Origin: Herbinix sp.
GTDB lineage: Bacteria; Bacillota; Clostridia; Lachnospirales; Lachnospiraceae
NCBI GenBank assembly: GCA_029240245.1
Contig: JARBTJ010000021.1
Location: forward strand, 1 to 53,006
DNA: 53,006 bases
Direction: 5' to 3'
Shown here: one piece after another, positions 1 through 53,006 of the stretch
How the letters are laid out: each line of letters starts with the position of its first letter
Position numbering within the stretch: the first letter of the stretch is position 1
Translations under genes and position numbers: made by a program
Notes under the pieces: generated by a model
Database searches by the model: none
What the model was told of the DNA's origin: nothing
What the model saw: only the letters and a program-made list of their open reading frames with translations

Positions 1-326
1 TAGGTATAAATATTATCTTCGTCTGCACAGATTGCTGTATTTCCGGTTGCCTCTGCTACTATGTATCTTTCTCCGTTAGCCAGATCATATTTGATTAGAT
101 TATCCTGGCTTACCAGATAAGCCATGCCTTCATAAACAGTTGCATCTAACAGCTCCGTCTCAGCATCTGCTTCTATAGATATGATGTTCGCATCTAGATG
201 GATATCGGAATCATTTTTATCTGAGGATTTATTCTTAATCTTGGAGGTTTGACACGCGGTTAAGAAAAGTGTAATTAACATGATTATTAGTAATATACGG
301 AATAAGTTATTTCTACGAACATCCAT
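1..326 (-). CDS. lipoprotein, N-terminal part only
   Basis: The reading frame opens at an ATG at 326 and is still open at the left window edge, so only about 108 N-terminal residues are visible. The start is MDVRRNNLFRILLIIM, followed by a hydrophobic segment and the lipobox LTAC, so the product should be a lipid-anchored protein outside the membrane. A Lys/Asp/Ser-rich linker follows, then residues such as VYEGMAYLVSQDNLIKYDL and NGERYIVAEATGN, which resemble blades of a beta-propeller; that reading is inference. A weak GAAGAGGG Shine-Dalgarno lies upstream. I do not recognise the family and the function is unknown. Confidence 0.7.
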   Translation of the reverse strand, partial: MDVRRNNLFRILLIIMLITLFLTACQTSKIKNKSSDKNDSDIHLDANIISIEADAETELLDATVYEGMAYLVSQDNLIKYDLANGERYIVAEATGNTAICADEDNIYT

Positions 327-395
327 TATAAAACCCTCTTCTTTCAAATCTTACTATAATAAGTTAGGCAATTGCACAATTATAAGTTAGGTAAT

Positions 396-470
396 AGCGA
401 AAATCATATTCTTATGCGATTGCACACAAAACATATACTACTTCGAAGCGAACATTAGTAAGAAGGAATT
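396..470. repeat. degenerate left half of the dispersed palindromic repeat
   Basis: This stretch follows the left half of the repeats at 10591, 46280 and 52915: AGCGAAAATCATATTCT, then GATTGCACACAAAACATATA and CTACTTCGAAGCG. It decays after the point where the intact copies carry their conserved loop, and no clear right arm follows. The rest of the 327-1036 gap is AT-rich and holds only the candidate promoter at 824-852. Confidence 0.55.
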
Positions 471-823
471 GATACGTTATTTCCCACTTTCTACATGAGT
501 ATTTACAGACGTATACATCATTAGCATGTATGAATGCAACGAACCACATTCCATCAAAGTCATTTTACATTTATTACTTTTTTCTGTAAATGGTTAACTT
601 GGTATAATTTTGTAAATTAAGAAAAAATTAAGAACTTTTGTCACAATTAATACTATTTAAAAGTAGAGATTCTACTTAACAAACAAATCGAATATCACTT
701 TACTTCGGATTTATATTCAAAAGGAAAGGTGTTCTGAAATACCGAATTATAATTACCATTATTATACATTATCGAATGTGCTGATATATTCCTATAAGAC
801 ATAACAATCTTTAGAAAAAAGTA

Positions 824-852
824 TTGACAAGCACTTACTGCTCATAGACAAT
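824..852 (+). promoter_or_regulatory. candidate promoter for the Eis-like gene
   Basis: TTGACA at 824-829 is separated by 17 bp from GACAAT at 847-852, a 4/6 match to the -10 consensus. It lies about 185 bp upstream of the TTG start at 1037 and points toward it. Assigned by sequence only. Confidence 0.4.
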
Positions 853-1036
853 AATTACTATATGGTCTAAATGTTGATCCAATCTATCGGGATATCTTTA
901 AACTCTAGTGGTTCAAAAGACTATTTTCATCGATAAGCAATATACTTATCATCAGAAAAGACATTTGTTTCGAAAGTAATAAATAGCTATATCATTATTC
1001 GCACAGAAAAGAAAAATAACAGGGGAGGTTAAATCA

Positions 1037-2263
1037 TTGATAATCAGAAAAATAAAACCTGAAGAGTTAAAACGAACCAACGAGTTGTTTGCGATCGCCT
1101 TTGAATGTGAGACGGATAACATCAAATCTGCCAAAGAAGTCTATGAAGAGGTCCTATCAAATCCTACATCGCGAGGTAATGTAAACTGGAGTGAGCGCTG
1201 GGCGGCCTTTGAAGATGATGATAGGACAATGATGAGTGATTTCATTGTAACACCATTTCCGGTGAATTTTGATGGGAACCGCTGTACTATGACCGGAATC
1301 GGCGGAGTGGCAACGCTTCCGCAGTATCGACGTAGCGGAGGAATTCGTGCCTGCTTTGAAGCTGCATTACCGTCCATGTTTGAGGATGGTGTCGCATTTT
1401 CCTATCTTTATCCTTTCTCTACTGCATATTATCGCAAATTCGGTTATGAGATGTGCTGTGAGCGTTTGCGCTATTATATTAAATTAAGCGCAATCCGGAC
1501 CTATCCCGTGGACGGTACCTGCCATCTTCTGGAGCAGGGCAATATAATGCTGGATGAAATCAAACAGATTTATGAAGTATGGCAAAACAAATATAACATG
1601 ATGATTATCAACGAAGATTATGAATATGCATGGGTATCAAAATCAAATCCTGCTAAGGATCAGTGCTTTACCTATCTCTACAAAAGTAAAGCAGGTGTCC
1701 CAAAGGGCTTTATGACCTTCCGTAAAGAGGACGATGCCTCCGGACGAAATATCAGGTGCAGTCGATTCTTTTATACCGATAAGGAAGGCTTTCAAGGACT
1801 AATCAATCTATTATATACCCTGGCCAGCGATCACAATTATGGCATCTTTGAACTGCCGACAGATCAGATAATCACACCACTGTTTCCCGAATGGTCCATG
1901 GGTGCAGGCCGGTGCGAAAAAGTATTTTGGGGTATGATTAGAGTTATTAACGTAGAAAAGGTACTTCAGATGGCCAGCTACAAGGGTGATGGCAGTATAG
2001 TTATACATATTACAGATGCATTCATACCGCAGAACAACCATAAATTCTATGTACATTTCAAGGAGGGTAAGGCTGACACAGTAACCATTACAGAGGAGCC
2101 TGCAGATATATCACTCGGAATGAATGATTTCTCGAGATTGATTGTCGGAGCCTATGATACAAATGCGTTGGATTATATGGAGGGTGTACAGATCAATGCC
2201 AGTTTAGACAAAATCGCAAAAGTATTCTATTTGAAACCAAACCATATAACGGAATATTTTTAA
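1037..2263 (+). CDS. Eis-type GNAT N-acetyltransferase with SCP2-like C-terminal domain
   Basis: The protein has 408 residues, the usual length for the Eis/YdfC-like acetyltransferase group: two GNAT-fold halves followed by a sterol-carrier-protein-2-like domain. The acetyl-CoA binding region is the GGVATLPQYRRSGGIRACFE stretch near residues 90-115, with the R-x-x-G signature, and an F-Y-x-x-F-G-Y-E segment follows. The start is TTG at 1037 behind a strong AGGGGAGG ribosome site at 1021-1028. The family acetylates amines, including aminoglycosides in mycobacterial Eis, but the substrate here is unknown. The gene stands alone and is convergent with the sugar ABC operon, sharing a terminator at 2391-2425. 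Confidence 0.85.
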   Translation: MIIRKIKPEELKRTNELFAIAFECETDNIKSAKEVYEEVLSNPTSRGNVNWSERWAAFEDDDRTMMSDFIVTPFPVNFDGNRCTMTGIGGVATLPQYRRSGGIRACFEAALPSMFEDGVAFSYLYPFSTAYYRKFGYEMCCERLRYYIKLSAIRTYPVDGTCHLLEQGNIMLDEIKQIYEVWQNKYNMMIINEDYEYAWVSKSNPAKDQCFTYLYKSKAGVPKGFMTFRKEDDASGRNIRCSRFFYTDKEGFQGLINLLYTLASDHNYGIFELPTDQIITPLFPEWSMGAGRCEKVFWGMIRVINVEKVLQMASYKGDGSIVIHITDAFIPQNNHKFYVHFKEGKADTVTITEEPADISLGMNDFSRLIVGAYDTNALDYMEGVQINASLDKIAKVFYLKPNHITEYF

Positions 2264-2390
2264 TATTATTGGTATAAAGGTTTTGAACAAAATGGTGATT
2301 GACTCAGATAAGCCAGAAATGTGAAATTTATATTCACAGCTATTGCATATCTCATACTCCATTAAACTTTTATAGAAATTGTCAAGCAAA

Positions 2391-2425
2391 AATCCGCAGA
2401 GGTTAATTACTTCTGCGGATTTTTT
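2391..2425. terminator. bidirectional intrinsic terminator
   Basis: A 10-bp perfect stem, AATCCGCAGA paired with TCTGCGGATT, encloses a 10-nt loop. A T-run follows on the plus strand and an A-run precedes it, so it can end both the Eis-like gene (+) and the sugar-binding protein gene (-). Confidence 0.85.
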
Positions 2426-2448
2426 AAGAGGAGACATCTATTTAAGAA

Positions 2449-4098
2449 TTATTCACCCTTTGCATCAAGGAAAGCCTTCAACTGGTTATTTGCTTCCTCT
2501 ACTACTTTATCTATGCCATTGTCTTTTAATCTCTGAAGGAATTCAGGTAATTTCTCCGTAGGATCGATGGTACCTACACTGAGAGATAGCGCATACTCAG
2601 CAGCCACGTTAGTGAGAGCACCCATCTCATTCTCAACTGACTTAAAATTAAATGCCCAGCCGAGAATCGGAATTTCTTTAGCAGAACCATAATATGCTTT
2701 AAAGCCATCCCAGAAATCTGCTCCCTGACCTTCCTGCGGAGGAAGAAGGGTAATGTTACCCATACCATTTGTCCAAGGTATATAATTAGCACGTGTATCC
2801 GTAAATACTGCTTCTCCGTTAACGATATTATAGTGAACGCCTTCTACACCATAATCAAGTAAGGTCATTAAATAAGGATCGGTATTTAATAAATTTAAGA
2901 ACATCATTGCACGATCCGGATTCTTGGAAGCTGTGGAAACTGCCATCATAGCACCCTGTGAGGAGGTGGTATCAACAAAAGCCGGTGTACAAGGAACCAT
3001 TGCAACTTCAAATCCACGTTCTTTGCTTGCCTGTTTTTCATAACCCAAAGCGTAACTTTGTGTTCCGATTAAGTATTCACCGGATAACTGTTTCGCAGAA
3101 CGTAAGTCGTTTGCCTGGTTTGCACTACCCATACCAGGATCAATGAAACCTGCCAAATAATATTCACGGGTCTTTTCAACAAATTTCTTGTATTCAGGAG
3201 TCTCGAACTTATTTAAAATCTTGTTGCCATAAGCACCTTCTGCTGCTGTATCCACAGGATTGATGTAGTATGAGAGAATATTGCAGGCTGCGGAATCTCC
3301 GGTAACGATAATGGAATTATTAACCATTCTCTCAAGAACAGCTCCTTCCACTAACAGCGGGAAGAAGTCTTCGCCTTCACCCTCTTTTACCTTTTGAAGT
3401 ATCTCACCAAAGCCATAATAATCGGTATTTTTAATGTCATCAACAGTATAACCGTATTTCGTTAACAACGGAACATTGATATCCCAGCAATTCTGTTGCG
3501 CAATATCTTTGTAACCAGGTACTGCGTATACACCGTATCCGGAAGATCCTTCAATCATGGCACCCTGAGTTAATACATCAGGAAGCAGAGCCCAAAGGTC
3601 GGGAGCATATTTTTCAATCATGTTGTTTTCCGGATCATCAAGGCGTACCCATGCGCCATTTCTCGCAAATGCATTGTATTCATTCGCAGTCCAAGAGCAA
3701 GTAAAATAAATATCTACATCATCACCGCCGTTAATAGCAAGTACAGAATTGGCATCGAAGTCACCCCAGGTTCCCCAGATAGGCTCTAATGTTACATTGA
3801 GCTTTTCCTTAAGGTATTCGTTCGCCTTTGCTAATACTTCACTATCATCGGTAACATTGCTTCCTTCCAGATACCACTTTAAGGTAACCGCTTTGGAGAT
3901 GTCAGGTGTGGGCTCTGCGGTATCAGCCGGTACATCGGTAGCATCCGGAGCATCCGTAGCATCTGGCGCATCTGTTGCGTTTACATTGGAGTTATCTCCG
4001 CCAGTGTCATTTGAGTCATTGTCAATTTTCTTTCCGCAACCAGTAAAAATCATGGTCAGCATTAAAAGTGAAAGGAAAATCGATATTACTTTTTTCAT
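2449..4098 (-). CDS. extracellular sugar-binding lipoprotein of an ABC importer (LplA-like)
   Basis: This family 1 solute-binding protein has 549 residues from the ATG at 4098, which follows AAGGAGG; an upstream in-frame extension lacks a ribosome site. The signal peptide MKKVISIFLSLLMLTMIF ends in the lipobox FTGC. A low-complexity linker (repeats of D-A-T-D-A-P between about residues 35 and 60) joins it to the binding domain. The size and domain character match LplA-type proteins that feed carbohydrate to CUT1-class importers. It is the last gene of an operon with the two permeases upstream. No ATPase is encoded nearby, as is normal for this class, where a shared MsmK-type ATPase is used. 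The sugar is unknown. Confidence 0.9.
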   Translation of the reverse strand: MKKVISIFLSLLMLTMIFTGCGKKIDNDSNDTGGDNSNVNATDAPDATDAPDATDVPADTAEPTPDISKAVTLKWYLEGSNVTDDSEVLAKANEYLKEKLNVTLEPIWGTWGDFDANSVLAINGGDDVDIYFTCSWTANEYNAFARNGAWVRLDDPENNMIEKYAPDLWALLPDVLTQGAMIEGSSGYGVYAVPGYKDIAQQNCWDINVPLLTKYGYTVDDIKNTDYYGFGEILQKVKEGEGEDFFPLLVEGAVLERMVNNSIIVTGDSAACNILSYYINPVDTAAEGAYGNKILNKFETPEYKKFVEKTREYYLAGFIDPGMGSANQANDLRSAKQLSGEYLIGTQSYALGYEKQASKERGFEVAMVPCTPAFVDTTSSQGAMMAVSTASKNPDRAMMFLNLLNTDPYLMTLLDYGVEGVHYNIVNGEAVFTDTRANYIPWTNGMGNITLLPPQEGQGADFWDGFKAYYGSAKEIPILGWAFNFKSVENEMGALTNVAAEYALSLSVGTIDPTEKLPEFLQRLKDNGIDKVVEEANNQLKAFLDAKGE

Positions 4099-4161
4099 AA
4101 ATACTTCCTCCTTATAATAATATTTATCTATGCAAGCGGCTGCCAAACAGGCTAACCGTAC

Positions 4162-5100
4162 TTACCCCTTTACAGAGCCGATTGTCAGACCGGAGATAAT
4201 GTAGCGTTGAAAGAAAGGATATGCACAGGCAATCGGCAACACTACTAATACTACCAGTGCCATACGTAAACTATGTTCAGGAAGATTCGCTATCATCTTG
4301 GATGCTTCCGGTCCGATCATGGAAGCATTTTTCGCCAAAAAGTCTGCCTGACTCTGCATTCGGTAAAGCAGATATTGCAAAGGGAAAAATTTCGCATCCC
4401 TGACATATAATAACGGGATAAACCATTCATTCCAGTATGCAATGGAATTGAGCAGGGCTATCGTTGCTATCCCCGGCTTCGATATGGGTACTATAATTTT
4501 AAAGAAGGTATAATACTCACCACCTCCATCAATTGCTGAAGCTTCTATTAGTTCTGTGGGAACCGACGTCTGAAAAAAGGTTCTCATGATGATGACATTA
4601 AACGGATTTAACAGCATCGGTACGACAAGTGCAGCGTAGTTATCACTTAGTCCCAGCATCAGCTTGCACACATAATAGGTCGGAGCCAGACCTCCACCAA
4701 ACAGCATGGTGAAAAAACAGAAAAACATAAAAAATCCGCGCAATTTAAAGTCCTTACGAAACAATGCATAGGCATACAGGATCGTAATTAACACACTGAT
4801 TACGGTTCCAATCACCGTTATCAGAATACTGTTATAATAGGAACGCCAAAGCTGATCGCCCAGTTTTAATATGAAGTTGTATGCATCCATGGACCACTGT
4901 ACCGGTGTAAAGGAGAAGCCGATTTGCCGGATACTTTCACTTGATGTAAAGGAAATAATAATTACAAATATAAACGGTATGATACACATCAGACAGAACA
5001 GAGCCAGAACAATATTAATTAGGATCTCTGAAGGCAGGCTGATGGAATTCAGCCTTCTGCCAATTCGGCGATTCATAGACATTACTTTATTCTTATCCAT
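4162..5100 (-). CDS. carbohydrate ABC transporter permease (LplC-like)
   Basis: The protein has six predicted membrane segments and the EAA loop, here ELIEASAIDGGGEYYTFFKI near residue 185, which contacts the ATPase. About 312 residues is typical of LplC/AraQ-type permeases. I place the start at the ATG at 5100, seven bases after AAAGGA; a TTG two codons upstream at 5106 sits on top of the ribosome site. It partners the permease at 5138 and the binding protein at 2449. The terminal sequence SGLTIGSVKG is the usual C-terminus of this family. Confidence 0.92.
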   Translation of the reverse strand: MDKNKVMSMNRRIGRRLNSISLPSEILINIVLALFCLMCIIPFIFVIIISFTSSESIRQIGFSFTPVQWSMDAYNFILKLGDQLWRSYYNSILITVIGTVISVLITILYAYALFRKDFKLRGFFMFFCFFTMLFGGGLAPTYYVCKLMLGLSDNYAALVVPMLLNPFNVIIMRTFFQTSVPTELIEASAIDGGGEYYTFFKIIVPISKPGIATIALLNSIAYWNEWFIPLLYVRDAKFFPLQYLLYRMQSQADFLAKNASMIGPEASKMIANLPEHSLRMALVVLVVLPIACAYPFFQRYIISGLTIGSVKG

Positions 5101-5137
5101 ATTCAAATCCTTTCTTTGGGAAGATCACTCCCTCTAT

Positions 5138-6106
5138 TTAGAATAAACTACTATCTTCATCGACTTTACGGACAATGGAATTTGCACCCATTAAGCATAG
5201 AAAACCCACGAGATTCTGGAAAAGGCTAGCTGCCGTACTCATGCCCGGATTACCGGCATTCGTCATAAGAACTCGGTAAACATAGGTATCGATGGTCTGG
5301 GTTACCGGAATCAAAGGCCCACTGTTCATTGGTAACGTAAAGAATAAGCCAAAATCGGAATTGAATATCTTGCTGACATTCATAATAAATAAAATTATAA
5401 TCATAGGTTTTAAATTCGGAAGAGTTATGTACCTGATCTGTTGCCACTTACTTGCACCGTCTATACTGGCTGCTTCATATTGGGAACTATCAATTCCGGT
5501 GATCGCTGCCAAATATAAGATTGACGAATAACCAACATATTTCCAAAGGTTTGCTAAGGTCAATATAATGGGCCAAGGACCCGGCGTATTATACCAGTCT
5601 GTAACCTGCATTCCCAAGTCCTGTTGTAAATTCGGAATCATTCCACGCGTTTTGTCCAGGAACGCAAGCAGAAAGTAACTGGCTACAATCCAGCTCAAAA
5701 AGTAGGGAAAGAACATTAAGGTCTGGTATGTTTTGGCAATGAATTTTTTTGTCAGCTGGCTTAACATAATGGCAAAGGAAACTGAAATTACTAGTCCTAA
5801 AGCAATCCACAGAGCATTATAACCCAAAGTATTTTTTATCATTTTTAAGGAATCAGTAGAAGTAAATAAAAATTTGAAATTATCAAACCCTACCCATTCA
5901 CTATGAATAATGTTATTCCAAAGATTTGGAGCCTTACTAAATATTTTGTAGTCTTTAAAGGCAATTAAAATTCCGAACAGCGGTACATAGCGAAGAAGAA
6001 AGAGCCATATTGCTCCGGGTAACACCATAGTGATGAGCAGTAAAGTTTTTTTTCGTTTTGCAAATCCCCTAGAAGGCGACTTAAGTGTAGCCAAAGATTT
6101 AGACAT
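5138..6106 (-). CDS. carbohydrate ABC transporter permease (LplB-like)
   Basis: First gene of the sugar-uptake operon, 322 residues, starting at ATG 6106 behind GGGAGGA. The cytoplasmic N-terminus (about 20 residues, basic) is followed by six membrane segments and the EAA loop EAASIDGASKWQQIRYITLP near residues 212-232. The extracytoplasmic stretch after the first helix, containing FKDYKIF and WVGFDNFKFLF, is typical of LplB/YteP-like permeases. It forms the heterodimeric channel with the gene at 4162. The upstream gap 6107-6504 contains a tentative promoter and the sigma-factor terminator. Confidence 0.92.
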   Translation of the reverse strand: MSKSLATLKSPSRGFAKRKKTLLLITMVLPGAIWLFLLRYVPLFGILIAFKDYKIFSKAPNLWNNIIHSEWVGFDNFKFLFTSTDSLKMIKNTLGYNALWIALGLVISVSFAIMLSQLTKKFIAKTYQTLMFFPYFLSWIVASYFLLAFLDKTRGMIPNLQQDLGMQVTDWYNTPGPWPIILTLANLWKYVGYSSILYLAAITGIDSSQYEAASIDGASKWQQIRYITLPNLKPMIIILFIMNVSKIFNSDFGLFFTLPMNSGPLIPVTQTIDTYVYRVLMTNAGNPGMSTAASLFQNLVGFLCLMGANSIVRKVDEDSSLF

Positions 6107-6201
6107 TTATATAAATCCTCCCGTTTCCAGTCGCTGAGCAATATGCAACACGCTAAAATTATTGCAGGCAGCGATACCATTTTTATGTATATTTTATAAT
6201 T

Positions 6202-6230
6202 ATTTTACACATAAAATTTTTAAAAGTCAC
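6202..6230 (-). promoter_or_regulatory. tentative promoter of the sugar ABC operon
   Basis: On the minus strand GTGACT (6230-6225) and TAAAAT (6207-6202) are 17 bp apart in a very AT-rich stretch about 95 bp upstream of the first permease gene. The -35 is poor, so this is a suggestion. Confidence 0.3.
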
Positions 6231-6355
6231 TTTACCAATTTGTTCTTTTTTGCATACTCTTGTTAACCTTGCAAAAATTTGGTATTTGGACTATGTAATC
6301 GTAATATCCTTGGGTTTTGAGACAATCAGAACCTATATCTCAGGAAAAAACAGTA

Positions 6356-6403
6356 CAAAAAAGAGCATATGCAAAATAGTTATTATACTATTTTGCATTG
6401 CTC
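6356..6403 (-). terminator. intrinsic terminator of the sigma factor gene
   Basis: On the minus strand a stem of about 15 bp (GAGCAATGCAAAATAG with CTATTTTGCATATGCTC, one bulge) is followed directly by TTTTTTG. It lies about 100 bp beyond the stop codon of the sigma-factor gene and insulates it from the sugar operon downstream. Confidence 0.8.
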
Positions 6404-6504
6404 CTTCCATATGAATGAGTATTAATTTGGGTGGCGGATTTCTGATACCATAATATTTGCTATATATACATAAGTACTTGTTAACGCTATTCCGTTTAAG
6501 TTAA

Positions 6505-8100
6505 TCATCTTGACACAATATACATAATCGGATAATATTTTCCGTCTTCAAGTTCAATGACTCCCCGTTCAGAAGCCTCATAAATATATGCCATTGGATG
6601 ATAAAAAAGAGGTTCAGAATAAACAAAGCTTGGTATGTGGGTGATATGCTTTGGTATTTTCATAATGTTATCCTTTACCGTATCAACCGCTTTCTGAAGT
6701 AAAAGACTGCAATACTTATGGGATGCAGTTCCTTCAATTTCAAAGAAATGTTTTTCATCCTCTACTGTTATATATGGTACAGCTGCTGTTTTTCTACCAT
6801 CTTCTGACTTAAGGAAGCCATACTTTTCAAGGTCCGGAATAAGTTCCGCCTGGAAAGCATTCAATGTATTTGTTCTAACGGCATCAATGGCAAGTATTCT
6901 ATCTTTTTGGCTGAGACTGTATCTAAATTTCGCTTGGTTCGTCGGACCAATGGCTGTATTCCATTCACAGGCCTTTCCAATAGATTCACTTATTTCATCT
7001 ATTCCACAACGTCCACTGACAGCATATCTCGCATTTTCATCGTCAAACTTATAACCATTCGGATATTTTGACCCAATTGCAATCCACTTACCATAATTTG
7101 GTCTTTCAGGATAGTCTTCTATATCATGTTTCTTGCCTTCAACTGCCTCAGAAATACAACTCATATAATTCTGTCTGATGGATAAGATTGCCATAATATA
7201 TAGATAAGTATCGCTGCAAGCAGAAAATCCGGTGATTTCTTTATATTCGTTTACCATTTCTAGTATTATGGGATTTGCTGTATCAAAGGTTTCTTTTGCG
7301 TACTTTTTACTTATTTCAATGTTTTTAAAATCATTCTTAAGAGTTGTAATAACAAAGTCAGTAAATACTTTTTTTCCTTCGTATTTCATTAGTTGGTTTG
7401 CGACAAGATAATCTACACACTCTTCAATGAACACTGCCGGAACACCTAATGCTTGCGATATTTCATCTTTCGTTAAGGGTTTTTCGTAGGTCAAAATCAA
7501 TATGTTTTGATCTAATGAGCTACGGATGCACGAAAACGGTTCTCCATTTAATCCCGTTCTGCCGTTTATGCCAATTGTCAAAATATCCGGCAGATAACTG
7601 TTTTTTGCATAACTATCCATCTGTTCCACTCCTTTTTTTACTTTCTTGCGTCCTGCATCCAAGCGACTAAGAACAGTACCTTTTGGAAGTCCCAGTTCCT
7701 TTGCTATCTGTTCAACTGATTGTTCCTGCATATAATAACGCACCATAACATCCCGATATATATGTGACAGAAAAGCCAATTCCCTTCTTATAGCTACTGC
7801 TTCCTCTGTCTTATATAATTCTTCGAAGGCATCGGTATCGTCGGTTAGTTCCATGCACATATCATCATAACTGGCTACGTTCATTTTATATTTCTTACGC
7901 AAGAAAAGGAAATACTGGTTATTCAGTATAGAAGCGAGATATGCCTTTGGGTTTGTAATTATAGCACCTTTTTTTAAAGCAACCATGGCACAGAGATAGG
8001 TCTCTTGAAGTAAATCCTGGGCTTCCTCTATGTTATGGGTTTTAATTATTGCTGTTTTTAGTAGCATATCGGCATACTGTAATAAATCTTCCGCTTTCAT
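6505..8100 (-). CDS. ECF-type RNA polymerase sigma factor with long C-terminal extension
   Basis: The first 155 or so of 531 residues are a sigma-70 family protein: region 2 in residues 20-75 (AQDLLQETYLCAM, then NPKAYLASILNNQYFLFLRK) and region 4 around residues 105-155, with the helix-turn-helix SVEQIAKELGLPKGTVLSRL. An ordinary ECF factor would end there. Here about 375 more residues follow, without obvious membrane segments, including KPLTKDEISQALGVPAVFIE, which looks like a second winged-helix element. C-terminally extended ECF proteins are known from Firmicutes, with the extension thought to control activity; the signal here is unknown. The start ATG at 8100 follows AAGGAAG. No anti-sigma gene is adjacent. 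Confidence 0.8.
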   Translation of the reverse strand: MKAEDLLQYADMLLKTAIIKTHNIEEAQDLLQETYLCAMVALKKGAIITNPKAYLASILNNQYFLFLRKKYKMNVASYDDMCMELTDDTDAFEELYKTEEAVAIRRELAFLSHIYRDVMVRYYMQEQSVEQIAKELGLPKGTVLSRLDAGRKKVKKGVEQMDSYAKNSYLPDILTIGINGRTGLNGEPFSCIRSSLDQNILILTYEKPLTKDEISQALGVPAVFIEECVDYLVANQLMKYEGKKVFTDFVITTLKNDFKNIEISKKYAKETFDTANPIILEMVNEYKEITGFSACSDTYLYIMAILSIRQNYMSCISEAVEGKKHDIEDYPERPNYGKWIAIGSKYPNGYKFDDENARYAVSGRCGIDEISESIGKACEWNTAIGPTNQAKFRYSLSQKDRILAIDAVRTNTLNAFQAELIPDLEKYGFLKSEDGRKTAAVPYITVEDEKHFFEIEGTASHKYCSLLLQKAVDTVKDNIMKIPKHITHIPSFVYSEPLFYHPMAYIYEASERGVIELEDGKYYPIMYIVSR

Positions 8101-8359
8101 TTTTTCACTTCCTTAGTAAATGATGCATTACACCTATTAAGTTGTAAAATTTAAGTGGTGATTCGGTGATTCGAGAAATTCTTTTAATTTTAATTTTAGA
8201 GTAAAATATTTATGACTAGACTGTCATATATTTTATTTTAAATATTTGTAAATATATCCGATATTTATATATCGACTTATAGAGACCTCTGACAACTCAA
8301 TTTTTTAAATTATATAACCGATTAAAAATATATAATCCTGATACATTATGTGATACGAT

Positions 8360-8992
8360 TTATTGATCGGAGTTGTTATCGTGTTTATTTCTATTTGATA
8401 ATCCATAAGTTTGCTCTTCCCCCCAGCGCTTATATCCCGGTGCTAAAATTCCGAATTTATCCAGTATTTTTCCCACGATCTGTAGATTCATCTCCTGTAA
8501 GGTTTGCGGCTTCTGATAATAGGTTAGCATGGTAGGCATAATATAGGCTCCCGCTTCAGAAAGCGTTAGCATATTTCGAAGATGAATTGTGCTTAGGGGA
8601 TTTTCTCTAACCGCAATCACAAGCTTCCGTCGTTCCTTTAACGTAACATCCGCAGCCCTTAGTAATAGATTATCCGAATAACCGCAAGCCATACCCGCAG
8701 CCGTCTTCATACTGCAGGGGATGATCACCATTCCTTCGGTCGAAAAGGTTCCGCTTGCTACTTTGTCACCAATACTCCTAATATCATATATTTGATCAGC
8801 CAGATTTTTCACCTGTTCGGGGGTATAATCCGTCTCATGTGTGATTGTCAGCTCTGCTCCTTCTGACAGGATCAAATGGGTCTCCCATTCCGGCTGTTCT
8901 TTCATAATATTCAAAAGCTCGATTCCAAGAATAGCGCCACTTGCTCCGCTCATCCCAACGATTAGTCGCCTCTTACCTGATTGTTTTTCCAT
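8360..8992 (-). CDS. ubiX: UbiX-family flavin prenyltransferase
   Basis: UbiX enzymes attach a dimethylallyl group to FMN to make prenyl-FMN, the cofactor of UbiD decarboxylases. The 210-residue protein shows the FMN-binding start VGMSGASGAILGIELL (residues 12-27), the central PCSMKTAAGMACGYSDNLL segment and the conserved RKLVIAVRENPLSTIHLRNM stretch. The start ATG at 8992 follows AAAGGATC. It is the last gene of a minus-strand operon that also encodes a UbiD (12687), a UbiA (11828) and an ABC importer, which fits its role of supplying cofactor to that UbiD. The final 30 or so residues (GYKRWGEEQTYG onward) are a tail beyond the core fold. Confidence 0.93.
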   Translation of the reverse strand: MEKQSGKRRLIVGMSGASGAILGIELLNIMKEQPEWETHLILSEGAELTITHETDYTPEQVKNLADQIYDIRSIGDKVASGTFSTEGMVIIPCSMKTAAGMACGYSDNLLLRAADVTLKERRKLVIAVRENPLSTIHLRNMLTLSEAGAYIMPTMLTYYQKPQTLQEMNLQIVGKILDKFGILAPGYKRWGEEQTYGLSNRNKHDNNSDQ

Positions 8993-9035
8993 ACCGGTTG
9001 ATCCTTTCTTCGGTTATGCATCTTTATGTCAATAG

Positions 9036-9791
9036 TTACGAGATTATATTTTTCCATTTGCATAATTTATATGAAATATAATCGATAGAAACAAACAAGA
9101 AAAATCCGATCACCGAGATAACTATGATTCCGATATACATTTCGATATAATTAATTCTTGACCAGGCATCCAGTATATAATAGCCCATACCGTATTTTGT
9201 CCCGTAGCCCTCTACAAAAAACAGGATGGAGACTGCTGCCCCAAGGGATACCCTTACACTGGTGAGTAGCTGAGGTAATATGGCAGGCAGTGTTACATGC
9301 CGGATGATCTGCCCCTTATTAGCACCGGTGCTTTGTATCACCTGGTACAGTCTCGGATCTATGTTTATTACACTATCTCGTACTGAAATGATAACTTGAA
9401 ACACAATGACCAAAAACATAATGACTACCTTTGATCCATCACGCATACCCCATATTAGCATGGCAACCGGTAAAAGGGCTGTCTTTGGTATCGGGTAGCT
9501 AAAGTAAATCAACGGATAAAGAATGGTATTCGCTTTCTTCGAATATGCCATTAGAATACCAATCGGAATGCCAATGATTAGGGAAAATGCCAGGCCCAGC
9601 CCGATACGTCTTAAACTGTACCATATGTGTACCGCAATATGATCGGATAGGACTGAAGCAAAGCTTTGATATACCCGAATCGGATTCGGAATCACAGCCA
9701 TATCAGTCATAAGAAAGGCCAAATACCATATCAGGTTTATGGATAGAAAGCCCAGCAAAAACATCGTGCAACGTCTATATAGCTTAAGCAT
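9036..9791 (-). CDS. ABC transporter permease, nitrate/sulfonate/taurine type
   Basis: A 251-residue protein with six predicted membrane segments and the EAA-type loop containing QSTGANKGQIIRHVTLPAIL near residue 150, typical of SsuC/TauC/ThiX permeases. It overlaps the upstream ATPase gene by 8 bp, so the two are translationally coupled, and the operon continues to ubiX 43 bp downstream. The substrate cannot be read from the permease. The genomic linkage to UbiD, UbiA and UbiX suggests an aromatic acid or related precursor rather than a sulfonate; that is inference. Confidence 0.9.
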   Translation of the reverse strand: MLKLYRRCTMFLLGFLSINLIWYLAFLMTDMAVIPNPIRVYQSFASVLSDHIAVHIWYSLRRIGLGLAFSLIIGIPIGILMAYSKKANTILYPLIYFSYPIPKTALLPVAMLIWGMRDGSKVVIMFLVIVFQVIISVRDSVINIDPRLYQVIQSTGANKGQIIRHVTLPAILPQLLTSVRVSLGAAVSILFFVEGYGTKYGMGYYILDAWSRINYIEMYIGIIVISVIGFFLFVSIDYISYKLCKWKNIIS

Positions 9792-10560
9792 TGGCTTCCA
9801 CCCTTTCCTCCTGCTTTAACTGTTCCCGTAACAGCTTCTTGGTCACCAGATAAGTTACGTCCTCCGGGTATTGTTGACCAAAATAAGGATTTTGCATTTG
9901 ATATTTTACCGCTCCCATATGCTCACCCATGACCAGGATATTATTCCCAAGATAAAGGGCTTCGTCGATACTATGGGTCACCAGTATGGTAGTAGGTTTT
10001 ATCTGATTCCAGACCTTTAAAAACAATCCGCTTGCCTCTTCTCTCGTAATTGCATCCAATGCCGAAAATGGTTCATCCATTAAGAGTACATCCGGATTTA
10101 AGATAAAGGCTCTGGCGATCGCTGCTCTCTGTACCTGACCTCCGCTTAATTCATTCGGGTATTTATCCAGGAAATCCGTTATATCCAGAGCCTCGTAAAT
10201 CTTTCGTATATCCTCTTTACGCTTCCCATCCATCCGATCCCTGCGGATTTTAAGCGGTAACAGGCAGTTTTCCTTCACCGTCTTCCAGGGGAGTAGACCG
10301 CAATTTTGCGGTATCAGGCCTATTTTGTGCTGCATGGGATTTAATTTCTGCCTATCATTATCTCTGACATAATCGATCCTACCCTTATCGAGTGTAAGCG
10401 TTCCGGCAAGGGCGTTGATTAGGGTTGATTTACCGCAGCCGGAATGGCCTAAGATAACCATAGCCTCTCCTCCCTGTAACTGCAGGGAGAGGTTTTCAAT
10501 TACCGGCATATCTTCCTTTTTCGATTTATAATGGATAGAAATATTTTCAATTATAAGCAT
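9784..10560 (-). CDS. ABC transporter ATPase, nitrate/sulfonate/taurine type
   Basis: All nucleotide-binding motifs are present: Walker A GHSGCGKST (residues 38-46), Q-loop, signature LSGGQVQRAAIARAF, Walker B VLLMDEPFSALD and the H-loop ILVTHSIDEAL. About 258 residues matches SsuB/TauB-like ATPases. I prefer the ATG at 10560, placed five bases after GGGGAA; an in-frame ATG at 10572 overlaps that ribosome site. The binding-protein gene of the same system lies upstream at 10832, separated by a 271-bp gap filled largely by a copy of the dispersed palindromic repeat. Confidence 0.92.
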   Translation of the reverse strand: MLIIENISIHYKSKKEDMPVIENLSLQLQGGEAMVILGHSGCGKSTLINALAGTLTLDKGRIDYVRDNDRQKLNPMQHKIGLIPQNCGLLPWKTVKENCLLPLKIRRDRMDGKRKEDIRKIYEALDITDFLDKYPNELSGGQVQRAAIARAFILNPDVLLMDEPFSALDAITREEASGLFLKVWNQIKPTTILVTHSIDEALYLGNNILVMGEHMGAVKYQMQNPYFGQQYPEDVTYLVTKKLLREQLKQEERVEANA

Positions 10561-10590
10561 ACAGTTCCCCATCTTTTATATTACTATCAA

Positions 10591-10728
10591 TTGCGAAACT
10601 CAACATCTGTATTAATTGCGCACACAACATATACTACTCCGAAGCGGAAGTTAAGCCCGTAGGAAACGCTTAAGCGGAGGATTAATATGTGTTGTGTGTG
10701 CAATAGCAAAAACTATATTGTTTCGCAA
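10591..10728. repeat. dispersed palindromic repeat, complete copy A
   Basis: This 138-bp element is bounded by perfect 9-bp inverted ends, TTGCGAAAC at 10591 and GTTTCGCAA at 10728. Inside are long arms (TTGCGCACACAACATATACT against AATATGTGTTGTGTGTGCAA) enclosing a loop region with GCGGAAGTTAAGCCCGTAGG. Further copies are at 46280-46415 and 52915 to the window end. It interrupts the spacing between the binding-protein and ATPase genes of one operon, so it is probably transcribed and would fold into a large hairpin. No coding capacity was seen. Confidence 0.85.
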
Positions 10729-10831
10729 ATGCCTTATATTACCAAAACTACATGAATGGTTCGGATGCATATTCTCTTTAATTTAAGCGATATGGACTCC
10801 GAAGTCTTTCAAATGCATTTTATATATCCAA

Positions 10832-11782
10832 CTATTTATATACATCATAGGTCATCTGATCATAGGTTAGGGTTGCCTCACATAAACCTCTCTCGCTTGC
10901 CCAAGCTACCGCTGCTGCCACTTCTTCTTTGGTGGGAAGCACACTGGTTCTAAATTCCTTTACTTCGATTTTGCCTATCATCTCTTCCGGATAACCCACT
11001 GCTTTTATAACAGTTTCTTCATATTTTCTGATATCGGTTTTATTCATATAATCCACCGCTTCGTTGTAAGCCTGGTAAAGGTTATGAATTGCCTCTTGTT
11101 TTTCGTCAAGGGCTGTCTTTGTAAATGCAGACACTGCCGGATATAAGCCAAATTCATTTGCACTGCCCAGAGCTATCGCACCATCATTTAGCGCGATGGT
11201 TGCAAAGGGTTCCGGCATTAAGCCAAGATCAATCTTATCATTACGTAAAAGTTCCAGTCTGTCAGGAATTCTCGGTACAATTTCCTTTGTCACATCATCA
11301 CTTTGCATACTATTATTCGTTAAAATGTTATCCAGGGTGTAATCAATCAAGGTGTTCTCAGATATCGCAATGCTTCTTCCCTTAATTTCACTGATATCCT
11401 TGATGCCTGTGTTCTTACCGGCCATTAGAATATAGTCACCATCGGTAATACCCGTAATTTTCACATCGAAGTCAGCATTCTGATACATGCATACACCAAT
11501 AAAATCGGTCAATACTCCATCCAGTTCTCCCGCCTGCAGTGCGGCGTCTCTATCCTTAGCGGAAGTAAATACCTCCAGCTTTAGTTCAAAATTATATTTT
11601 TCAGAAAGTCCATTCTCATTGATTAATACATAAGGAATTACATCAGAGGAGGACATCATACCGATACGAATCACCGGTTTTTCTTTGGTATCGTTTAAAT
11701 CTGTTTTTTTATCTTGTAATTTACAGCCTGCAAATAAAATTACTAAAACTAATATAATTGATAAAAATTTAACTTTTTTCAT
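10832..11782 (-). CDS. substrate-binding lipoprotein, NMT1/SsuA-like
   Basis: A 316-residue periplasmic-binding-type protein with signal peptide MKKVKFLSIILVLVILF and lipobox LFAGC, so it is anchored outside the membrane. The body resembles NMT1/THI5 and SsuA-like proteins: VIRIGMMSSSDVIPYVLINE at the start of the fold, then LPEPFATIAL-like LGLMPEPFATIAL near residue 190. The start ATG at 11782 follows AAGGAG. It belongs with the ATPase at 9784 and permease at 9036, and lies directly after ubiA. Its ligand is unknown. Possibilities include an aromatic acid or a quinone precursor, given the neighbours. A thiamine or sulfonate role is less likely because no related biosynthetic gene or riboswitch is seen. 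Confidence 0.88.
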   Translation of the reverse strand: MKKVKFLSIILVLVILFAGCKLQDKKTDLNDTKEKPVIRIGMMSSSDVIPYVLINENGLSEKYNFELKLEVFTSAKDRDAALQAGELDGVLTDFIGVCMYQNADFDVKITGITDGDYILMAGKNTGIKDISEIKGRSIAISENTLIDYTLDNILTNNSMQSDDVTKEIVPRIPDRLELLRNDKIDLGLMPEPFATIALNDGAIALGSANEFGLYPAVSAFTKTALDEKQEAIHNLYQAYNEAVDYMNKTDIRKYEETVIKAVGYPEEMIGKIEVKEFRTSVLPTKEEVAAAVAWASERGLCEATLTYDQMTYDVYK

Positions 11783-11827
11783 TATCGTACTCCTTCATGT
11801 TAGATTAACTTGATCATTGTTACGTGA

Positions 11828-12700
11828 TTATAAAATGAACGCATCCAATCCACCGCAGATCAACAAAACTATACTAACCAACTGGTTGATACTGTAGGAG
11901 GCTATGTTCACGTTGGTAAGATTCGTCGGAGATACCAAGCGGTATTCCGCGATAAATAATCCGGTGATCATAACTAAACCAACATAATAGATAACTCCTA
12001 ATTCCGGTGCCAGGATGCCGATGATTACCAGACATACTAAGGTAATAATGTGAAAAAACATGGCTATATATAAGGCATTTTTAACTCCGAATTTTGACGG
12101 AATGGAATAAAGTCCATTTGCCTTATCAAAAGCATAATCCTGGGAGCCGTAGATGATATCAAAGCCGGCAACCCATAAGGTATTTGCTGCTCCCATAAAA
12201 AGTGGAGTTAGTGATAACTCGCCGGTTACCGCAAGCCAGGCACCCACCGGTGCGCAGGCACACGTTACACCCAAAACCAAGTGGCAAAGGTACGTAAAGC
12301 GTTTACAGTAAGAATAAATGATTAACAGAAACAATGCCACCGGTGACAGGAGTAAACAAATCAGGTTGATTTGATAGGCTCCGAACAGCATCACCAGAAA
12401 ACAGATGGCGGTAAATAGGATTACCTCCTTCTTTTTCATCTCACCTTTTGGTAACTGACGTCCTGCGGTTCTCGGATTACGTGCATCAATCTCCGCATCG
12501 ATGACCCGGTTAATGGCATTGGCGCCGGTTCTCGCTCCCATGAAACAAACAAGAATCCAGATGAGTAAGGAGATCTTCGGCAGGCCATTTGCGGCGAGTA
12601 ACATGGAAATGAGTGCGAAGCTAAAGGAAAATATGGTATGAGAAAACATAACAAGCTTTCCATACTCATGTAATTTCCTAATAATTTTATTCAAAACCAT
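11828..12700 (-). CDS. ubiA: UbiA-family aromatic prenyltransferase
   Basis: An integral membrane prenyltransferase of 290 residues with about eight to nine membrane segments. Both Asp-rich motifs that hold Mg-diphosphate are present: NRVIDAEIDARNPRTAGR (residues 64-81) and DIIYGSQDYAFD (residues 181-192). The NPRTAGRxLP continuation is typical of 4-hydroxybenzoate polyprenyltransferases and of the MqnP group, rather than of heme O synthases. It overlaps the 3' end of ubiD by 14 bp, so the two are coupled. The enzyme would move a polyprenyl chain from its diphosphate onto an aromatic acid. The window holds no methyltransferase or other ring-modifying gene to complete a quinone. Confidence 0.93.
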   Translation of the reverse strand: MVLNKIIRKLHEYGKLVMFSHTIFSFSFALISMLLAANGLPKISLLIWILVCFMGARTGANAINRVIDAEIDARNPRTAGRQLPKGEMKKKEVILFTAICFLVMLFGAYQINLICLLLSPVALFLLIIYSYCKRFTYLCHLVLGVTCACAPVGAWLAVTGELSLTPLFMGAANTLWVAGFDIIYGSQDYAFDKANGLYSIPSKFGVKNALYIAMFFHIITLVCLVIIGILAPELGVIYYVGLVMITGLFIAEYRLVSPTNLTNVNIASYSINQLVSIVLLICGGLDAFIL

Positions 12701-14555
12701 ATTCGCTCCACCTTTCGTCCACCTGCTGCTTCATCCTCTGTGTCATGGTAATGTCATTCGGCCAATCCCTTGTAAGTCCTTCTTCCCTCCTCTTTTTCGT
12801 GGCATCAATACCAATCCTCGCACCTTCGATTACCAAATCTCTTCTTGCATCGATATTATTAAATACCTTCCACATAACCGTGGATAAGTCCTTAGGATCA
12901 ACGTCATCATCCACAACGATTACATATTTATCAGCGTTATGCTTCATATATGCTTTTAAGGTATCCTTACCGTACCAGGGCTTGTCCTTGTGAACCGTTA
13001 GAATATGATAGGAAATGCTTACCTTGGGATTTTCGTTAACAATACTCTTTGTTAGATCTCTTGCATTGTCGTTATCCTTATCCTTTATGTTATCATTAGT
13101 GTAATTGATTGAATTGTTATTTGCATTAGCATTTACATGATGATTAGCTTCGCATTTTGCAGGGGCAGTATTATAATCCCCGATATCTGTAAAATGTCTG
13201 TGAGAACCCAATTTATCCGTAGCATCCACACCCAGTCTGCAGCCAAACAACGCCTGATTTGAGGAATGATCCAGTGCATCTAACGGTCCGTCAGAAAATA
13301 CCAGATCCTCCGCACCGTATACATTATTTAGCACAGCCTCAAGTACCGCAGATAAATTCTGCACATCCACCGAAGCATCCACCACTACGATTAATTTTGT
13401 GTACATCATCTGTCCCATACCCCAGATACTGTACATCGTTTTCTGAGCACAGCCCGGAAACTTTGAATTGATCGATACTATGGCACAATTATGGAATACC
13501 CCTTCCAGTGGTAGATTCAAATCCACCAGCTCCGGGATAATCATTTTAAGCATGGGCAGAAAAATACGTTCTGTTGCTTTCGCCATATAGCAATCCTCCA
13601 TGGGTGGTTTTCCAACCACGGTTGCAGGATAAATTGCATTTTTCTTATGAGTGATACATGTCACATGAAATCTGGGATAATAATCGGCTAAGGAATAGTA
13701 ACCGGTATGATCTCCAAAGGGTCCTTCCAGAACCAATTCCTCTTGGGGGTCCACATAACCCTCCAGAACTATTTCTGCATTTTCAGGAACATAAATATCG
13801 TTGGTAATACATTTCACAAGCCTTACTCTCTTCTTGCGAAGCCAGCCCGCCAGCATCATCTCATCTAACATCTTAGGAAGCGGTGCTGTAGATGCATATG
13901 TTATGGAAGGATCGCAGCCAAGTGCTACGGATACCGGCATCTTTTGATTGCTTTCCTTATAACCCTTATAAATTTCCGAGCCGTCCTTATGCTTGTGCCA
14001 GTGCATTCCGGTACTGGTCTTATCAAGGATCTGAAGTCGGTACATCCCAACATTCTGTTGTTTTGTTTTTATATCCTTTGTAAATACCAGAGGCAGCGTC
14101 ACAAACCTCCCTGCATCCTCGGGCCAGCATTTTAACACCGGAAGCGTACCCAAATCAACGTCTCGTTCGATAACCTCCTGGCATCTGCCCCTTCTTCTGC
14201 TTTTGTTCGGAAATACATGAAGAAGTCTGAAAAAACGAGGTATGCTCTTAATTAATTTTCTTACCGAAAGGTAATTGCCAAATTCGAGATAGTTGGAAAT
14301 CTCATCTCCGAGCTCATCTAAATTACTTACCCCAAGCCCCAGGCTCATTCTCTCGAAGCTTCCCATCGCATTCATTAAGACCGGATAGTTTGATCCGGTT
14401 ACATTCTCAAACAGCAAGGCCGGCCCCTCCGCCTTCGATATCCGGTCCGTTATTTCCGTAATCTCAAGCTCAGAAGAAACCTCTGCATTAATCCGTTTAA
14501 GTTCTCCGATTTTGTCTAACTCATTGATAAATGTGTGTAAATCCTGATACGACAT
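12687..14555 (-). CDS. ubiD: UbiD-family prenyl-FMN-dependent decarboxylase
   Basis: UbiD enzymes reversibly decarboxylate aromatic or unsaturated acids using prenyl-FMN. This 622-residue protein has the N-terminal LHTFINELDKIGELKRI, the metal and cofactor region GPFGDHTGYYSLADYYPRFH, the conserved MEDCYMAKATERIFLP with its catalytic Glu, and the C-terminal ATKKRREEGLTRDWP. An Asn/Asp-rich low-complexity insert lies around 13050-13165, making the protein longer than the roughly 590 residues usual for the family. I choose the ATG at 14555, eight bases after AAAGGA; the upstream ATG at 14564 overlaps that site. It heads the operon and has a good promoter at 14626-14654. The closest paralogs by sequence feel are menaquinone-type decarboxylases. 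Confidence 0.93.
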   Translation of the reverse strand: MSYQDLHTFINELDKIGELKRINAEVSSELEITEITDRISKAEGPALLFENVTGSNYPVLMNAMGSFERMSLGLGVSNLDELGDEISNYLEFGNYLSVRKLIKSIPRFFRLLHVFPNKSRRRGRCQEVIERDVDLGTLPVLKCWPEDAGRFVTLPLVFTKDIKTKQQNVGMYRLQILDKTSTGMHWHKHKDGSEIYKGYKESNQKMPVSVALGCDPSITYASTAPLPKMLDEMMLAGWLRKKRVRLVKCITNDIYVPENAEIVLEGYVDPQEELVLEGPFGDHTGYYSLADYYPRFHVTCITHKKNAIYPATVVGKPPMEDCYMAKATERIFLPMLKMIIPELVDLNLPLEGVFHNCAIVSINSKFPGCAQKTMYSIWGMGQMMYTKLIVVVDASVDVQNLSAVLEAVLNNVYGAEDLVFSDGPLDALDHSSNQALFGCRLGVDATDKLGSHRHFTDIGDYNTAPAKCEANHHVNANANNNSINYTNDNIKDKDNDNARDLTKSIVNENPKVSISYHILTVHKDKPWYGKDTLKAYMKHNADKYVIVVDDDVDPKDLSTVMWKVFNNIDARRDLVIEGARIGIDATKKRREEGLTRDWPNDITMTQRMKQQVDERWSEYGFE

Positions 14556-14625
14556 GAAGCACATCCTTTAATTAAAGTGTCTTTCCTATGTACATTATTC
14601 ATAATTAACCTACTGCACATTGCTT

Positions 14626-14654
14626 ATTCTAAAGCAATCAGGGGGATTATTCAA
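14626..14654 (-). promoter_or_regulatory. promoter of the ubiD-ubiA-ABC-ubiX operon
   Basis: On the minus strand TTGAAT (14654-14649) and TAGAAT (14631-14626) are 17 bp apart, 71 bp upstream of the chosen ubiD start. Both hexamers match consensus in 5 or nearly 5 of 6 positions. Confidence 0.65.
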
Positions 14655-14702
14655 TAGCGAATTGTCAGATGCTATTATATGGCAAATAATGAAAAACAGA
14701 AA

Positions 14703-14769
14703 GGACATACTGCATACAAAACACTAAGGCATTTACAACCTATTCCGTGTATTTTATATGCGTATGTCC
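14703..14769 (-). terminator. long-stem hairpin, probable terminator of the feo operon
   Basis: GGACATAC at 14703-14710 pairs with GTATGTCC at 14762-14769, and the stem continues inward (GCATACAAAACAC with GTGTATTTTATATGC) for about 20 bp in total around a 22-nt loop. On the minus strand the stem is followed by TTTCTGTTTTTC. It lies in the 299-bp gap between the feo operon and ubiD, which otherwise holds only the ubiD promoter. Confidence 0.5.
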
Positions 14770-14854
14770 ATAACTACATTAAATTTTACCTATTTCATTA
14801 TTCTTTAAAGCGCATTTGATCGGACACTATATACATTAAATATATCGATGCATA

Positions 14855-15028
14855 TTATTTTGTTTCCGTCTTCTTGCTCTCCAGACTATGGCAAGATGAA
14901 GAAGAGGAGCAGTGAGCACAACCGCCTCCGCATCCCATGCTTTGTCCGGAACGCCTTTTCTTTCTGGCATAAACCATAATAAAGCTCAGACAAGCCAGTA
15001 TTAAAATTACAACAATAGCATCCATCAT
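14855..15028 (-). CDS. FeoB-associated Cys-rich membrane protein
   Basis: A 57-residue protein. One N-terminal membrane helix (MMDAIVVILILACLSFIMVY) is followed by a basic stop-transfer ARKKRR and a Cys-rich tail containing CGGGCAHCSSSSSC. This is the architecture of the small FeoB-associated Cys-rich membrane proteins found at the end of feo operons in Firmicutes, thought to assist ferrous iron transport. The start ATG at 15028 follows GAGGAG; an ATG one codon later is equally possible. It is the last gene of the feo operon, 22 bp after the Fur-like gene. Confidence 0.88.
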   Translation of the reverse strand: MMDAIVVILILACLSFIMVYARKKRRSGQSMGCGGGCAHCSSSSSCHSLESKKTETK

Positions 15029-15050
15029 ATTTGTGACTCCTCTCCATCGT

Positions 15051-15482
15051 TTATTTTTTCATAACAATTGCTTCTATTTCATGATCCTTAATTCCGCAAA
15101 CAGTATTCAAACCAGCCTTTATAACATTGATCCATTTCTGGGCCGGGAGATTAACGGTTCCACCGTTTTTTAAGATAATGATACTCTCCCCATCCATCCC
15201 ATCATAAAACACCTTATAATGAAATTGACGGTTCAAAGCTCCTATATCCTCCAATGCTTTTATCATACGATACACTGTTGCAATACCAACCGTAGGGTCC
15301 TTCTGGACAACCTGCCAATGGATCTCTTTACAGCTGGTGTACTCATAACCTAATATAATATCGATAATAAGGTTTCTTTGCTTTGTAATTCTGCAACCCT
15401 GTTTTTTCAGCTCCGCCAGGATCAAATCCTTCTGTTTTACCGGCTTTTCAAAATAATAATCATCCATATTAGGTATTGTCAA
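15051..15482 (-). CDS. Fur-family-like regulator with reduced metal-binding domain
   Basis: The first 85 or so of 143 residues form the Fur winged-helix domain: LKKQGCRITKQRNLIIDIIL, then PTVGIATVYRMIKALEDIG, in which ATVYR is the family signature. The C-terminal half is short and lacks the usual HHHDH cluster and the CxxC pairs that bind metal in Fur, Zur and PerR. It ends in a novel region with NLPAQKWINVIKAGLN. The start is TTG at 15482, eight bases after AGGAGA. Lying inside the feo operon, it may be a local regulator with altered or no metal sensing; the two Fur boxes at the operon promoter are likely targets of this protein or of a standard Fur. Confidence 0.82.
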   Translation of the reverse strand: MTIPNMDDYYFEKPVKQKDLILAELKKQGCRITKQRNLIIDIILGYEYTSCKEIHWQVVQKDPTVGIATVYRMIKALEDIGALNRQFHYKVFYDGMDGESIIILKNGGTVNLPAQKWINVIKAGLNTVCGIKDHEIEAIVMKK

Positions 15483-15544
15483 AATACATTTCTCCTATAA
15501 ATCACTCTAATGTAACCCTTAATATACACTAACTTAGTTCAATG

Positions 15545-17599
15545 TTAGAATAACAATCGGCCAATTTGATTAATCAGTAGTGCTACGATATAGGCTACCA
15601 GCATCTGGAATCCTACTGCCCGCAAGGTCCATTTCCATGAGCCCATTTCTCTTCTGATCGCTCCTACGGCTGCAAAGCATGGCATACATAAAAGGTTAAA
15701 GGCCATATAGGACCAGGCACTGACACCGGTAAATACAGAAGCCAGATGGGGTAACGCCTGTTCACCGGCCATATAGGCTTCGATGGTTGTTTCATCGCTC
15801 ACACCGGCAAACAATTGTCCAAAGGTTGCTACAATATTTTCTTTTGCAATCCATCCTGTTACAACAGCAACAGAGGCACGCCAATCTGCAAATCCCAGCG
15901 GTGCAAAGATTACTTTTATACCATTTCCGATATAAGCTAAGAAGCTGTCTTCCATATCACTCATACCACTAAAGTTAAAGTTTGATAATAACCAAATCAA
16001 CACGGTGGAAGCAAAAATTATCGTACCGGCTTTTATCGCAAAGCCTTTTACCTTCTCCCAAGCATGGATTAAAACACTCTTCATGGTTGGAATTCGATAT
16101 TTTGGAAGCTCCATAATGAAGTTTGAGGTATCGCCTTTGAAGAAAAATTTATTTAATATAAAGGAGCTTATTATCGCTATTACAATACCCAGCATATAAA
16201 TGGTAAATACAATCAAGGTCTGATTACGATCAGCAAATAAGGTAGCTGCAAACATTGCGTAGATCGGTAGCTTCGCACCACAGGACATAAAGGGTGTTAT
16301 CATCATGGTGATTTTTCTGTCCTTATCACTTTCTAAGGTACGGGAAGCCATGATGGCAGGAACCGAGCAACCGAAGCCCATCAGCATCGGGATGAAGGAA
16401 CGTCCCGACAAACCAAAGCGGCGGAAAATACGATCCATAACGAAGGCAACTCTTGCCATGTAACCACTGTCTTCCAGAAATGATAATAGCAAAAACAACA
16501 CAAGTACTAGAGGGAGAAAACCTGCTACCGCTCCAATGCCCTCCATAATACCGTCAATTACTAAGGAAAAGACCCAATCGGAGGCTCCGCCCTTGGTAAG
16601 TATACTCTCGAAGACACCGGTCAACATGCTCCAGCCTTCTTCCACCAAGCCGGCCAGCCAGATACCTGGACTGGGAAGCCCCTGAATAAACAGGAAATTC
16701 TCACTGAAGGTAAAGGCAAACAGCAGATACATCATTACAGCAAATATTGGCAGGGCTAAGAATCGGTTTGTAAGAATTTTATCCAGCTTATCCGAATTTG
16801 TTTCTACATGCCCCTTCTTCGATTTCTGAACCGCAACCTTTACAGCTTTCCCGATAAACTGATATCTTAAGTCGGCTATCTTTGCCTCAGTATCACCATT
16901 CGCACGGCCTTCCGCACTTTTTATAATCGCTTCAACTTTTATCCTTTGCTCTTCGCTTAGGGAAGCCGTCACAATTTCATCGCATTCCACCAGTTTGATT
17001 GCCTTCCATTCCTTCTCCTCAGCTGAGTCTTCTGCCAAAACAGCTGCTGTCTCATGGATGGCGGATATGATGTTCTCATCAAAAATATCCAATGTCTTAG
17101 CAGGCTTCTTTTCCTTAGCTGCCCGTATAGCTGCATCCATCAGCTCTTGAATACCTTTGCCGGCTCTTGCTACGATTGGTATTACCGGTACTCCAAACAT
17201 GTCGGAAAGTTTCGTGCAATCGATCTTATCCCCTCTGGCTTCTACTTCATCCATCATATTTAAGGCGATGACCATCGGAATGTTAGTTTCTGCAATTTGC
17301 AACGTTAAGTACAGATTACGTTCTATGCTGGTAGCATCCACAATATTGATGACTGCGTCCGGTTTATCCTTAACGATATAATCCCTCGCAATAACTTCTT
17401 CCGCTGAATAGGGTGACAGCGAATATGTACCGGGTAAGTCCATAATATTAACCTCTTTGTTCTTCTTATAGACACCCTCTTTTTTATCGACCGTTACTCC
17501 CGGCCAATTACCAACATGCTGTTTGGAACCTGTTAATTCATTAAAAAGTGTTGTTTTCCCGCAGTTTGGATTGCCTGCTAGTGCAATCGTATAAGACAT
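15545..17599 (-). CDS. feoB: ferrous iron transporter FeoB
   Basis: FeoB is the main GTP-dependent Fe2+ importer of anaerobes. The 684-residue protein has the N-terminal G domain with G1 GNPNCGKT (9-16), G2 GNWPGVT, G3 DLPG (54-57) and G4 NMMD, a helical guanine-dissociation-inhibitor region to about residue 270, and a membrane domain of eight to eleven helices with paired gate motifs (GYMARVAFVMDRIFRRFGL followed by MGFGCSVPAIMASRTLES). The start ATG at 17599 follows GGAGG. Two FeoA genes lie directly upstream and a Cys-rich partner at the end of the operon. Confidence 0.97.
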   Translation of the reverse strand: MSYTIALAGNPNCGKTTLFNELTGSKQHVGNWPGVTVDKKEGVYKKNKEVNIMDLPGTYSLSPYSAEEVIARDYIVKDKPDAVINIVDATSIERNLYLTLQIAETNIPMVIALNMMDEVEARGDKIDCTKLSDMFGVPVIPIVARAGKGIQELMDAAIRAAKEKKPAKTLDIFDENIISAIHETAAVLAEDSAEEKEWKAIKLVECDEIVTASLSEEQRIKVEAIIKSAEGRANGDTEAKIADLRYQFIGKAVKVAVQKSKKGHVETNSDKLDKILTNRFLALPIFAVMMYLLFAFTFSENFLFIQGLPSPGIWLAGLVEEGWSMLTGVFESILTKGGASDWVFSLVIDGIMEGIGAVAGFLPLVLVLFLLLSFLEDSGYMARVAFVMDRIFRRFGLSGRSFIPMLMGFGCSVPAIMASRTLESDKDRKITMMITPFMSCGAKLPIYAMFAATLFADRNQTLIVFTIYMLGIVIAIISSFILNKFFFKGDTSNFIMELPKYRIPTMKSVLIHAWEKVKGFAIKAGTIIFASTVLIWLLSNFNFSGMSDMEDSFLAYIGNGIKVIFAPLGFADWRASVAVVTGWIAKENIVATFGQLFAGVSDETTIEAYMAGEQALPHLASVFTGVSAWSYMAFNLLCMPCFAAVGAIRREMGSWKWTLRAVGFQMLVAYIVALLINQIGRLLF

Positions 17600-17637
17600 T
17601 GTTTTATATCCTCCTATCAGTTCTGAAATAATCTTTG

Positions 17638-17865
17638 TTATTTAACCGGCTCAATCTGAATATGAACAGCTTCATCTTTTCTAAGACTTAATTCATATCC
17701 CCTGATATTGATTTCAATGGGATCTCCTAATGGGGCCACCTTAATTACCTTGACGGATGTACCGGGGGTAACACCCATATCCATAATTCTTCTTCTGACT
17801 TGCCCCTTTTCACCAATCGATACAACCGTACCTTCCTGCCCGGGCTTTAATTCCTTTAATGTCAT
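17638..17865 (-). CDS. feoA: FeoA domain protein (second copy)
   Basis: A 75-residue SH3-fold protein: MTLKELKPGQEGTVVSIGEK, then RRRIMDMGVTPGTSVKVIKV and GDPIEINIRGYELSLRKDEA. These are the conserved FeoA features, in which the protein binds the cytoplasmic side of FeoB. It lies 38 bp upstream of feoB. It retains the D-M-G-x-T-P-G turn and so looks like the canonical partner, in contrast to the upstream copy. Confidence 0.93.
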   Translation of the reverse strand: MTLKELKPGQEGTVVSIGEKGQVRRRIMDMGVTPGTSVKVIKVAPLGDPIEINIRGYELSLRKDEAVHIQIEPVK

Positions 17866-17884
17866 ACTTCAATCCTCCTAATGC

Positions 17885-18097
17885 TTACTCCACTATAATT
17901 AAGGATGCTAATCCTCGGTTTAAAGCAATTTTAACGCCTTTTACCAGTAAAATGAGACCACTTTGATTATCTCCTACAATCTTTACTTTTTCTCCTTTGA
18001 TAAAACCTAAATCCTGCAGATGGCGTTTCATCTCATCTTTTCCTTTAAAATCGGAAACCACTCTGGTTTCTCCCAATCCCACCATTGCTAATGACAT
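17885..18097 (-). CDS. feoA: FeoA domain protein (first copy)
   Basis: A 70-residue FeoA-like protein beginning MSLAMVGLGETRVVSDFKGK and continuing with LQDLGFIKGEKVKIVGDNQS, VKGVKIALNRGLASLIIVE. I start at the ATG at 18097, six bases after AAGGA; an upstream in-frame extension would begin inside that site. It is the first gene of the feo operon. Tandem FeoA genes before FeoB are common in Clostridia; the division of labour between them is unknown. Confidence 0.92.
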   Translation of the reverse strand: MSLAMVGLGETRVVSDFKGKDEMKRHLQDLGFIKGEKVKIVGDNQSGLILLVKGVKIALNRGLASLIIVE

Positions 18098-18136
18098 GTT
18101 CATTCCTTCTTTCCTCAAAATTATCTTTCATCTTGT

Positions 18137-18151
18137 TGATAATGAATATCA
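18137..18151. promoter_or_regulatory. Fur box 1, downstream of the feo promoter
   Basis: TGATAATGAATATCA is a 7-1-7 Fur-type palindrome with one mismatch between arms. It covers the region 20-35 bp downstream of the -10 hexamer, where bound repressor would block transcription. Confidence 0.75.
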
Positions 18152-18170
18152 TTTGCGTTTCTTAATTGTT

Positions 18171-18199
18171 ACTATATGCTAAAAAAGGAATTATGTCAA
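18171..18199 (-). promoter_or_regulatory. feo operon promoter
   Basis: On the minus strand a perfect TTGACA (18199-18194) and TATAGT (18176-18171) are exactly 17 bp apart, 74 bp upstream of the first feoA start. The promoter is flanked on both sides by Fur-type palindromes. Confidence 0.85.
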
Positions 18200-18208
18200 T
18201 ACCATTAT

Positions 18209-18223
18209 TGATAATAATTATCA
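18209..18223. promoter_or_regulatory. Fur box 2, upstream of the feo promoter
   Basis: TGATAATAATTATCA is a perfect 7-1-7 palindrome identical to the consensus form of Fur operators. It sits 10 bp upstream of the -35 hexamer. With box 1 it would allow repression of the promoter from both sides under iron sufficiency. Confidence 0.85.
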
Positions 18224-18229
18224 TTTCCA

Positions 18230-18274
18230 CAAAAAAGCAGGCAATTTATGAAATTTTTCACAAACTGCCTGCCT
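18230..18274 (-). terminator. intrinsic terminator after the phospholipase-like gene
   Basis: On the minus strand GCAGGCA and TGCCTGC (with further pairing between TTTGTGAAA and TTTCATAAA) form a hairpin followed by TTTTTTG. It begins about 20 bp past the stop codon at 18293 and separates that gene from the feo promoter. Confidence 0.85.
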
Positions 18275-18292
18275 ATCGGGTGGAATTCCCCT

Positions 18293-18991
18293 TTAATCCT
18301 TCATTGATTTTATTGTTTCAGATGAAACCTTACACTGTTCTTTTAAGACCTGATAGATATCGTTTACTGCTTCATCAACAAACTGTTCCATATTAGCTTC
18401 TGTCAGATACTTATATTCACGCTCCAAATTCAAATGCTCCGCCCGGTAAAACTGTACAATATATTCCTGACGTTTCACAAACGCATCCTGGGCAAACTCC
18501 TCCATGAACGTATTTGTAAAGTCTCTCGCCGCCTCATAAATAAGAAATGCAGAAAACTCCGGATTCTTCTTTAAGAACAAATGGTCAAGATCATACCAGT
18601 CACCCTTCATTGCCCAAATGAACGCATTCATATCTCCCTGGAATTCGAATAAATATTTTTCCTTAGCAGCGTTAAATACTTTTTTATGCCAGAATACATC
18701 AGTCAGCAAATGTACATAGTAACCAAGATAAAAGGATCTCTCCTTGTTCCCATGGGATTTATCTTTTAGATATTTATCGAAAAATTTGTCTGGTGAGATT
18801 GTATTCTTCTTATCCTCCGGATCTTCACAAAAATGGGAAACTTCTGATGGAGGCGTATAAGCCGACCAGTCGGAATTAGGAACTCCGCTGTCCGGAGCGA
18901 TATTTCCCACTATGAATTCTGTGCTAGACAATGTCTCTATTTGTGACAGCAGCTTATCGGCTATCCGTAAATGCACAATCCACGATGCCAT
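18293..18991 (-). CDS. zinc-dependent phospholipase C-like protein
   Basis: A 232-residue protein of the zinc-dependent phospholipase C/PF00882-like group, an all-helical fold with a tri-zinc site. Visible ligand candidates are W4 and H7 in MASWIVHLRIADKLL, D in GNIAPDSG, H in EVSHFCED and the HLLTDVFWH helix near residues 110-120. The ATG at 18991 follows GGAGG and starts exactly where the family starts; a longer in-frame opening to 19045 is not needed. There is no signal peptide, so unlike clostridial alpha toxin it is probably cytoplasmic, as are most members in commensal Clostridia. The substrate is unknown. Confidence 0.82.
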   Translation of the reverse strand: MASWIVHLRIADKLLSQIETLSSTEFIVGNIAPDSGVPNSDWSAYTPPSEVSHFCEDPEDKKNTISPDKFFDKYLKDKSHGNKERSFYLGYYVHLLTDVFWHKKVFNAAKEKYLFEFQGDMNAFIWAMKGDWYDLDHLFLKKNPEFSAFLIYEAARDFTNTFMEEFAQDAFVKRQEYIVQFYRAEHLNLEREYKYLTEANMEQFVDEAVNDIYQVLKEQCKVSSETIKSMKD

Positions 18992-19073
18992 TCTTATCCT
19001 CCGTATTAATTTATTTAGGTTTATGAAACGGTGTAAAAGATCCATAACTAAAGCTTTTCAACGACCCTCCCAC

Positions 19074-19208
19074 TTATTTATTAATCTGATTTAAAAATTT
19101 TCTAACCTGACTGTGGCTTTTTAACCGAATAAATTCTTTATTCCCATATTTTCTTTGCAATTCCATGATACGATCTCGGCCTTGTTTAGGGAATTTATAG
19201 TCTACCAT
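19074..19208 (-). CDS. small basic protein, coupled to the nitroreductase gene
   Basis: An open frame of 44 residues starts with the ATG that overlaps the nitroreductase stop codon (start at 19208, upstream stop at 19202). It begins MVDYKFPKQGRDRIMELQRK and ends RKFLNQINK: basic, helical and without Cys or membrane segments. The overlap allows coupled translation and codon use looks normal. I do not recognise a family. It could be a real small protein or a chance frame. Confidence 0.4.
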   Translation of the reverse strand: MVDYKFPKQGRDRIMELQRKYGNKEFIRLKSHSQVRKFLNQINK

Positions 19209-19711
19209 TCTTCATAATGCAATTTGGTGGTATCGTATCTTTCAGCCGCCTTCTTTTCTTCACCCTTATGTCCGAGAACCATCATACCCACAGGAATGAT
19301 ATGATCCGGTATGAAACAAATCTGTCTCATTGCATCGGTAAGCTCGGTAACTGGATATAAACCACACCATACTGCTCCAAGACCTATTCCATGTGCAGCC
19401 AGCAGCATATTTTCCATCGCCGCGGAACAATCTTCAATTAAAAACCCTGTCATCTGCTGTTTGTTTGTATCTCCGCACAGCAGAATACAAATCTCCGCTT
19501 TGGGAAGCATTTTCGCATAGGTGTGTGCCTTAGCAATCTGTTCAAACTTCTCCTTATTCTTAATTACAATGAAGTCCCATGGCTGAAGATTATGTGCAGA
19601 AGGTGCATGAAATCCTGCCTTTAAAACTGCCTCTAAATCCTGATCCGAAACCGGTTCACCTGTAAATCTGCGTACGCTCCTGCGTGTATAAATTGCTTCT
19701 AAGACATCCAT
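19202..19711 (-). CDS. nitroreductase-family flavoprotein
   Basis: A 169-residue protein of the FMN-dependent nitroreductase family. It starts with MDVLEAIYTRRSVRRFTGEP, the FMN-phosphate contact region, then HAPSAHNLQPWDFIV and, toward the end, GLGAVWCGLYPV and VGMMVLGHKGEEK. These small members reduce nitro compounds, quinones or enones with NAD(P)H. The start ATG at 19711 follows AAAGGATTG. It appears to be monocistronic apart from the overlapping 44-residue frame. The physiological substrate is unknown. Confidence 0.93.
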   Translation of the reverse strand: MDVLEAIYTRRSVRRFTGEPVSDQDLEAVLKAGFHAPSAHNLQPWDFIVIKNKEKFEQIAKAHTYAKMLPKAEICILLCGDTNKQQMTGFLIEDCSAAMENMLLAAHGIGLGAVWCGLYPVTELTDAMRQICFIPDHIIPVGMMVLGHKGEEKKAAERYDTTKLHYEEW

Positions 19712-19857
19712 AACATCAATCCTTTCGTTAGAAAATATGAAATAGTTAAATGAAATAGCTTTATATTAATTATTTGATTAACAATTCTAAATTAGTCCTG
19801 CTCTTAGAATCTCATTGATTTAATTTTTCTTTTACTTTGATTCTCAATTGCTTTGTT

Positions 19858-20343
19858 TCACTTTACCTTATGATATGCAATTCGTGCATCACCACTCTCC
19901 AAGTATATAATTCCGCACTCTGTATAACCATTTTTCTTAAGCAAATTTTGCATAATGTAATTATCTTCATGGGTATCAATTCTAATATTATTACATTGGT
20001 TAAGACACCAGTTAAGGCAATGGGAAGCAACTCCCATCTTTTTACTTGCCGAAGCGATTCTATGGACCACACCATAAGGCTCATCGTTCAGCCAATTTCC
20101 CTCATAGATATGAACATAGGTAGGATCAATGCCCAAGGTAAAACGGAAGACTCCCACTATTTGTTGATCGTCTACACACACATAACTGCTTTTATCCTTA
20201 ATATCTTTTATTATTAACTCACTACTTGGATATCCGTTCGTCCATTGATTTCGGTTTCCGTTATCCCTCATGTACTGTCTGGCTTTCTCATAGATCTCCA
20301 TAACCTTATCTAAGTCTGATATTGCCGTTTCTCTGATTTCCAT
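19858..20343 (-). CDS. GNAT-family N-acetyltransferase
   Basis: A 161-residue protein beginning MEIRETAISDLDKVMEIYEK, a typical GNAT opening, followed by an acetyl-CoA pocket region with VHRIASASKKMGVASHCLNW (the variant R/K-x-x-G-V loop) and the terminal strand NGYTECGIIYL. The ATG at 20343 is nine bases after AAGGAG; the in-frame ATG at 20373 lacks a ribosome site. The substrate is unknown. An antisense open frame over the gene is a shadow. Confidence 0.88.
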   Translation of the reverse strand: MEIRETAISDLDKVMEIYEKARQYMRDNGNRNQWTNGYPSSELIIKDIKDKSSYVCVDDQQIVGVFRFTLGIDPTYVHIYEGNWLNDEPYGVVHRIASASKKMGVASHCLNWCLNQCNNIRIDTHEDNYIMQNLLKKNGYTECGIIYLESGDARIAYHKVK

Positions 20344-20892
20344 TCTGTGCTCCTTATCTGCCTGTTTGTCCATTCATTATATAAATTCCATCGCAACACC
20401 AAATTATTACAACCACATTATAGTATTTACCCGTGAATGTAGTATTGATCGAAATCGTAATCGACTTCAATAAAATTTAAAACTGCACGAAACTAACCTT
20501 TCACAGATATATTCTATTTCTGTCACTTTAATTATAAATACTACCATTTATTATAATATTGTTTAACATCAATTTCCATACTATTTTTATAAACAATATA
20601 AGGGAGAAGCCAGAGCTTCTCCCTTCAGACTGTTGACATTCTGTATGTTGATGATTTTTTAGATTCGTCATGTTATAATACAGATAAACATATGTCGAAT
20701 AATGTAAAGAGCAGAAAATTTATATTAGGTATGGGAGGTAAATATGCAAGTCACTTGCAAAAGTGTTGTATAATAGTTGTGTGTAGCAGCTTTGCGTTTT
20801 AAATATTACATAAAAAATTATTTTCAAATATGACACGTTGTTGTCTAATTTGTCATGCTATAATGATGAAAATTTTATAGGAGGAGTAAAAA
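20344..20892. other. non-coding gap upstream of the PNPOx-like gene
   Basis: This AT-rich gap has no long gene. It holds a hairpin AAGGGAGAAGC/GCTTCTCCCTT at 20600-20625 without a clear T-run, a -35-like TTGACA at 20633, two TATAAT hexamers (20674 and 20859) each preceded by a similar T-T/C-GTCATG sequence, and a nine-codon frame at 20744-20773 behind a strong GGGAGGTAA. The second TATAAT is the likely -10 of the gene at 20893, with a poor -35. The first half may be the ruin of an older leader or gene start. Confidence 0.4.
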
Positions 20893-21384
20893 ATGAGCAG
20901 GTACGAAGAAGGTATAAGATTAATTGAGGAAAGGTGCGGCAACGGAAAAGATAATATCATTTCTCTCTCAACTATCGCAATAGAACCGAACGCTGACGGA
21001 AAACCCCGTCCTTATGTCCGTGATGTGGACGCTTATTATGAAGACGGTGTGTTTTATGTTACTACTTGGGCGAAATCAACTAAAATGCAGCAGATAGCTC
21101 AAAACAAAGAGGTTGCATTTACGGTTTGCTTCGAGTGGTTTTCCGGAAATGGAATTGGCGAAAACCTCGGATGGGTTTTAGACCCGAAAAATGCTGAGCT
21201 AAGGTCTAAACTTCGTGAAACTTTTGCTAAGTGGTACGACCACGCAAATAATGAACAGAATGAAAACTGCATTATTTTGTCCATCCGCATCACAAGAGGT
21301 ACGGTAATTAAAGACCACGGTGCTGAGCGTTACAATTTGGACTTTGTGAATAAGGTAGAGACTGAAGAAGGAAAAATTCGGTAA
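20893..21384 (+). CDS. pyridoxamine 5'-phosphate oxidase-like flavin-binding protein
   Basis: A 163-residue split-barrel protein of the PNPOx-like superfamily. It shows ISLSTIAIEPNADGKPRPYV, then DGVFYVTTWAKSTKMQQI and NKEVAFTVCFEWF, the pattern of small FMN- or F420-binding barrel proteins that are not true PdxH. The start ATG at 20893 follows AGGAGGAG. It has its own terminator at 21442-21478. Members act as general-stress, flavin reductase or heme-linked proteins; no specific reaction can be assigned. Confidence 0.85.
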   Translation: MSRYEEGIRLIEERCGNGKDNIISLSTIAIEPNADGKPRPYVRDVDAYYEDGVFYVTTWAKSTKMQQIAQNKEVAFTVCFEWFSGNGIGENLGWVLDPKNAELRSKLRETFAKWYDHANNEQNENCIILSIRITRGTVIKDHGAERYNLDFVNKVETEEGKIR

Positions 21385-21441
21385 GGCATTAAGCTGTATT
21401 TAATAAACATTTTCTTTATTACGTATTATACCATTAATATT

Positions 21442-21478
21442 CAGCACATACCTAATAAAAAGGTATGTGCTGTTTTTG
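21442..21478 (+). terminator. intrinsic terminator of the PNPOx-like gene
   Basis: An 11-bp perfect stem (CAGCACATACC with GGTATGTGCTG) and a 9-nt loop are followed by TTTTTG on the plus strand, about 60 bp past the stop codon. Confidence 0.9.
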
Positions 21479-21545
21479 TAGGATATCACCTAAAGTAATC
21501 CGCGCGCTGTCATTGGATTTCAACTACGATTTCCTGTTTTCCCGC

Positions 21546-22853
21546 TTATAGCAGTTCTAATTCCAGCACCGTATCCAGCTCGTCATAAAGCCCTGCCACT
21601 CCAAGCTCGACAAATGCATCCTTCGGGAAATCTCCGCCATTCCAAGGTCGACATAGTTTAAGCTCTGCACCATCCTCAAGAATACGCACCTTCTTAAGCT
21701 TATCCTGTAAGCCTTCAAAGCGAAAAGCTCCGACTCTTCTCTCGTGGATGTGGGCATAAATCATTTTACCATTCTGTGTATAGCGACCCCATTCGGGTTT
21801 CGCAAGCTCACATTTTCCACAGCCATAGATACTGTCACCATTCACACGCATCCATTCACCGACTTCTTTCAGTATCCTTATACTGTCCTTCGGAATCTCA
21901 CCCTTCGCATTCGGACCAACATTGATTAACATGTTTCCGCCCTTGCTGACACATTCCACCAGCATATGGATCACATTTTCCGGTGTCTTATAATCCCAGG
22001 GCTTATTTTTCGCATAGCCCCAGTTTTCATTGAGGGTTAAGCATAACTCCCAGGGTATTGGTCTTCCCAGCGCATCCAACTCACCTTCTGCCGGCATCAT
22101 ACATTCCGGAGATACAAAGTCCCCGCCATGCTCATCCGGTTCTTCTTTTCTCGCATCACCGCCAAGGCGGTTATCGATTACGATATCCGGTTGAAGTGAA
22201 CGAATCATTTCGACTAATTTAGAAGCACCCCAGGTTTCTCCGGACATATGTTCAAACTCGGTTCCTTTTAGCCGGTGGTTATCATAAGAGAAATCAAACC
22301 ACATGACATCGATTTTGCCGTAATTGGTTAGAAGTTCTCTTACCTGGTTGTGAAAATACTCCACATAATTTACCCAGTTATGTTTCACATCCTTATATTC
22401 AACACGTTCATTCATCGGATGCTGATTATCTCCATAATGAGGATAATCCGGATGATGCCAGTCAAGCAGCGAATAATATAAACCAATTTTAATACCCTCT
22501 TCACGAAATGCATCTACGTATTCTCTGACTAAATCCCGTCCACATTTTGTATTGGTGCTCTTATAGTCCGTATACTGTGAATCAAATAGGCAGAAGCCAT
22601 CGTGGTGCTTTGTGGTGAGTACCGCATACTTCATACCCGCCTCCTTAGCCAACTTTGCCCACTCCTTTGGATTATAACGGACCGGATTGAATTCTTCAAA
22701 GTACTGGTCATACTCTTTTGTGGTCATTCTCTCAAAGCTTTTAACCCACTCACCTCGTGCAGGTATTGCATAAAGCCCCCAATGAATAAACATACCAAAT
22801 CTAGCTTCTTCGAACCATTTTGTTCTTTTTTGTCTTTCCTCATACCTTCCCAT
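21546..22853 (-). CDS. GH29 alpha-L-fucosidase
   Basis: A 435-residue glycoside hydrolase family 29 enzyme. Family landmarks are FGMFIHWGLYAIP (19-31), YAVLTTKHHDGFCLFDS (76-92), the nucleophile D187 in MWFDFSYD, and the later NENWGYAKNK and KGGNMLINVGPNAKG segments. It releases alpha-L-fucose from glycans by a retaining mechanism. There is no signal peptide, so the enzyme should act in the cytoplasm on imported fucosyl-oligosaccharides. It is divergent from the AraC-type regulator at 23123, a common arrangement for an inducible carbohydrate gene. The start ATG at 22853 follows GAGGAGG. Confidence 0.95.
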   Translation of the reverse strand: MGRYEERQKRTKWFEEARFGMFIHWGLYAIPARGEWVKSFERMTTKEYDQYFEEFNPVRYNPKEWAKLAKEAGMKYAVLTTKHHDGFCLFDSQYTDYKSTNTKCGRDLVREYVDAFREEGIKIGLYYSLLDWHHPDYPHYGDNQHPMNERVEYKDVKHNWVNYVEYFHNQVRELLTNYGKIDVMWFDFSYDNHRLKGTEFEHMSGETWGASKLVEMIRSLQPDIVIDNRLGGDARKEEPDEHGGDFVSPECMMPAEGELDALGRPIPWELCLTLNENWGYAKNKPWDYKTPENVIHMLVECVSKGGNMLINVGPNAKGEIPKDSIRILKEVGEWMRVNGDSIYGCGKCELAKPEWGRYTQNGKMIYAHIHERRVGAFRFEGLQDKLKKVRILEDGAELKLCRPWNGGDFPKDAFVELGVAGLYDELDTVLELELL

Positions 22854-23026
22854 AGATGATACCTCCTCAAGAATTTTGACTATTTGGACAGTAAAATGAG
22901 CCTACTCTATTTGATACGGGATACCGAGCTGATATCAGCAGATAGCTTTTCATGTATTACATATGCATTAATCCCGTAATTTAACCGACCGAATAGTTAA
23001 CTTTATTAACTAATTGAATTCGCATA

Positions 23027-23056
23027 TTGACAGGCTCAGCATACCATTCTTATAAT
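23027..23056 (+). promoter_or_regulatory. promoter of the AraC-type regulator gene
   Basis: Perfect TTGACA (23027-23032) and TATAAT (23051-23056) hexamers are 18 bp apart. Because an in-frame upstream start would fall inside the -35 hexamer, this also supports the downstream start at 23123. The divergent gap 22854-23122 also contains a CTGATATCAG palindrome near 22930, a possible regulator site. Confidence 0.85.
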
Positions 23057-23122
23057 GAATTTGTAATAATAATTCCAAACAAAAACTTGAAAAATATTAA
23101 CCTTTCAAATACAGGAGCGATA

Positions 23123-23944
23123 ATGGACAATACAAACTTTGATTATCTCGCTAATTTATATATCAACTATTATTATGGAAGTTATACCCACTGTTCAGCG
23201 AACTGGAAAGAGTATCATGCCGTCAATTCCTTCAGCAAGTTTTACTATATCATGGAGGGTGAATGTGAGCTTGTGATCAAGGATACCGCTTATCACGGCT
23301 GCAAGGGAAGACTGTTTTTAATTCCGGCACATACTCCTCATTCCTATTATCATGTAAGTGATGATTTTGTGGTGAAATACTGGGTACATTTTGATGTCAA
23401 TGCCAACGATGAAAAATTTCTGTTGAATTTAAATCTTCCGCCCTATGTTGATGTTGGTATTGATAACGAGCTGATCAAATGCTTCCAGGATATCTTTGTC
23501 CAAGCCTCCGAAAATACTCTCGCAGCTACTCTCGGTATCAAAGCAAATCTTCTTACCTTACTGTATAAATACATATATCATACCGGAAAAAATGACCTTG
23601 TTATGAATACAAAAAACAGCCGGAACCTATATCCGGTGATTTCCTATATCAATAGCCACCTGCAGAGAAAATTAACGGTTGACGAGCTTTCTTCCATTAT
23701 GCACATGCATCCGAATTACTTTATCCGACTGTTTAAAAAGAAAATGGGTGTTCCACCCCTAAATTATATCAATAAATTAAGGGTAGAACACGCCAAAGCT
23801 ATGCTGGAAAACACCAGCCTGCCCATATCGGAAATTATGGAGCAAGTGGGTTTTAATGATTTGAGTACCTTTTCGAATTTCTTTAAGCACTACACCGATT
23901 ATAACCCTAGAGCGTTCCGAATCCGATTTAAAAATAATGCGTAA
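23123..23944 (+). CDS. AraC-family transcriptional regulator
   Basis: A 273-residue protein with an N-terminal cupin-like sensor (YYIMEGECELVIKDTAYHGC, then LFLIPAHTPHSYYHVSDDF) and a C-terminal double helix-turn-helix (LTVDELSSIMHMHPNYFIRL and LPISEIMEQVGFNDLSTFSN, ending FKHYTDYNPRAFR). I choose the ATG at 23123, behind AGGAG, since the longer frame begins inside the promoter. It most likely activates the divergent GH29 fucosidase in response to a sugar; that is inference from position. Confidence 0.93.
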   Translation: MDNTNFDYLANLYINYYYGSYTHCSANWKEYHAVNSFSKFYYIMEGECELVIKDTAYHGCKGRLFLIPAHTPHSYYHVSDDFVVKYWVHFDVNANDEKFLLNLNLPPYVDVGIDNELIKCFQDIFVQASENTLAATLGIKANLLTLLYKYIYHTGKNDLVMNTKNSRNLYPVISYINSHLQRKLTVDELSSIMHMHPNYFIRLFKKKMGVPPLNYINKLRVEHAKAMLENTSLPISEIMEQVGFNDLSTFSNFFKHYTDYNPRAFRIRFKNNA

Positions 23945-23975
23945 CGCCTTGGCTATCTTGACACAAATGATAAGT

Positions 23976-24020
23976 AAAAAGCTTCAAATCCATACTAAAA
24001 TTCCGGATTTGAAGCTTTTT
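23976..24020. terminator. bidirectional terminator between araC-type gene and hydrogenase operon
   Basis: A 16-bp perfect stem (AAAAAGCTTCAAATCC with GGATTTGAAGCTTTTT) encloses 13 nt. The outer A and T runs make it functional in both directions, for the AraC-type gene (+) and for the hyd operon (-). Confidence 0.9.
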
Positions 24021-24082
24021 AGAGAGTTGATCTTAAGAATTAAACTTTAATGGACGCAGATTAAACCCAATAAAGTGTCGGA

Positions 24083-24331
24083 TTATTTCATTTGTCTAAG
24101 TATCGTATTGTCAAAAAATGTCTTTACACCCTCCGGCTCAATTCGGTAACTCTCACCGCAGACAGAAACCGAGACACCCTTTTTGTTGCATTGTTTCATA
24201 CAAAACAAAGCTTTTAGCTCAATTTTATCATGAAGCATATTTTCTTCGATTAATTGTTGAAGGATTTGAACAACATTGTAGGAGCCATTTAAATGGCAGG
24301 AGGTGCCGACACAAACATTAACTTCCATCAT
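24083..24331 (-). CDS. small thioredoxin-fold [2Fe-2S] protein, HydA C-terminal-domain-like
   Basis: An 82-residue protein with two Cys pairs spaced as in NuoE-type thioredoxin-like [2Fe-2S] folds: CVGTSC (with a following HLNG) and FCMKQC (followed by NKKGVSV). The chosen ATG at 24331 starts one base after the hydA stop codon (TAA-T-ATG) and is about ten bases from AAGGAG. It is the last gene of the nfn-hyd operon. In Thermotoga maritima HydA an extra [2Fe-2S] domain is fused to the C-terminus; here the equivalent appears to be a separate subunit. That equivalence is inference. Confidence 0.82.
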   Translation of the reverse strand: MMEVNVCVGTSCHLNGSYNVVQILQQLIEENMLHDKIELKALFCMKQCNKKGVSVSVCGESYRIEPEGVKTFFDNTILRQMK

Positions 24332-24332
24332 A

Positions 24333-26030
24333 TTACTCATGCTCCTTCCCATGCAAATAATCTACATGCAAAAGCTCATGCACTCTGCCCTTTAATATTC
24401 CCTGGTATAAGGACATCATAAGCGGATTCTCCTCGGAATACTTTATATTACAGAGTTTATCTGCCGAATATAAGCCTTTTCCTCTATTTTCTCTAACCTT
24501 GGTTTCAGCGAAGGGCTGGCCCGCACCACAGACACAGCCGCCCGGGCATGCCATCACCTCGACAAAATCATAATGCTCGCCGGATTTGATTTTTTCGATT
24601 AGGTCACTGGTATTTTTAAGGCCGCTGACAACAGCAATTTTAAGCTCACGATCACCATATTTCACCGTCGTTTCCTTAACACCCTTCATTCCACGAACAC
24701 CCTGATAAGCAATTGACATAAGTGCAGCCTTGGACTTGTCCGAGGATAACCGGCGAAGAACCGCTTCCGTTACACCGCCCGTAACACCAAAGATGACACC
24801 TGCACCTGTCATTGTACCAAAGGGCATATCAACCGCTTCCGGTTCCATTTCCGAGAATATTAAGCCGGATTCACGTATCATCTGAATTAATTCCTGTGTT
24901 GTTATTACATAATCGACATTAGGCATGTCATCGACTTTAAATTCATCTCTTGCTGCTTCATATTTCTTAGCCGTACAGGGCATGACAGCAACATGTATGT
25001 GTCTGCGGCTTGAGGTACCGGCTTGATCCTTAATAATGGCTGCAAGCATCTGCATGGGGGATTTACAGGTGGAGACATTCGGAAGGAGTTCCGGATAATT
25101 CTTTTCACAGTACTGCACCCATGCCGGACAGCAGGATGTAAACAGTGGCAAAGGTTTATCTGTCTCTACGCGTTTTAGAAATTCATTTGATTCTTCTAAA
25201 ACCGTTAGGTCCGCTCCCGTACTGGTATCATAGACCTCATCAAAACCCATGCGGCGAAGAGCTGCAACGATCATTCCCATTGCATTCTCTTCCGATTCCA
25301 TTCCCATCTTCTTACCAAGACCAACACGCACGGCCGGGGCAATCTGTACGGTTACCTTAGTATTTTTATCATCCAACGCCTCCCAAACCTTCTGCGTATC
25401 ATTTTTTACTACAATTGCTCCGGTGGGACATACAGCAGCACACTGGCCACAGCCTACACAGGTTGATTCTGCGATAGGAATCTCAAAAGCCGTACTGATT
25501 GTCATTTTGGAACCACGATGCGCAAAATCAATGGCACCTACATTCTGAATTTCATTACAAACTCTGACACAATCGCCACAAAGGATACATTTGTTGGCAT
25601 CCCGGGTGATACATACAGAAGAATCATCAATTTTCGGTTGCTCGGCCGTATTCGGAAAACGAACACCTTTGATATTAAAACGCATGGCCAGATCCTGAAG
25701 CTTACACTTTCCGTTGTTACTGCAGGTGGTACAGTCACGGCAATGATTTGCAAGAAGAAGCTCCAGAATGTTTTTCCGGTATCGTCTCAGTCTTTCCGTA
25801 TTGGTTTTTATATTCATGCCCGATTTTGGTATCGTTGAACAGGCTGCATCGATTCCACCCCATTCATTTTCGATCATACACATACGGCAGGCACCGTAGA
25901 TAGATAATTCGGAATGATAACAGAAGGTAGGCATCTTAATTCCTACTTTACGTATGAGCTCAAGCAGATTTTTTTCACCGTTGATTTCTACGGGTATTCC
26001 ATCAATAATCATAATTTCTTTCTTATCCAT
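24333..26030 (-). CDS. hydA: [FeFe] hydrogenase catalytic subunit HydA
   Basis: A 565-residue enzyme that evolves or oxidises H2. In order: an N-terminal [2Fe-2S] domain (CYHSELSIYGACRMC), a His-ligated [4Fe-4S] motif (HCRDCTTCSNNGKC), two [4Fe-4S] clusters (CILCGDCVRVC and CVGCGQCAAVCPTGA), then the H-cluster motifs L1 TSCCPAW, L2 MPCTAKKYEA and L3 EVMACPGGCVCGAGQP. The L3 motif differs from the usual GGCxxGGGQP by a Cys and an Ala. The ATG at 26030 follows GGAGG. It forms a complex with HydB and HydC encoded upstream, coupling ferredoxin and NADH oxidation to H2 formation. A 121-bp gap before it contains a stem CTTGAAAAA/TTTTTCCAAG (26065-26095). Confidence 0.96.
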   Translation of the reverse strand: MDKKEIMIIDGIPVEINGEKNLLELIRKVGIKMPTFCYHSELSIYGACRMCMIENEWGGIDAACSTIPKSGMNIKTNTERLRRYRKNILELLLANHCRDCTTCSNNGKCKLQDLAMRFNIKGVRFPNTAEQPKIDDSSVCITRDANKCILCGDCVRVCNEIQNVGAIDFAHRGSKMTISTAFEIPIAESTCVGCGQCAAVCPTGAIVVKNDTQKVWEALDDKNTKVTVQIAPAVRVGLGKKMGMESEENAMGMIVAALRRMGFDEVYDTSTGADLTVLEESNEFLKRVETDKPLPLFTSCCPAWVQYCEKNYPELLPNVSTCKSPMQMLAAIIKDQAGTSSRRHIHVAVMPCTAKKYEAARDEFKVDDMPNVDYVITTQELIQMIRESGLIFSEMEPEAVDMPFGTMTGAGVIFGVTGGVTEAVLRRLSSDKSKAALMSIAYQGVRGMKGVKETTVKYGDRELKIAVVSGLKNTSDLIEKIKSGEHYDFVEVMACPGGCVCGAGQPFAETKVRENRGKGLYSADKLCNIKYSEENPLMMSLYQGILKGRVHELLHVDYLHGKEHE

Positions 26031-26151
26031 TAAACCTCCATCCCGCCTATAACAGCGTATCTTACTTGAAAAAGACACTTTTCAGTTTTTCCAAGAGCTT
26101 TTTCATTTGGATTTTTATAATTTCATCGACAAACAATATCAAATTTTATTC

Positions 26152-28020
26152 TTAACTGATTGCATGGAAGGGACAGGTGGAGATACAAGCGCCACACTTA
26201 ATACACTTAACTCCGTCAATCACAAATGGTTCTTTTACCTTTCCAGAAATAGCATTCACCGGGCAGGATTTTGAACATTTCGAACAGCCTTTGCACAAAG
26301 TAGGGTCTATGGTTATTTGCTTTAATTTTTGGCAATTTCCTGTTGGGCAGTATTTCCCATAGATATGAGCTTCATATTCCTCACGAAAATGCTTGATCGT
26401 ACTAACAATAGGGAACGGAGCTGACTTTCCAAGTCCGCATAATGCTGTAGAGGAAATGGTATCTGCGAGCTCAAGTAAAAGTTCAATATCCCCGTCTTCG
26501 CCTTTCCCCTCGACAATACGTTCCAGTATAGCCAGCATTCTTTTGGTACCTTCCCTGCAAGGAACGCATTTACCACAGGATTCATTCTGTGTAAAATTCA
26601 TGAAGAAACGTGCAACCTCAACCATGCAAGTATTTTCGTCCATAACCACCAGTCCGCCGGAACCGATCATCGCGCCTGCTTTTTTTAAGGAGTCAAAATC
26701 AAGGGGTAAGTCCAAGTCCTCCTTAGTCAGACATCCACCGGAGGGTCCTCCGATTTGGACTGCCTTAAATTCTTTGCCGTCCCTCATTCCGCCACCAATA
26801 TCGAATATGACTTCCCTTAAGGTGGTACCCATCGGCACTTCAATCAGTCCGGTGTTTTCTATATTTCCTGTTAATGCAAAGGCTTTCGTCCCCGGACTGT
26901 TCTCCGGACCGATATTTTTATACCACTGTGCACCATTTATAATGATTAAAGGTACATTTGCATAGGTTTCAACATTGTTTAATACGGTGGGCTTATCAAA
27001 TAGGCCTTGTTCTACCGTTCTCGGAGGTTTTACCCTTGGCATACCGCGTTTTCCTTCGATGGAAGCAGTCAGTGCACTGCCCTCTCCGCAGACAAAAGCT
27101 CCGGCACCACGGTTTATATGTATGCGGAAATGGAATCCGGTGCCCAATATATTCTCTCCGAGCAGTCCATATTCGGTAGCCTGTTCGATTGCCATTTTCA
27201 GTCGGCTGACAGCCATGGGATATTCTGCTCGAACGTAAATATACCCTTCCGATGCACCACAAGCAAGTCCGGCAATCATCATTCCCTCCAGCATTCTATG
27301 GGGATCACCTTCCATAATGCTTCGGTCCATAAATGCACCAGGATCTCCTTCATCGCCGTTACACACAACATACTTCTGTGCTTCCTTTTGACGTTTCACC
27401 TGGGACCACTTACGGCCGGCCGGGAAGCCACCGCCCCCTCTGCCTCTAAGGCTGGCTTCTGATATTTCATTGATAATATCATCTGCCGTCATCTCAAATA
27501 ATGCCTTTTCAAAGGCTGCATAACCGCCGATACTGAAATATTCTTTGATGGAGGTAGCATCTATCTGTCCGCAATGGTCTAGTACCAGTCTTGTCTGCTT
27601 CTTATAGAAAGGAATATCCTCCTGCTTTTGGTAAATTGCATTATCCTTTTGATAAGCAAGTCGCTCTATATGATTACCTGATATTATGGTCTTTTCAATG
27701 ATCTCTTCGCAATCTGTAAGTTTAACTTTGGTATATAGCCACCCCTGCGGTTCAATTCTAACTAACGGCCCCATCTCACAGAATCCATGGCAACCGCTTT
27801 TTTTTATACCGACGGAATCTCCATGGGGTTCGTCTGCAAGTTCTACTGTGCAGGAGATATTTTGCTCCTTAAGCAACTTGGTCAGTCTGTCGAATATTTC
27901 AAGCGAGCCGCTGGAAACGCAGCCTGTACCGGCACAAACCAAGATTTTCTTAGTTTCGGCAGTAAGTGATTTTGCATATCGGGAGCGTATATTGATAAGA
28001 TCGTCTCTTGTCTTAAGCAT
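26152..28020 (-). CDS. hydB: NADH-binding hydrogenase subunit HydB (NuoF-like)
   Basis: A 622-residue NuoF-type flavoprotein. In order: an N-terminal thioredoxin-like [2Fe-2S] domain (CAGTGCVSSG, then SGCHGFCEMG), the FMN/NADH domain (GRGGGGFPAGRKWSQV and CNGDEGDPGAFMDRSIMEGD), an SLBB region, a [4Fe-4S] site (ESCGKCVPCREGTKRM), and a C-terminal two-cluster ferredoxin domain (CKGCSKCSKSCPVNA and CIKCGACISTCPFHA). This is the composition of the NAD-linked subunit of trimeric electron-bifurcating hydrogenases. Its ATG shares one base with the hydC stop (TAATG), so the two are coupled. A SD of AAGGAGG lies within the end of hydC. Confidence 0.96.
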   Translation of the reverse strand: MLKTRDDLINIRSRYAKSLTAETKKILVCAGTGCVSSGSLEIFDRLTKLLKEQNISCTVELADEPHGDSVGIKKSGCHGFCEMGPLVRIEPQGWLYTKVKLTDCEEIIEKTIISGNHIERLAYQKDNAIYQKQEDIPFYKKQTRLVLDHCGQIDATSIKEYFSIGGYAAFEKALFEMTADDIINEISEASLRGRGGGGFPAGRKWSQVKRQKEAQKYVVCNGDEGDPGAFMDRSIMEGDPHRMLEGMMIAGLACGASEGYIYVRAEYPMAVSRLKMAIEQATEYGLLGENILGTGFHFRIHINRGAGAFVCGEGSALTASIEGKRGMPRVKPPRTVEQGLFDKPTVLNNVETYANVPLIIINGAQWYKNIGPENSPGTKAFALTGNIENTGLIEVPMGTTLREVIFDIGGGMRDGKEFKAVQIGGPSGGCLTKEDLDLPLDFDSLKKAGAMIGSGGLVVMDENTCMVEVARFFMNFTQNESCGKCVPCREGTKRMLAILERIVEGKGEDGDIELLLELADTISSTALCGLGKSAPFPIVSTIKHFREEYEAHIYGKYCPTGNCQKLKQITIDPTLCKGCSKCSKSCPVNAISGKVKEPFVIDGVKCIKCGACISTCPFHAIS

Positions 28021-28496
28021 TATATTTCCTCCTTTAATTCTTTCAGTAGCTCAGAAGCTTTATCCGGTGTCATTGCCGGATGAACCTTGTCATTGACGGT
28101 AATTACCGGAGCAAGTCCACAGGCTCCAAGACAGGATACCGTTTCAACGGTAAAGCATAAATCATCCGTAGTTGCCTTCTTTTCCGAAAGTCCAAGATCC
28201 TTACGCAACCGTTCGAGTATGGGAACAGACTTACGAACATGACATGCGGTACCGTCACATACCTTAATTACATATTTACCCTTGGGTTCTAAAGAAAAAT
28301 TCTCATAAAAGGTTGCGGTACTATAAATTCTTGCTTCACTTATGCCAATTCTCCCAGACAAATACGGAAAAACTTCCCTGGGTAAATAGCGATAATGTTC
28401 TTGAATATCCTGTAAAATAGCTATGATTGCGCTTGGTTTACACCCTAATTCATTTATGATACTGTCCACTACTGTAAAATCAAATGTTTCGTTCAT
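28020..28496 (-). CDS. hydC: [2Fe-2S] hydrogenase subunit HydC (NuoE-like)
   Basis: A 158-residue NuoE-like protein: an N-terminal helical part (LGCKPSAIIAILQDIQEHYR) and a thioredoxin-like [2Fe-2S] domain with CDGTACHVRKS and VSCLGACGLAPVI providing the four Cys. It transfers electrons between HydB and HydA. The start ATG at 28496 follows GGAGG. Upstream, the six-unit 41-bp repeat array separates it from nfnB. Confidence 0.95.
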   Translation of the reverse strand: MNETFDFTVVDSIINELGCKPSAIIAILQDIQEHYRYLPREVFPYLSGRIGISEARIYSTATFYENFSLEPKGKYVIKVCDGTACHVRKSVPILERLRKDLGLSEKKATTDDLCFTVETVSCLGACGLAPVITVNDKVHPAMTPDKASELLKELKEEI

Positions 28497-28540
28497 ATAC
28501 TACCTCCGTTCTATATTTTTATTTTATTTTCTGCTCCTGC

Positions 28541-28786
28541 GTTATCCTACTCCATGTTATTACTAAGAAAGTTCCTCCTACGTTGTCCTACTCCATGTTA
28601 TTACTAAGAAAGTTCCTCCTACGTTGTCCTACTCCATGTTATTACTAAGAGACATCCTCCTACGTTATCCTATTCTATGTTATTACTAAGAGAGTTCCTC
28701 CTGCGTTATCCTACTCTATGTTATTACTAAGAAAGTTCCTCCTACGTTGTCCTACTCCATGTTATTACTAAGAAAGTTCCTCCTAC
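28541..28786. repeat. tandem array, six 41-bp units between nfnB and hydC
   Basis: Six contiguous units start at 28541, 28582, 28623, 28664, 28705 and 28746, each exactly 41 bp and 85-100% identical. On the transcribed (minus) strand each unit carries GTAGGAGGAAC, a strong ribosome-site sequence, and 17 bases on an ATG followed at once by GAG TAG. The period is not a multiple of three and no frame runs through the array. It fills most of the 330-bp gap between nfnB and hydC; no terminator is seen, so both may be on one transcript. Confidence 0.95.
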
Positions 28787-28826
28787 GTAACCTTTGTTTC
28801 GATAGATGGAATTTTAACCATGAATT

Positions 28827-30224
28827 TTAAACTTCAATTCCGGATATATACAGATCCATCGCAGCCGCCGCATTTTTACCGGCTCCCATCGCAAGTATCA
28901 CAGTTGCTGCTCCGGTTACGGCATCTCCTCCGGCATATACACCTTTGCGGGAGGTTAATCCAGTCGCTTCCTCCGTAATAATTCCTCCCCATTTATGTGT
29001 CGCAAGACCATCCGTTGTATCTTTGATTAAAGGATTAGGAGAAGTTCCGATCGACATGATCACACAATCCGCTTCCACCAAAAATTCGCTGTTCTCTATC
29101 GGTATTGGCTTTTGTCTGCCAGATGCATCCGGTTCACCCAAGGTCATTTTCTGGCATATAACACTATTTACCCAGCCATCCTCATTACCGTTTATTTTGA
29201 TTGGATTGGTGAGAAATAAAAATTGAATTCCTTCTTCTTTCGCATGTTCTACCTCCTCCAGACGGGCGGGCAGTTCCTTTTCAGTCCTTCGGTAAATGAT
29301 GGACACTTCGGCACCGAGACGTTTTGCACATCTTGCTGCGTCCATGGCTACATTTCCTCCGCCGATTACGGCCACCTTTTGTCCCTTCTGGATCGGTGTC
29401 ATTCCGTTATCCATATATGCCTTCATCAGATTAATTCTGGTTAAAAATTCATTGGCTGAGTATACTCCTTTTAAGTTCTCGCCCTCTATATTCATAAAAT
29501 TCGGAAGTCCGGCACCTGAGCCAATAAACACTGCTTCATATCCATACTCATTCATCAGTTCATCAATTGAAATGGTCTTTCCGATTACTATATTGGTCTG
29601 TATCTCAACACCTAAATCCTTTAGTGTATCTATTTCCTTTTGTACAATCGCTTTCGGAAGTCTGAATTCCGGAATTCCATACACTAGAACGCCTCCGGCC
29701 AGATGTAATGCCTCAAATACGGTAACCTGATAACCTTTCTTGGCAAGATCTCCTGCACATGCAAGACCCGAAGGTCCTGATCCGATGACAGCCACCTTAT
29801 GTCCGTTCGTTAACGGTCGCGCAGCTTTGTCGACGCTGTTCGCATTATGGTAATCTGCAACAAAGCGCTCCAGCCGGCCTATGGCTACCGCTTCACCCTT
29901 GATGCCGCGGACACATTTTGATTCACACTGTGATTCCTGTGGACATACTCTCCCGCAAACGGCAGGTAAAGAGCTGGCTTTCACAATAATCTGATAGGCG
30001 GCTTCAAAATTACCCTCCGCTGCTTCTTTGATAAAAGCCGGTATATCAATCTGTACCGGACATCCCGTCACACATAGCCTGTTCTTGCAATTTAAACAAC
30101 GTTTTGCCTCATCAATTGCCTGTTCTTTTACATAGCCGAGCGTTACCTCTTTAAAGTTCTTATTTCTTATTTCCGCCTTCTGTGCTGGCATTTCATTCTT
30201 TATTAGTGACATATTTGCTGCCAT
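28827..30224 (-). CDS. nfnB: NfnB, large subunit of NADH-dependent ferredoxin:NADP oxidoreductase
   Basis: A 465-residue protein of the GltD/NfnB family: an N-terminal two-cluster ferredoxin-like domain (CLNCKNRLCVTGCPVQIDIP and CGRVCPQESQCESKC), then FAD (VAVIGSGPSGLACAGDLAKK) and NADPH (VAVIGGGNVAMDAARCAKRL) Rossmann motifs. Such proteins are often labelled glutamate synthase small chain, but the partner directly upstream is NfnA, so electron-bifurcating transhydrogenase is the better call. The ATG at 30224 follows the nfnA TAG with no gap. The C-terminal GGDAVTGAATVILAMGAGKN is the second FAD motif. Confidence 0.93.
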   Translation of the reverse strand: MAANMSLIKNEMPAQKAEIRNKNFKEVTLGYVKEQAIDEAKRCLNCKNRLCVTGCPVQIDIPAFIKEAAEGNFEAAYQIIVKASSLPAVCGRVCPQESQCESKCVRGIKGEAVAIGRLERFVADYHNANSVDKAARPLTNGHKVAVIGSGPSGLACAGDLAKKGYQVTVFEALHLAGGVLVYGIPEFRLPKAIVQKEIDTLKDLGVEIQTNIVIGKTISIDELMNEYGYEAVFIGSGAGLPNFMNIEGENLKGVYSANEFLTRINLMKAYMDNGMTPIQKGQKVAVIGGGNVAMDAARCAKRLGAEVSIIYRRTEKELPARLEEVEHAKEEGIQFLFLTNPIKINGNEDGWVNSVICQKMTLGEPDASGRQKPIPIENSEFLVEADCVIMSIGTSPNPLIKDTTDGLATHKWGGIITEEATGLTSRKGVYAGGDAVTGAATVILAMGAGKNAAAAMDLYISGIEV

Positions 30225-31067
30225 CTATATTACCTCCGCTTCATAAAGCTTGCAGATATCATCGTGTATCATCCGCTCAAAAGGCTTGTATGTGGCGGAA
30301 CGGGCTATTGCTTCATCAAAATCGATTTTATGTCCGTCAAATTCCGGACCGTCCACACAGGCAAATTGCGTCTTCCCACCGACGGTTAATCGGCAACCTC
30401 CACACATACCGGTTCCGTCAATCATAATCGGATTCATGCTGGCTATCGTTTTTATATCATAATTCCTGGTAAGCTGGCATACATATTTCATCATAATCAA
30501 CGGCCCGATTGTAATAACCTCATCATATTCTTCACCGCTTTCAATCAGCTTTTTAAGAGCGTCAGTAACAAGACCTTTTGTACCACTGCTTCCGTCATCC
30601 GTCATCAAAATCATCTTAGAGCTGTTTTCCTTAAATTCATCCTCCAAAATAACCAGTTCATTATTACGGAAACCGATGATTGTATGAACTTCAGCTCCTT
30701 GTTCGTGGAATTTTTTCACAACCGGATAAGCAATTGCACAACCGACACCGCCACCTACCACTGCTACTTTTTTCTTACCCTCAGTATTCGTTGCCCGTCC
30801 AAGAGGGCCAGCAAAATCGTGGAGACTATCCCCTTCTTCGAAATGATTTAAAATCTCCGTGGTAGCACCTACCACCTGAAATATGATTGTTATTGTACCC
30901 TTTTCACGATTATAATCTGCTATGGTAAGCGGAATTCGTTCTCCATTCTCATCGGTTCGTAGAATGATGAATTGACCGGGTTCTGCCTTCCTTGCTACCA
31001 TAGGTGCATCTATTTCCATTAAAGTCACAGTAGGGTTCAATACTTTTTTCTTTATTATTTTATACAT
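30225..31067 (-). CDS. nfnA: NfnA, small subunit of NADH-dependent ferredoxin:NADP oxidoreductase
   Basis: A 280-residue ferredoxin-reductase-like protein with an N-terminal FAD barrel (GQFIILRTDENGERIPLTIA), an NAD-binding domain (KVAVVGGGVGCAIAYPV) and a C-terminal [2Fe-2S] loop (GTGMCGGCRLTV with a later FACVDGPEF). With NfnB it bifurcates electrons between NADPH, NAD and ferredoxin. The start MYKIIKKKVLNPTVTLMEID at 31067 follows CAGGAGG. The frame stays open for 46 more codons upstream, but that stretch contains a hairpin and lacks similarity to the family, so I exclude it. Confidence 0.93.
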   Translation of the reverse strand: MYKIIKKKVLNPTVTLMEIDAPMVARKAEPGQFIILRTDENGERIPLTIADYNREKGTITIIFQVVGATTEILNHFEEGDSLHDFAGPLGRATNTEGKKKVAVVGGGVGCAIAYPVVKKFHEQGAEVHTIIGFRNNELVILEDEFKENSSKMILMTDDGSSGTKGLVTDALKKLIESGEEYDEVITIGPLIMMKYVCQLTRNYDIKTIASMNPIMIDGTGMCGGCRLTVGGKTQFACVDGPEFDGHKIDFDEAIARSATYKPFERMIHDDICKLYEAEVI

Positions 31068-31135
31068 GGTTACCTCCTGACCGCATTCTGCGGATAGTAT
31101 TGCATACTTGAAGAAAGTTCCTTTGTCTTTCGCGG

Positions 31136-31166
31136 AAAAATAGCTGCAACTTTTACAGTTGCAGCC
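31136..31166 (-). promoter_or_regulatory. terminator-like hairpin in the nfnA leader
   Basis: On the minus strand GGCTGCAAC and GTTGCAGCT form an eight- to nine-pair stem with a 7-nt loop, followed by ATTTTTCC. It lies 69 bp upstream of nfnA and looks like an intrinsic terminator or attenuator inside the leader, which would be read through to express nfn-hyd. Confidence 0.5.
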
Positions 31167-31298
31167 TCCTATATTCAAATCAATAACATAGTGTGTTTGT
31201 GGCACTATTTACGGATTAGAAATCTACTTCAGTATCAAAATAGCAGCAATACAGTAATTTGTCTATTTGCGCATGGATAATTTATATCTATGTATTTC

Positions 31299-31550
31299 TT
31301 TTGATTTGTATATTCTTTGATTTGTATATTCTTTGATTTGCATTTCTTTGATTTGTATTTCTTTGATTTGTATATCCTTTGATTTGCATTTCTTTGATTT
31401 GTATATCCTTTGATTTGCATTTCTTTGATTTGCATTTCTTTGATTTGTATTTCTTTGATTTGAATTTCCTTTGATTTGTATTTCCTTTGATTTGCATTTC
31501 TTTGATTTGAATTTCCTTTGATTTGTATTTCTTTTGATTTGTATATATTT
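31299..31550. repeat. tandem array, 16 units of 15-16 bp upstream of nfnA
   Basis: Sixteen consecutive units of TTTGATTTGTATTTC (variants C/A at position 10, and 16-bp versions with an extra base) cover 252 bp. Because 15- and 16-bp units are mixed, every minus-strand frame that crosses the array is a mosaic of Asn-Gln-Lys repeats and not a credible protein. If the promoter at 31540-31568 is right, the whole array lies in the 5' leader of the nfn-hyd operon. Confidence 0.95.
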
Positions 31551-31568
31551 TAACAATGTTTTTAACAA
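31540..31568 (-). promoter_or_regulatory. candidate nfn-hyd promoter with two Rex half-sites
   Basis: On the minus strand TTGTTA (31568-31563) and TATACA (31545-31540) are 17 bp apart, each a 4/6 match. The -35 is part of TTGTTAA, the half-site of the clostridial Rex operator, and a second TTGTTAA in the same orientation lies 12 bp on, inside the spacer (31556-31550). The half-sites are direct, not inverted, so this is not a canonical Rex palindrome. Confidence 0.4.
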
Positions 31569-31589
31569 ATGTGAAATGCACAATTGTTT

Positions 31590-31613
31590 TATCAATATTC
31601 CATTATCGATATA
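31590..31613. promoter_or_regulatory. inverted-repeat motif, copy 1
   Basis: TATCAATATTCCATTATCGATATA carries an imperfect inverted repeat around TTCCAT and shares 18 bases (ATATTCCATTATCGATAT) with the perfect copy at 31907-31930. It lies just upstream of the candidate nfn-hyd promoter, where an activator could bind. The spacing resembles LysR-type sites. Confidence 0.45.
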
Positions 31614-31906
31614 CTGTGATTATCATGTAGTAGGTCTGCAACTCATGTAATGTAAATATATGCCTTGTTCATTGAGATGCTGGTTTCGATATCACGTTCG
31701 CTTATTGTGGTCATATTTTACGGATATTTCATCTGTTTATATACGGTAATCCGTTGTATTGTTTGAATTTCAAAGCCTGTACAGAAGCAGGTATTTGTAT
31801 ACTTCTCCTATCGTACCGGTATATCGTGCCGGAATTATATTAATTCCATGACCGGATGGCTTTGTACTTATGAATTCCTCGGGTTGTTTTCTAATGCAAT
31901 TTTAGA

Positions 31907-31930
31907 ATATCGATATTCCATTATCGATAT
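31907..31930. promoter_or_regulatory. inverted-repeat motif, copy 2
   Basis: Perfect 9-bp arms ATATCGATA and TATCGATAT are separated by TTCCAT. It lies between the LysR-gene terminator and the nfnA leader. The ATATCGATATT half also occurs in the rex promoter at 33994-34004. The rest of the 31167-31980 gap is AT-rich and holds the array and candidate promoter. Confidence 0.5.
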
Positions 31931-31978
31931 AGCTAAACCTAAGCAAATCTTGAACTGCTATAACAACACCACGATAAA

Positions 31979-32021
31979 TAAAAAAAATACCGCATATCAA
32001 TGAATCCCGGATATGCGGTAT
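31979..32021 (-). terminator. intrinsic terminator of the LysR-type gene
   Basis: On the minus strand ATACCGCATATCC pairs with GATATGCGGTAT, followed by TTTTTTTTA. It starts only a few bases past the stop codon at 32025. Confidence 0.92.
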
Positions 32022-32024
32022 CGT

Positions 32025-32963
32025 CTATTTATAATCTTGAAAGGATACTTCATTTTTTGCTTCTGATAATTTATCGATGAATCTCCGGTCGAGTGCGGTT
32101 AATTTATAATCCCTGGGATAAATAAAAACATCTTTATATCTGTGTCCTGAGACTTTGCATTTTCTTTGAATCAGATGATATCGTTTCAACCATTTATCCG
32201 GTATTGGTGAAACCCACATATAGGTTGTCGGAATTGAAAATAATAAGTCATATTGGCTGCAGCGTTCATAGACATAGATACGTTTTAACGATTTTGCTGT
32301 TCTCTTTTCTCTTATGGTGTTACTTTGCATAATATATGGAACCGCTGTATCACCATGAGATATTTCGATATAATCTCTCAGTTCATGGTAATCAACTCTA
32401 TCGTTTTGTGCCAGTGGATGTTTTTCTGACATTAGTGCGAGATACTCAAATTCCCATAATTGTTCATACTGCATATTCTTTTCAGAAAGATAATCGATAA
32501 AATAATTCTCATATTCCGTCTGATAACGGATAATGCCTAAATTAAAATGACCATCTATAATATTGTTTATTACTTGAAGGGAATTGGTTTCCTGTACATT
32601 TATATTAATTCCCTTGGCCTCATCCAGCTCAGATACAAAGCGCGTAATCGCATCGGCAATGTAGCTGCCTCTGGGAATTGAAATATTAAAGTTCTGTGTA
32701 TCGGTGTTCTCATCATCGGAAAGTGCTTCCATATTTTCTAGCTGATGTAGAATATTTCGTGCATAAGTTAAAAATTCAACGCCTTTTTTCGTTGGGGTAA
32801 CCCCCTTTGATGTACGCTCAAATATGATATATCCCAGCGTATCCTCCAACTCTTTGATTGCTTTACTTAGGCTTGGCTGCCCCATATAAAGATTTTCAGC
32901 CGCCTGTGTTATGGAACAGGTTCTTTCTACTTCGATCGCATATTTAAAATGCTGCGTATTCAT
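32025..32963 (-). CDS. LysR-family transcriptional regulator
   Basis: A 312-residue LysR protein: an N-terminal winged helix (MNTQHFKYAIEVERTCSITQ, then AAENLYMGQPSLSKAIKELE and GVTPTKKGVEFL) and an effector-binding domain from about residue 90. Most LysR proteins divide at a divergent target, but here rex lies upstream on the same strand and the nfn-hyd operon downstream. The paired inverted repeats at 31590 and 31907 between this gene and nfnA could be its sites. The start ATG at 32963 follows GGAAGT. The inducer is unknown. Confidence 0.93.
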   Translation of the reverse strand: MNTQHFKYAIEVERTCSITQAAENLYMGQPSLSKAIKELEDTLGYIIFERTSKGVTPTKKGVEFLTYARNILHQLENMEALSDDENTDTQNFNISIPRGSYIADAITRFVSELDEAKGININVQETNSLQVINNIIDGHFNLGIIRYQTEYENYFIDYLSEKNMQYEQLWEFEYLALMSEKHPLAQNDRVDYHELRDYIEISHGDTAVPYIMQSNTIREKRTAKSLKRIYVYERCSQYDLLFSIPTTYMWVSPIPDKWLKRYHLIQRKCKVSGHRYKDVFIYPRDYKLTALDRRFIDKLSEAKNEVSFQDYK

Positions 32964-33045
32964 TTTACTTCCTACTTTCTATTAGCCGCAAAAAGCATTT
33001 GTAGAGTCTCATCATCCTAATTCGTTACTGCTGATTACGCCGGTC

Positions 33046-33322
33046 GCGATAAGGATATGTGAATTAATTTAATTATCATAGCCTGTGATAAGGATATGTT
33101 GATATTAACTTAATTATCATAGCCTGCGATAAGGATATGTTGATATTAACTTAATTATCGTAGCCTGCGATATGGATATGGTGATATTAATTTAATTATC
33201 ATAGCCCGTGATAAGGATATGTTGATATTAACTTAATTATCATAGCCTGCGATATGGATATGGTGATATTAATTTAATTTTCATAGCCTGTGATAAGGAT
33301 ATGGTGATATTAATTTAATTTT
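33046..33322. repeat. tandem array, six 41-bp units running into the rex stop codon
   Basis: Units of 41 bp start at 33077, 33118, 33159, 33200, 33241 and 33282, preceded by a shortened unit at 33046-33076. Each contains CATAGCCTG, GATAAGGATATG and the near-palindrome TGATATTAACTTAATTATCA. The last unit covers the rex stop codon and its final codons, so the array ends inside the gene. It occupies nearly all of the 346-bp gap between the LysR-type gene and rex. The length and copy number equal those of the array at 28541, but the unit sequence differs. Confidence 0.95.
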
Positions 33323-33963
33323 TTCATAGCTTGTTTCAACTGCTTCGACAACACAGCCAAGGATGCAGCCAGATTTTCATTCTGTACCAGGATATGTTCC
33401 GGCACTGATAAATGAACCGGAGCAAAATTCCAGATGGCAAGAACCCCACCCGCTACCAGTTGATCGCATACCACCTGAGCCTGATGTGCAGGAGCCGTAA
33501 TGATACCGATATGTATCTTCATTCGGCGGCACAAATCACTGATTTTATCGGCTGTAAGTACCTTAATACCGTTAATCTCCGTACCGATACATTGTGGATT
33601 AACATCAAAGGCTGTCACAATTTTTATCCCATAATTCTGAAATCCTTCATAAGAAATAATTGCCTGTGCAAGAGATCCTGCACCAACAATAATCGCTTCA
33701 TCCGAATTGTGATATCCTAAAAGCTCCTCCATATTAGCAAGTAATTCCGATATCGAAAATCCGGCTTTGGGCTTGCCTTTGGTAGAACTGACAGCAGCAA
33801 AATCTTTACGTACCTGGACTTCATTTAAATTAAGACGTTCTGCAATTTTTGGTGCTGAGACTGTTTCTATTTTTTCACTTTGTAATATTCTTAACTGTTG
33901 AATATAATAGGGCATCCTTCGCAATGCCTGCGCAGTTATTGTTTTGTTATTTTCCTTATACAT
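33310..33963 (-). CDS. rex: redox-sensing repressor Rex
   Basis: A 217-residue Rex protein. The N-terminal winged helix is ALRRMPYYIQQLRILQSEKI to FAAVSSTKGKPKAGF; the C-terminal Rossmann domain has AIIVGAGSLAQAI and TAFDVNPQCIGTEINGIKV and senses the NADH/NAD ratio. In Clostridia, Rex represses hydrogenase, alcohol and butyrate genes and releases DNA at high NADH. Its position next to nfn-hyd fits that role. The C-terminus QLKQAMKKLN is encoded partly by the last unit of the 41-bp array. The start ATG at 33963 follows GAGG and has its own promoter. Confidence 0.95.
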   Translation of the reverse strand: MYKENNKTITAQALRRMPYYIQQLRILQSEKIETVSAPKIAERLNLNEVQVRKDFAAVSSTKGKPKAGFSISELLANMEELLGYHNSDEAIIVGAGSLAQAIISYEGFQNYGIKIVTAFDVNPQCIGTEINGIKVLTADKISDLCRRMKIHIGIITAPAHQAQVVCDQLVAGGVLAIWNFAPVHLSVPEHILVQNENLAASLAVLSKQLKQAMKKLN

Positions 33964-33980
33964 AGGAATAACCTCATTTT

Positions 33981-34016
33981 TATCAGTATTATTATATCGA
34001 TATTGTAATACTGATA
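33981..34016. promoter_or_regulatory. large palindrome over the rex promoter
   Basis: Perfect 11-bp arms TATCAGTATTA (33981-33991) and TAATACTGATA (34006-34016) enclose a centre containing ATATCGATAT. The palindrome spans the -10 hexamer and the likely transcription start of rex, so a bound protein would shut the promoter. It is not a Rex consensus site. Confidence 0.6.
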
Positions 34017-34030
34017 TCTCGCAATGTCAA
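34002..34030 (-). promoter_or_regulatory. rex promoter
   Basis: On the minus strand TTGACA (34030-34025) and TACAAT (34007-34002) are 17 bp apart, 39 bp upstream of the rex ATG. Confidence 0.8.
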
Positions 34031-34123
34031 TTACTTTTTCTCTGCAGTACAATAACTCATTATTGTTACAGACATTTTTGCATCAGATAAAAATACGGTT
34101 ATTAATGTTTTGTAATACACCAC

Positions 34124-34157
34124 GAAAAATGCACTCTATCAACTGATAAAGTGCATT
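34124..34157 (-). terminator. intrinsic terminator of the ATP synthase operon
   Basis: On the minus strand AATGCACTTTATC pairs with GATAGAGTGCATT (one mismatch) around a 4-nt loop, followed by TTTTTCG. It lies about 85 bp beyond the atpC stop. Confidence 0.88.
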
Positions 34158-34240
34158 ACGTATTTATTATTAAATTGGTAACTGTAAGCCAAAACGAATA
34201 ATTTTTTTCTGAAATATAATTCATATCATTGTATTTAGTG

Positions 34241-34657
34241 CTATTGCTTATTATTTTCGATTACTTTCAAACGGACATTGGCACGTGCAAGCTTTATTTT
34301 AGCCAGTTCCAAACTGTGACCGTCGGTGCTTCCGGATGCTATTTCGCTTTCGGCACGGGTTTTTGCGTTATTTGCACGGTCAAAATCGATTTCTTCCGCC
34401 CATTCAAATGTTGTTGCCGCTATTAGCACCAAATCCTTCGTAACATTGATGAATCCGCCGATACACGCAGCTCGCCGAGAGTTTTCTGTATTATCAACAA
34501 AAACACGGCATTCACCGGTGCCAATTGCGGTTACATATGGTATATGACCTGCTAGAATTGCTATGTCTCCGACAATAGTGCGTAAAGAAACCCGCATGAC
34601 CTCGCCATCAAAAAACATACCATCCGGAGATACGATTTTAAGATGAAAACTGTTCAT
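34241..34657 (-). CDS. atpC: F1F0 ATP synthase epsilon subunit
   Basis: A 138-residue epsilon subunit: N-terminal beta-sandwich (FHLKIVSPDGMFFDGEV, then GDIAILAGHIPYVTAI) and a C-terminal helical hairpin rich in Ala and Arg (ANNAKTRAESEIASGSTD). It is the last gene of the nine-gene operon, 3 bp after atpD. Confidence 0.95.
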   Translation of the reverse strand: MNSFHLKIVSPDGMFFDGEVMRVSLRTIVGDIAILAGHIPYVTAIGTGECRVFVDNTENSRRAACIGGFINVTKDLVLIAATTFEWAEEIDFDRANNAKTRAESEIASGSTDGHSLELAKIKLARANVRLKVIENNKQ

Positions 34658-34660
34658 ATA

Positions 34661-36933
<2,273 letters not shown>

Positions 36934-36957
36934 TTTGCTCGCTCCCTTCGTTACATA

Positions 36958-38466
36958 TTAGTGGCTTTGAATAAATTTTGTTGTAAATTTAACAAGCGCT
37001 TCTTCCAATTTTGCTTTATTAGCATCATTCATACTTTCACCATTTCGAATAGCAGTAAGCAAATCATCATAATATGAAGTAAGTTCAAAGAATAAGTCTT
37101 TCTCATATTCCTTTATATCATTAACTTTTATATCACGCAAATAATTATTGACTACAGCATAAATGATAGCTACCTGCAGTTCAACCGGTACCGGTGAATT
37201 TCTATCCTGCTTTAGAACCTCTACGATTCTTTGTCCCTGGTCAAGTCGGGCTTTCGTATCCTTATCAAGATCAGATCCAAACTGGGCAAAGCTCTGAAGC
37301 TCTCTATATTGTGAATATAATAATTTTAACTTACCGGAAACCTGCTTCATTGCTTTAATCTGTGCTGATCCACCAACACGGCTTACAGAAATACCGGGAT
37401 TAACTGCCGGCATAATACCGGCATTAAATAACTCACTTTCCAGGAAAATCTGTCCGTCAGTAATGGATATTACATTGGTAGGGATGTAAGCAGAAACATC
37501 TCCCTCCTGCGTCTCAATGATTGGCAGTGCAGTAAGGGAACCGCCTCCACATTCCGGAGCCAGTCGTGCAGCACGTTCTAACAGACGGCTGTGTAAGTAG
37601 AAAACATCACCCGGATATGCTTCTCGACCCGGTGGACGTCTGATTAATAAAGACAGTGTTCGGTAAGCCACCGCATGCTTTGACAAATCATCATAGATAA
37701 CTAAAACATCCATTCCTTTTGACATAAAATATTCGCCCATAGTGCATCCGGAGTATGGTGCGATATACTGTAGGGGAGCAGCATCACTCGCAGTAGAGCT
37801 TACAATAATGGTATAGTCCATCGCTCCCGCACGAGTCAAGGTATCTACAAGCTGTGAAACAGTAGAATTTTTTTGTCCGACTGCCACATAAATACAGATA
37901 ACGTCCTTACCTTTTTGATTGATAATTGTATCAGTTACAATCGCTGTTTTACCTGTTTGTCTATCTCCAATGATTAGCTCACGTTGACCTCTTCCGATGG
38001 GAATCATACTATCAATTGCTTTGATTCCGGTTTGAAGAGGAACACTTACCGATTTTCTATCAATTATACCAGGTGCTTGTGATTCAATAGGATTCATCTG
38101 TGATGTCTGAACAGGACCTTTACCATCAATTGGTTGTCCAAGTGCGTTAACAACACGCCCGATCAGTGCCTCACCTACCGGTACGGATACAACCTTGCCG
38201 GTACGTCTTACAACATCACCTTCTTTAATACCTAAACCACTACCTAACAGAACGATTGAAACAAAGCTTTCCTCAAGATTAAGTGCCATACCATAAACTC
38301 CATTGGGAAATTGAATCAATTCATTGGATACGCAATTATCTAACCCATATGCTCTGGCAATCTCATCACCAATGGTAATAATGGTTCCGGTTTCATAATG
38401 TTCTGTTTTATGTTCATAATTCTTTATTTGAGCCTTTATAAGGCTACTGATTTCATCAATATTCAT
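36958..38466 (-). CDS. atpA: F1F0 ATP synthase alpha subunit
   Basis: The 502-residue non-catalytic nucleotide-binding subunit. It has the P-loop [15 protein letters not shown] near residue 169, the [12 protein letters not shown] segment and the [17 protein letters not shown] signature. The start ATG at 38466 follows GGAGG, 3 bp after atpH. Confidence 0.97.
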
Positions 38467-38469
38467 TCA

Positions 38470-39021
38470 TCAGACCTCCGCTTGTGAATAGTCTGCATTT
38501 TTGATTTCATACTGCAGTTTTACTAATCTGTTTTTAATGCTTGCGTCAATCATATGTCCATTATATTCCAAACGAATACCACCGATACAGGTTTGATCAA
38601 CTATATTTTCTAGTATGATTGATTTATTCATTGATTTTTCCAATTTACTTATGATTCGCTGTCTCTGACTGTCATTTAACTCTACCGCACTGATCGCATT
38701 CACCAGCATTATATTATTTTTCTGATAATACTTATTTTGGTATTCCTTAAAACAAAGTGGTATCAGCGCAACTTGACGAATCTCAGTAAGTATTTTTATC
38801 AGGGAAAGCAGATATGGCTGTATCTTATTACCAAATACTTGATCGATTACCCCGATACGCTCAGATGAGGCTACTCTTGGATTAGTGAGCAGATTGATAA
38901 AGTCTTCATTACTTTCAAATAATTTAGCTATTTCGCCAAATTCTTTTTCTATAACTTTCTCAATTCCATCTTCTGCTGCGAGTTCATATAATGCGTGTCC
39001 GTATTCAGCTGCCTTATTCAT
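38470..39021 (-). CDS. atpH: F1F0 ATP synthase delta subunit
   Basis: The 183-residue peripheral stalk protein. It starts YGHALYELAAEDGIEKVIEK, the usual OSCP/delta opening, and ends with the conserved GGIRLEYNGHMIDASIKNRL. Its ATG overlaps the atpF stop codon by 4 bp (ATGA). Confidence 0.94.
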   Translation of the reverse strand: MNKAAEYGHALYELAAEDGIEKVIEKEFGEIAKLFESNEDFINLLTNPRVASSERIGVIDQVFGNKIQPYLLSLIKILTEIRQVALIPLCFKEYQNKYYQKNNIMLVNAISAVELNDSQRQRIISKLEKSMNKSIILENIVDQTCIGGIRLEYNGHMIDASIKNRLVKLQYEIKNADYSQAEV

Positions 39022-39524
39022 ACGCTTTCACCCAATTCGTCAATTGCTGTATCAATCAGAGTTTCATGAATTTTTGAATCAATTTCTTTCTCAACCACTT
39101 GTTGTGATAAGGTAATAACCATATCCGTAATCTTATCTTTCATTTCGTTAACTGCTTTTTTCTTAGCAAGTGAAATTTCAGACTCTGCTTTCTTCTTACG
39201 ATTTTCAGCTTCTAAGGTTGCTTTACTTATAATTTCTTCACCACGGTGCTCAGCACGCTCTGTTGCTGTCTTAATCATTAAATCGGTTTCATTCTTAGCG
39301 CTCTTTAACTTATCCTCATAGATATCCTTGTCCGTTTTCGCCTTTACACGCAGCTCTTCTGCTTCGGAATAGATTTTATCCACTTCCTCAGATCTTTTTT
39401 TAAGAATATCATTCACAGGCTTAAACAGTAGTTTCTTCACTATTAGAAATAGGATTATTAAATTTCCTATGCTCATCAAAGTTTGCCAAAAGTTTACAGA
39501 TAAAAATTCTAATGTTTCAGGCAT
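39018..39524 (-). CDS. atpF: F1F0 ATP synthase b subunit
   Basis: A 168-residue stator subunit: one N-terminal membrane helix (LMSIGNLIILFLIVKKLLF) and a long charged coiled coil typical of subunit b. A 4-bp overlap couples it to atpH. Confidence 0.95.
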   Translation of the reverse strand: MPETLEFLSVNFWQTLMSIGNLIILFLIVKKLLFKPVNDILKKRSEEVDKIYSEAEELRVKAKTDKDIYEDKLKSAKNETDLMIKTATERAEHRGEEIISKATLEAENRKKKAESEISLAKKKAVNEMKDKITDMVITLSQQVVEKEIDSKIHETLIDTAIDELGESV

Positions 39525-39562
39525 CCTCTTTACCTCATTTCTAAACTTTAATAGCGCTATAA

Positions 39563-40577
<1,015 letters not shown>

Positions 40578-40581
<4 letters not shown>

Positions 40582-40997
40582 GCTGCATCACCTCTTTCTG
40601 AACGCAAATCCTTCCTAAAATATTTTGAAAACATAATAATTAATCTCGGGTAAATAATAGCAATCAAAATTGGTAGCCAATGAAAAATTTTATAATTAAT
40701 TGCAATATACATTCCTGCTCCAACTAACAGCATTAACACCAATTGGCGTAACGAATAGGATAATTGCATTTTCTTTTTCGCCATATTTTGATCTTCCGTT
40801 TTTGTTATATTCTGAATTGTCAGACCCATTAAAAAGAAATTAAGAAGAGCGACTGCCCCTCCATATACAGAACCGAAAAGAACTGATAAATCGAATTTCC
40901 CAAATATCAAGAAAAATATTTGTGTAATCACACTAAAAACCAGTATACCTACCGCCATATTCAGTGTTTCTTTTTTTACTACCTTGTCTACATTCAT
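40578..40997 (-). CDS. atpI: ATP synthase subunit I-like membrane protein
   Basis: A 139-residue, four-helix membrane protein at the head of the atp operon, where AtpI, a helper of c-ring assembly, is normally found. Helices run from about 14-33, 37-58, 73-92 and 96-115, with FGSVYGGAVALLNFFLMGL matching the AtpI/UncI pattern. The start ATG at 40997 follows AAAGGA. Sequence conservation in this family is low, so the call rests on topology plus position. Confidence 0.82.
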
Positions 40998-41500
40998 ATG
41001 TTATTTATCCTTTCGTAGTTACAAAGATGCTACATGCATTTACTAGTTCTAGAATATCCTATCTTCATAGCTATTACTTTTAGATATGTTATCCATTTTA
41101 ATACTATATTATTACCATTGCATAAATAATCGGTAGAAACATGTGCCGTGAGTATCTACGGTTCGCGTGCGCGCTTACCTTCATTCATGCAAGCATTCCT
41201 TCAAGCAAGCTTACAAAAAATGAGCATGGATAAAATTCATTTAGCCTTCACGGAAATAAAAAGGGTAGAAAACCTCATTGTGAAGTTCCCCACCTTTACA
41301 GCTTAAAACCTAATTCGTTTCGATAAACTGTAAATCATAAATAATATACAAAATTGATTATAATTATAGTATTTTCAACAGGAAAAGTCAACGTTTTTCG
41401 TGAAATATTATATAGTGGTAAAATCGGATGATGGCATCTATCTCAGTATTTATATGCACTTCCTAAAACATAGACAAACATTCGTTCTTTTTCTGGTTGA
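40998..41500. other. intergenic stretch upstream of the atp operon
   Basis: No gene is visible. The atp promoter should lie here but no convincing -35/-10 pair was found. A short GC-richer patch near 41150-41215 (GGTTCGCGTGCGCGC, then CATTCATGCAAGCATTCC with CAAGCAAGC) stands out from the AT-rich background; I cannot assign it. Confidence 0.3.
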
Positions 41501-41506
41501 ATTTTT

Positions 41507-41536
41507 TTCACAATATTTTTTACAATGTATTATAAT
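41507..41536 (+). promoter_or_regulatory. promoter of the RimJ/RimL-type gene
   Basis: TTCACA (41507-41512) and TATAAT (41531-41536) are 18 bp apart, 85 bp upstream of the ATG at 41621. Confidence 0.65.
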
Positions 41537-41620
41537 AGTCTTATATCACCAATATTTCAAGTTTGATGAAGAAGACAATGTTATTAACTTCGATAAAAAT
41601 ACCCATAATAGGAGAAATAT

Positions 41621-42139
41621 ATGTCAACACCAATTTTAGAGACGGAACGGTTAATCTTACGACCACTTACTGTTAATGATGCTGGAGCATCATTTGTATG
41701 GCTTGGGGATGACCGTGTAACAAAATTTATGCCCTTTAATACATATAATTCTGTAAAAGATATTGAAGAGAAACTTAAGCTTATAAATGATGATAGTTTA
41801 CATTATAACTGGGGATTTGTTTTGCGTGAAAGTAATCTTTTGATTGGTAATGGTAATATATATTTTAAAGATGAAGCTAATGCTTGGAGTTTTGGATATA
41901 TTCTTCGATATGATTGTTGGAATAAAGGTTATACTACAGAAGCAACAAAAGTAATGATTCAATTTGCTTATGATTATTGTGGAGCAAGGAAATTTGTAGC
42001 CAGGCATAGTTCTGACAATGTGTCATCTGGTAGAGTTTTGGAGAAATGCGGTTTGCTTTTTGACCATTATGGTGAGTATGGAAGTATAGACGGGAGCAAA
42101 ACATTTAATGCAAAGTACTACTCTATGCAACTGAGTTAA
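41621..42139 (+). CDS. GNAT-family acetyltransferase, RimJ/RimL type
   Basis: A 172-residue protein with the RimJ/RimL opening ILETERLILRPLTVNDAGAS, the acetyl-CoA region SFGYILRYDCWNKGYTTEAT (pattern R-x-x-W-x-x-G-Y-x-T-E-A) and the terminal SGRVLEKCGLLFDHYGEYG. These enzymes acetylate protein N-termini or small molecules. The ATG follows AGGAG. It is a lone gene. Its AT content is higher than that of the ATP synthase genes, which could mean recent acquisition. Confidence 0.9.
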   Translation: MSTPILETERLILRPLTVNDAGASFVWLGDDRVTKFMPFNTYNSVKDIEEKLKLINDDSLHYNWGFVLRESNLLIGNGNIYFKDEANAWSFGYILRYDCWNKGYTTEATKVMIQFAYDYCGARKFVARHSSDNVSSGRVLEKCGLLFDHYGEYGSIDGSKTFNAKYYSMQLS

Positions 42140-42470
42140 TGTATAAAATTCCAGTTTGATTCGTTTCATAATCGTTGGCAATTGTGAGACAAGGGAGGTA
42201 AACTAACTCCCTCCTTAAATTTATACTTATGATATTAAAATGAACTTCATCAAGTAATGATACATGTTTTATCATTCCTGTCGCAGCTTCAATTGCTTTA
42301 TGAAAATGCAATAGCGATGAATTAATTATCAAAATACATAAAATATTACACCCTAAATAAATAGGCAAGTTATCTGCTCTATTATTTATTTAGGATGTGA
42401 ATTTATGGTCCCACTATACTTTTCTTATTGTGAACATCCTTACGGATGTCCCTTTGAAACGAGATCGTTT

Positions 42471-42647
42471 ATCTCTGTATATTAATCTCTGTATATTAAT
42501 CTCTGTATATTAATCTCTGTATATTAATTTCTGTATAATAATTTCATATTTTAATTCCAATATATTAATTTCAATACATTAATTTCAATATATTGATTTT
42601 TTTACTTTAATTTCTATATTTTAATTTGTATAATTGAATTTCTATTC
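42471..42647. repeat. tandem array of about 12 decaying 14-bp units beside the rhodanese gene
   Basis: Four identical ATCTCTGTATATTA units (42471-42526) pass into progressively diverged versions (ATTTCTGTATAATA, ATTCCAATATATTA, ATTTCAATACATTA and so on) up to the rhodanese stop codon. The gradient of decay suggests expansion from the left end. The preceding gap 42140-42470 has no gene, only a short stem GGGAG/CTCCC at 42193-42211. Confidence 0.88.
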
Positions 42648-42968
42648 CTATTTTCTCTTCGTACCCACATAGGAACCCATTCCACCGGCAACATTGATCA
42701 CATCGAACCCTTGTTTCGTCAATATACTACTTGTTCTCTTACTCCTGGCACCGGATTGGCACATGATGTAATAAGTCTTCTCCTTTTTAAGATAACTCTC
42801 CGGTGTGTTTAATAAGCTGCCCATCGGAATATTTCTGGCCCCTTTTATACAACCACTTTTATACTCATAGGGTTCGCGGATATCAATTAATTCTATTGTT
42901 CCGATGAGGCTGTCCATATCATTTACATGGATTACTTTATTATTGTCTTTTCGTAAAAATTCAAGCAT
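42648..42968 (-). CDS. rhodanese-like domain protein
   Basis: A 106-residue single rhodanese domain. It shows LIDIREPYEYKSGCIKGARN, IPMGSL and the active-site loop CQSGARS with the catalytic Cys, then VINVAGGMGSYVGTKRK. Such proteins carry a persulfide sulfur. The start ATG at 42968 follows GAAAGGA. No partner gene is adjacent. The 3' end abuts the 14-bp tandem array. Confidence 0.93.
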   Translation of the reverse strand: MLEFLRKDNNKVIHVNDMDSLIGTIELIDIREPYEYKSGCIKGARNIPMGSLLNTPESYLKKEKTYYIMCQSGARSKRTSSILTKQGFDVINVAGGMGSYVGTKRK

Positions 42969-43172
42969 TTTATTATCCTTTCTTAATTCGTTGTATTTTT
43001 CACGTTTCCTTAAAATAAGATTTATAAATCAATGCTATATTTTGTATTCTATATTGATTATATTAATTTGCGAATTATATTCCGTGACTTTGTCACTAGG
43101 AAACTGATTACACTGTTTTAGTATATAATCGTACAGTTCACTAATAGTCTTATCCTGTTGGAACGGAATAAA

Positions 43173-43200
43173 TGAGGGACAATCCTTCGACTGTCCCTCA
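43173..43200. terminator. hairpin downstream of the GH38 remnant
   Basis: TGAGGGACA and TGTCCCTCA form a 9-bp perfect stem with a 10-nt loop. The flanks are AT-rich but the T-run is weak on either strand. The 42969-43368 gap shows nothing else. Confidence 0.5.
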
Positions 43201-43368
43201 AAACATATTACTATTAACTAATTATATATTTTCCCCTTCAAGGATTACAGCCATCCCCTACGCAAATCAATTATCAGATTTCTTACGATTGTCGTGCTCC
43301 CTAAGTCGATAAAAACCGGACGCTCCATGAAAAATTACTGCTCCCTGTAATATGTTAAACAATGCTAT

Positions 43369-44808
43369 TTAAAATCCCTTTGTTTCACGTATACCATTTT
43401 TATCGATAAAGATAAACTTCAGTTCATACTTACCAAAGGAAATTTGTTGTGTCAATCCAAAAGGTAATACCTTCATCTGCGCTTCACAGCTCTGCTCCGC
43501 ACTGTTATATAAATGTGCAATATAACCGTCACGAAGCTTCTTTAAGGCTGTCATAACAACAGCCGGATGTTCTATCCTCAGTGCTTCTTTTTGTTTTTCG
43601 CCTGCTCCGGAAGGGAAAAATGATAACGCAAACGGTTTTTCATTGTAAACATTCGCTTCCCGCTCAATATTATGCTCCGGAGTAATTCTAAAATTAAAAA
43701 TCCTCTCACCCATATCGATATGCTTAACGAACCTATTATGTGGAGCTAATTGTCTGTCTCCAATAGGATGAGCCGAATACAAAGGCGTCCTGAGTAAACT
43801 TAAACTGATGGCATTGTTCTCAAAGCTTCCGCCATAAATTCCATCATTTACGATACTAAGCTGCGATTTTTCACTTTGCAGACCACACCATTTATGGAAC
43901 ACAACCTCTCTGCCATCCTGAAATAGCTCTTCGCTACCAAATGCTGTCTGCCCGTAAGCCTTACTATGATCGATGCAGGTATCCAGCCTGTACTTAATCA
44001 TTTTATTCGCTTCGTTGGAATATAACATGATATTAACATCAATATAACGATTCTTTTTCGGGATAGTATATTCAACCACAGCAACTGATCTGCCGTATCC
44101 GAAAATGGCTTGTACCTTCATACGTACCGCACCGTTTTCAATCACCCGGACATTAGAACCCTTCTCCCCCGGATAGCCTAAGAATGAATTGGCTTCCTCA
44201 TCTGATAATAATGTAAATTCACCCGCTTTATTTCGAAAGGAATCTACGGTCATTCCCCAGGGATCTTCATTATCATGAAACACTTCCAGCTTACCGCTCT
44301 GACTTACGAGCGCTTTATTGTCAACCTCGTAATACTCAATGAGTCCTGTGTTTTTACTGATCTTAACTATCATGTTCTGACTATCACAGAGGATGTTATC
44401 CTCCTCTTCCTCGTGGTTTTCTATTTTGTAATCTGAAACCACTGAAAGCTTACAGTCAAAACGGCTTACAGATGCAGGAGCAAGCTTAGCCTGGAAGGTT
44501 ACTTTTTGAATCCAGTCGAGATTAAAGGTACATTCCGGCTTTTCATTCTGCGTAGGGAGGAAATTTCCCTCCGTATCATATACCCGGGCTACCGTTTGAT
44601 CTCCATAATTCCAATTTTGATTTGCAAGCATGAATTCTATCTCAAAGTCTCCTTCTAGTTCAAAGGGATGAGGATTAAATATCATAACCGGGATCTCATT
44701 TTCCTTTGCTTTCTCCTGACCCTCGCATAAGGCAAAGAAAGCTTTTGCGAAAAGCTGGTCCGTAATTTCCTCACCATAAGCAAATCTTCTCAAGCTGTCC
44801 GCTTCCAC
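43369..44808 (-). pseudogene. GH38 alpha-mannosidase, C-terminal fragment
   Basis: The 479-residue frame matches the C-terminal beta-sandwich part of GH38 alpha-mannosidases (IFNPHPFELEGDFEIEF, then SGKLEVFHDNEDPWGMTVDS and APHNRFVKHIDMGERIFNF). Complete bacterial enzymes are roughly 800-1000 residues, and the catalytic domain with its zinc ligands and nucleophile is missing. The nominal start is a GTG at 44808 with no ribosome site, and the frame continues a short way upstream (YSGSSIKAVEAD) before non-coding AT-rich sequence. The remaining frame is intact, so the truncation may be recent. It cannot hydrolyse mannosides. Confidence 0.8.
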
Positions 44809-44990
44809 CGCTTTGATAGAAGAGCCGGAATATATTCTTATTCTTATTATTGTTTAAAGTATTAAAATAGCATTATTCCATAACATACTAGGTACCTAAA
44901 CAAATTAAACCAATCGGAAGAATAAGTCAATGGTTTTATGCAGACATTTCAAAGTAATAAAAGGTAAATCCAAACAAAAACTACATTACA

Positions 44991-45027
44991 TAAAAACACA
45001 CAGGCATAAAAGAATATGCATGTGTGT
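44991..45027 (-). terminator. intrinsic terminator after the small membrane-protein gene
   Basis: On the minus strand ACACACATGCATA pairs with TATGCCTGTGTGT (one mismatch) around a short loop, followed by TTTTTA. It lies about 150 bp past the stop at 45177. The rest of 44809-45176 shows nothing recognisable. Confidence 0.7.
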
Positions 45028-45176
45028 CGATTGTATTCAAAACCAAATATATTGTTGGTAAGCGGTAGCTTTGTTAACCCTGATGTAACTAACTCATTTG
45101 AATAGAAAGCTTACTCTTTCTTTTCTAACCTGATTGATTTCTGTCTTCTATTCCCATTATGATGAAGAGTCTAATT

Positions 45177-45689
45177 TTAACCCTTACTCTTGGCATCATC
45201 ACTGATCCTTGAGAGTCGACTTAAAAATTTAATAAGAATGTTGTTAGGAAATTTTCTTTCAAGTTTTATCACAATCTTAAGAATCATGTTAGCAGGAAAT
45301 AAATGTTGTGCAAACAAAACAATAGCTGATAAAAATGCTCCAATCAATCCTATAATAAAGAATATAACATGGAGTGAAACAACAAGACGCAGCATTATGC
45401 ATTGAACAATTATCCAAATGACCAAAGCCCAACTAAATATACTGCTTATGTAACCCTGATAATTTGATTTCAGAATGATGGTTAATGCACAAAATACATT
45501 TCCCAGTCCAATAACAGCAAACAAGATAATACCAGGTATAAGATAATCACTAAAAGGCGAATTATTCAAAGCATCTGTAGGCATACCCCCCGGACCTTCC
45601 GGATTAAGAATAGCCATCATACCACCTCCCATAGCTCCTATCCCAACTAATGCATGTAAAATAAATAACAAACGGTATACTCTTTTCAA
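45177..45689 (-). CDS. small multi-pass membrane protein of unknown function
   Basis: A 170-residue protein with four predicted membrane segments: an N-terminal helix (LLFILHALVGIGAMGGGMMA), a Pro/Gly-rich outside loop, three further helices and a charged cytoplasmic tail ending RLSRISDDAKSKG. The start is TTG at 45689 behind AGGAGGAGG. It lies 84 bp downstream of a Cro/CI-type regulator on the same strand, as in many Clostridia where such a regulator controls a small membrane protein. I do not recognise a function. Confidence 0.75.
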   Translation of the reverse strand: MKRVYRLLFILHALVGIGAMGGGMMAILNPEGPGGMPTDALNNSPFSDYLIPGIILFAVIGLGNVFCALTIILKSNYQGYISSIFSWALVIWIIVQCIMLRLVVSLHVIFFIIGLIGAFLSAIVLFAQHLFPANMILKIVIKLERKFPNNILIKFLSRLSRISDDAKSKG

Positions 45690-45773
45690 TACCTTTTCCT
45701 CCTCCTTTATAATCTAAAAAAATATTTGCTATCCTTATATATTCACCAATTTATTGTATTATTTAAAAATACA

Positions 45774-46241
45774 TCACTTCGCCAATTGTAGATTTATTGT
45801 ATCAACGATACGATTATGTATATTTTCTATTTCGGCAATCCGCACTTTACCAATTTCATTTCTTTCTTTATCAAAATTAATATCCCTGCAAAGTGCCTCC
45901 AATCGTCCGCATATTTCCGGTGATGCTCCCATTGATGCTTTTACTATCTCCGATGCACTAAATAATGAAAGACTGGTACTTATTATTGAAGTATCTAAAC
46001 CAATTATTTCTTCAAAATCAGAAATTAATTTACGAAATGACGGCTCTATAATCTCATTCATTGATATGTTATACAGCTTTGAAAGCTCTAACAGTGCCTC
46101 TAAATTAGGTAATGCAGCACCTGTTTCCCATTTTGATATTGCTTGTCTTGATATGTGTAATTTATCTGACATCTCTTCCTGTGTCCAATTCTGTGATAGT
46201 CTTAGTCTTACAAGGTTTTTCGCAATTATCTGTGTATTCAT
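45774..46241 (-). CDS. Cro/CI-type helix-turn-helix regulator
   Basis: A 155-residue protein. Residues 6-62 are an HTH_3 domain (LVRLRLSQNWTQEEMSDKLH, then ISRQAISKWETGAALPNLEA), followed by LSKLYNISMNEIIEP. The C-terminal 85 residues are a helical region without known fold. The start ATG at 46241 follows GAGGAG. It probably controls itself and the membrane-protein gene at 45177; that is inference. Confidence 0.9.
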   Translation of the reverse strand: MNTQIIAKNLVRLRLSQNWTQEEMSDKLHISRQAISKWETGAALPNLEALLELSKLYNISMNEIIEPSFRKLISDFEEIIGLDTSIISTSLSLFSASEIVKASMGASPEICGRLEALCRDINFDKERNEIGKVRIAEIENIHNRIVDTINLQLAK

Positions 46242-46279
46242 AAGATATTCTCCTCTCTATGTAATTCATATTAAGGCGA

Positions 46280-46415
46280 TTGCGAAACCCATATTCTGTA
46301 TTAATTGAGCATACAACATATACTGCTTCGGAGCGGAAGTTAAGCCCGTAGGAAGCGTGGAGCGGAGGAATAGTATGTGTTGTGTGTACAATAGCAAAAC
46401 GATATTGCTTCGCAA
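46280..46415. repeat. dispersed palindromic repeat, complete copy B
   Basis: A 136-bp copy with ends TTGCGAAAC (46280) and GCTTCGCAA (46415, one mismatch to the perfect inverse). The arms ACAACATATACT and AGTATGTGTTGT flank the conserved GCGGAAGTTAAGCCCGTAGG, identical to copy A. It fills the gap between the Cro/CI-type gene and the TPR gene; nothing else is seen there beyond a short GCAACTG/CAGTTGC palindrome at 46519-46534. Confidence 0.88.
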
Positions 46416-46596
46416 ACACCTTTAATTCTTATTATCCTATAGGAATGTCATCCATAATCCTATTATATAGAAAGGTTACATTTTTTACGAGAAACAAATC
46501 GTATCACATCGCAACTGACAGTTGCTCTTCATTCTGTAGTTTCAACTCAGCCCATTTCCTGGAGATTACACAGCGTATGTGCGACAAAGGAGATAT

Positions 46597-47352
46597 TTAT
46601 ATTACTTTGGAAGTTCCCATTTGCATATGATCCAGCTTATCCCTGGAAGCCTTTGCAATCCATAATTTATTTCCCTGCTTTGCTACTTTACTCAATTTGT
46701 CAATAGCCTGCTTTGTTTCTCCTTTGATCATATCCATTTGTGCTAAATAATATAGCACTTCCATGTATTGCCTTTTATTCAATTCAAAGTTTAACAACTT
46801 GTATAAATAATCATAACTTAAATCGTATTGTTTTAAAAAATAATACCTCTCTCCGACTAATAAGTCTACTGACTTTTGAAGTCTCTTACCAATAGGACAT
46901 AACTTTACCATTTTTGTTTCATATAATAATTCAGCCTCATCTATTCGACCCAACTCATAATAACAAAAGATAAGATTTATGATATATACAAGGTATGTTC
47001 CGTTTTTTTCTGATAAATACGAGGTATCTATCCCCTCCAAATATTCTTCTGCCCTTTTATAATCACCTAACACCATATGCGCAGCTGCCCGATTAACAGC
47101 CAGGCGGTTCAAAGCCCCATCGTTTCTACGAAATCTCTTCTCTTGACGATCCATCATTTTCAAGAAACGCTCCGGATCACAATCCGTGTCTAGAGCTTTC
47201 CTTTGTGATTTACTTATGATATAACCGGCAATATAATTACAAACCATTAAGATAATAAACGTTATGACGAATGCTATTATGAAATTGACCTCATAATGCA
47301 ATAATGTCATCAAACTGATAAATGTGATTACTAAAAAAATAAAATGTAACAT
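46597..47352 (-). CDS. membrane-anchored TPR-like protein
   Basis: A 251-residue protein with two N-terminal membrane helices (residues 2-18 and 24-47) and a helical repeat domain. The repeat-like helices include AAHMVLGDYKRAEEYLEGI, LIFCYYELGRIDEAELLYE and YYLAQMDMIKGETKQAIDKL, all with TPR spacing (small residue at 8, Y/A at 20). TPR domains bind partners; none is evident. The function is unknown. Confidence 0.75.
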   Translation of the reverse strand: MLHFIFLVITFISLMTLLHYEVNFIIAFVITFIILMVCNYIAGYIISKSQRKALDTDCDPERFLKMMDRQEKRFRRNDGALNRLAVNRAAAHMVLGDYKRAEEYLEGIDTSYLSEKNGTYLVYIINLIFCYYELGRIDEAELLYETKMVKLCPIGKRLQKSVDLLVGERYYFLKQYDLSYDYLYKLLNFELNKRQYMEVLYYLAQMDMIKGETKQAIDKLSKVAKQGNKLWIAKASRDKLDHMQMGTSKVI

Positions 47353-47392
47353 GTTTCACCCCTCTACCCACTCCATGATATAAGTAAAGACT

Positions 47393-47857
47393 CTAGAATC
47401 TTGATTTCTCATAATTATATGGAATACTCGTCCCGGCAACTACATCCTCAATTTTTTCTATTATAAGCCAATCATCCATATTACCTTGATGATCGAAATC
47501 CAATGGAGTAATTTTTTTTACGTCCCTAAACTCAACGAGACACAAGCATTTCTTATGCCATCGTTCTTTTTGCTTATCCGAAAGATTGAGCTTACTTTGG
47601 TTATCTGAAAGTATTTTTACAATCTCTTCCTCTGTTAGCTTAATGTAATTATGTACGTCAGTAATCGTAGCGGTTGCAGTGATTTTGCCGGTTCCCTTTT
47701 GCATAAAATAAAGCACTTCTCCTTGAAAAACCCTACTATGTGGAATTTTTCTACCTGCTGCTCCACGCACTATCATAGTTTTAGTTCCTGCCAGAATCTT
47801 ATCAAGAACCTTTTCTCCACTTTTCCCTTCATTGTCACAGTAAACCAAATGTACCAT
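47393..47857 (-). CDS. PUA/ASCH-like domain protein
   Basis: A 154-residue protein. The segment VLDKILAGTKTMIVRGAAGR, followed by GEVLYFMQKGTGKITATATI, resembles the ASCH/PUA-like beta-barrel, in which a K-T-x-x-x-R element and a G-D/E-x-x-x-F strand bind RNA or modified nucleotides. This is a fold-level guess. The start ATG at 47857 follows a strong AAGGAGGG and lies two bases after the stop of a decayed effector-binding-domain gene, so the two were once an operon. Confidence 0.6.
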   Translation of the reverse strand: MVHLVYCDNEGKSGEKVLDKILAGTKTMIVRGAAGRKIPHSRVFQGEVLYFMQKGTGKITATATITDVHNYIKLTEEEIVKILSDNQSKLNLSDKQKERWHKKCLCLVEFRDVKKITPLDFDHQGNMDDWLIIEKIEDVVAGTSIPYNYEKSRF

Positions 47858-47859
47858 AC

Positions 47860-48071
47860 TTAACCCTCCTTGTTTTCAACCGGAATCCATACCTCATATT
47901 TTGCATTTTCCGGGTCAGCATTAAAATATACTTGAATATCCGGCGCATTACCAATCTATCCATCCATTCATTTCCTAATGTAGCTATACTCTCTTCCAAA
48001 CTATACTGCCTCTCTTTATATGCATAATAAAGAGAGGTTAATTGAACTAATGCGTAATATATAATTATCAC
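47860..48071 (-). pseudogene. remnant of a GyrI-like effector-binding-domain protein
   Basis: Two frames on the minus strand give a composite C-terminus. The first encodes YSLEESIATLGNEWMD up to about 47956, and a shifted frame then encodes IGNAPDIQVYFNADPENA and KYEVWIPVENKEG to a TAA at 47860. The ending matches the C-terminal strand of GyrI-like/AraC effector-binding domains (typically D-I-E-x-Y-x-N-D-P ... E-x-W-I-P-V). A TAG lies directly before the second frame and the N-terminal part is missing. The unshifted 78-residue frame is thus misleading. Confidence 0.6.
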
Positions 48072-48421
48072 TAATTAAGTAGATACCTCTGCACATTATT
48101 CTAATCAAATGCATATTCGTTCGTTTTTCCATGTATTATTATAGGGTATTCCATTTAAGATTTCCATATTTTTTGCAATATTTGATCAAATACTTTCAGT
48201 TACCCATTTCTTATTATGTTCATTACACATATCTCATTCCTCCAATCAATTGCTGATGTTTTCGAGATAACACTTGATGAATTGCTTCATAATTCTTAAA
48301 TAATCTCGCTAATTAATAATACACTTTCCATTATAAAAATAACTCTAAATGAATCGTCTTTATTATATCATTAGTACTCCAGTAAATACCGGCATGATTA
48401 ATCAGCATTAAATCAATTGAT
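48072..48421. other. AT-rich gap without visible genes
   Basis: No coding frame, hairpin with T-run or repeat could be supported between the effector-binding remnant and the ABC exporter gene. It may hold more of the degraded N-terminus of the remnant. Confidence 0.3.
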
Positions 48422-50227
48422 CTAACAAGGATTAATTTTGTCTTTATACCACTGCTGTTGTGCCTTGTAAAGGCGGGTATATTCTTTTCCTTTTTTGAGA
48501 AGTTCTTCATGCGTTCCGATTTCCTCAATCTTAGCATCCTTCATAACAATAATGCGATCTGCTAATTTCACAGACCCCAGCCTATGTGTTACTATAACTG
48601 CTGATTTGTTTCTGGAAATCTCAGCAAATCGGTTATATATTTTTGTTTCTTCATATGGATCAATTGCAGCAGTAGGTTCATCCAATACAATAAAGTTATG
48701 ATTACGGAAAAATCCGCGGGCAATTGCTACTCTCTGCCACTGTCCTCCGGAAAGGTCCACTCCGTCAAACTCTCGTGACAGCATTGTCTTGTATCCATCC
48801 TTAAAGGTTCTGTTATCCTTATCTGTTCCTGCCATCTCACATATCAGATCCAACTCATCATCATCATGCTCTACTGAATACCTGCTAATCGTTATATTGT
48901 CTTCCAGCGTCATCTGATATCTTTGATACTTTTGAAATACTGCCGATGTATTCTCGAATAAAGCGTGGTTCGTTAGCTCCCTGGTATCTACTCCATTCAC
49001 CTTAACTGTACCTGTGCTAGGTCTGTACAATCCTGTTAATAAGCGAATTAATGTTGATTTACCGGAACCATTTTCACCAACGATAGCAATCGTTTCACCT
49101 TTTTTCAGAGTAAAACTTGCATCCTTTACCGCTTCCTTATCTGCACCCGGATAAGTAAAATTTACATGATGTAATTCAATGTCTCCCCAATCAGGAACTT
49201 CATTGATAATACCCTTTCTTTCCTCTAAGTTAATGAAATTGATATAGTTCTGTATTGTTCCATAATCCTTAGCCATGGTAGCTAAATTACGAAGAATCAT
49301 ATTCTCCATAAGATTATACAAGGTTCTGATTGACGTAAATACCGCTGCAAAAGCGCCTAAAGAAATCTCTTGCTTCATAAGCAAATCAAATAACATCCAT
49401 AGTATTCCAAAATATCCTGTAACAGTCAGCATTCTCATACCAAGCTCAATATTATTGCTCTTTATAGTAGCTTTCCATTGTAACTCTTGTAGCACATGCA
49501 GTGCATCAATATACATTTTCTTAAAAAATTGGAAACCACCAAGTAAACGGGTTTCCTTATAATATTCACGGCCAGTGATACAACTTTCATAATATTCGTA
49601 CTCTCGTCTTACCGGGGCTGCCTTATCCTCTGCATTCGTATGGACCTTTGCTCGTACCAGCTGGGTAGCAGCAATTGGAATAAACACCAAAACGATAGCC
49701 CCTACAAGTAAAGGCTTCAACCGAAATAGATACCATCCCATGAATATAAAATACGGAATATACATCGCGAGGACTTTTATCGTTGTATAAATAAAAAGTA
49801 CTGCGTTATCCTTTCCTTGAATGGCTTTATTAATGTCATCCAATTTTTTGGTATCCTCCATATCGATTGGATCAAGACGGGAAGTCTTCGTATGAACATT
49901 ATACAAAAGCTTTCCATTTACCTTTTGAATCAGAATTGGTTGAATTAAATTTGCAACACCATCTAATACCTGATTTATAATATATGACAAACCCATGATT
50001 AATAATGCTGTAAGTACATCCCCTAAAGTACTATCATTGATACTAAATCCAGTAACCCTATCGAAAAATCTCTGTTGGGTCATAGTAACAACACCGATAA
50101 AAACTCCACTGAGAATATGAGTTATGATACTTGCCGTAAATATGTAAGGGGTTACCTTGGCAGCAAACGGAATTAAAGTAAACAACATTATAAATATGTT
50201 TGGCCTTTTAACCTTTTTTTCATTCAT
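48422..50227 (-). CDS. ABC exporter half-transporter, second of a pair
   Basis: A 601-residue protein: a six-helix membrane domain in residues 1-340 and an ATPase domain with Walker A GENGSGKSTLIRLL (about 384-397), signature DLSGGQWQRVAIARG and Walker B FIVLDEPTAAIDP. The Asp after Walker B replaces the usual catalytic Glu-context only slightly (LDEPTAAIDP keeps E). The ATG at 50227 overlaps the preceding gene's TGA by 4 bp and follows AAAGGAG; a TTG at 50236 overlaps that site. It pairs with the half-transporter at 50224-52023, which is interrupted by a stop. The substrate is unknown: peptide, drug or lipid. Confidence 0.9.
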   Translation of the reverse strand: MNEKKVKRPNIFIMLFTLIPFAAKVTPYIFTASIITHILSGVFIGVVTMTQQRFFDRVTGFSINDSTLGDVLTALLIMGLSYIINQVLDGVANLIQPILIQKVNGKLLYNVHTKTSRLDPIDMEDTKKLDDINKAIQGKDNAVLFIYTTIKVLAMYIPYFIFMGWYLFRLKPLLVGAIVLVFIPIAATQLVRAKVHTNAEDKAAPVRREYEYYESCITGREYYKETRLLGGFQFFKKMYIDALHVLQELQWKATIKSNNIELGMRMLTVTGYFGILWMLFDLLMKQEISLGAFAAVFTSIRTLYNLMENMILRNLATMAKDYGTIQNYINFINLEERKGIINEVPDWGDIELHHVNFTYPGADKEAVKDASFTLKKGETIAIVGENGSGKSTLIRLLTGLYRPSTGTVKVNGVDTRELTNHALFENTSAVFQKYQRYQMTLEDNITISRYSVEHDDDELDLICEMAGTDKDNRTFKDGYKTMLSREFDGVDLSGGQWQRVAIARGFFRNHNFIVLDEPTAAIDPYEETKIYNRFAEISRNKSAVIVTHRLGSVKLADRIIVMKDAKIEEIGTHEELLKKGKEYTRLYKAQQQWYKDKINPC

Positions 50228-52023
50228 CGATACCAACTCCTTTGAACTTCAAACATCTCAGCATAGATGCCCTTTTGTTTTAATAACATCTCATGGTTCC
50301 CTTTTTCCTTCACTCTTCCTTCATCTATAACAATAATTTCGTCTGCCAGCTTCGCCGCCCCAAGCCGGTGGGTTATAAATATCGACGATTTGCCCGCACT
50401 AATTCTACCAAATAATTCATAAATATTACTCTCAGCAACCGGATCAAGTGCTGCCGTTGGTTCATCCAGAATTCGGATTTGTGCAGGATTATAGAGTGCA
50501 CGCGCTATGGCCACACGCTGCCATTCTCCACCGGAAAGGTCAATACCTCCTTGCTTAATTTTACCAACCCATGAATTAATTCCATCTTTTAACTTATCAA
50601 TTACTTCCTTAAGGCCGATCATATTGGCTGCATCACGTATTTTTGTCTCATTATCTGTTTCAACCAAATTACCAAGTGCGATATTATCCTTCATGGTGAT
50701 GTAATATTTGGCTAAATCTTGATAAACAACTGCAAAAAGCCCCTTTAAGTGTGCTTGGTTATACTCTCTGATGCTTTTGCCATTAATCAGTATTTCACCA
50801 TCAAAATTATCATACATTCCTGTCAGAAGCTTTGTGATGGTTGTTTTACCGGCACCATTAATGCCTACGAAGGCATAATGACGATTTTTCTCCAGTTTAA
50901 GAGAGAAATCCTTTAGTATGTAGTTTTCCGTATTCGGGTATTGGAAGGATACATTAATAAACTCAATATTCTCAAACCGAAAATCTTTTGGACGAATTGG
51001 AAGATCCAAAGCACCATCAGCTTCTGACAATGAGCAGAAAACCGTCAGGTCATTTAGATACTCTTTACCATTGACCACTTGTTCGACAATACGAGACAAT
51101 CTCCAAGACATGTCCTGAACCAGATCCAATGTTGCAACTGCTAGAGCCATAAAAACACCAATGGTCATATCACCGGATGCGATCGGAATTAACATCATTC
51201 CAATTATAAACAATGAAATAAATACCGTAATCAGGCTAGCTCCTTTCATACGTATAAAATGCTTTTGGCGCACATTCTGGTTAATTATGCGCGAGCTTTC
51301 AAATTTTGCAAGCCATTCATTATTTAATTCATCCGTGTATCCGAACAAGGACCGTTCCTCAACATTCTCCCTGGACAGAAGTACTCCCTGTAGATAGGCT
51401 GCCCTTCTAAAATAGATCTGGGCATCCTTATGTGCTGCATAAGTTTCTTTACCAGCTTTCATCGCTAACCAGAACATCGGGATACAAACGACTAGAATAA
51501 CCAATCCTACCCACCATTCATGCTTCATTAACACCACCAACATGGAGCCAATTCAAATTATCAGAGATGCTGCATCCCACACATTACTAAACCCATTCAT
51601 CAGTTTACTTTCAGGGTCACTGCAGGTCCGGTTAATCAATTCCCATACATTTTTATCTTCAATATGGCAATATTCCAATCGGGCTCGCTTCTCTACAATC
51701 TCACTTCGATATATTTCTGTCATACGCATATCCCGTTTTAAATTAACATAACTCATCAAATTCCAGTTCAGATACGAGTACGCCACCATAAACATTAAAA
51801 AAATTAACGGTTGATATATTTCACGCTGTTGTGTCTGACCTTTAAACACAGCTAACGCCGTATCAATGAAATCAGCCGTTACGACTACCTGTAATGCTGG
51901 AATTAATGCATTGATTATCCGGTTTAAAACATCCAGCAACGAATATACCGGGCATATTCGAAATGGAATCCGAATAAAGTCTATTGTTTTGTATACTTTA
52001 TCTTTTTTTAATTGTTCTGCCAT
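50224..52023 (-). pseudogene. ABC exporter half-transporter broken by one in-frame TGA
   Basis: Two frames in the same register, 52023-51553 and 51543-50224, join into one 599-residue protein if a single TGA codon (51555-51553) is read through; only three codons (ATT GGC TCC) separate it from the next ATG. The first part holds the first membrane helices (FRICPVYSLLDVLNRIINAL). The second holds the rest of the membrane domain and a full ATPase: Walker A GINGAGKTTITKLL, signature DLSGGEWQRVAIARAL, Walker B RILDEPTAALDP. The joined length equals its partner at 48422. A one-base change from a sense codon, or a sequencing error, explains it. Confidence 0.85.
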
Positions 52024-52409
52024 ATTTCCATACTAAGATGCATTTTAATAAAAACACATCATTATTCTCCTCTCCATATATTATTGAGTTTTCCTGTTTT
52101 TCTCTTTTTCCTTGCTTTCTCATTTTATAAGAGCCTACGACCTTATTACTAAACATTTTACAGCAAGGCACTCTTTTTCACAACCATAATTTGCTAAATT
52201 CATTACTTGGAATTTGATTTCGTAATTCCATTTAAATAGAATTGCAAAAGCACCCTATCATTTAACATGATCTGGTGCCCTATAACTTTATTAGATCAAT
52301 CGATTTCAGATAATTCCCTCCAAGCATAGAGTATTAATTTTTAATCACTAGTTATAAACAATAATTTTGCATATTACTATTTTCTGTAAGGACAATAAAT
52401 TACCTTATA

Positions 52410-52453
52410 AAAATCAAAAGGGCAGTAAGAAGCCATATTAGCCTACTTACCAC
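52410..52453 (-). terminator. terminator of the zinc-ribbon gene
   Basis: On the minus strand GGTGGTAAGTAGGC pairs with GGCTTCTTACTGCC (two wobbles, one mismatch), followed by CTTTTGATTTTTATAA. The rest of the 52024-52518 gap is AT-rich with no gene. Confidence 0.6.
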
Positions 52454-52518
52454 CTTTCATAAAAATCCAAGACTATAAGTCACGATTCCTCTATATTTGA
52501 AATTCCATTCACACTTAG

Positions 52519-52743
52519 TCACTCCGCTTCCACGACTCGAGATACATCCTTACCGCATTTCATACATTTGCCCTTTAATCTGATGTCTCCGTGAGAAAGT
52601 TCATGAATTGTATATCCCGGTTGTATCGCTGTAACACCACAGTTTCCGCAGAATACGTTTGCAAGAAGCAGTTCCCGGAATTCCTTCGGAATCTTGTTCC
52701 ACCTTTGAAGCGCTGTAAAATCAGAAACATTGTCGTTCGTCAT
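52519..52743 (-). CDS. small zinc-ribbon protein
   Basis: A 74-residue protein from the ATG at 52743, which is nine bases after AAGGAG; a longer frame to 52770 starts on that site. Two Cys pairs, FCGNCGV and KCMKCGKD, are about 28 residues apart and form a likely Zn ribbon, with an acidic tail VSRVVEAE. No family name comes to mind. The protein is compact, cytoplasmic and stands alone. Confidence 0.75.
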   Translation of the reverse strand: MTNDNVSDFTALQRWNKIPKEFRELLLANVFCGNCGVTAIQPGYTIHELSHGDIRLKGKCMKCGKDVSRVVEAE

Positions 52744-52914
52744 ATGTATCAGCTCCTTTTCATTATTCATAATGTATTATATCATGGATTGACTATAGGT
52801 CATTCACAATATGCTTTTATATAATGTAACCTCCGTTAAGATGAATTTTAGAATCATACTCCTGACGTGCATCTTCTATCCATCTTTTCATGAAGTTTAT
52901 TATAAGCTAGGCGT

Positions 52915-53006
52915 TTGCGAAACTCATATTCTGTATTAATTGCGCACACAACATATACTACTCCGGAGCGGAAGTTAAGCCCGTAGGAAGCGTTGGAGCG
53001 GAGGAA
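52915..53006. repeat. dispersed palindromic repeat, copy C cut by the window end
   Basis: The left end TTGCGAAAC (52915) and the left arm GCGCACACAACATATACTAC match copies A and B, and the conserved GCGGAAGTTAAGCCCGTAGG is present. The window ends before the right arm. Confidence 0.88.

Follow-up and report, generated by a model that had tools for sequence, protein, structure and literature searches.

A putative salvage operon for the menaquinone head group couples an ABC importer to UbiA-, UbiD- and UbiX-type enzymes in Bacillota

Introduction

Why should an operon that codes for UbiD-, UbiA- and UbiX-type enzymes also carry its own ABC importer? The question is raised by six genes found in the window, by which we mean the whole 53,006-nucleotide stretch of Herbinix sp. 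DNA analysed here. Bacteria have been proposed to pass soluble quinone precursors to one another, with the corresponding transport genes yet to be annotated according to the portion of that study available to us (PMC4746308). Such exchange has also been demonstrated physiologically, and the accessible sections of the same report state that the route of quinone incorporation in Lactiplantibacillus plantarum is still to be identified (PMC10746273). In 2017, transporters for quinone precursors were stated to be still undescribed (PMC5738691, available in part), and our literature search found no description of such an importer. A 2026 survey, in the part accessible, lists some Bacillota as lacking a quinone pathway (PMC13386864). 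We consider it probable that the operon serves to salvage the head group of menaquinone.

Results

The first-pass annotation had described six minus-strand genes behind one promoter. All six open reading frames were located and their family assignments hold (Table 1), and re-measurement returned the reported overlaps of 14 nt between ubiD and ubiA and of 8 nt between the ATPase and permease genes. The single promoter, however, was not demonstrated, as 30 promoter-like matches were counted on both strands compared to 24.5 in shuffled sequences (sd 5.1), which is not above expectation. No Rfam riboswitch was detected in the window at gathering thresholds. The spacer separating the lipoprotein and ATPase genes contains a 26-nt inverted repeat, the arms of which recur within the window (6 matches versus 0.01 expected), and has a fold z of −3.5. 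Since the corresponding gap measures only −1 to 72 nt in 12 relatives, the element is probably an insertion into the operon.

Table 1. Features of the operon and their positions in the window.
Feature	Position	Strand	Description
ubiD / mqnL-like prenyl-FMN decarboxylase	12687..14564	-	625 aa; TIGR03701, UbiD_N/UbiD/UbiD_C
ubiA / mqnP-like aromatic prenyltransferase	11828..12700	-	290 aa; PF01040, TIGR01475
Substrate-binding lipoprotein of importer	10832..11782	-	316 aa; NMT1_2, Lipoprotein_9, NMT1
259-nt spacer with dispersed inverted-repeat element, probably inserted into operon	10573..10831	.	Repeat and fold evidence
ABC importer ATPase	9784..10572	-	262 aa; PF00005; position kept in relatives
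ABC importer permease	9036..9791	-	251 aa; PF00528
ubiX-type flavin prenyltransferase	8360..8992	-	210 aa; NF004685, TIGR00421

A survey of relatives, suggested together with the original annotation, recovered the six-gene set in 13 named genome records ranging from Lachnospiraceae to Caproiciproducens, Sedimentibacter and Alkalibacter, with binding proteins 64–81% identical to that of the window. The position of ubiX within the operon is variable, the gene being adjacent in 11 of 14 copies. Because the same set is kept in other genera, a chance neighbourhood can be ruled out, and cassettes in other Bacillota exclude a restriction to Lachnospiraceae. Comparison of gene sets between the 13 named loci and the window was limited by contig extent. 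Plasmid-borne relatives came down to two records, at 21% identity, and were not retained. Gene neighbourhoods and trees indicate that the importer is inherited jointly with the UbiA and UbiD enzymes.

UbiD scored 635 bits against TIGR03701, the menaquinone-decarboxylase model (cut-off 495.9), and thereby qualifies as an MqnL-type decarboxylase of the futalosine pathway. It aligns with E. coli UbiD (2idb) with an E-value of 3.4e-103, retaining the motifs YRxQ, EIVLEGY and EGPxGDHTGYY. Its C-terminal extension contains a second UbiD_C-like stretch and an Asn/Asp-rich insert of ~50 aa, the latter missing from two orthologs (L031 and L032). UbiX exceeds the cut-offs of NF004685 and TIGR00421, matches 1sbz (E 8.3e-53) and is expected to make the prenyl-FMN required by UbiD. 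The two components of a prenyl-FMN decarboxylase system, a three-domain UbiD and a UbiX, are thus both encoded.

UbiA passed TIGR01475 (302 bits, cut-off 180.8) and remained under the cut-offs of MqnP_DT (293 bits, cut-off 430) and of the MqnP-type models SCO4491 and Cj_Hp (248 and 218 bits, respectively). The UbiAs of MqnA/D-bearing genomes likewise fall under the curated cut-offs of MqnP-specific models. An alternative that we deem unlikely is that the importer brings in another aromatic acid, for example 4-hydroxybenzoate, which UbiA, UbiD and UbiX would convert into another prenylated aromatic acting as an electron carrier, a signal or waste. Enzymes for 4-hydroxybenzoate do occur within the UbiA and UbiD families, the binding protein has no established ligand, and the NCBIfam model PRK12888, which bears the name 4-hydroxybenzoate octaprenyltransferase, scores the window UbiA close to MqnP_DT (278 bits, cut-off 364); yet the proteobacterial UbiA model yields just 126 bits, while UbiD passes the menaquinone model, and the operon includes neither a ring hydroxylase nor a methyltransferase. 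The UbiA tree also speaks against this alternative, for the window UbiA groups with UbiAs of Bacillota having MqnA/MqnD and E. coli UbiA lies outside (support 85). The latter was the sole 4-hydroxybenzoate UbiA in the tree and sits on a long branch, and the trees of UbiA and of the binding protein were both of a quick kind without bootstrap. Within the tree, the window UbiA belongs to a clade with the UbiAs of other importer genomes. A detoxification or signalling product, originally offered as a second possibility, was rejected in its own right, no gene in the cassette neighbourhoods pointing to it, and is retained only inside the other-aromatic alternative.

The lipoprotein, permease and ATPase together make up a binding-protein-dependent ABC importer. 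The lipoprotein carries a lipobox-like FAGC motif ending in Cys20, which is retained in all 14 copies, and its AlphaFold model has a mean pLDDT of 84. We regard as barely plausible the idea that these genes code for a sulfonate, thiamine-precursor or similar transporter sharing the operon by chance. The best NCBIfam model of the lipoprotein is indeed SsuA_fam, and SsuA, TauA and Thi5, along with PqqT, are among its leading Foldseek matches, but at 83.9 bits it stays far under the SsuA_fam cut-off of 163.5 and does not qualify as a sulfonate (SsuA) importer component. The top NCBIfam models of the permease, SaoP and TauC, were both under their cut-offs. The fold and the importer type are shared with SsuA/TauA/PqqT/Thi5-like systems, whereas the partners of the cassette importer are quinone-type enzymes, its association with them recurs in 21 of 80 neighbourhoods elsewhere (see below), and its binding proteins form a group of their own. 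In a tree that carried a long-branch warning, 35 importer proteins clustered together with only one other protein. Residues R78, D79, D93, P173, R175 and W294 are found in 35/35 importer binding proteins, while a further 30 binding proteins mostly have different residues at these positions. A kinship of the binding protein with MqnA/MqnD was dismissed, PF02621 being absent from its matches. A profile comparison with a PF02621 protein found nothing (probability 0.5%), which is weak evidence as only a single sequence was compared. That the importer carries a dihydroxynaphthoate remains an inference without binding or transport data.

The early ring-forming genes and any methyltransferase had been noted as absent from the window. 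We searched for PF02621 (MqnA/MqnD), MenD (TIGR00173) and PF01209 (UbiE) in a set of 14 cassette genomes, comprising the window's genome (77% complete) and the 13 named records, and for these markers both absences extend beyond the window. No PF02621 match was found in the window's incomplete genome, and inspection of the PF02621 matches revealed no true MqnA/MqnD in any of the 14. Weak matches occurred in three of them, two over the 26-bit cut-off (33.9 and 27.8 bits) and one under it; these are lipoprotein-like ORFs of ~350 aa, two of which have an ABC permease ORF listed beside them. MenD did not reach its 244.2-bit cut-off in any of the 14 genomes (best score, 73 bits). The low PF01209 cut-off was passed in all 14, the best match reaching 66 bits and spanning 101 of 233 positions, and the longest observed one scoring 43 bits over positions 7–214. 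A true UbiE scores far higher on PF01209 than 66 bits. There is hence no strong UbiE match in the 14 cassette genomes, and from their sequences we read these matches as putative general methyltransferases.

To place these absences in a wider context, we took a census of 80 genomes of Bacillota that carry an MqnL-type UbiD. Of 105 further genomes exceeding the TIGR03701 cut-off, 73 were included, after a visual selection that mainly removed repeats of a genus and that preceded any knowledge of MqnA/D status; the remaining seven have a sub-cut-off UbiD. Among the 36 genomes without MqnA/D, 18 have the importer next to UbiD/UbiA, compared with three of the 30 that hold one PF02621 copy and none of the 14 that hold two (P = 1.9e-5 for importer versus MqnA/D absence, Fisher's test). 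Without the seven sub-cut-off genomes, the counts were 18/36 versus 3/37 (P = 8e-5), and by family code 13/20 versus 2/22 (P = 2.6e-4). An independent-pairs test went in the right direction without being significant (of 6 pairs, a mean of 2.7 in the same and 0.1 in the opposite direction; median P = 0.25). Copies were counted from PF02621 matches that we judged strong, at about 90 bits or more; G318 (a 44-bit match in a 317-aa frame) and G322 (20.7 bits, under the cut-off) were scored as lacking MqnA/D, and an automated tally places 45 of the 80 genomes over the cut-off. The importer HMM was partly trained on neighbourhoods L183–L202, all of the class without MqnA/D. The weakest of the 21 importer loci nevertheless scored 358 bits, with no binding-protein match at E 1e-5 elsewhere in the 80 neighbourhoods.

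The census also rules out that an MqnL without MqnA/D is peculiar to the cassette, as 36 of the 80 genomes are, by our reading, of this kind. Half of these 36 have no importer in the retrieved neighbourhood, two lying on contigs shorter than 5 kb and six lacking UbiA there. Because these 18 MqnL genomes have neither PF02621 nor a nearby importer, Bacillota may have some further means of obtaining the ring. The ring could accordingly be made inside the cell through an unrecognised replacement of MqnA/MqnD or a third pathway, the importer supplying, for instance, an earlier intermediate. MqnC and MqnE were outside our marker searches, which leaves room for such a route. We still find it improbable, given that supply through import directly explains why the importer is enriched where MqnA/D is missing.

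The Listeria-type gene list for flavin-based extracellular electron transfer (EET) comprises Ndh2, DmkA/DmkB, EetA/EetB, PplA and FmnB. An EET-type Ndh2 was found in all 14 cassette genomes, every match having an E-value of 2.5e-101 or better, compared to 8 of 200 genomes of a family sample at E 1e-60. In three cassette genomes the cassette is contiguous with an EET-like locus, directly after it. The window's genome differs from this arrangement: its EET-like locus stands apart from the cassette (C72) and codes for an Ndh2-like protein, a prenyl diphosphate synthase, a MenA-like protein, ApbE and a lipoprotein. These five gene types are shared with the Listeria-type locus as far as its description is accessible (PMC9973259), and EetA/EetB are present in some cassette genomes. 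No EetA/EetB was found beside the EET-like locus in the window's genome, its lipoprotein had no Pfam match, and a pattern search found no flavinylation motif in 12 EET-locus lipoproteins.

All 14 cassette genomes hold a MenA-like UbiA-family gene outside the cassette, which in 11 cases lies within the EET-like locus, so that demethylmenaquinone could arise without the cassette operon. A complete quinone pathway elsewhere in the genome had been named as a finding that would refute the salvage reading; none of the searched early markers supports one, but a second quinone prenyltransferase is present. The other refuting finding named there, a binding protein specific for an unrelated ligand, likewise did not emerge from the sequence and fold comparisons. 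Since MenA prenylation is decarboxylative, a Men-type route would not need UbiD/UbiX. It is very unlikely, in our judgement, that the imported substrate is Men-type 1,4-dihydroxy-2-naphthoate destined for the MenA-like enzyme of the EET-like locus, UbiA and UbiD having a separate job. A related importer, divergently oriented, does adjoin a MenA-like gene in Alkalibacter, an arrangement that we count in favour of the salvage reading too, and EET in L. plantarum is fed by external 1,4-dihydroxy-2-naphthoate according to the available text (PMC10746273). The cassette importer, however, shares its operon and its inheritance with UbiD/UbiX, for which such a route has no use.

Discussion

Uptake followed by prenylation and decarboxylation, the order proposed in the first-pass annotation, is the reading best supported by the TIGR03701 match, the grouping of UbiA and the occurrence of the importer mostly where MqnA/MqnD is missing. 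The enzyme families, their joint inheritance with the importer, the lack of the searched early markers and the Ndh2 locus are established at the level of sequence comparison; what the importer binds and in which direction it works, and what the operon makes and to what end, are inferred. In the salvage route that we propose, the lipoprotein would catch a soluble extracellular dihydroxynaphthoic acid, probably 1,4-dihydroxy-6-naphthoate, the futalosine-pathway product, which neighbours using that pathway may shed. The permease and ATPase would carry it inward, UbiA (MqnP type) would add a polyprenyl chain to the ring, and UbiD (MqnL type), supplied by UbiX with prenyl-FMN, would strip the ring carboxylate. 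As no UbiE-type methyltransferase was found, the product would be demethylmenaquinone, feeding a chain centred on Ndh2 and encoded elsewhere in the same genome; this EET-like chain is a likely, though inferred, user.

The same three enzyme types form the late futalosine pathway MqnP-MqnL-MqnM predicted by Ravcheev and Thiele in 2016 (PMC4746308, available in part). In contrast to that pathway, no MqnA/MqnD and no strong UbiE was found in the cassette genomes, and the operon adds a dedicated ABC importer. In L. plantarum an external quinone precursor serves an Ndh2 chain, as proposed for the cassette, but through DmkA/DmkB, and the accessible part of that report names no importer (PMC10746273).

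We are evenly divided on whether the cassette represents the first family of importers for the menaquinone head group, marking a widespread way of life of Bacillota that act as quinone finishers: lineages that either gave up ring synthesis or always lacked it, import dihydroxynaphthoate from other microbes and complete it to demethylmenaquinone, several of them for flavin-based EET. If so, some genomes scored as lacking a quinone pathway would belong to quinone users, and the importer could account for part of the Bacillota so scored in 2026, as far as the available text of that survey allows (PMC13386864). An identified binding protein would let quinone cross-feeding be traced in genomes, and the reading would link fermentative anaerobes to electron transfer supplied by their neighbours.

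Organization of the cassette

Six minus-strand ORFs lie where the first-pass annotation had placed them, in the order UbiD, UbiA, lipoprotein, ATPase, permease and UbiX, with intergenic gaps from ubiD to ubiX of −14, 45, 259, −8 and 43 nt, the two negative values matching its reported overlaps of 14 bp (ubiD/ubiA) and 8 bp (ATPase/permease). The window corresponds to contig C122 in a genome of 3.78 Mb (147 contigs, 77% complete). UbiD scored 635 bits against TIGR03701 ("menaquinone biosynthesis decarboxylase", cut-off 495.9), and its residues 3–452 align to E. coli UbiD with retention of the YRxQ, EIVLEGY and EGPxGDHTGYY blocks, which we take to bear the catalytic residues. A C-terminal extension, common to the rest of the cassette clade, resembles a second, partial copy of the UbiD C-terminal domain; UbiD measures 565–625 aa in this clade (where whole) versus 477–552 aa in the other importer genomes viewed. 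UbiA passed the TIGR01475 cut-off and scored 293, 248 and 218 bits against three MqnP models, each time under the cut-off, with a lower score (126 bits) against the proteobacterial UbiA model. Family models assign the lipoprotein to the NMT1/SsuA kind of binding protein; the permease, ATPase and UbiX are ordinary members of their families.

The lipoprotein/ATPase gap, 259 nt in the window versus −1 to 72 nt in 12 relatives, holds a dispersed inverted repeat whose arms recur along the window (six arm-like matches observed, 0.01 expected). Upstream, the gene for a FeoB-associated Cys-rich small protein ends 290 nt before ubiD; a tie between iron uptake and the extracellular electron transfer (EET)-like chain described below is only a thought. 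The long C-terminal part of a 531-aa ORF had no Pfam match.

Features of the window and of three other loci
Feature	Position	Strand	Remarks
ubiD	12687–14564	minus	~50-residue Asn/Asp-rich insert, missing in two orthologs
Dispersed inverted repeat	10573–10831 (lipoprotein/ATPase gap)		26-nt arms, 85% complementary
Further copies of repeat arms	420–440, 46305–46325, 46371–46391, 52940–52960		
feoB, Fur-like gene (TTG start), FeoB-associated Cys-rich small protein gene	14855–17599	minus	Upstream of ubiD
531-aa ORF	6505–8100		ECF-sigma-like N-terminal part to ~residue 160
Second related importer, Alkalibacter mobilis	L265:2378–5794		Binding protein 246 bits, ATPase 306, permease 305
Binding protein adjoining permease, genome G071	L033:8353–10963		237 bits to importer HMM; no UbiD- or UbiA-like ORF noticed in 17 kb
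Third UbiA-family gene, genome G099	L044:606–15989		Clustered with radical-SAM-like ORFs (by eye) and a 1177-aa ORF

Early quinone marker genes not recognized in the cassette genomes

The window had been noted to lack early quinone enzymes and a methyltransferase. We searched the 14 cassette genomes, the window's own included, for PF02621 (the family of both MqnA and MqnD), MenD, PF01209 and EET-type Ndh2. PF02621 gave weak matches in three of them, two exceeding the 26-bit cut-off; since each of these ORFs (~350 aa) is lipoprotein-like, and two have an ABC permease ORF beside them, we counted no true MqnA or MqnD in any of the 14 by inspection. MenD was likewise not found over its cut-off in any cassette genome, and the sub-cut-off matches present in all 14 we take for related thiamine-diphosphate enzymes. 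The low Pfam cut-off of PF01209 was passed in every genome, but the best match, at 66 bits, spans only 101 of 233 positions, and the longest one observed covers positions 7–214 at 43 bits; judging by score and coverage, we read this as absence of UbiE. For these markers, and by our reading of the weak matches, the absence noted in the window extends to the 14 genomes, of which the window's is 77% complete.

Distribution of the cassette

The first-pass annotation had suggested a survey of the unit in Lachnospiraceae. In a 200-genome sample of the family, 93 genomes gave some lipoprotein match; besides the window's own genome, only two had a strong one (74 and 68% identity). The same three alone had an MqnL-type UbiD over the cut-off (any UbiD match, 25 of 200). 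Scanning 84,980 species genomes yielded 13 loci, two of them evidently the two family-sample genomes. Carriers are Herbinix-labelled MAGs, Mobilisporobacter (Lachnospiraceae), Konateibacter, "Candidatus Galacturonibacter", Caproiciproducens (Acutalibacteraceae), "Ruminococcaceae UBA2656", Amazonia massiliensis, Sedimentibacter (Tissierellia), Alkalibacter (Eubacteriaceae) and two Clostridiales MAGs.

Binding protein, ATPase and permease occur together at 13 of the 14 loci, window counted; the remaining one, L054, stops after the binding protein, with UbiX beyond the contig. UbiX lies at the 3′ end in four loci (window, L045, L052 and L055); in seven others (L046, L047, L048, L050, L051, L056 and L057) it separates UbiA from the binding protein, and in L049 and L053 it is non-adjacent. 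The UbiX types at the two positions differ, with best matches to different query copies, which suggests that UbiX was swapped within an otherwise kept unit.

The importer is associated with absence of MqnA and MqnD

MqnL-type UbiD exceeded the cut-off in 106 of 398 phylum genomes. We searched PF02621 in an 80-genome census (73 of the 105 other than the window's and seven with sub-cut-off UbiD); by our reading, 36 lack MqnA/MqnD, 30 have one strong PF02621 copy and 14 have two. Up to 19 kb around UbiD (less at contig ends) was taken from all 80, and the ORFs were searched with cassette-protein HMMs. The importer binding protein was found near UbiD/UbiA on the same strand in 18 of the 36 genomes without MqnA/MqnD, in 3 of the 30 one-copy genomes and in none of the 14 two-copy genomes (P = 1.9×10−5, Fisher's test; 8×10−5 without the seven sub-cut-off genomes; 2.6×10−4 by family code, 13/20 versus 2/22). 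It lies within 2.5 kb of UbiD in 20 of these 21 loci (6.2 kb in genome G516), and both ATPase and permease were identified in 19. Among the 18 importer-less genomes without MqnA/MqnD, two are on contigs shorter than 5 kb and six, of one family code, had no UbiA in the fetched stretch. Independent pairs drawn with Treekit pointed in the same direction without significance (of 6 pairs, mean 2.7 same versus 0.1 opposite; median P = 0.25).

The textbook futalosine pathway requires both MqnA and MqnD; one strong PF02621 copy alone accompanies MqnL-type UbiD in the 30 one-copy genomes, three with an importer. In six loci of family code f38 (L186, L187, L204, L206, L209 and L212), MqnL-type UbiD adjoins a prenyl diphosphate synthase, with UbiX in five; neither UbiA nor importer was found nearby, and by our reading the genomes lack MqnA/MqnD, a 44-bit PF02621 match in G318 being discounted. 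An HdrB-like ORF (by eye) lies near the f38 UbiD of one genome (L148/G280).

The importer and the enzymes as one inherited unit

In an 81-row UbiA tree (SH-aLRT supports), 12 cassette UbiAs form a single clade (99), which joins eight UbiAs of importer genomes without MqnA/MqnD (96). Both lie inside a 28-row set (97) that comprises the 12 cassette rows, 13 from importer genomes without MqnA/MqnD and three from genomes with neither MqnA/MqnD nor importer; all remaining rows, including nine from two-copy genomes, fall outside it. With E. coli UbiA added, this protein and two MenA rows split from the other 79 (85). On these comparisons, we regard importer and enzymes as one inherited unit. Importers also occur on other branches (8 changes counted), so gain or loss occurred more than once.

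The 35 importer binding proteins form one tree group (98) that includes one outsider, L004, with 29 other binding proteins apart. Importer proteins scored at least 358 bits with the cassette HMM, and the 30 others at most 95, except L004 (237). R78, D79, D93, P173, R175 and W294 are identical in 35/35, as are F72, G115, S141 and P190, among others; the 30 others mostly differ at the first six positions or have a gap at W294. In a structure model, R78, D79, D93, P173 and R175 lie within or just before helices 75–83, 94–102 and 172–180, the starts of which point into the cleft in proteins of this fold. By inference, the two invariant arginines would suit an acidic ligand. Foldseek gave similar scores for SsuA, TauA, Thi5 and PqqT, a binder of the quinone PQQ, so the fold leaves the ligand unsettled.

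The second importer of Alkalibacter mobilis is divergent from a MenA-like gene, 124 nt apart, and is possibly for 1,4-dihydroxy-2-naphthoate. If the family can stand beside either kind of naphthoate prenyltransferase, the prenyl acceptor would be the common element; the argument rests on a single case.

Cassette genomes carry an EET-like locus

EET-type Ndh2 was found in all 14 cassette genomes at E 2.5×10−101 or better (best-piece identity at least 64% in twelve, 42–44% in two). At E 10−60, it occurs in 8 of the 200 family genomes, including all three with the cassette; by hand calculation the probability of this overlap is 56/1,313,400, about 4×10−5, or about 10−3 without the window's own genome. 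Most neighbourhoods contain Ndh2, a prenyl diphosphate synthase, a MenA-like UbiA, a lipoprotein and ApbE, and only some have EetA (NusG_II) and EetB (PF07456). The MenA-like UbiA is inside the locus in 11 of the 14 genomes and elsewhere in three. Three genomes have the six-gene cassette immediately after the locus: UBA2656, Amazonia massiliensis and Caproiciproducens faecalis (apbE–ubiD spacing in the last, 28 nt). As the locus lipoprotein had no Pfam match (one protein examined) and no flavinylation motif by our pattern (12 proteins), we call the locus only EET-like.

A putative salvage route to demethylmenaquinone

We found no description of an importer of this kind in the openly licensed PMC literature, judged mostly from listings. 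In earlier work, MqnP, MqnL and MqnM are named with transport genes for soluble precursors still to be annotated (PMC4746308), transporters of menaquinone or 1,4-dihydroxy-2-naphthoate were then undescribed (PMC5738691), the route of quinone incorporation is left open (PMC10746273) and many Bacillota lack a quinone pathway (PMC13386864). PMC9973259, PMC8238504 and PMC7074142 deal with EET or flavinylation loci, and a search for UbiD by name in the last two gave no hit. We regard the cassette as a cofactor-precursor salvage operon, a type of system already known, here serving quinones and with an importer family for which the searchable literature offered no description.

Prenylation of 1,4-dihydroxy-2-naphthoate by MenA eliminates its carboxylate, and UbiD is not needed. 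In 1,4-dihydroxy-6-naphthoate, the futalosine product, the carboxylate stays on the other ring and a UbiD/UbiX step is required. Given this chemistry, and UbiA, UbiD and UbiX without MqnA/MqnD but with their own importer, uptake of 1,4-dihydroxy-6-naphthoate is the best reading, refining the aromatic-acid uptake first proposed. By inference throughout, the importer would take up this compound and UbiA would prenylate it, possibly with a donor that the EET-like locus supplies through its prenyl diphosphate synthase; UbiD/UbiX would decarboxylate the product to demethylmenaquinone, a quinone that could serve the Ndh2 of that locus.
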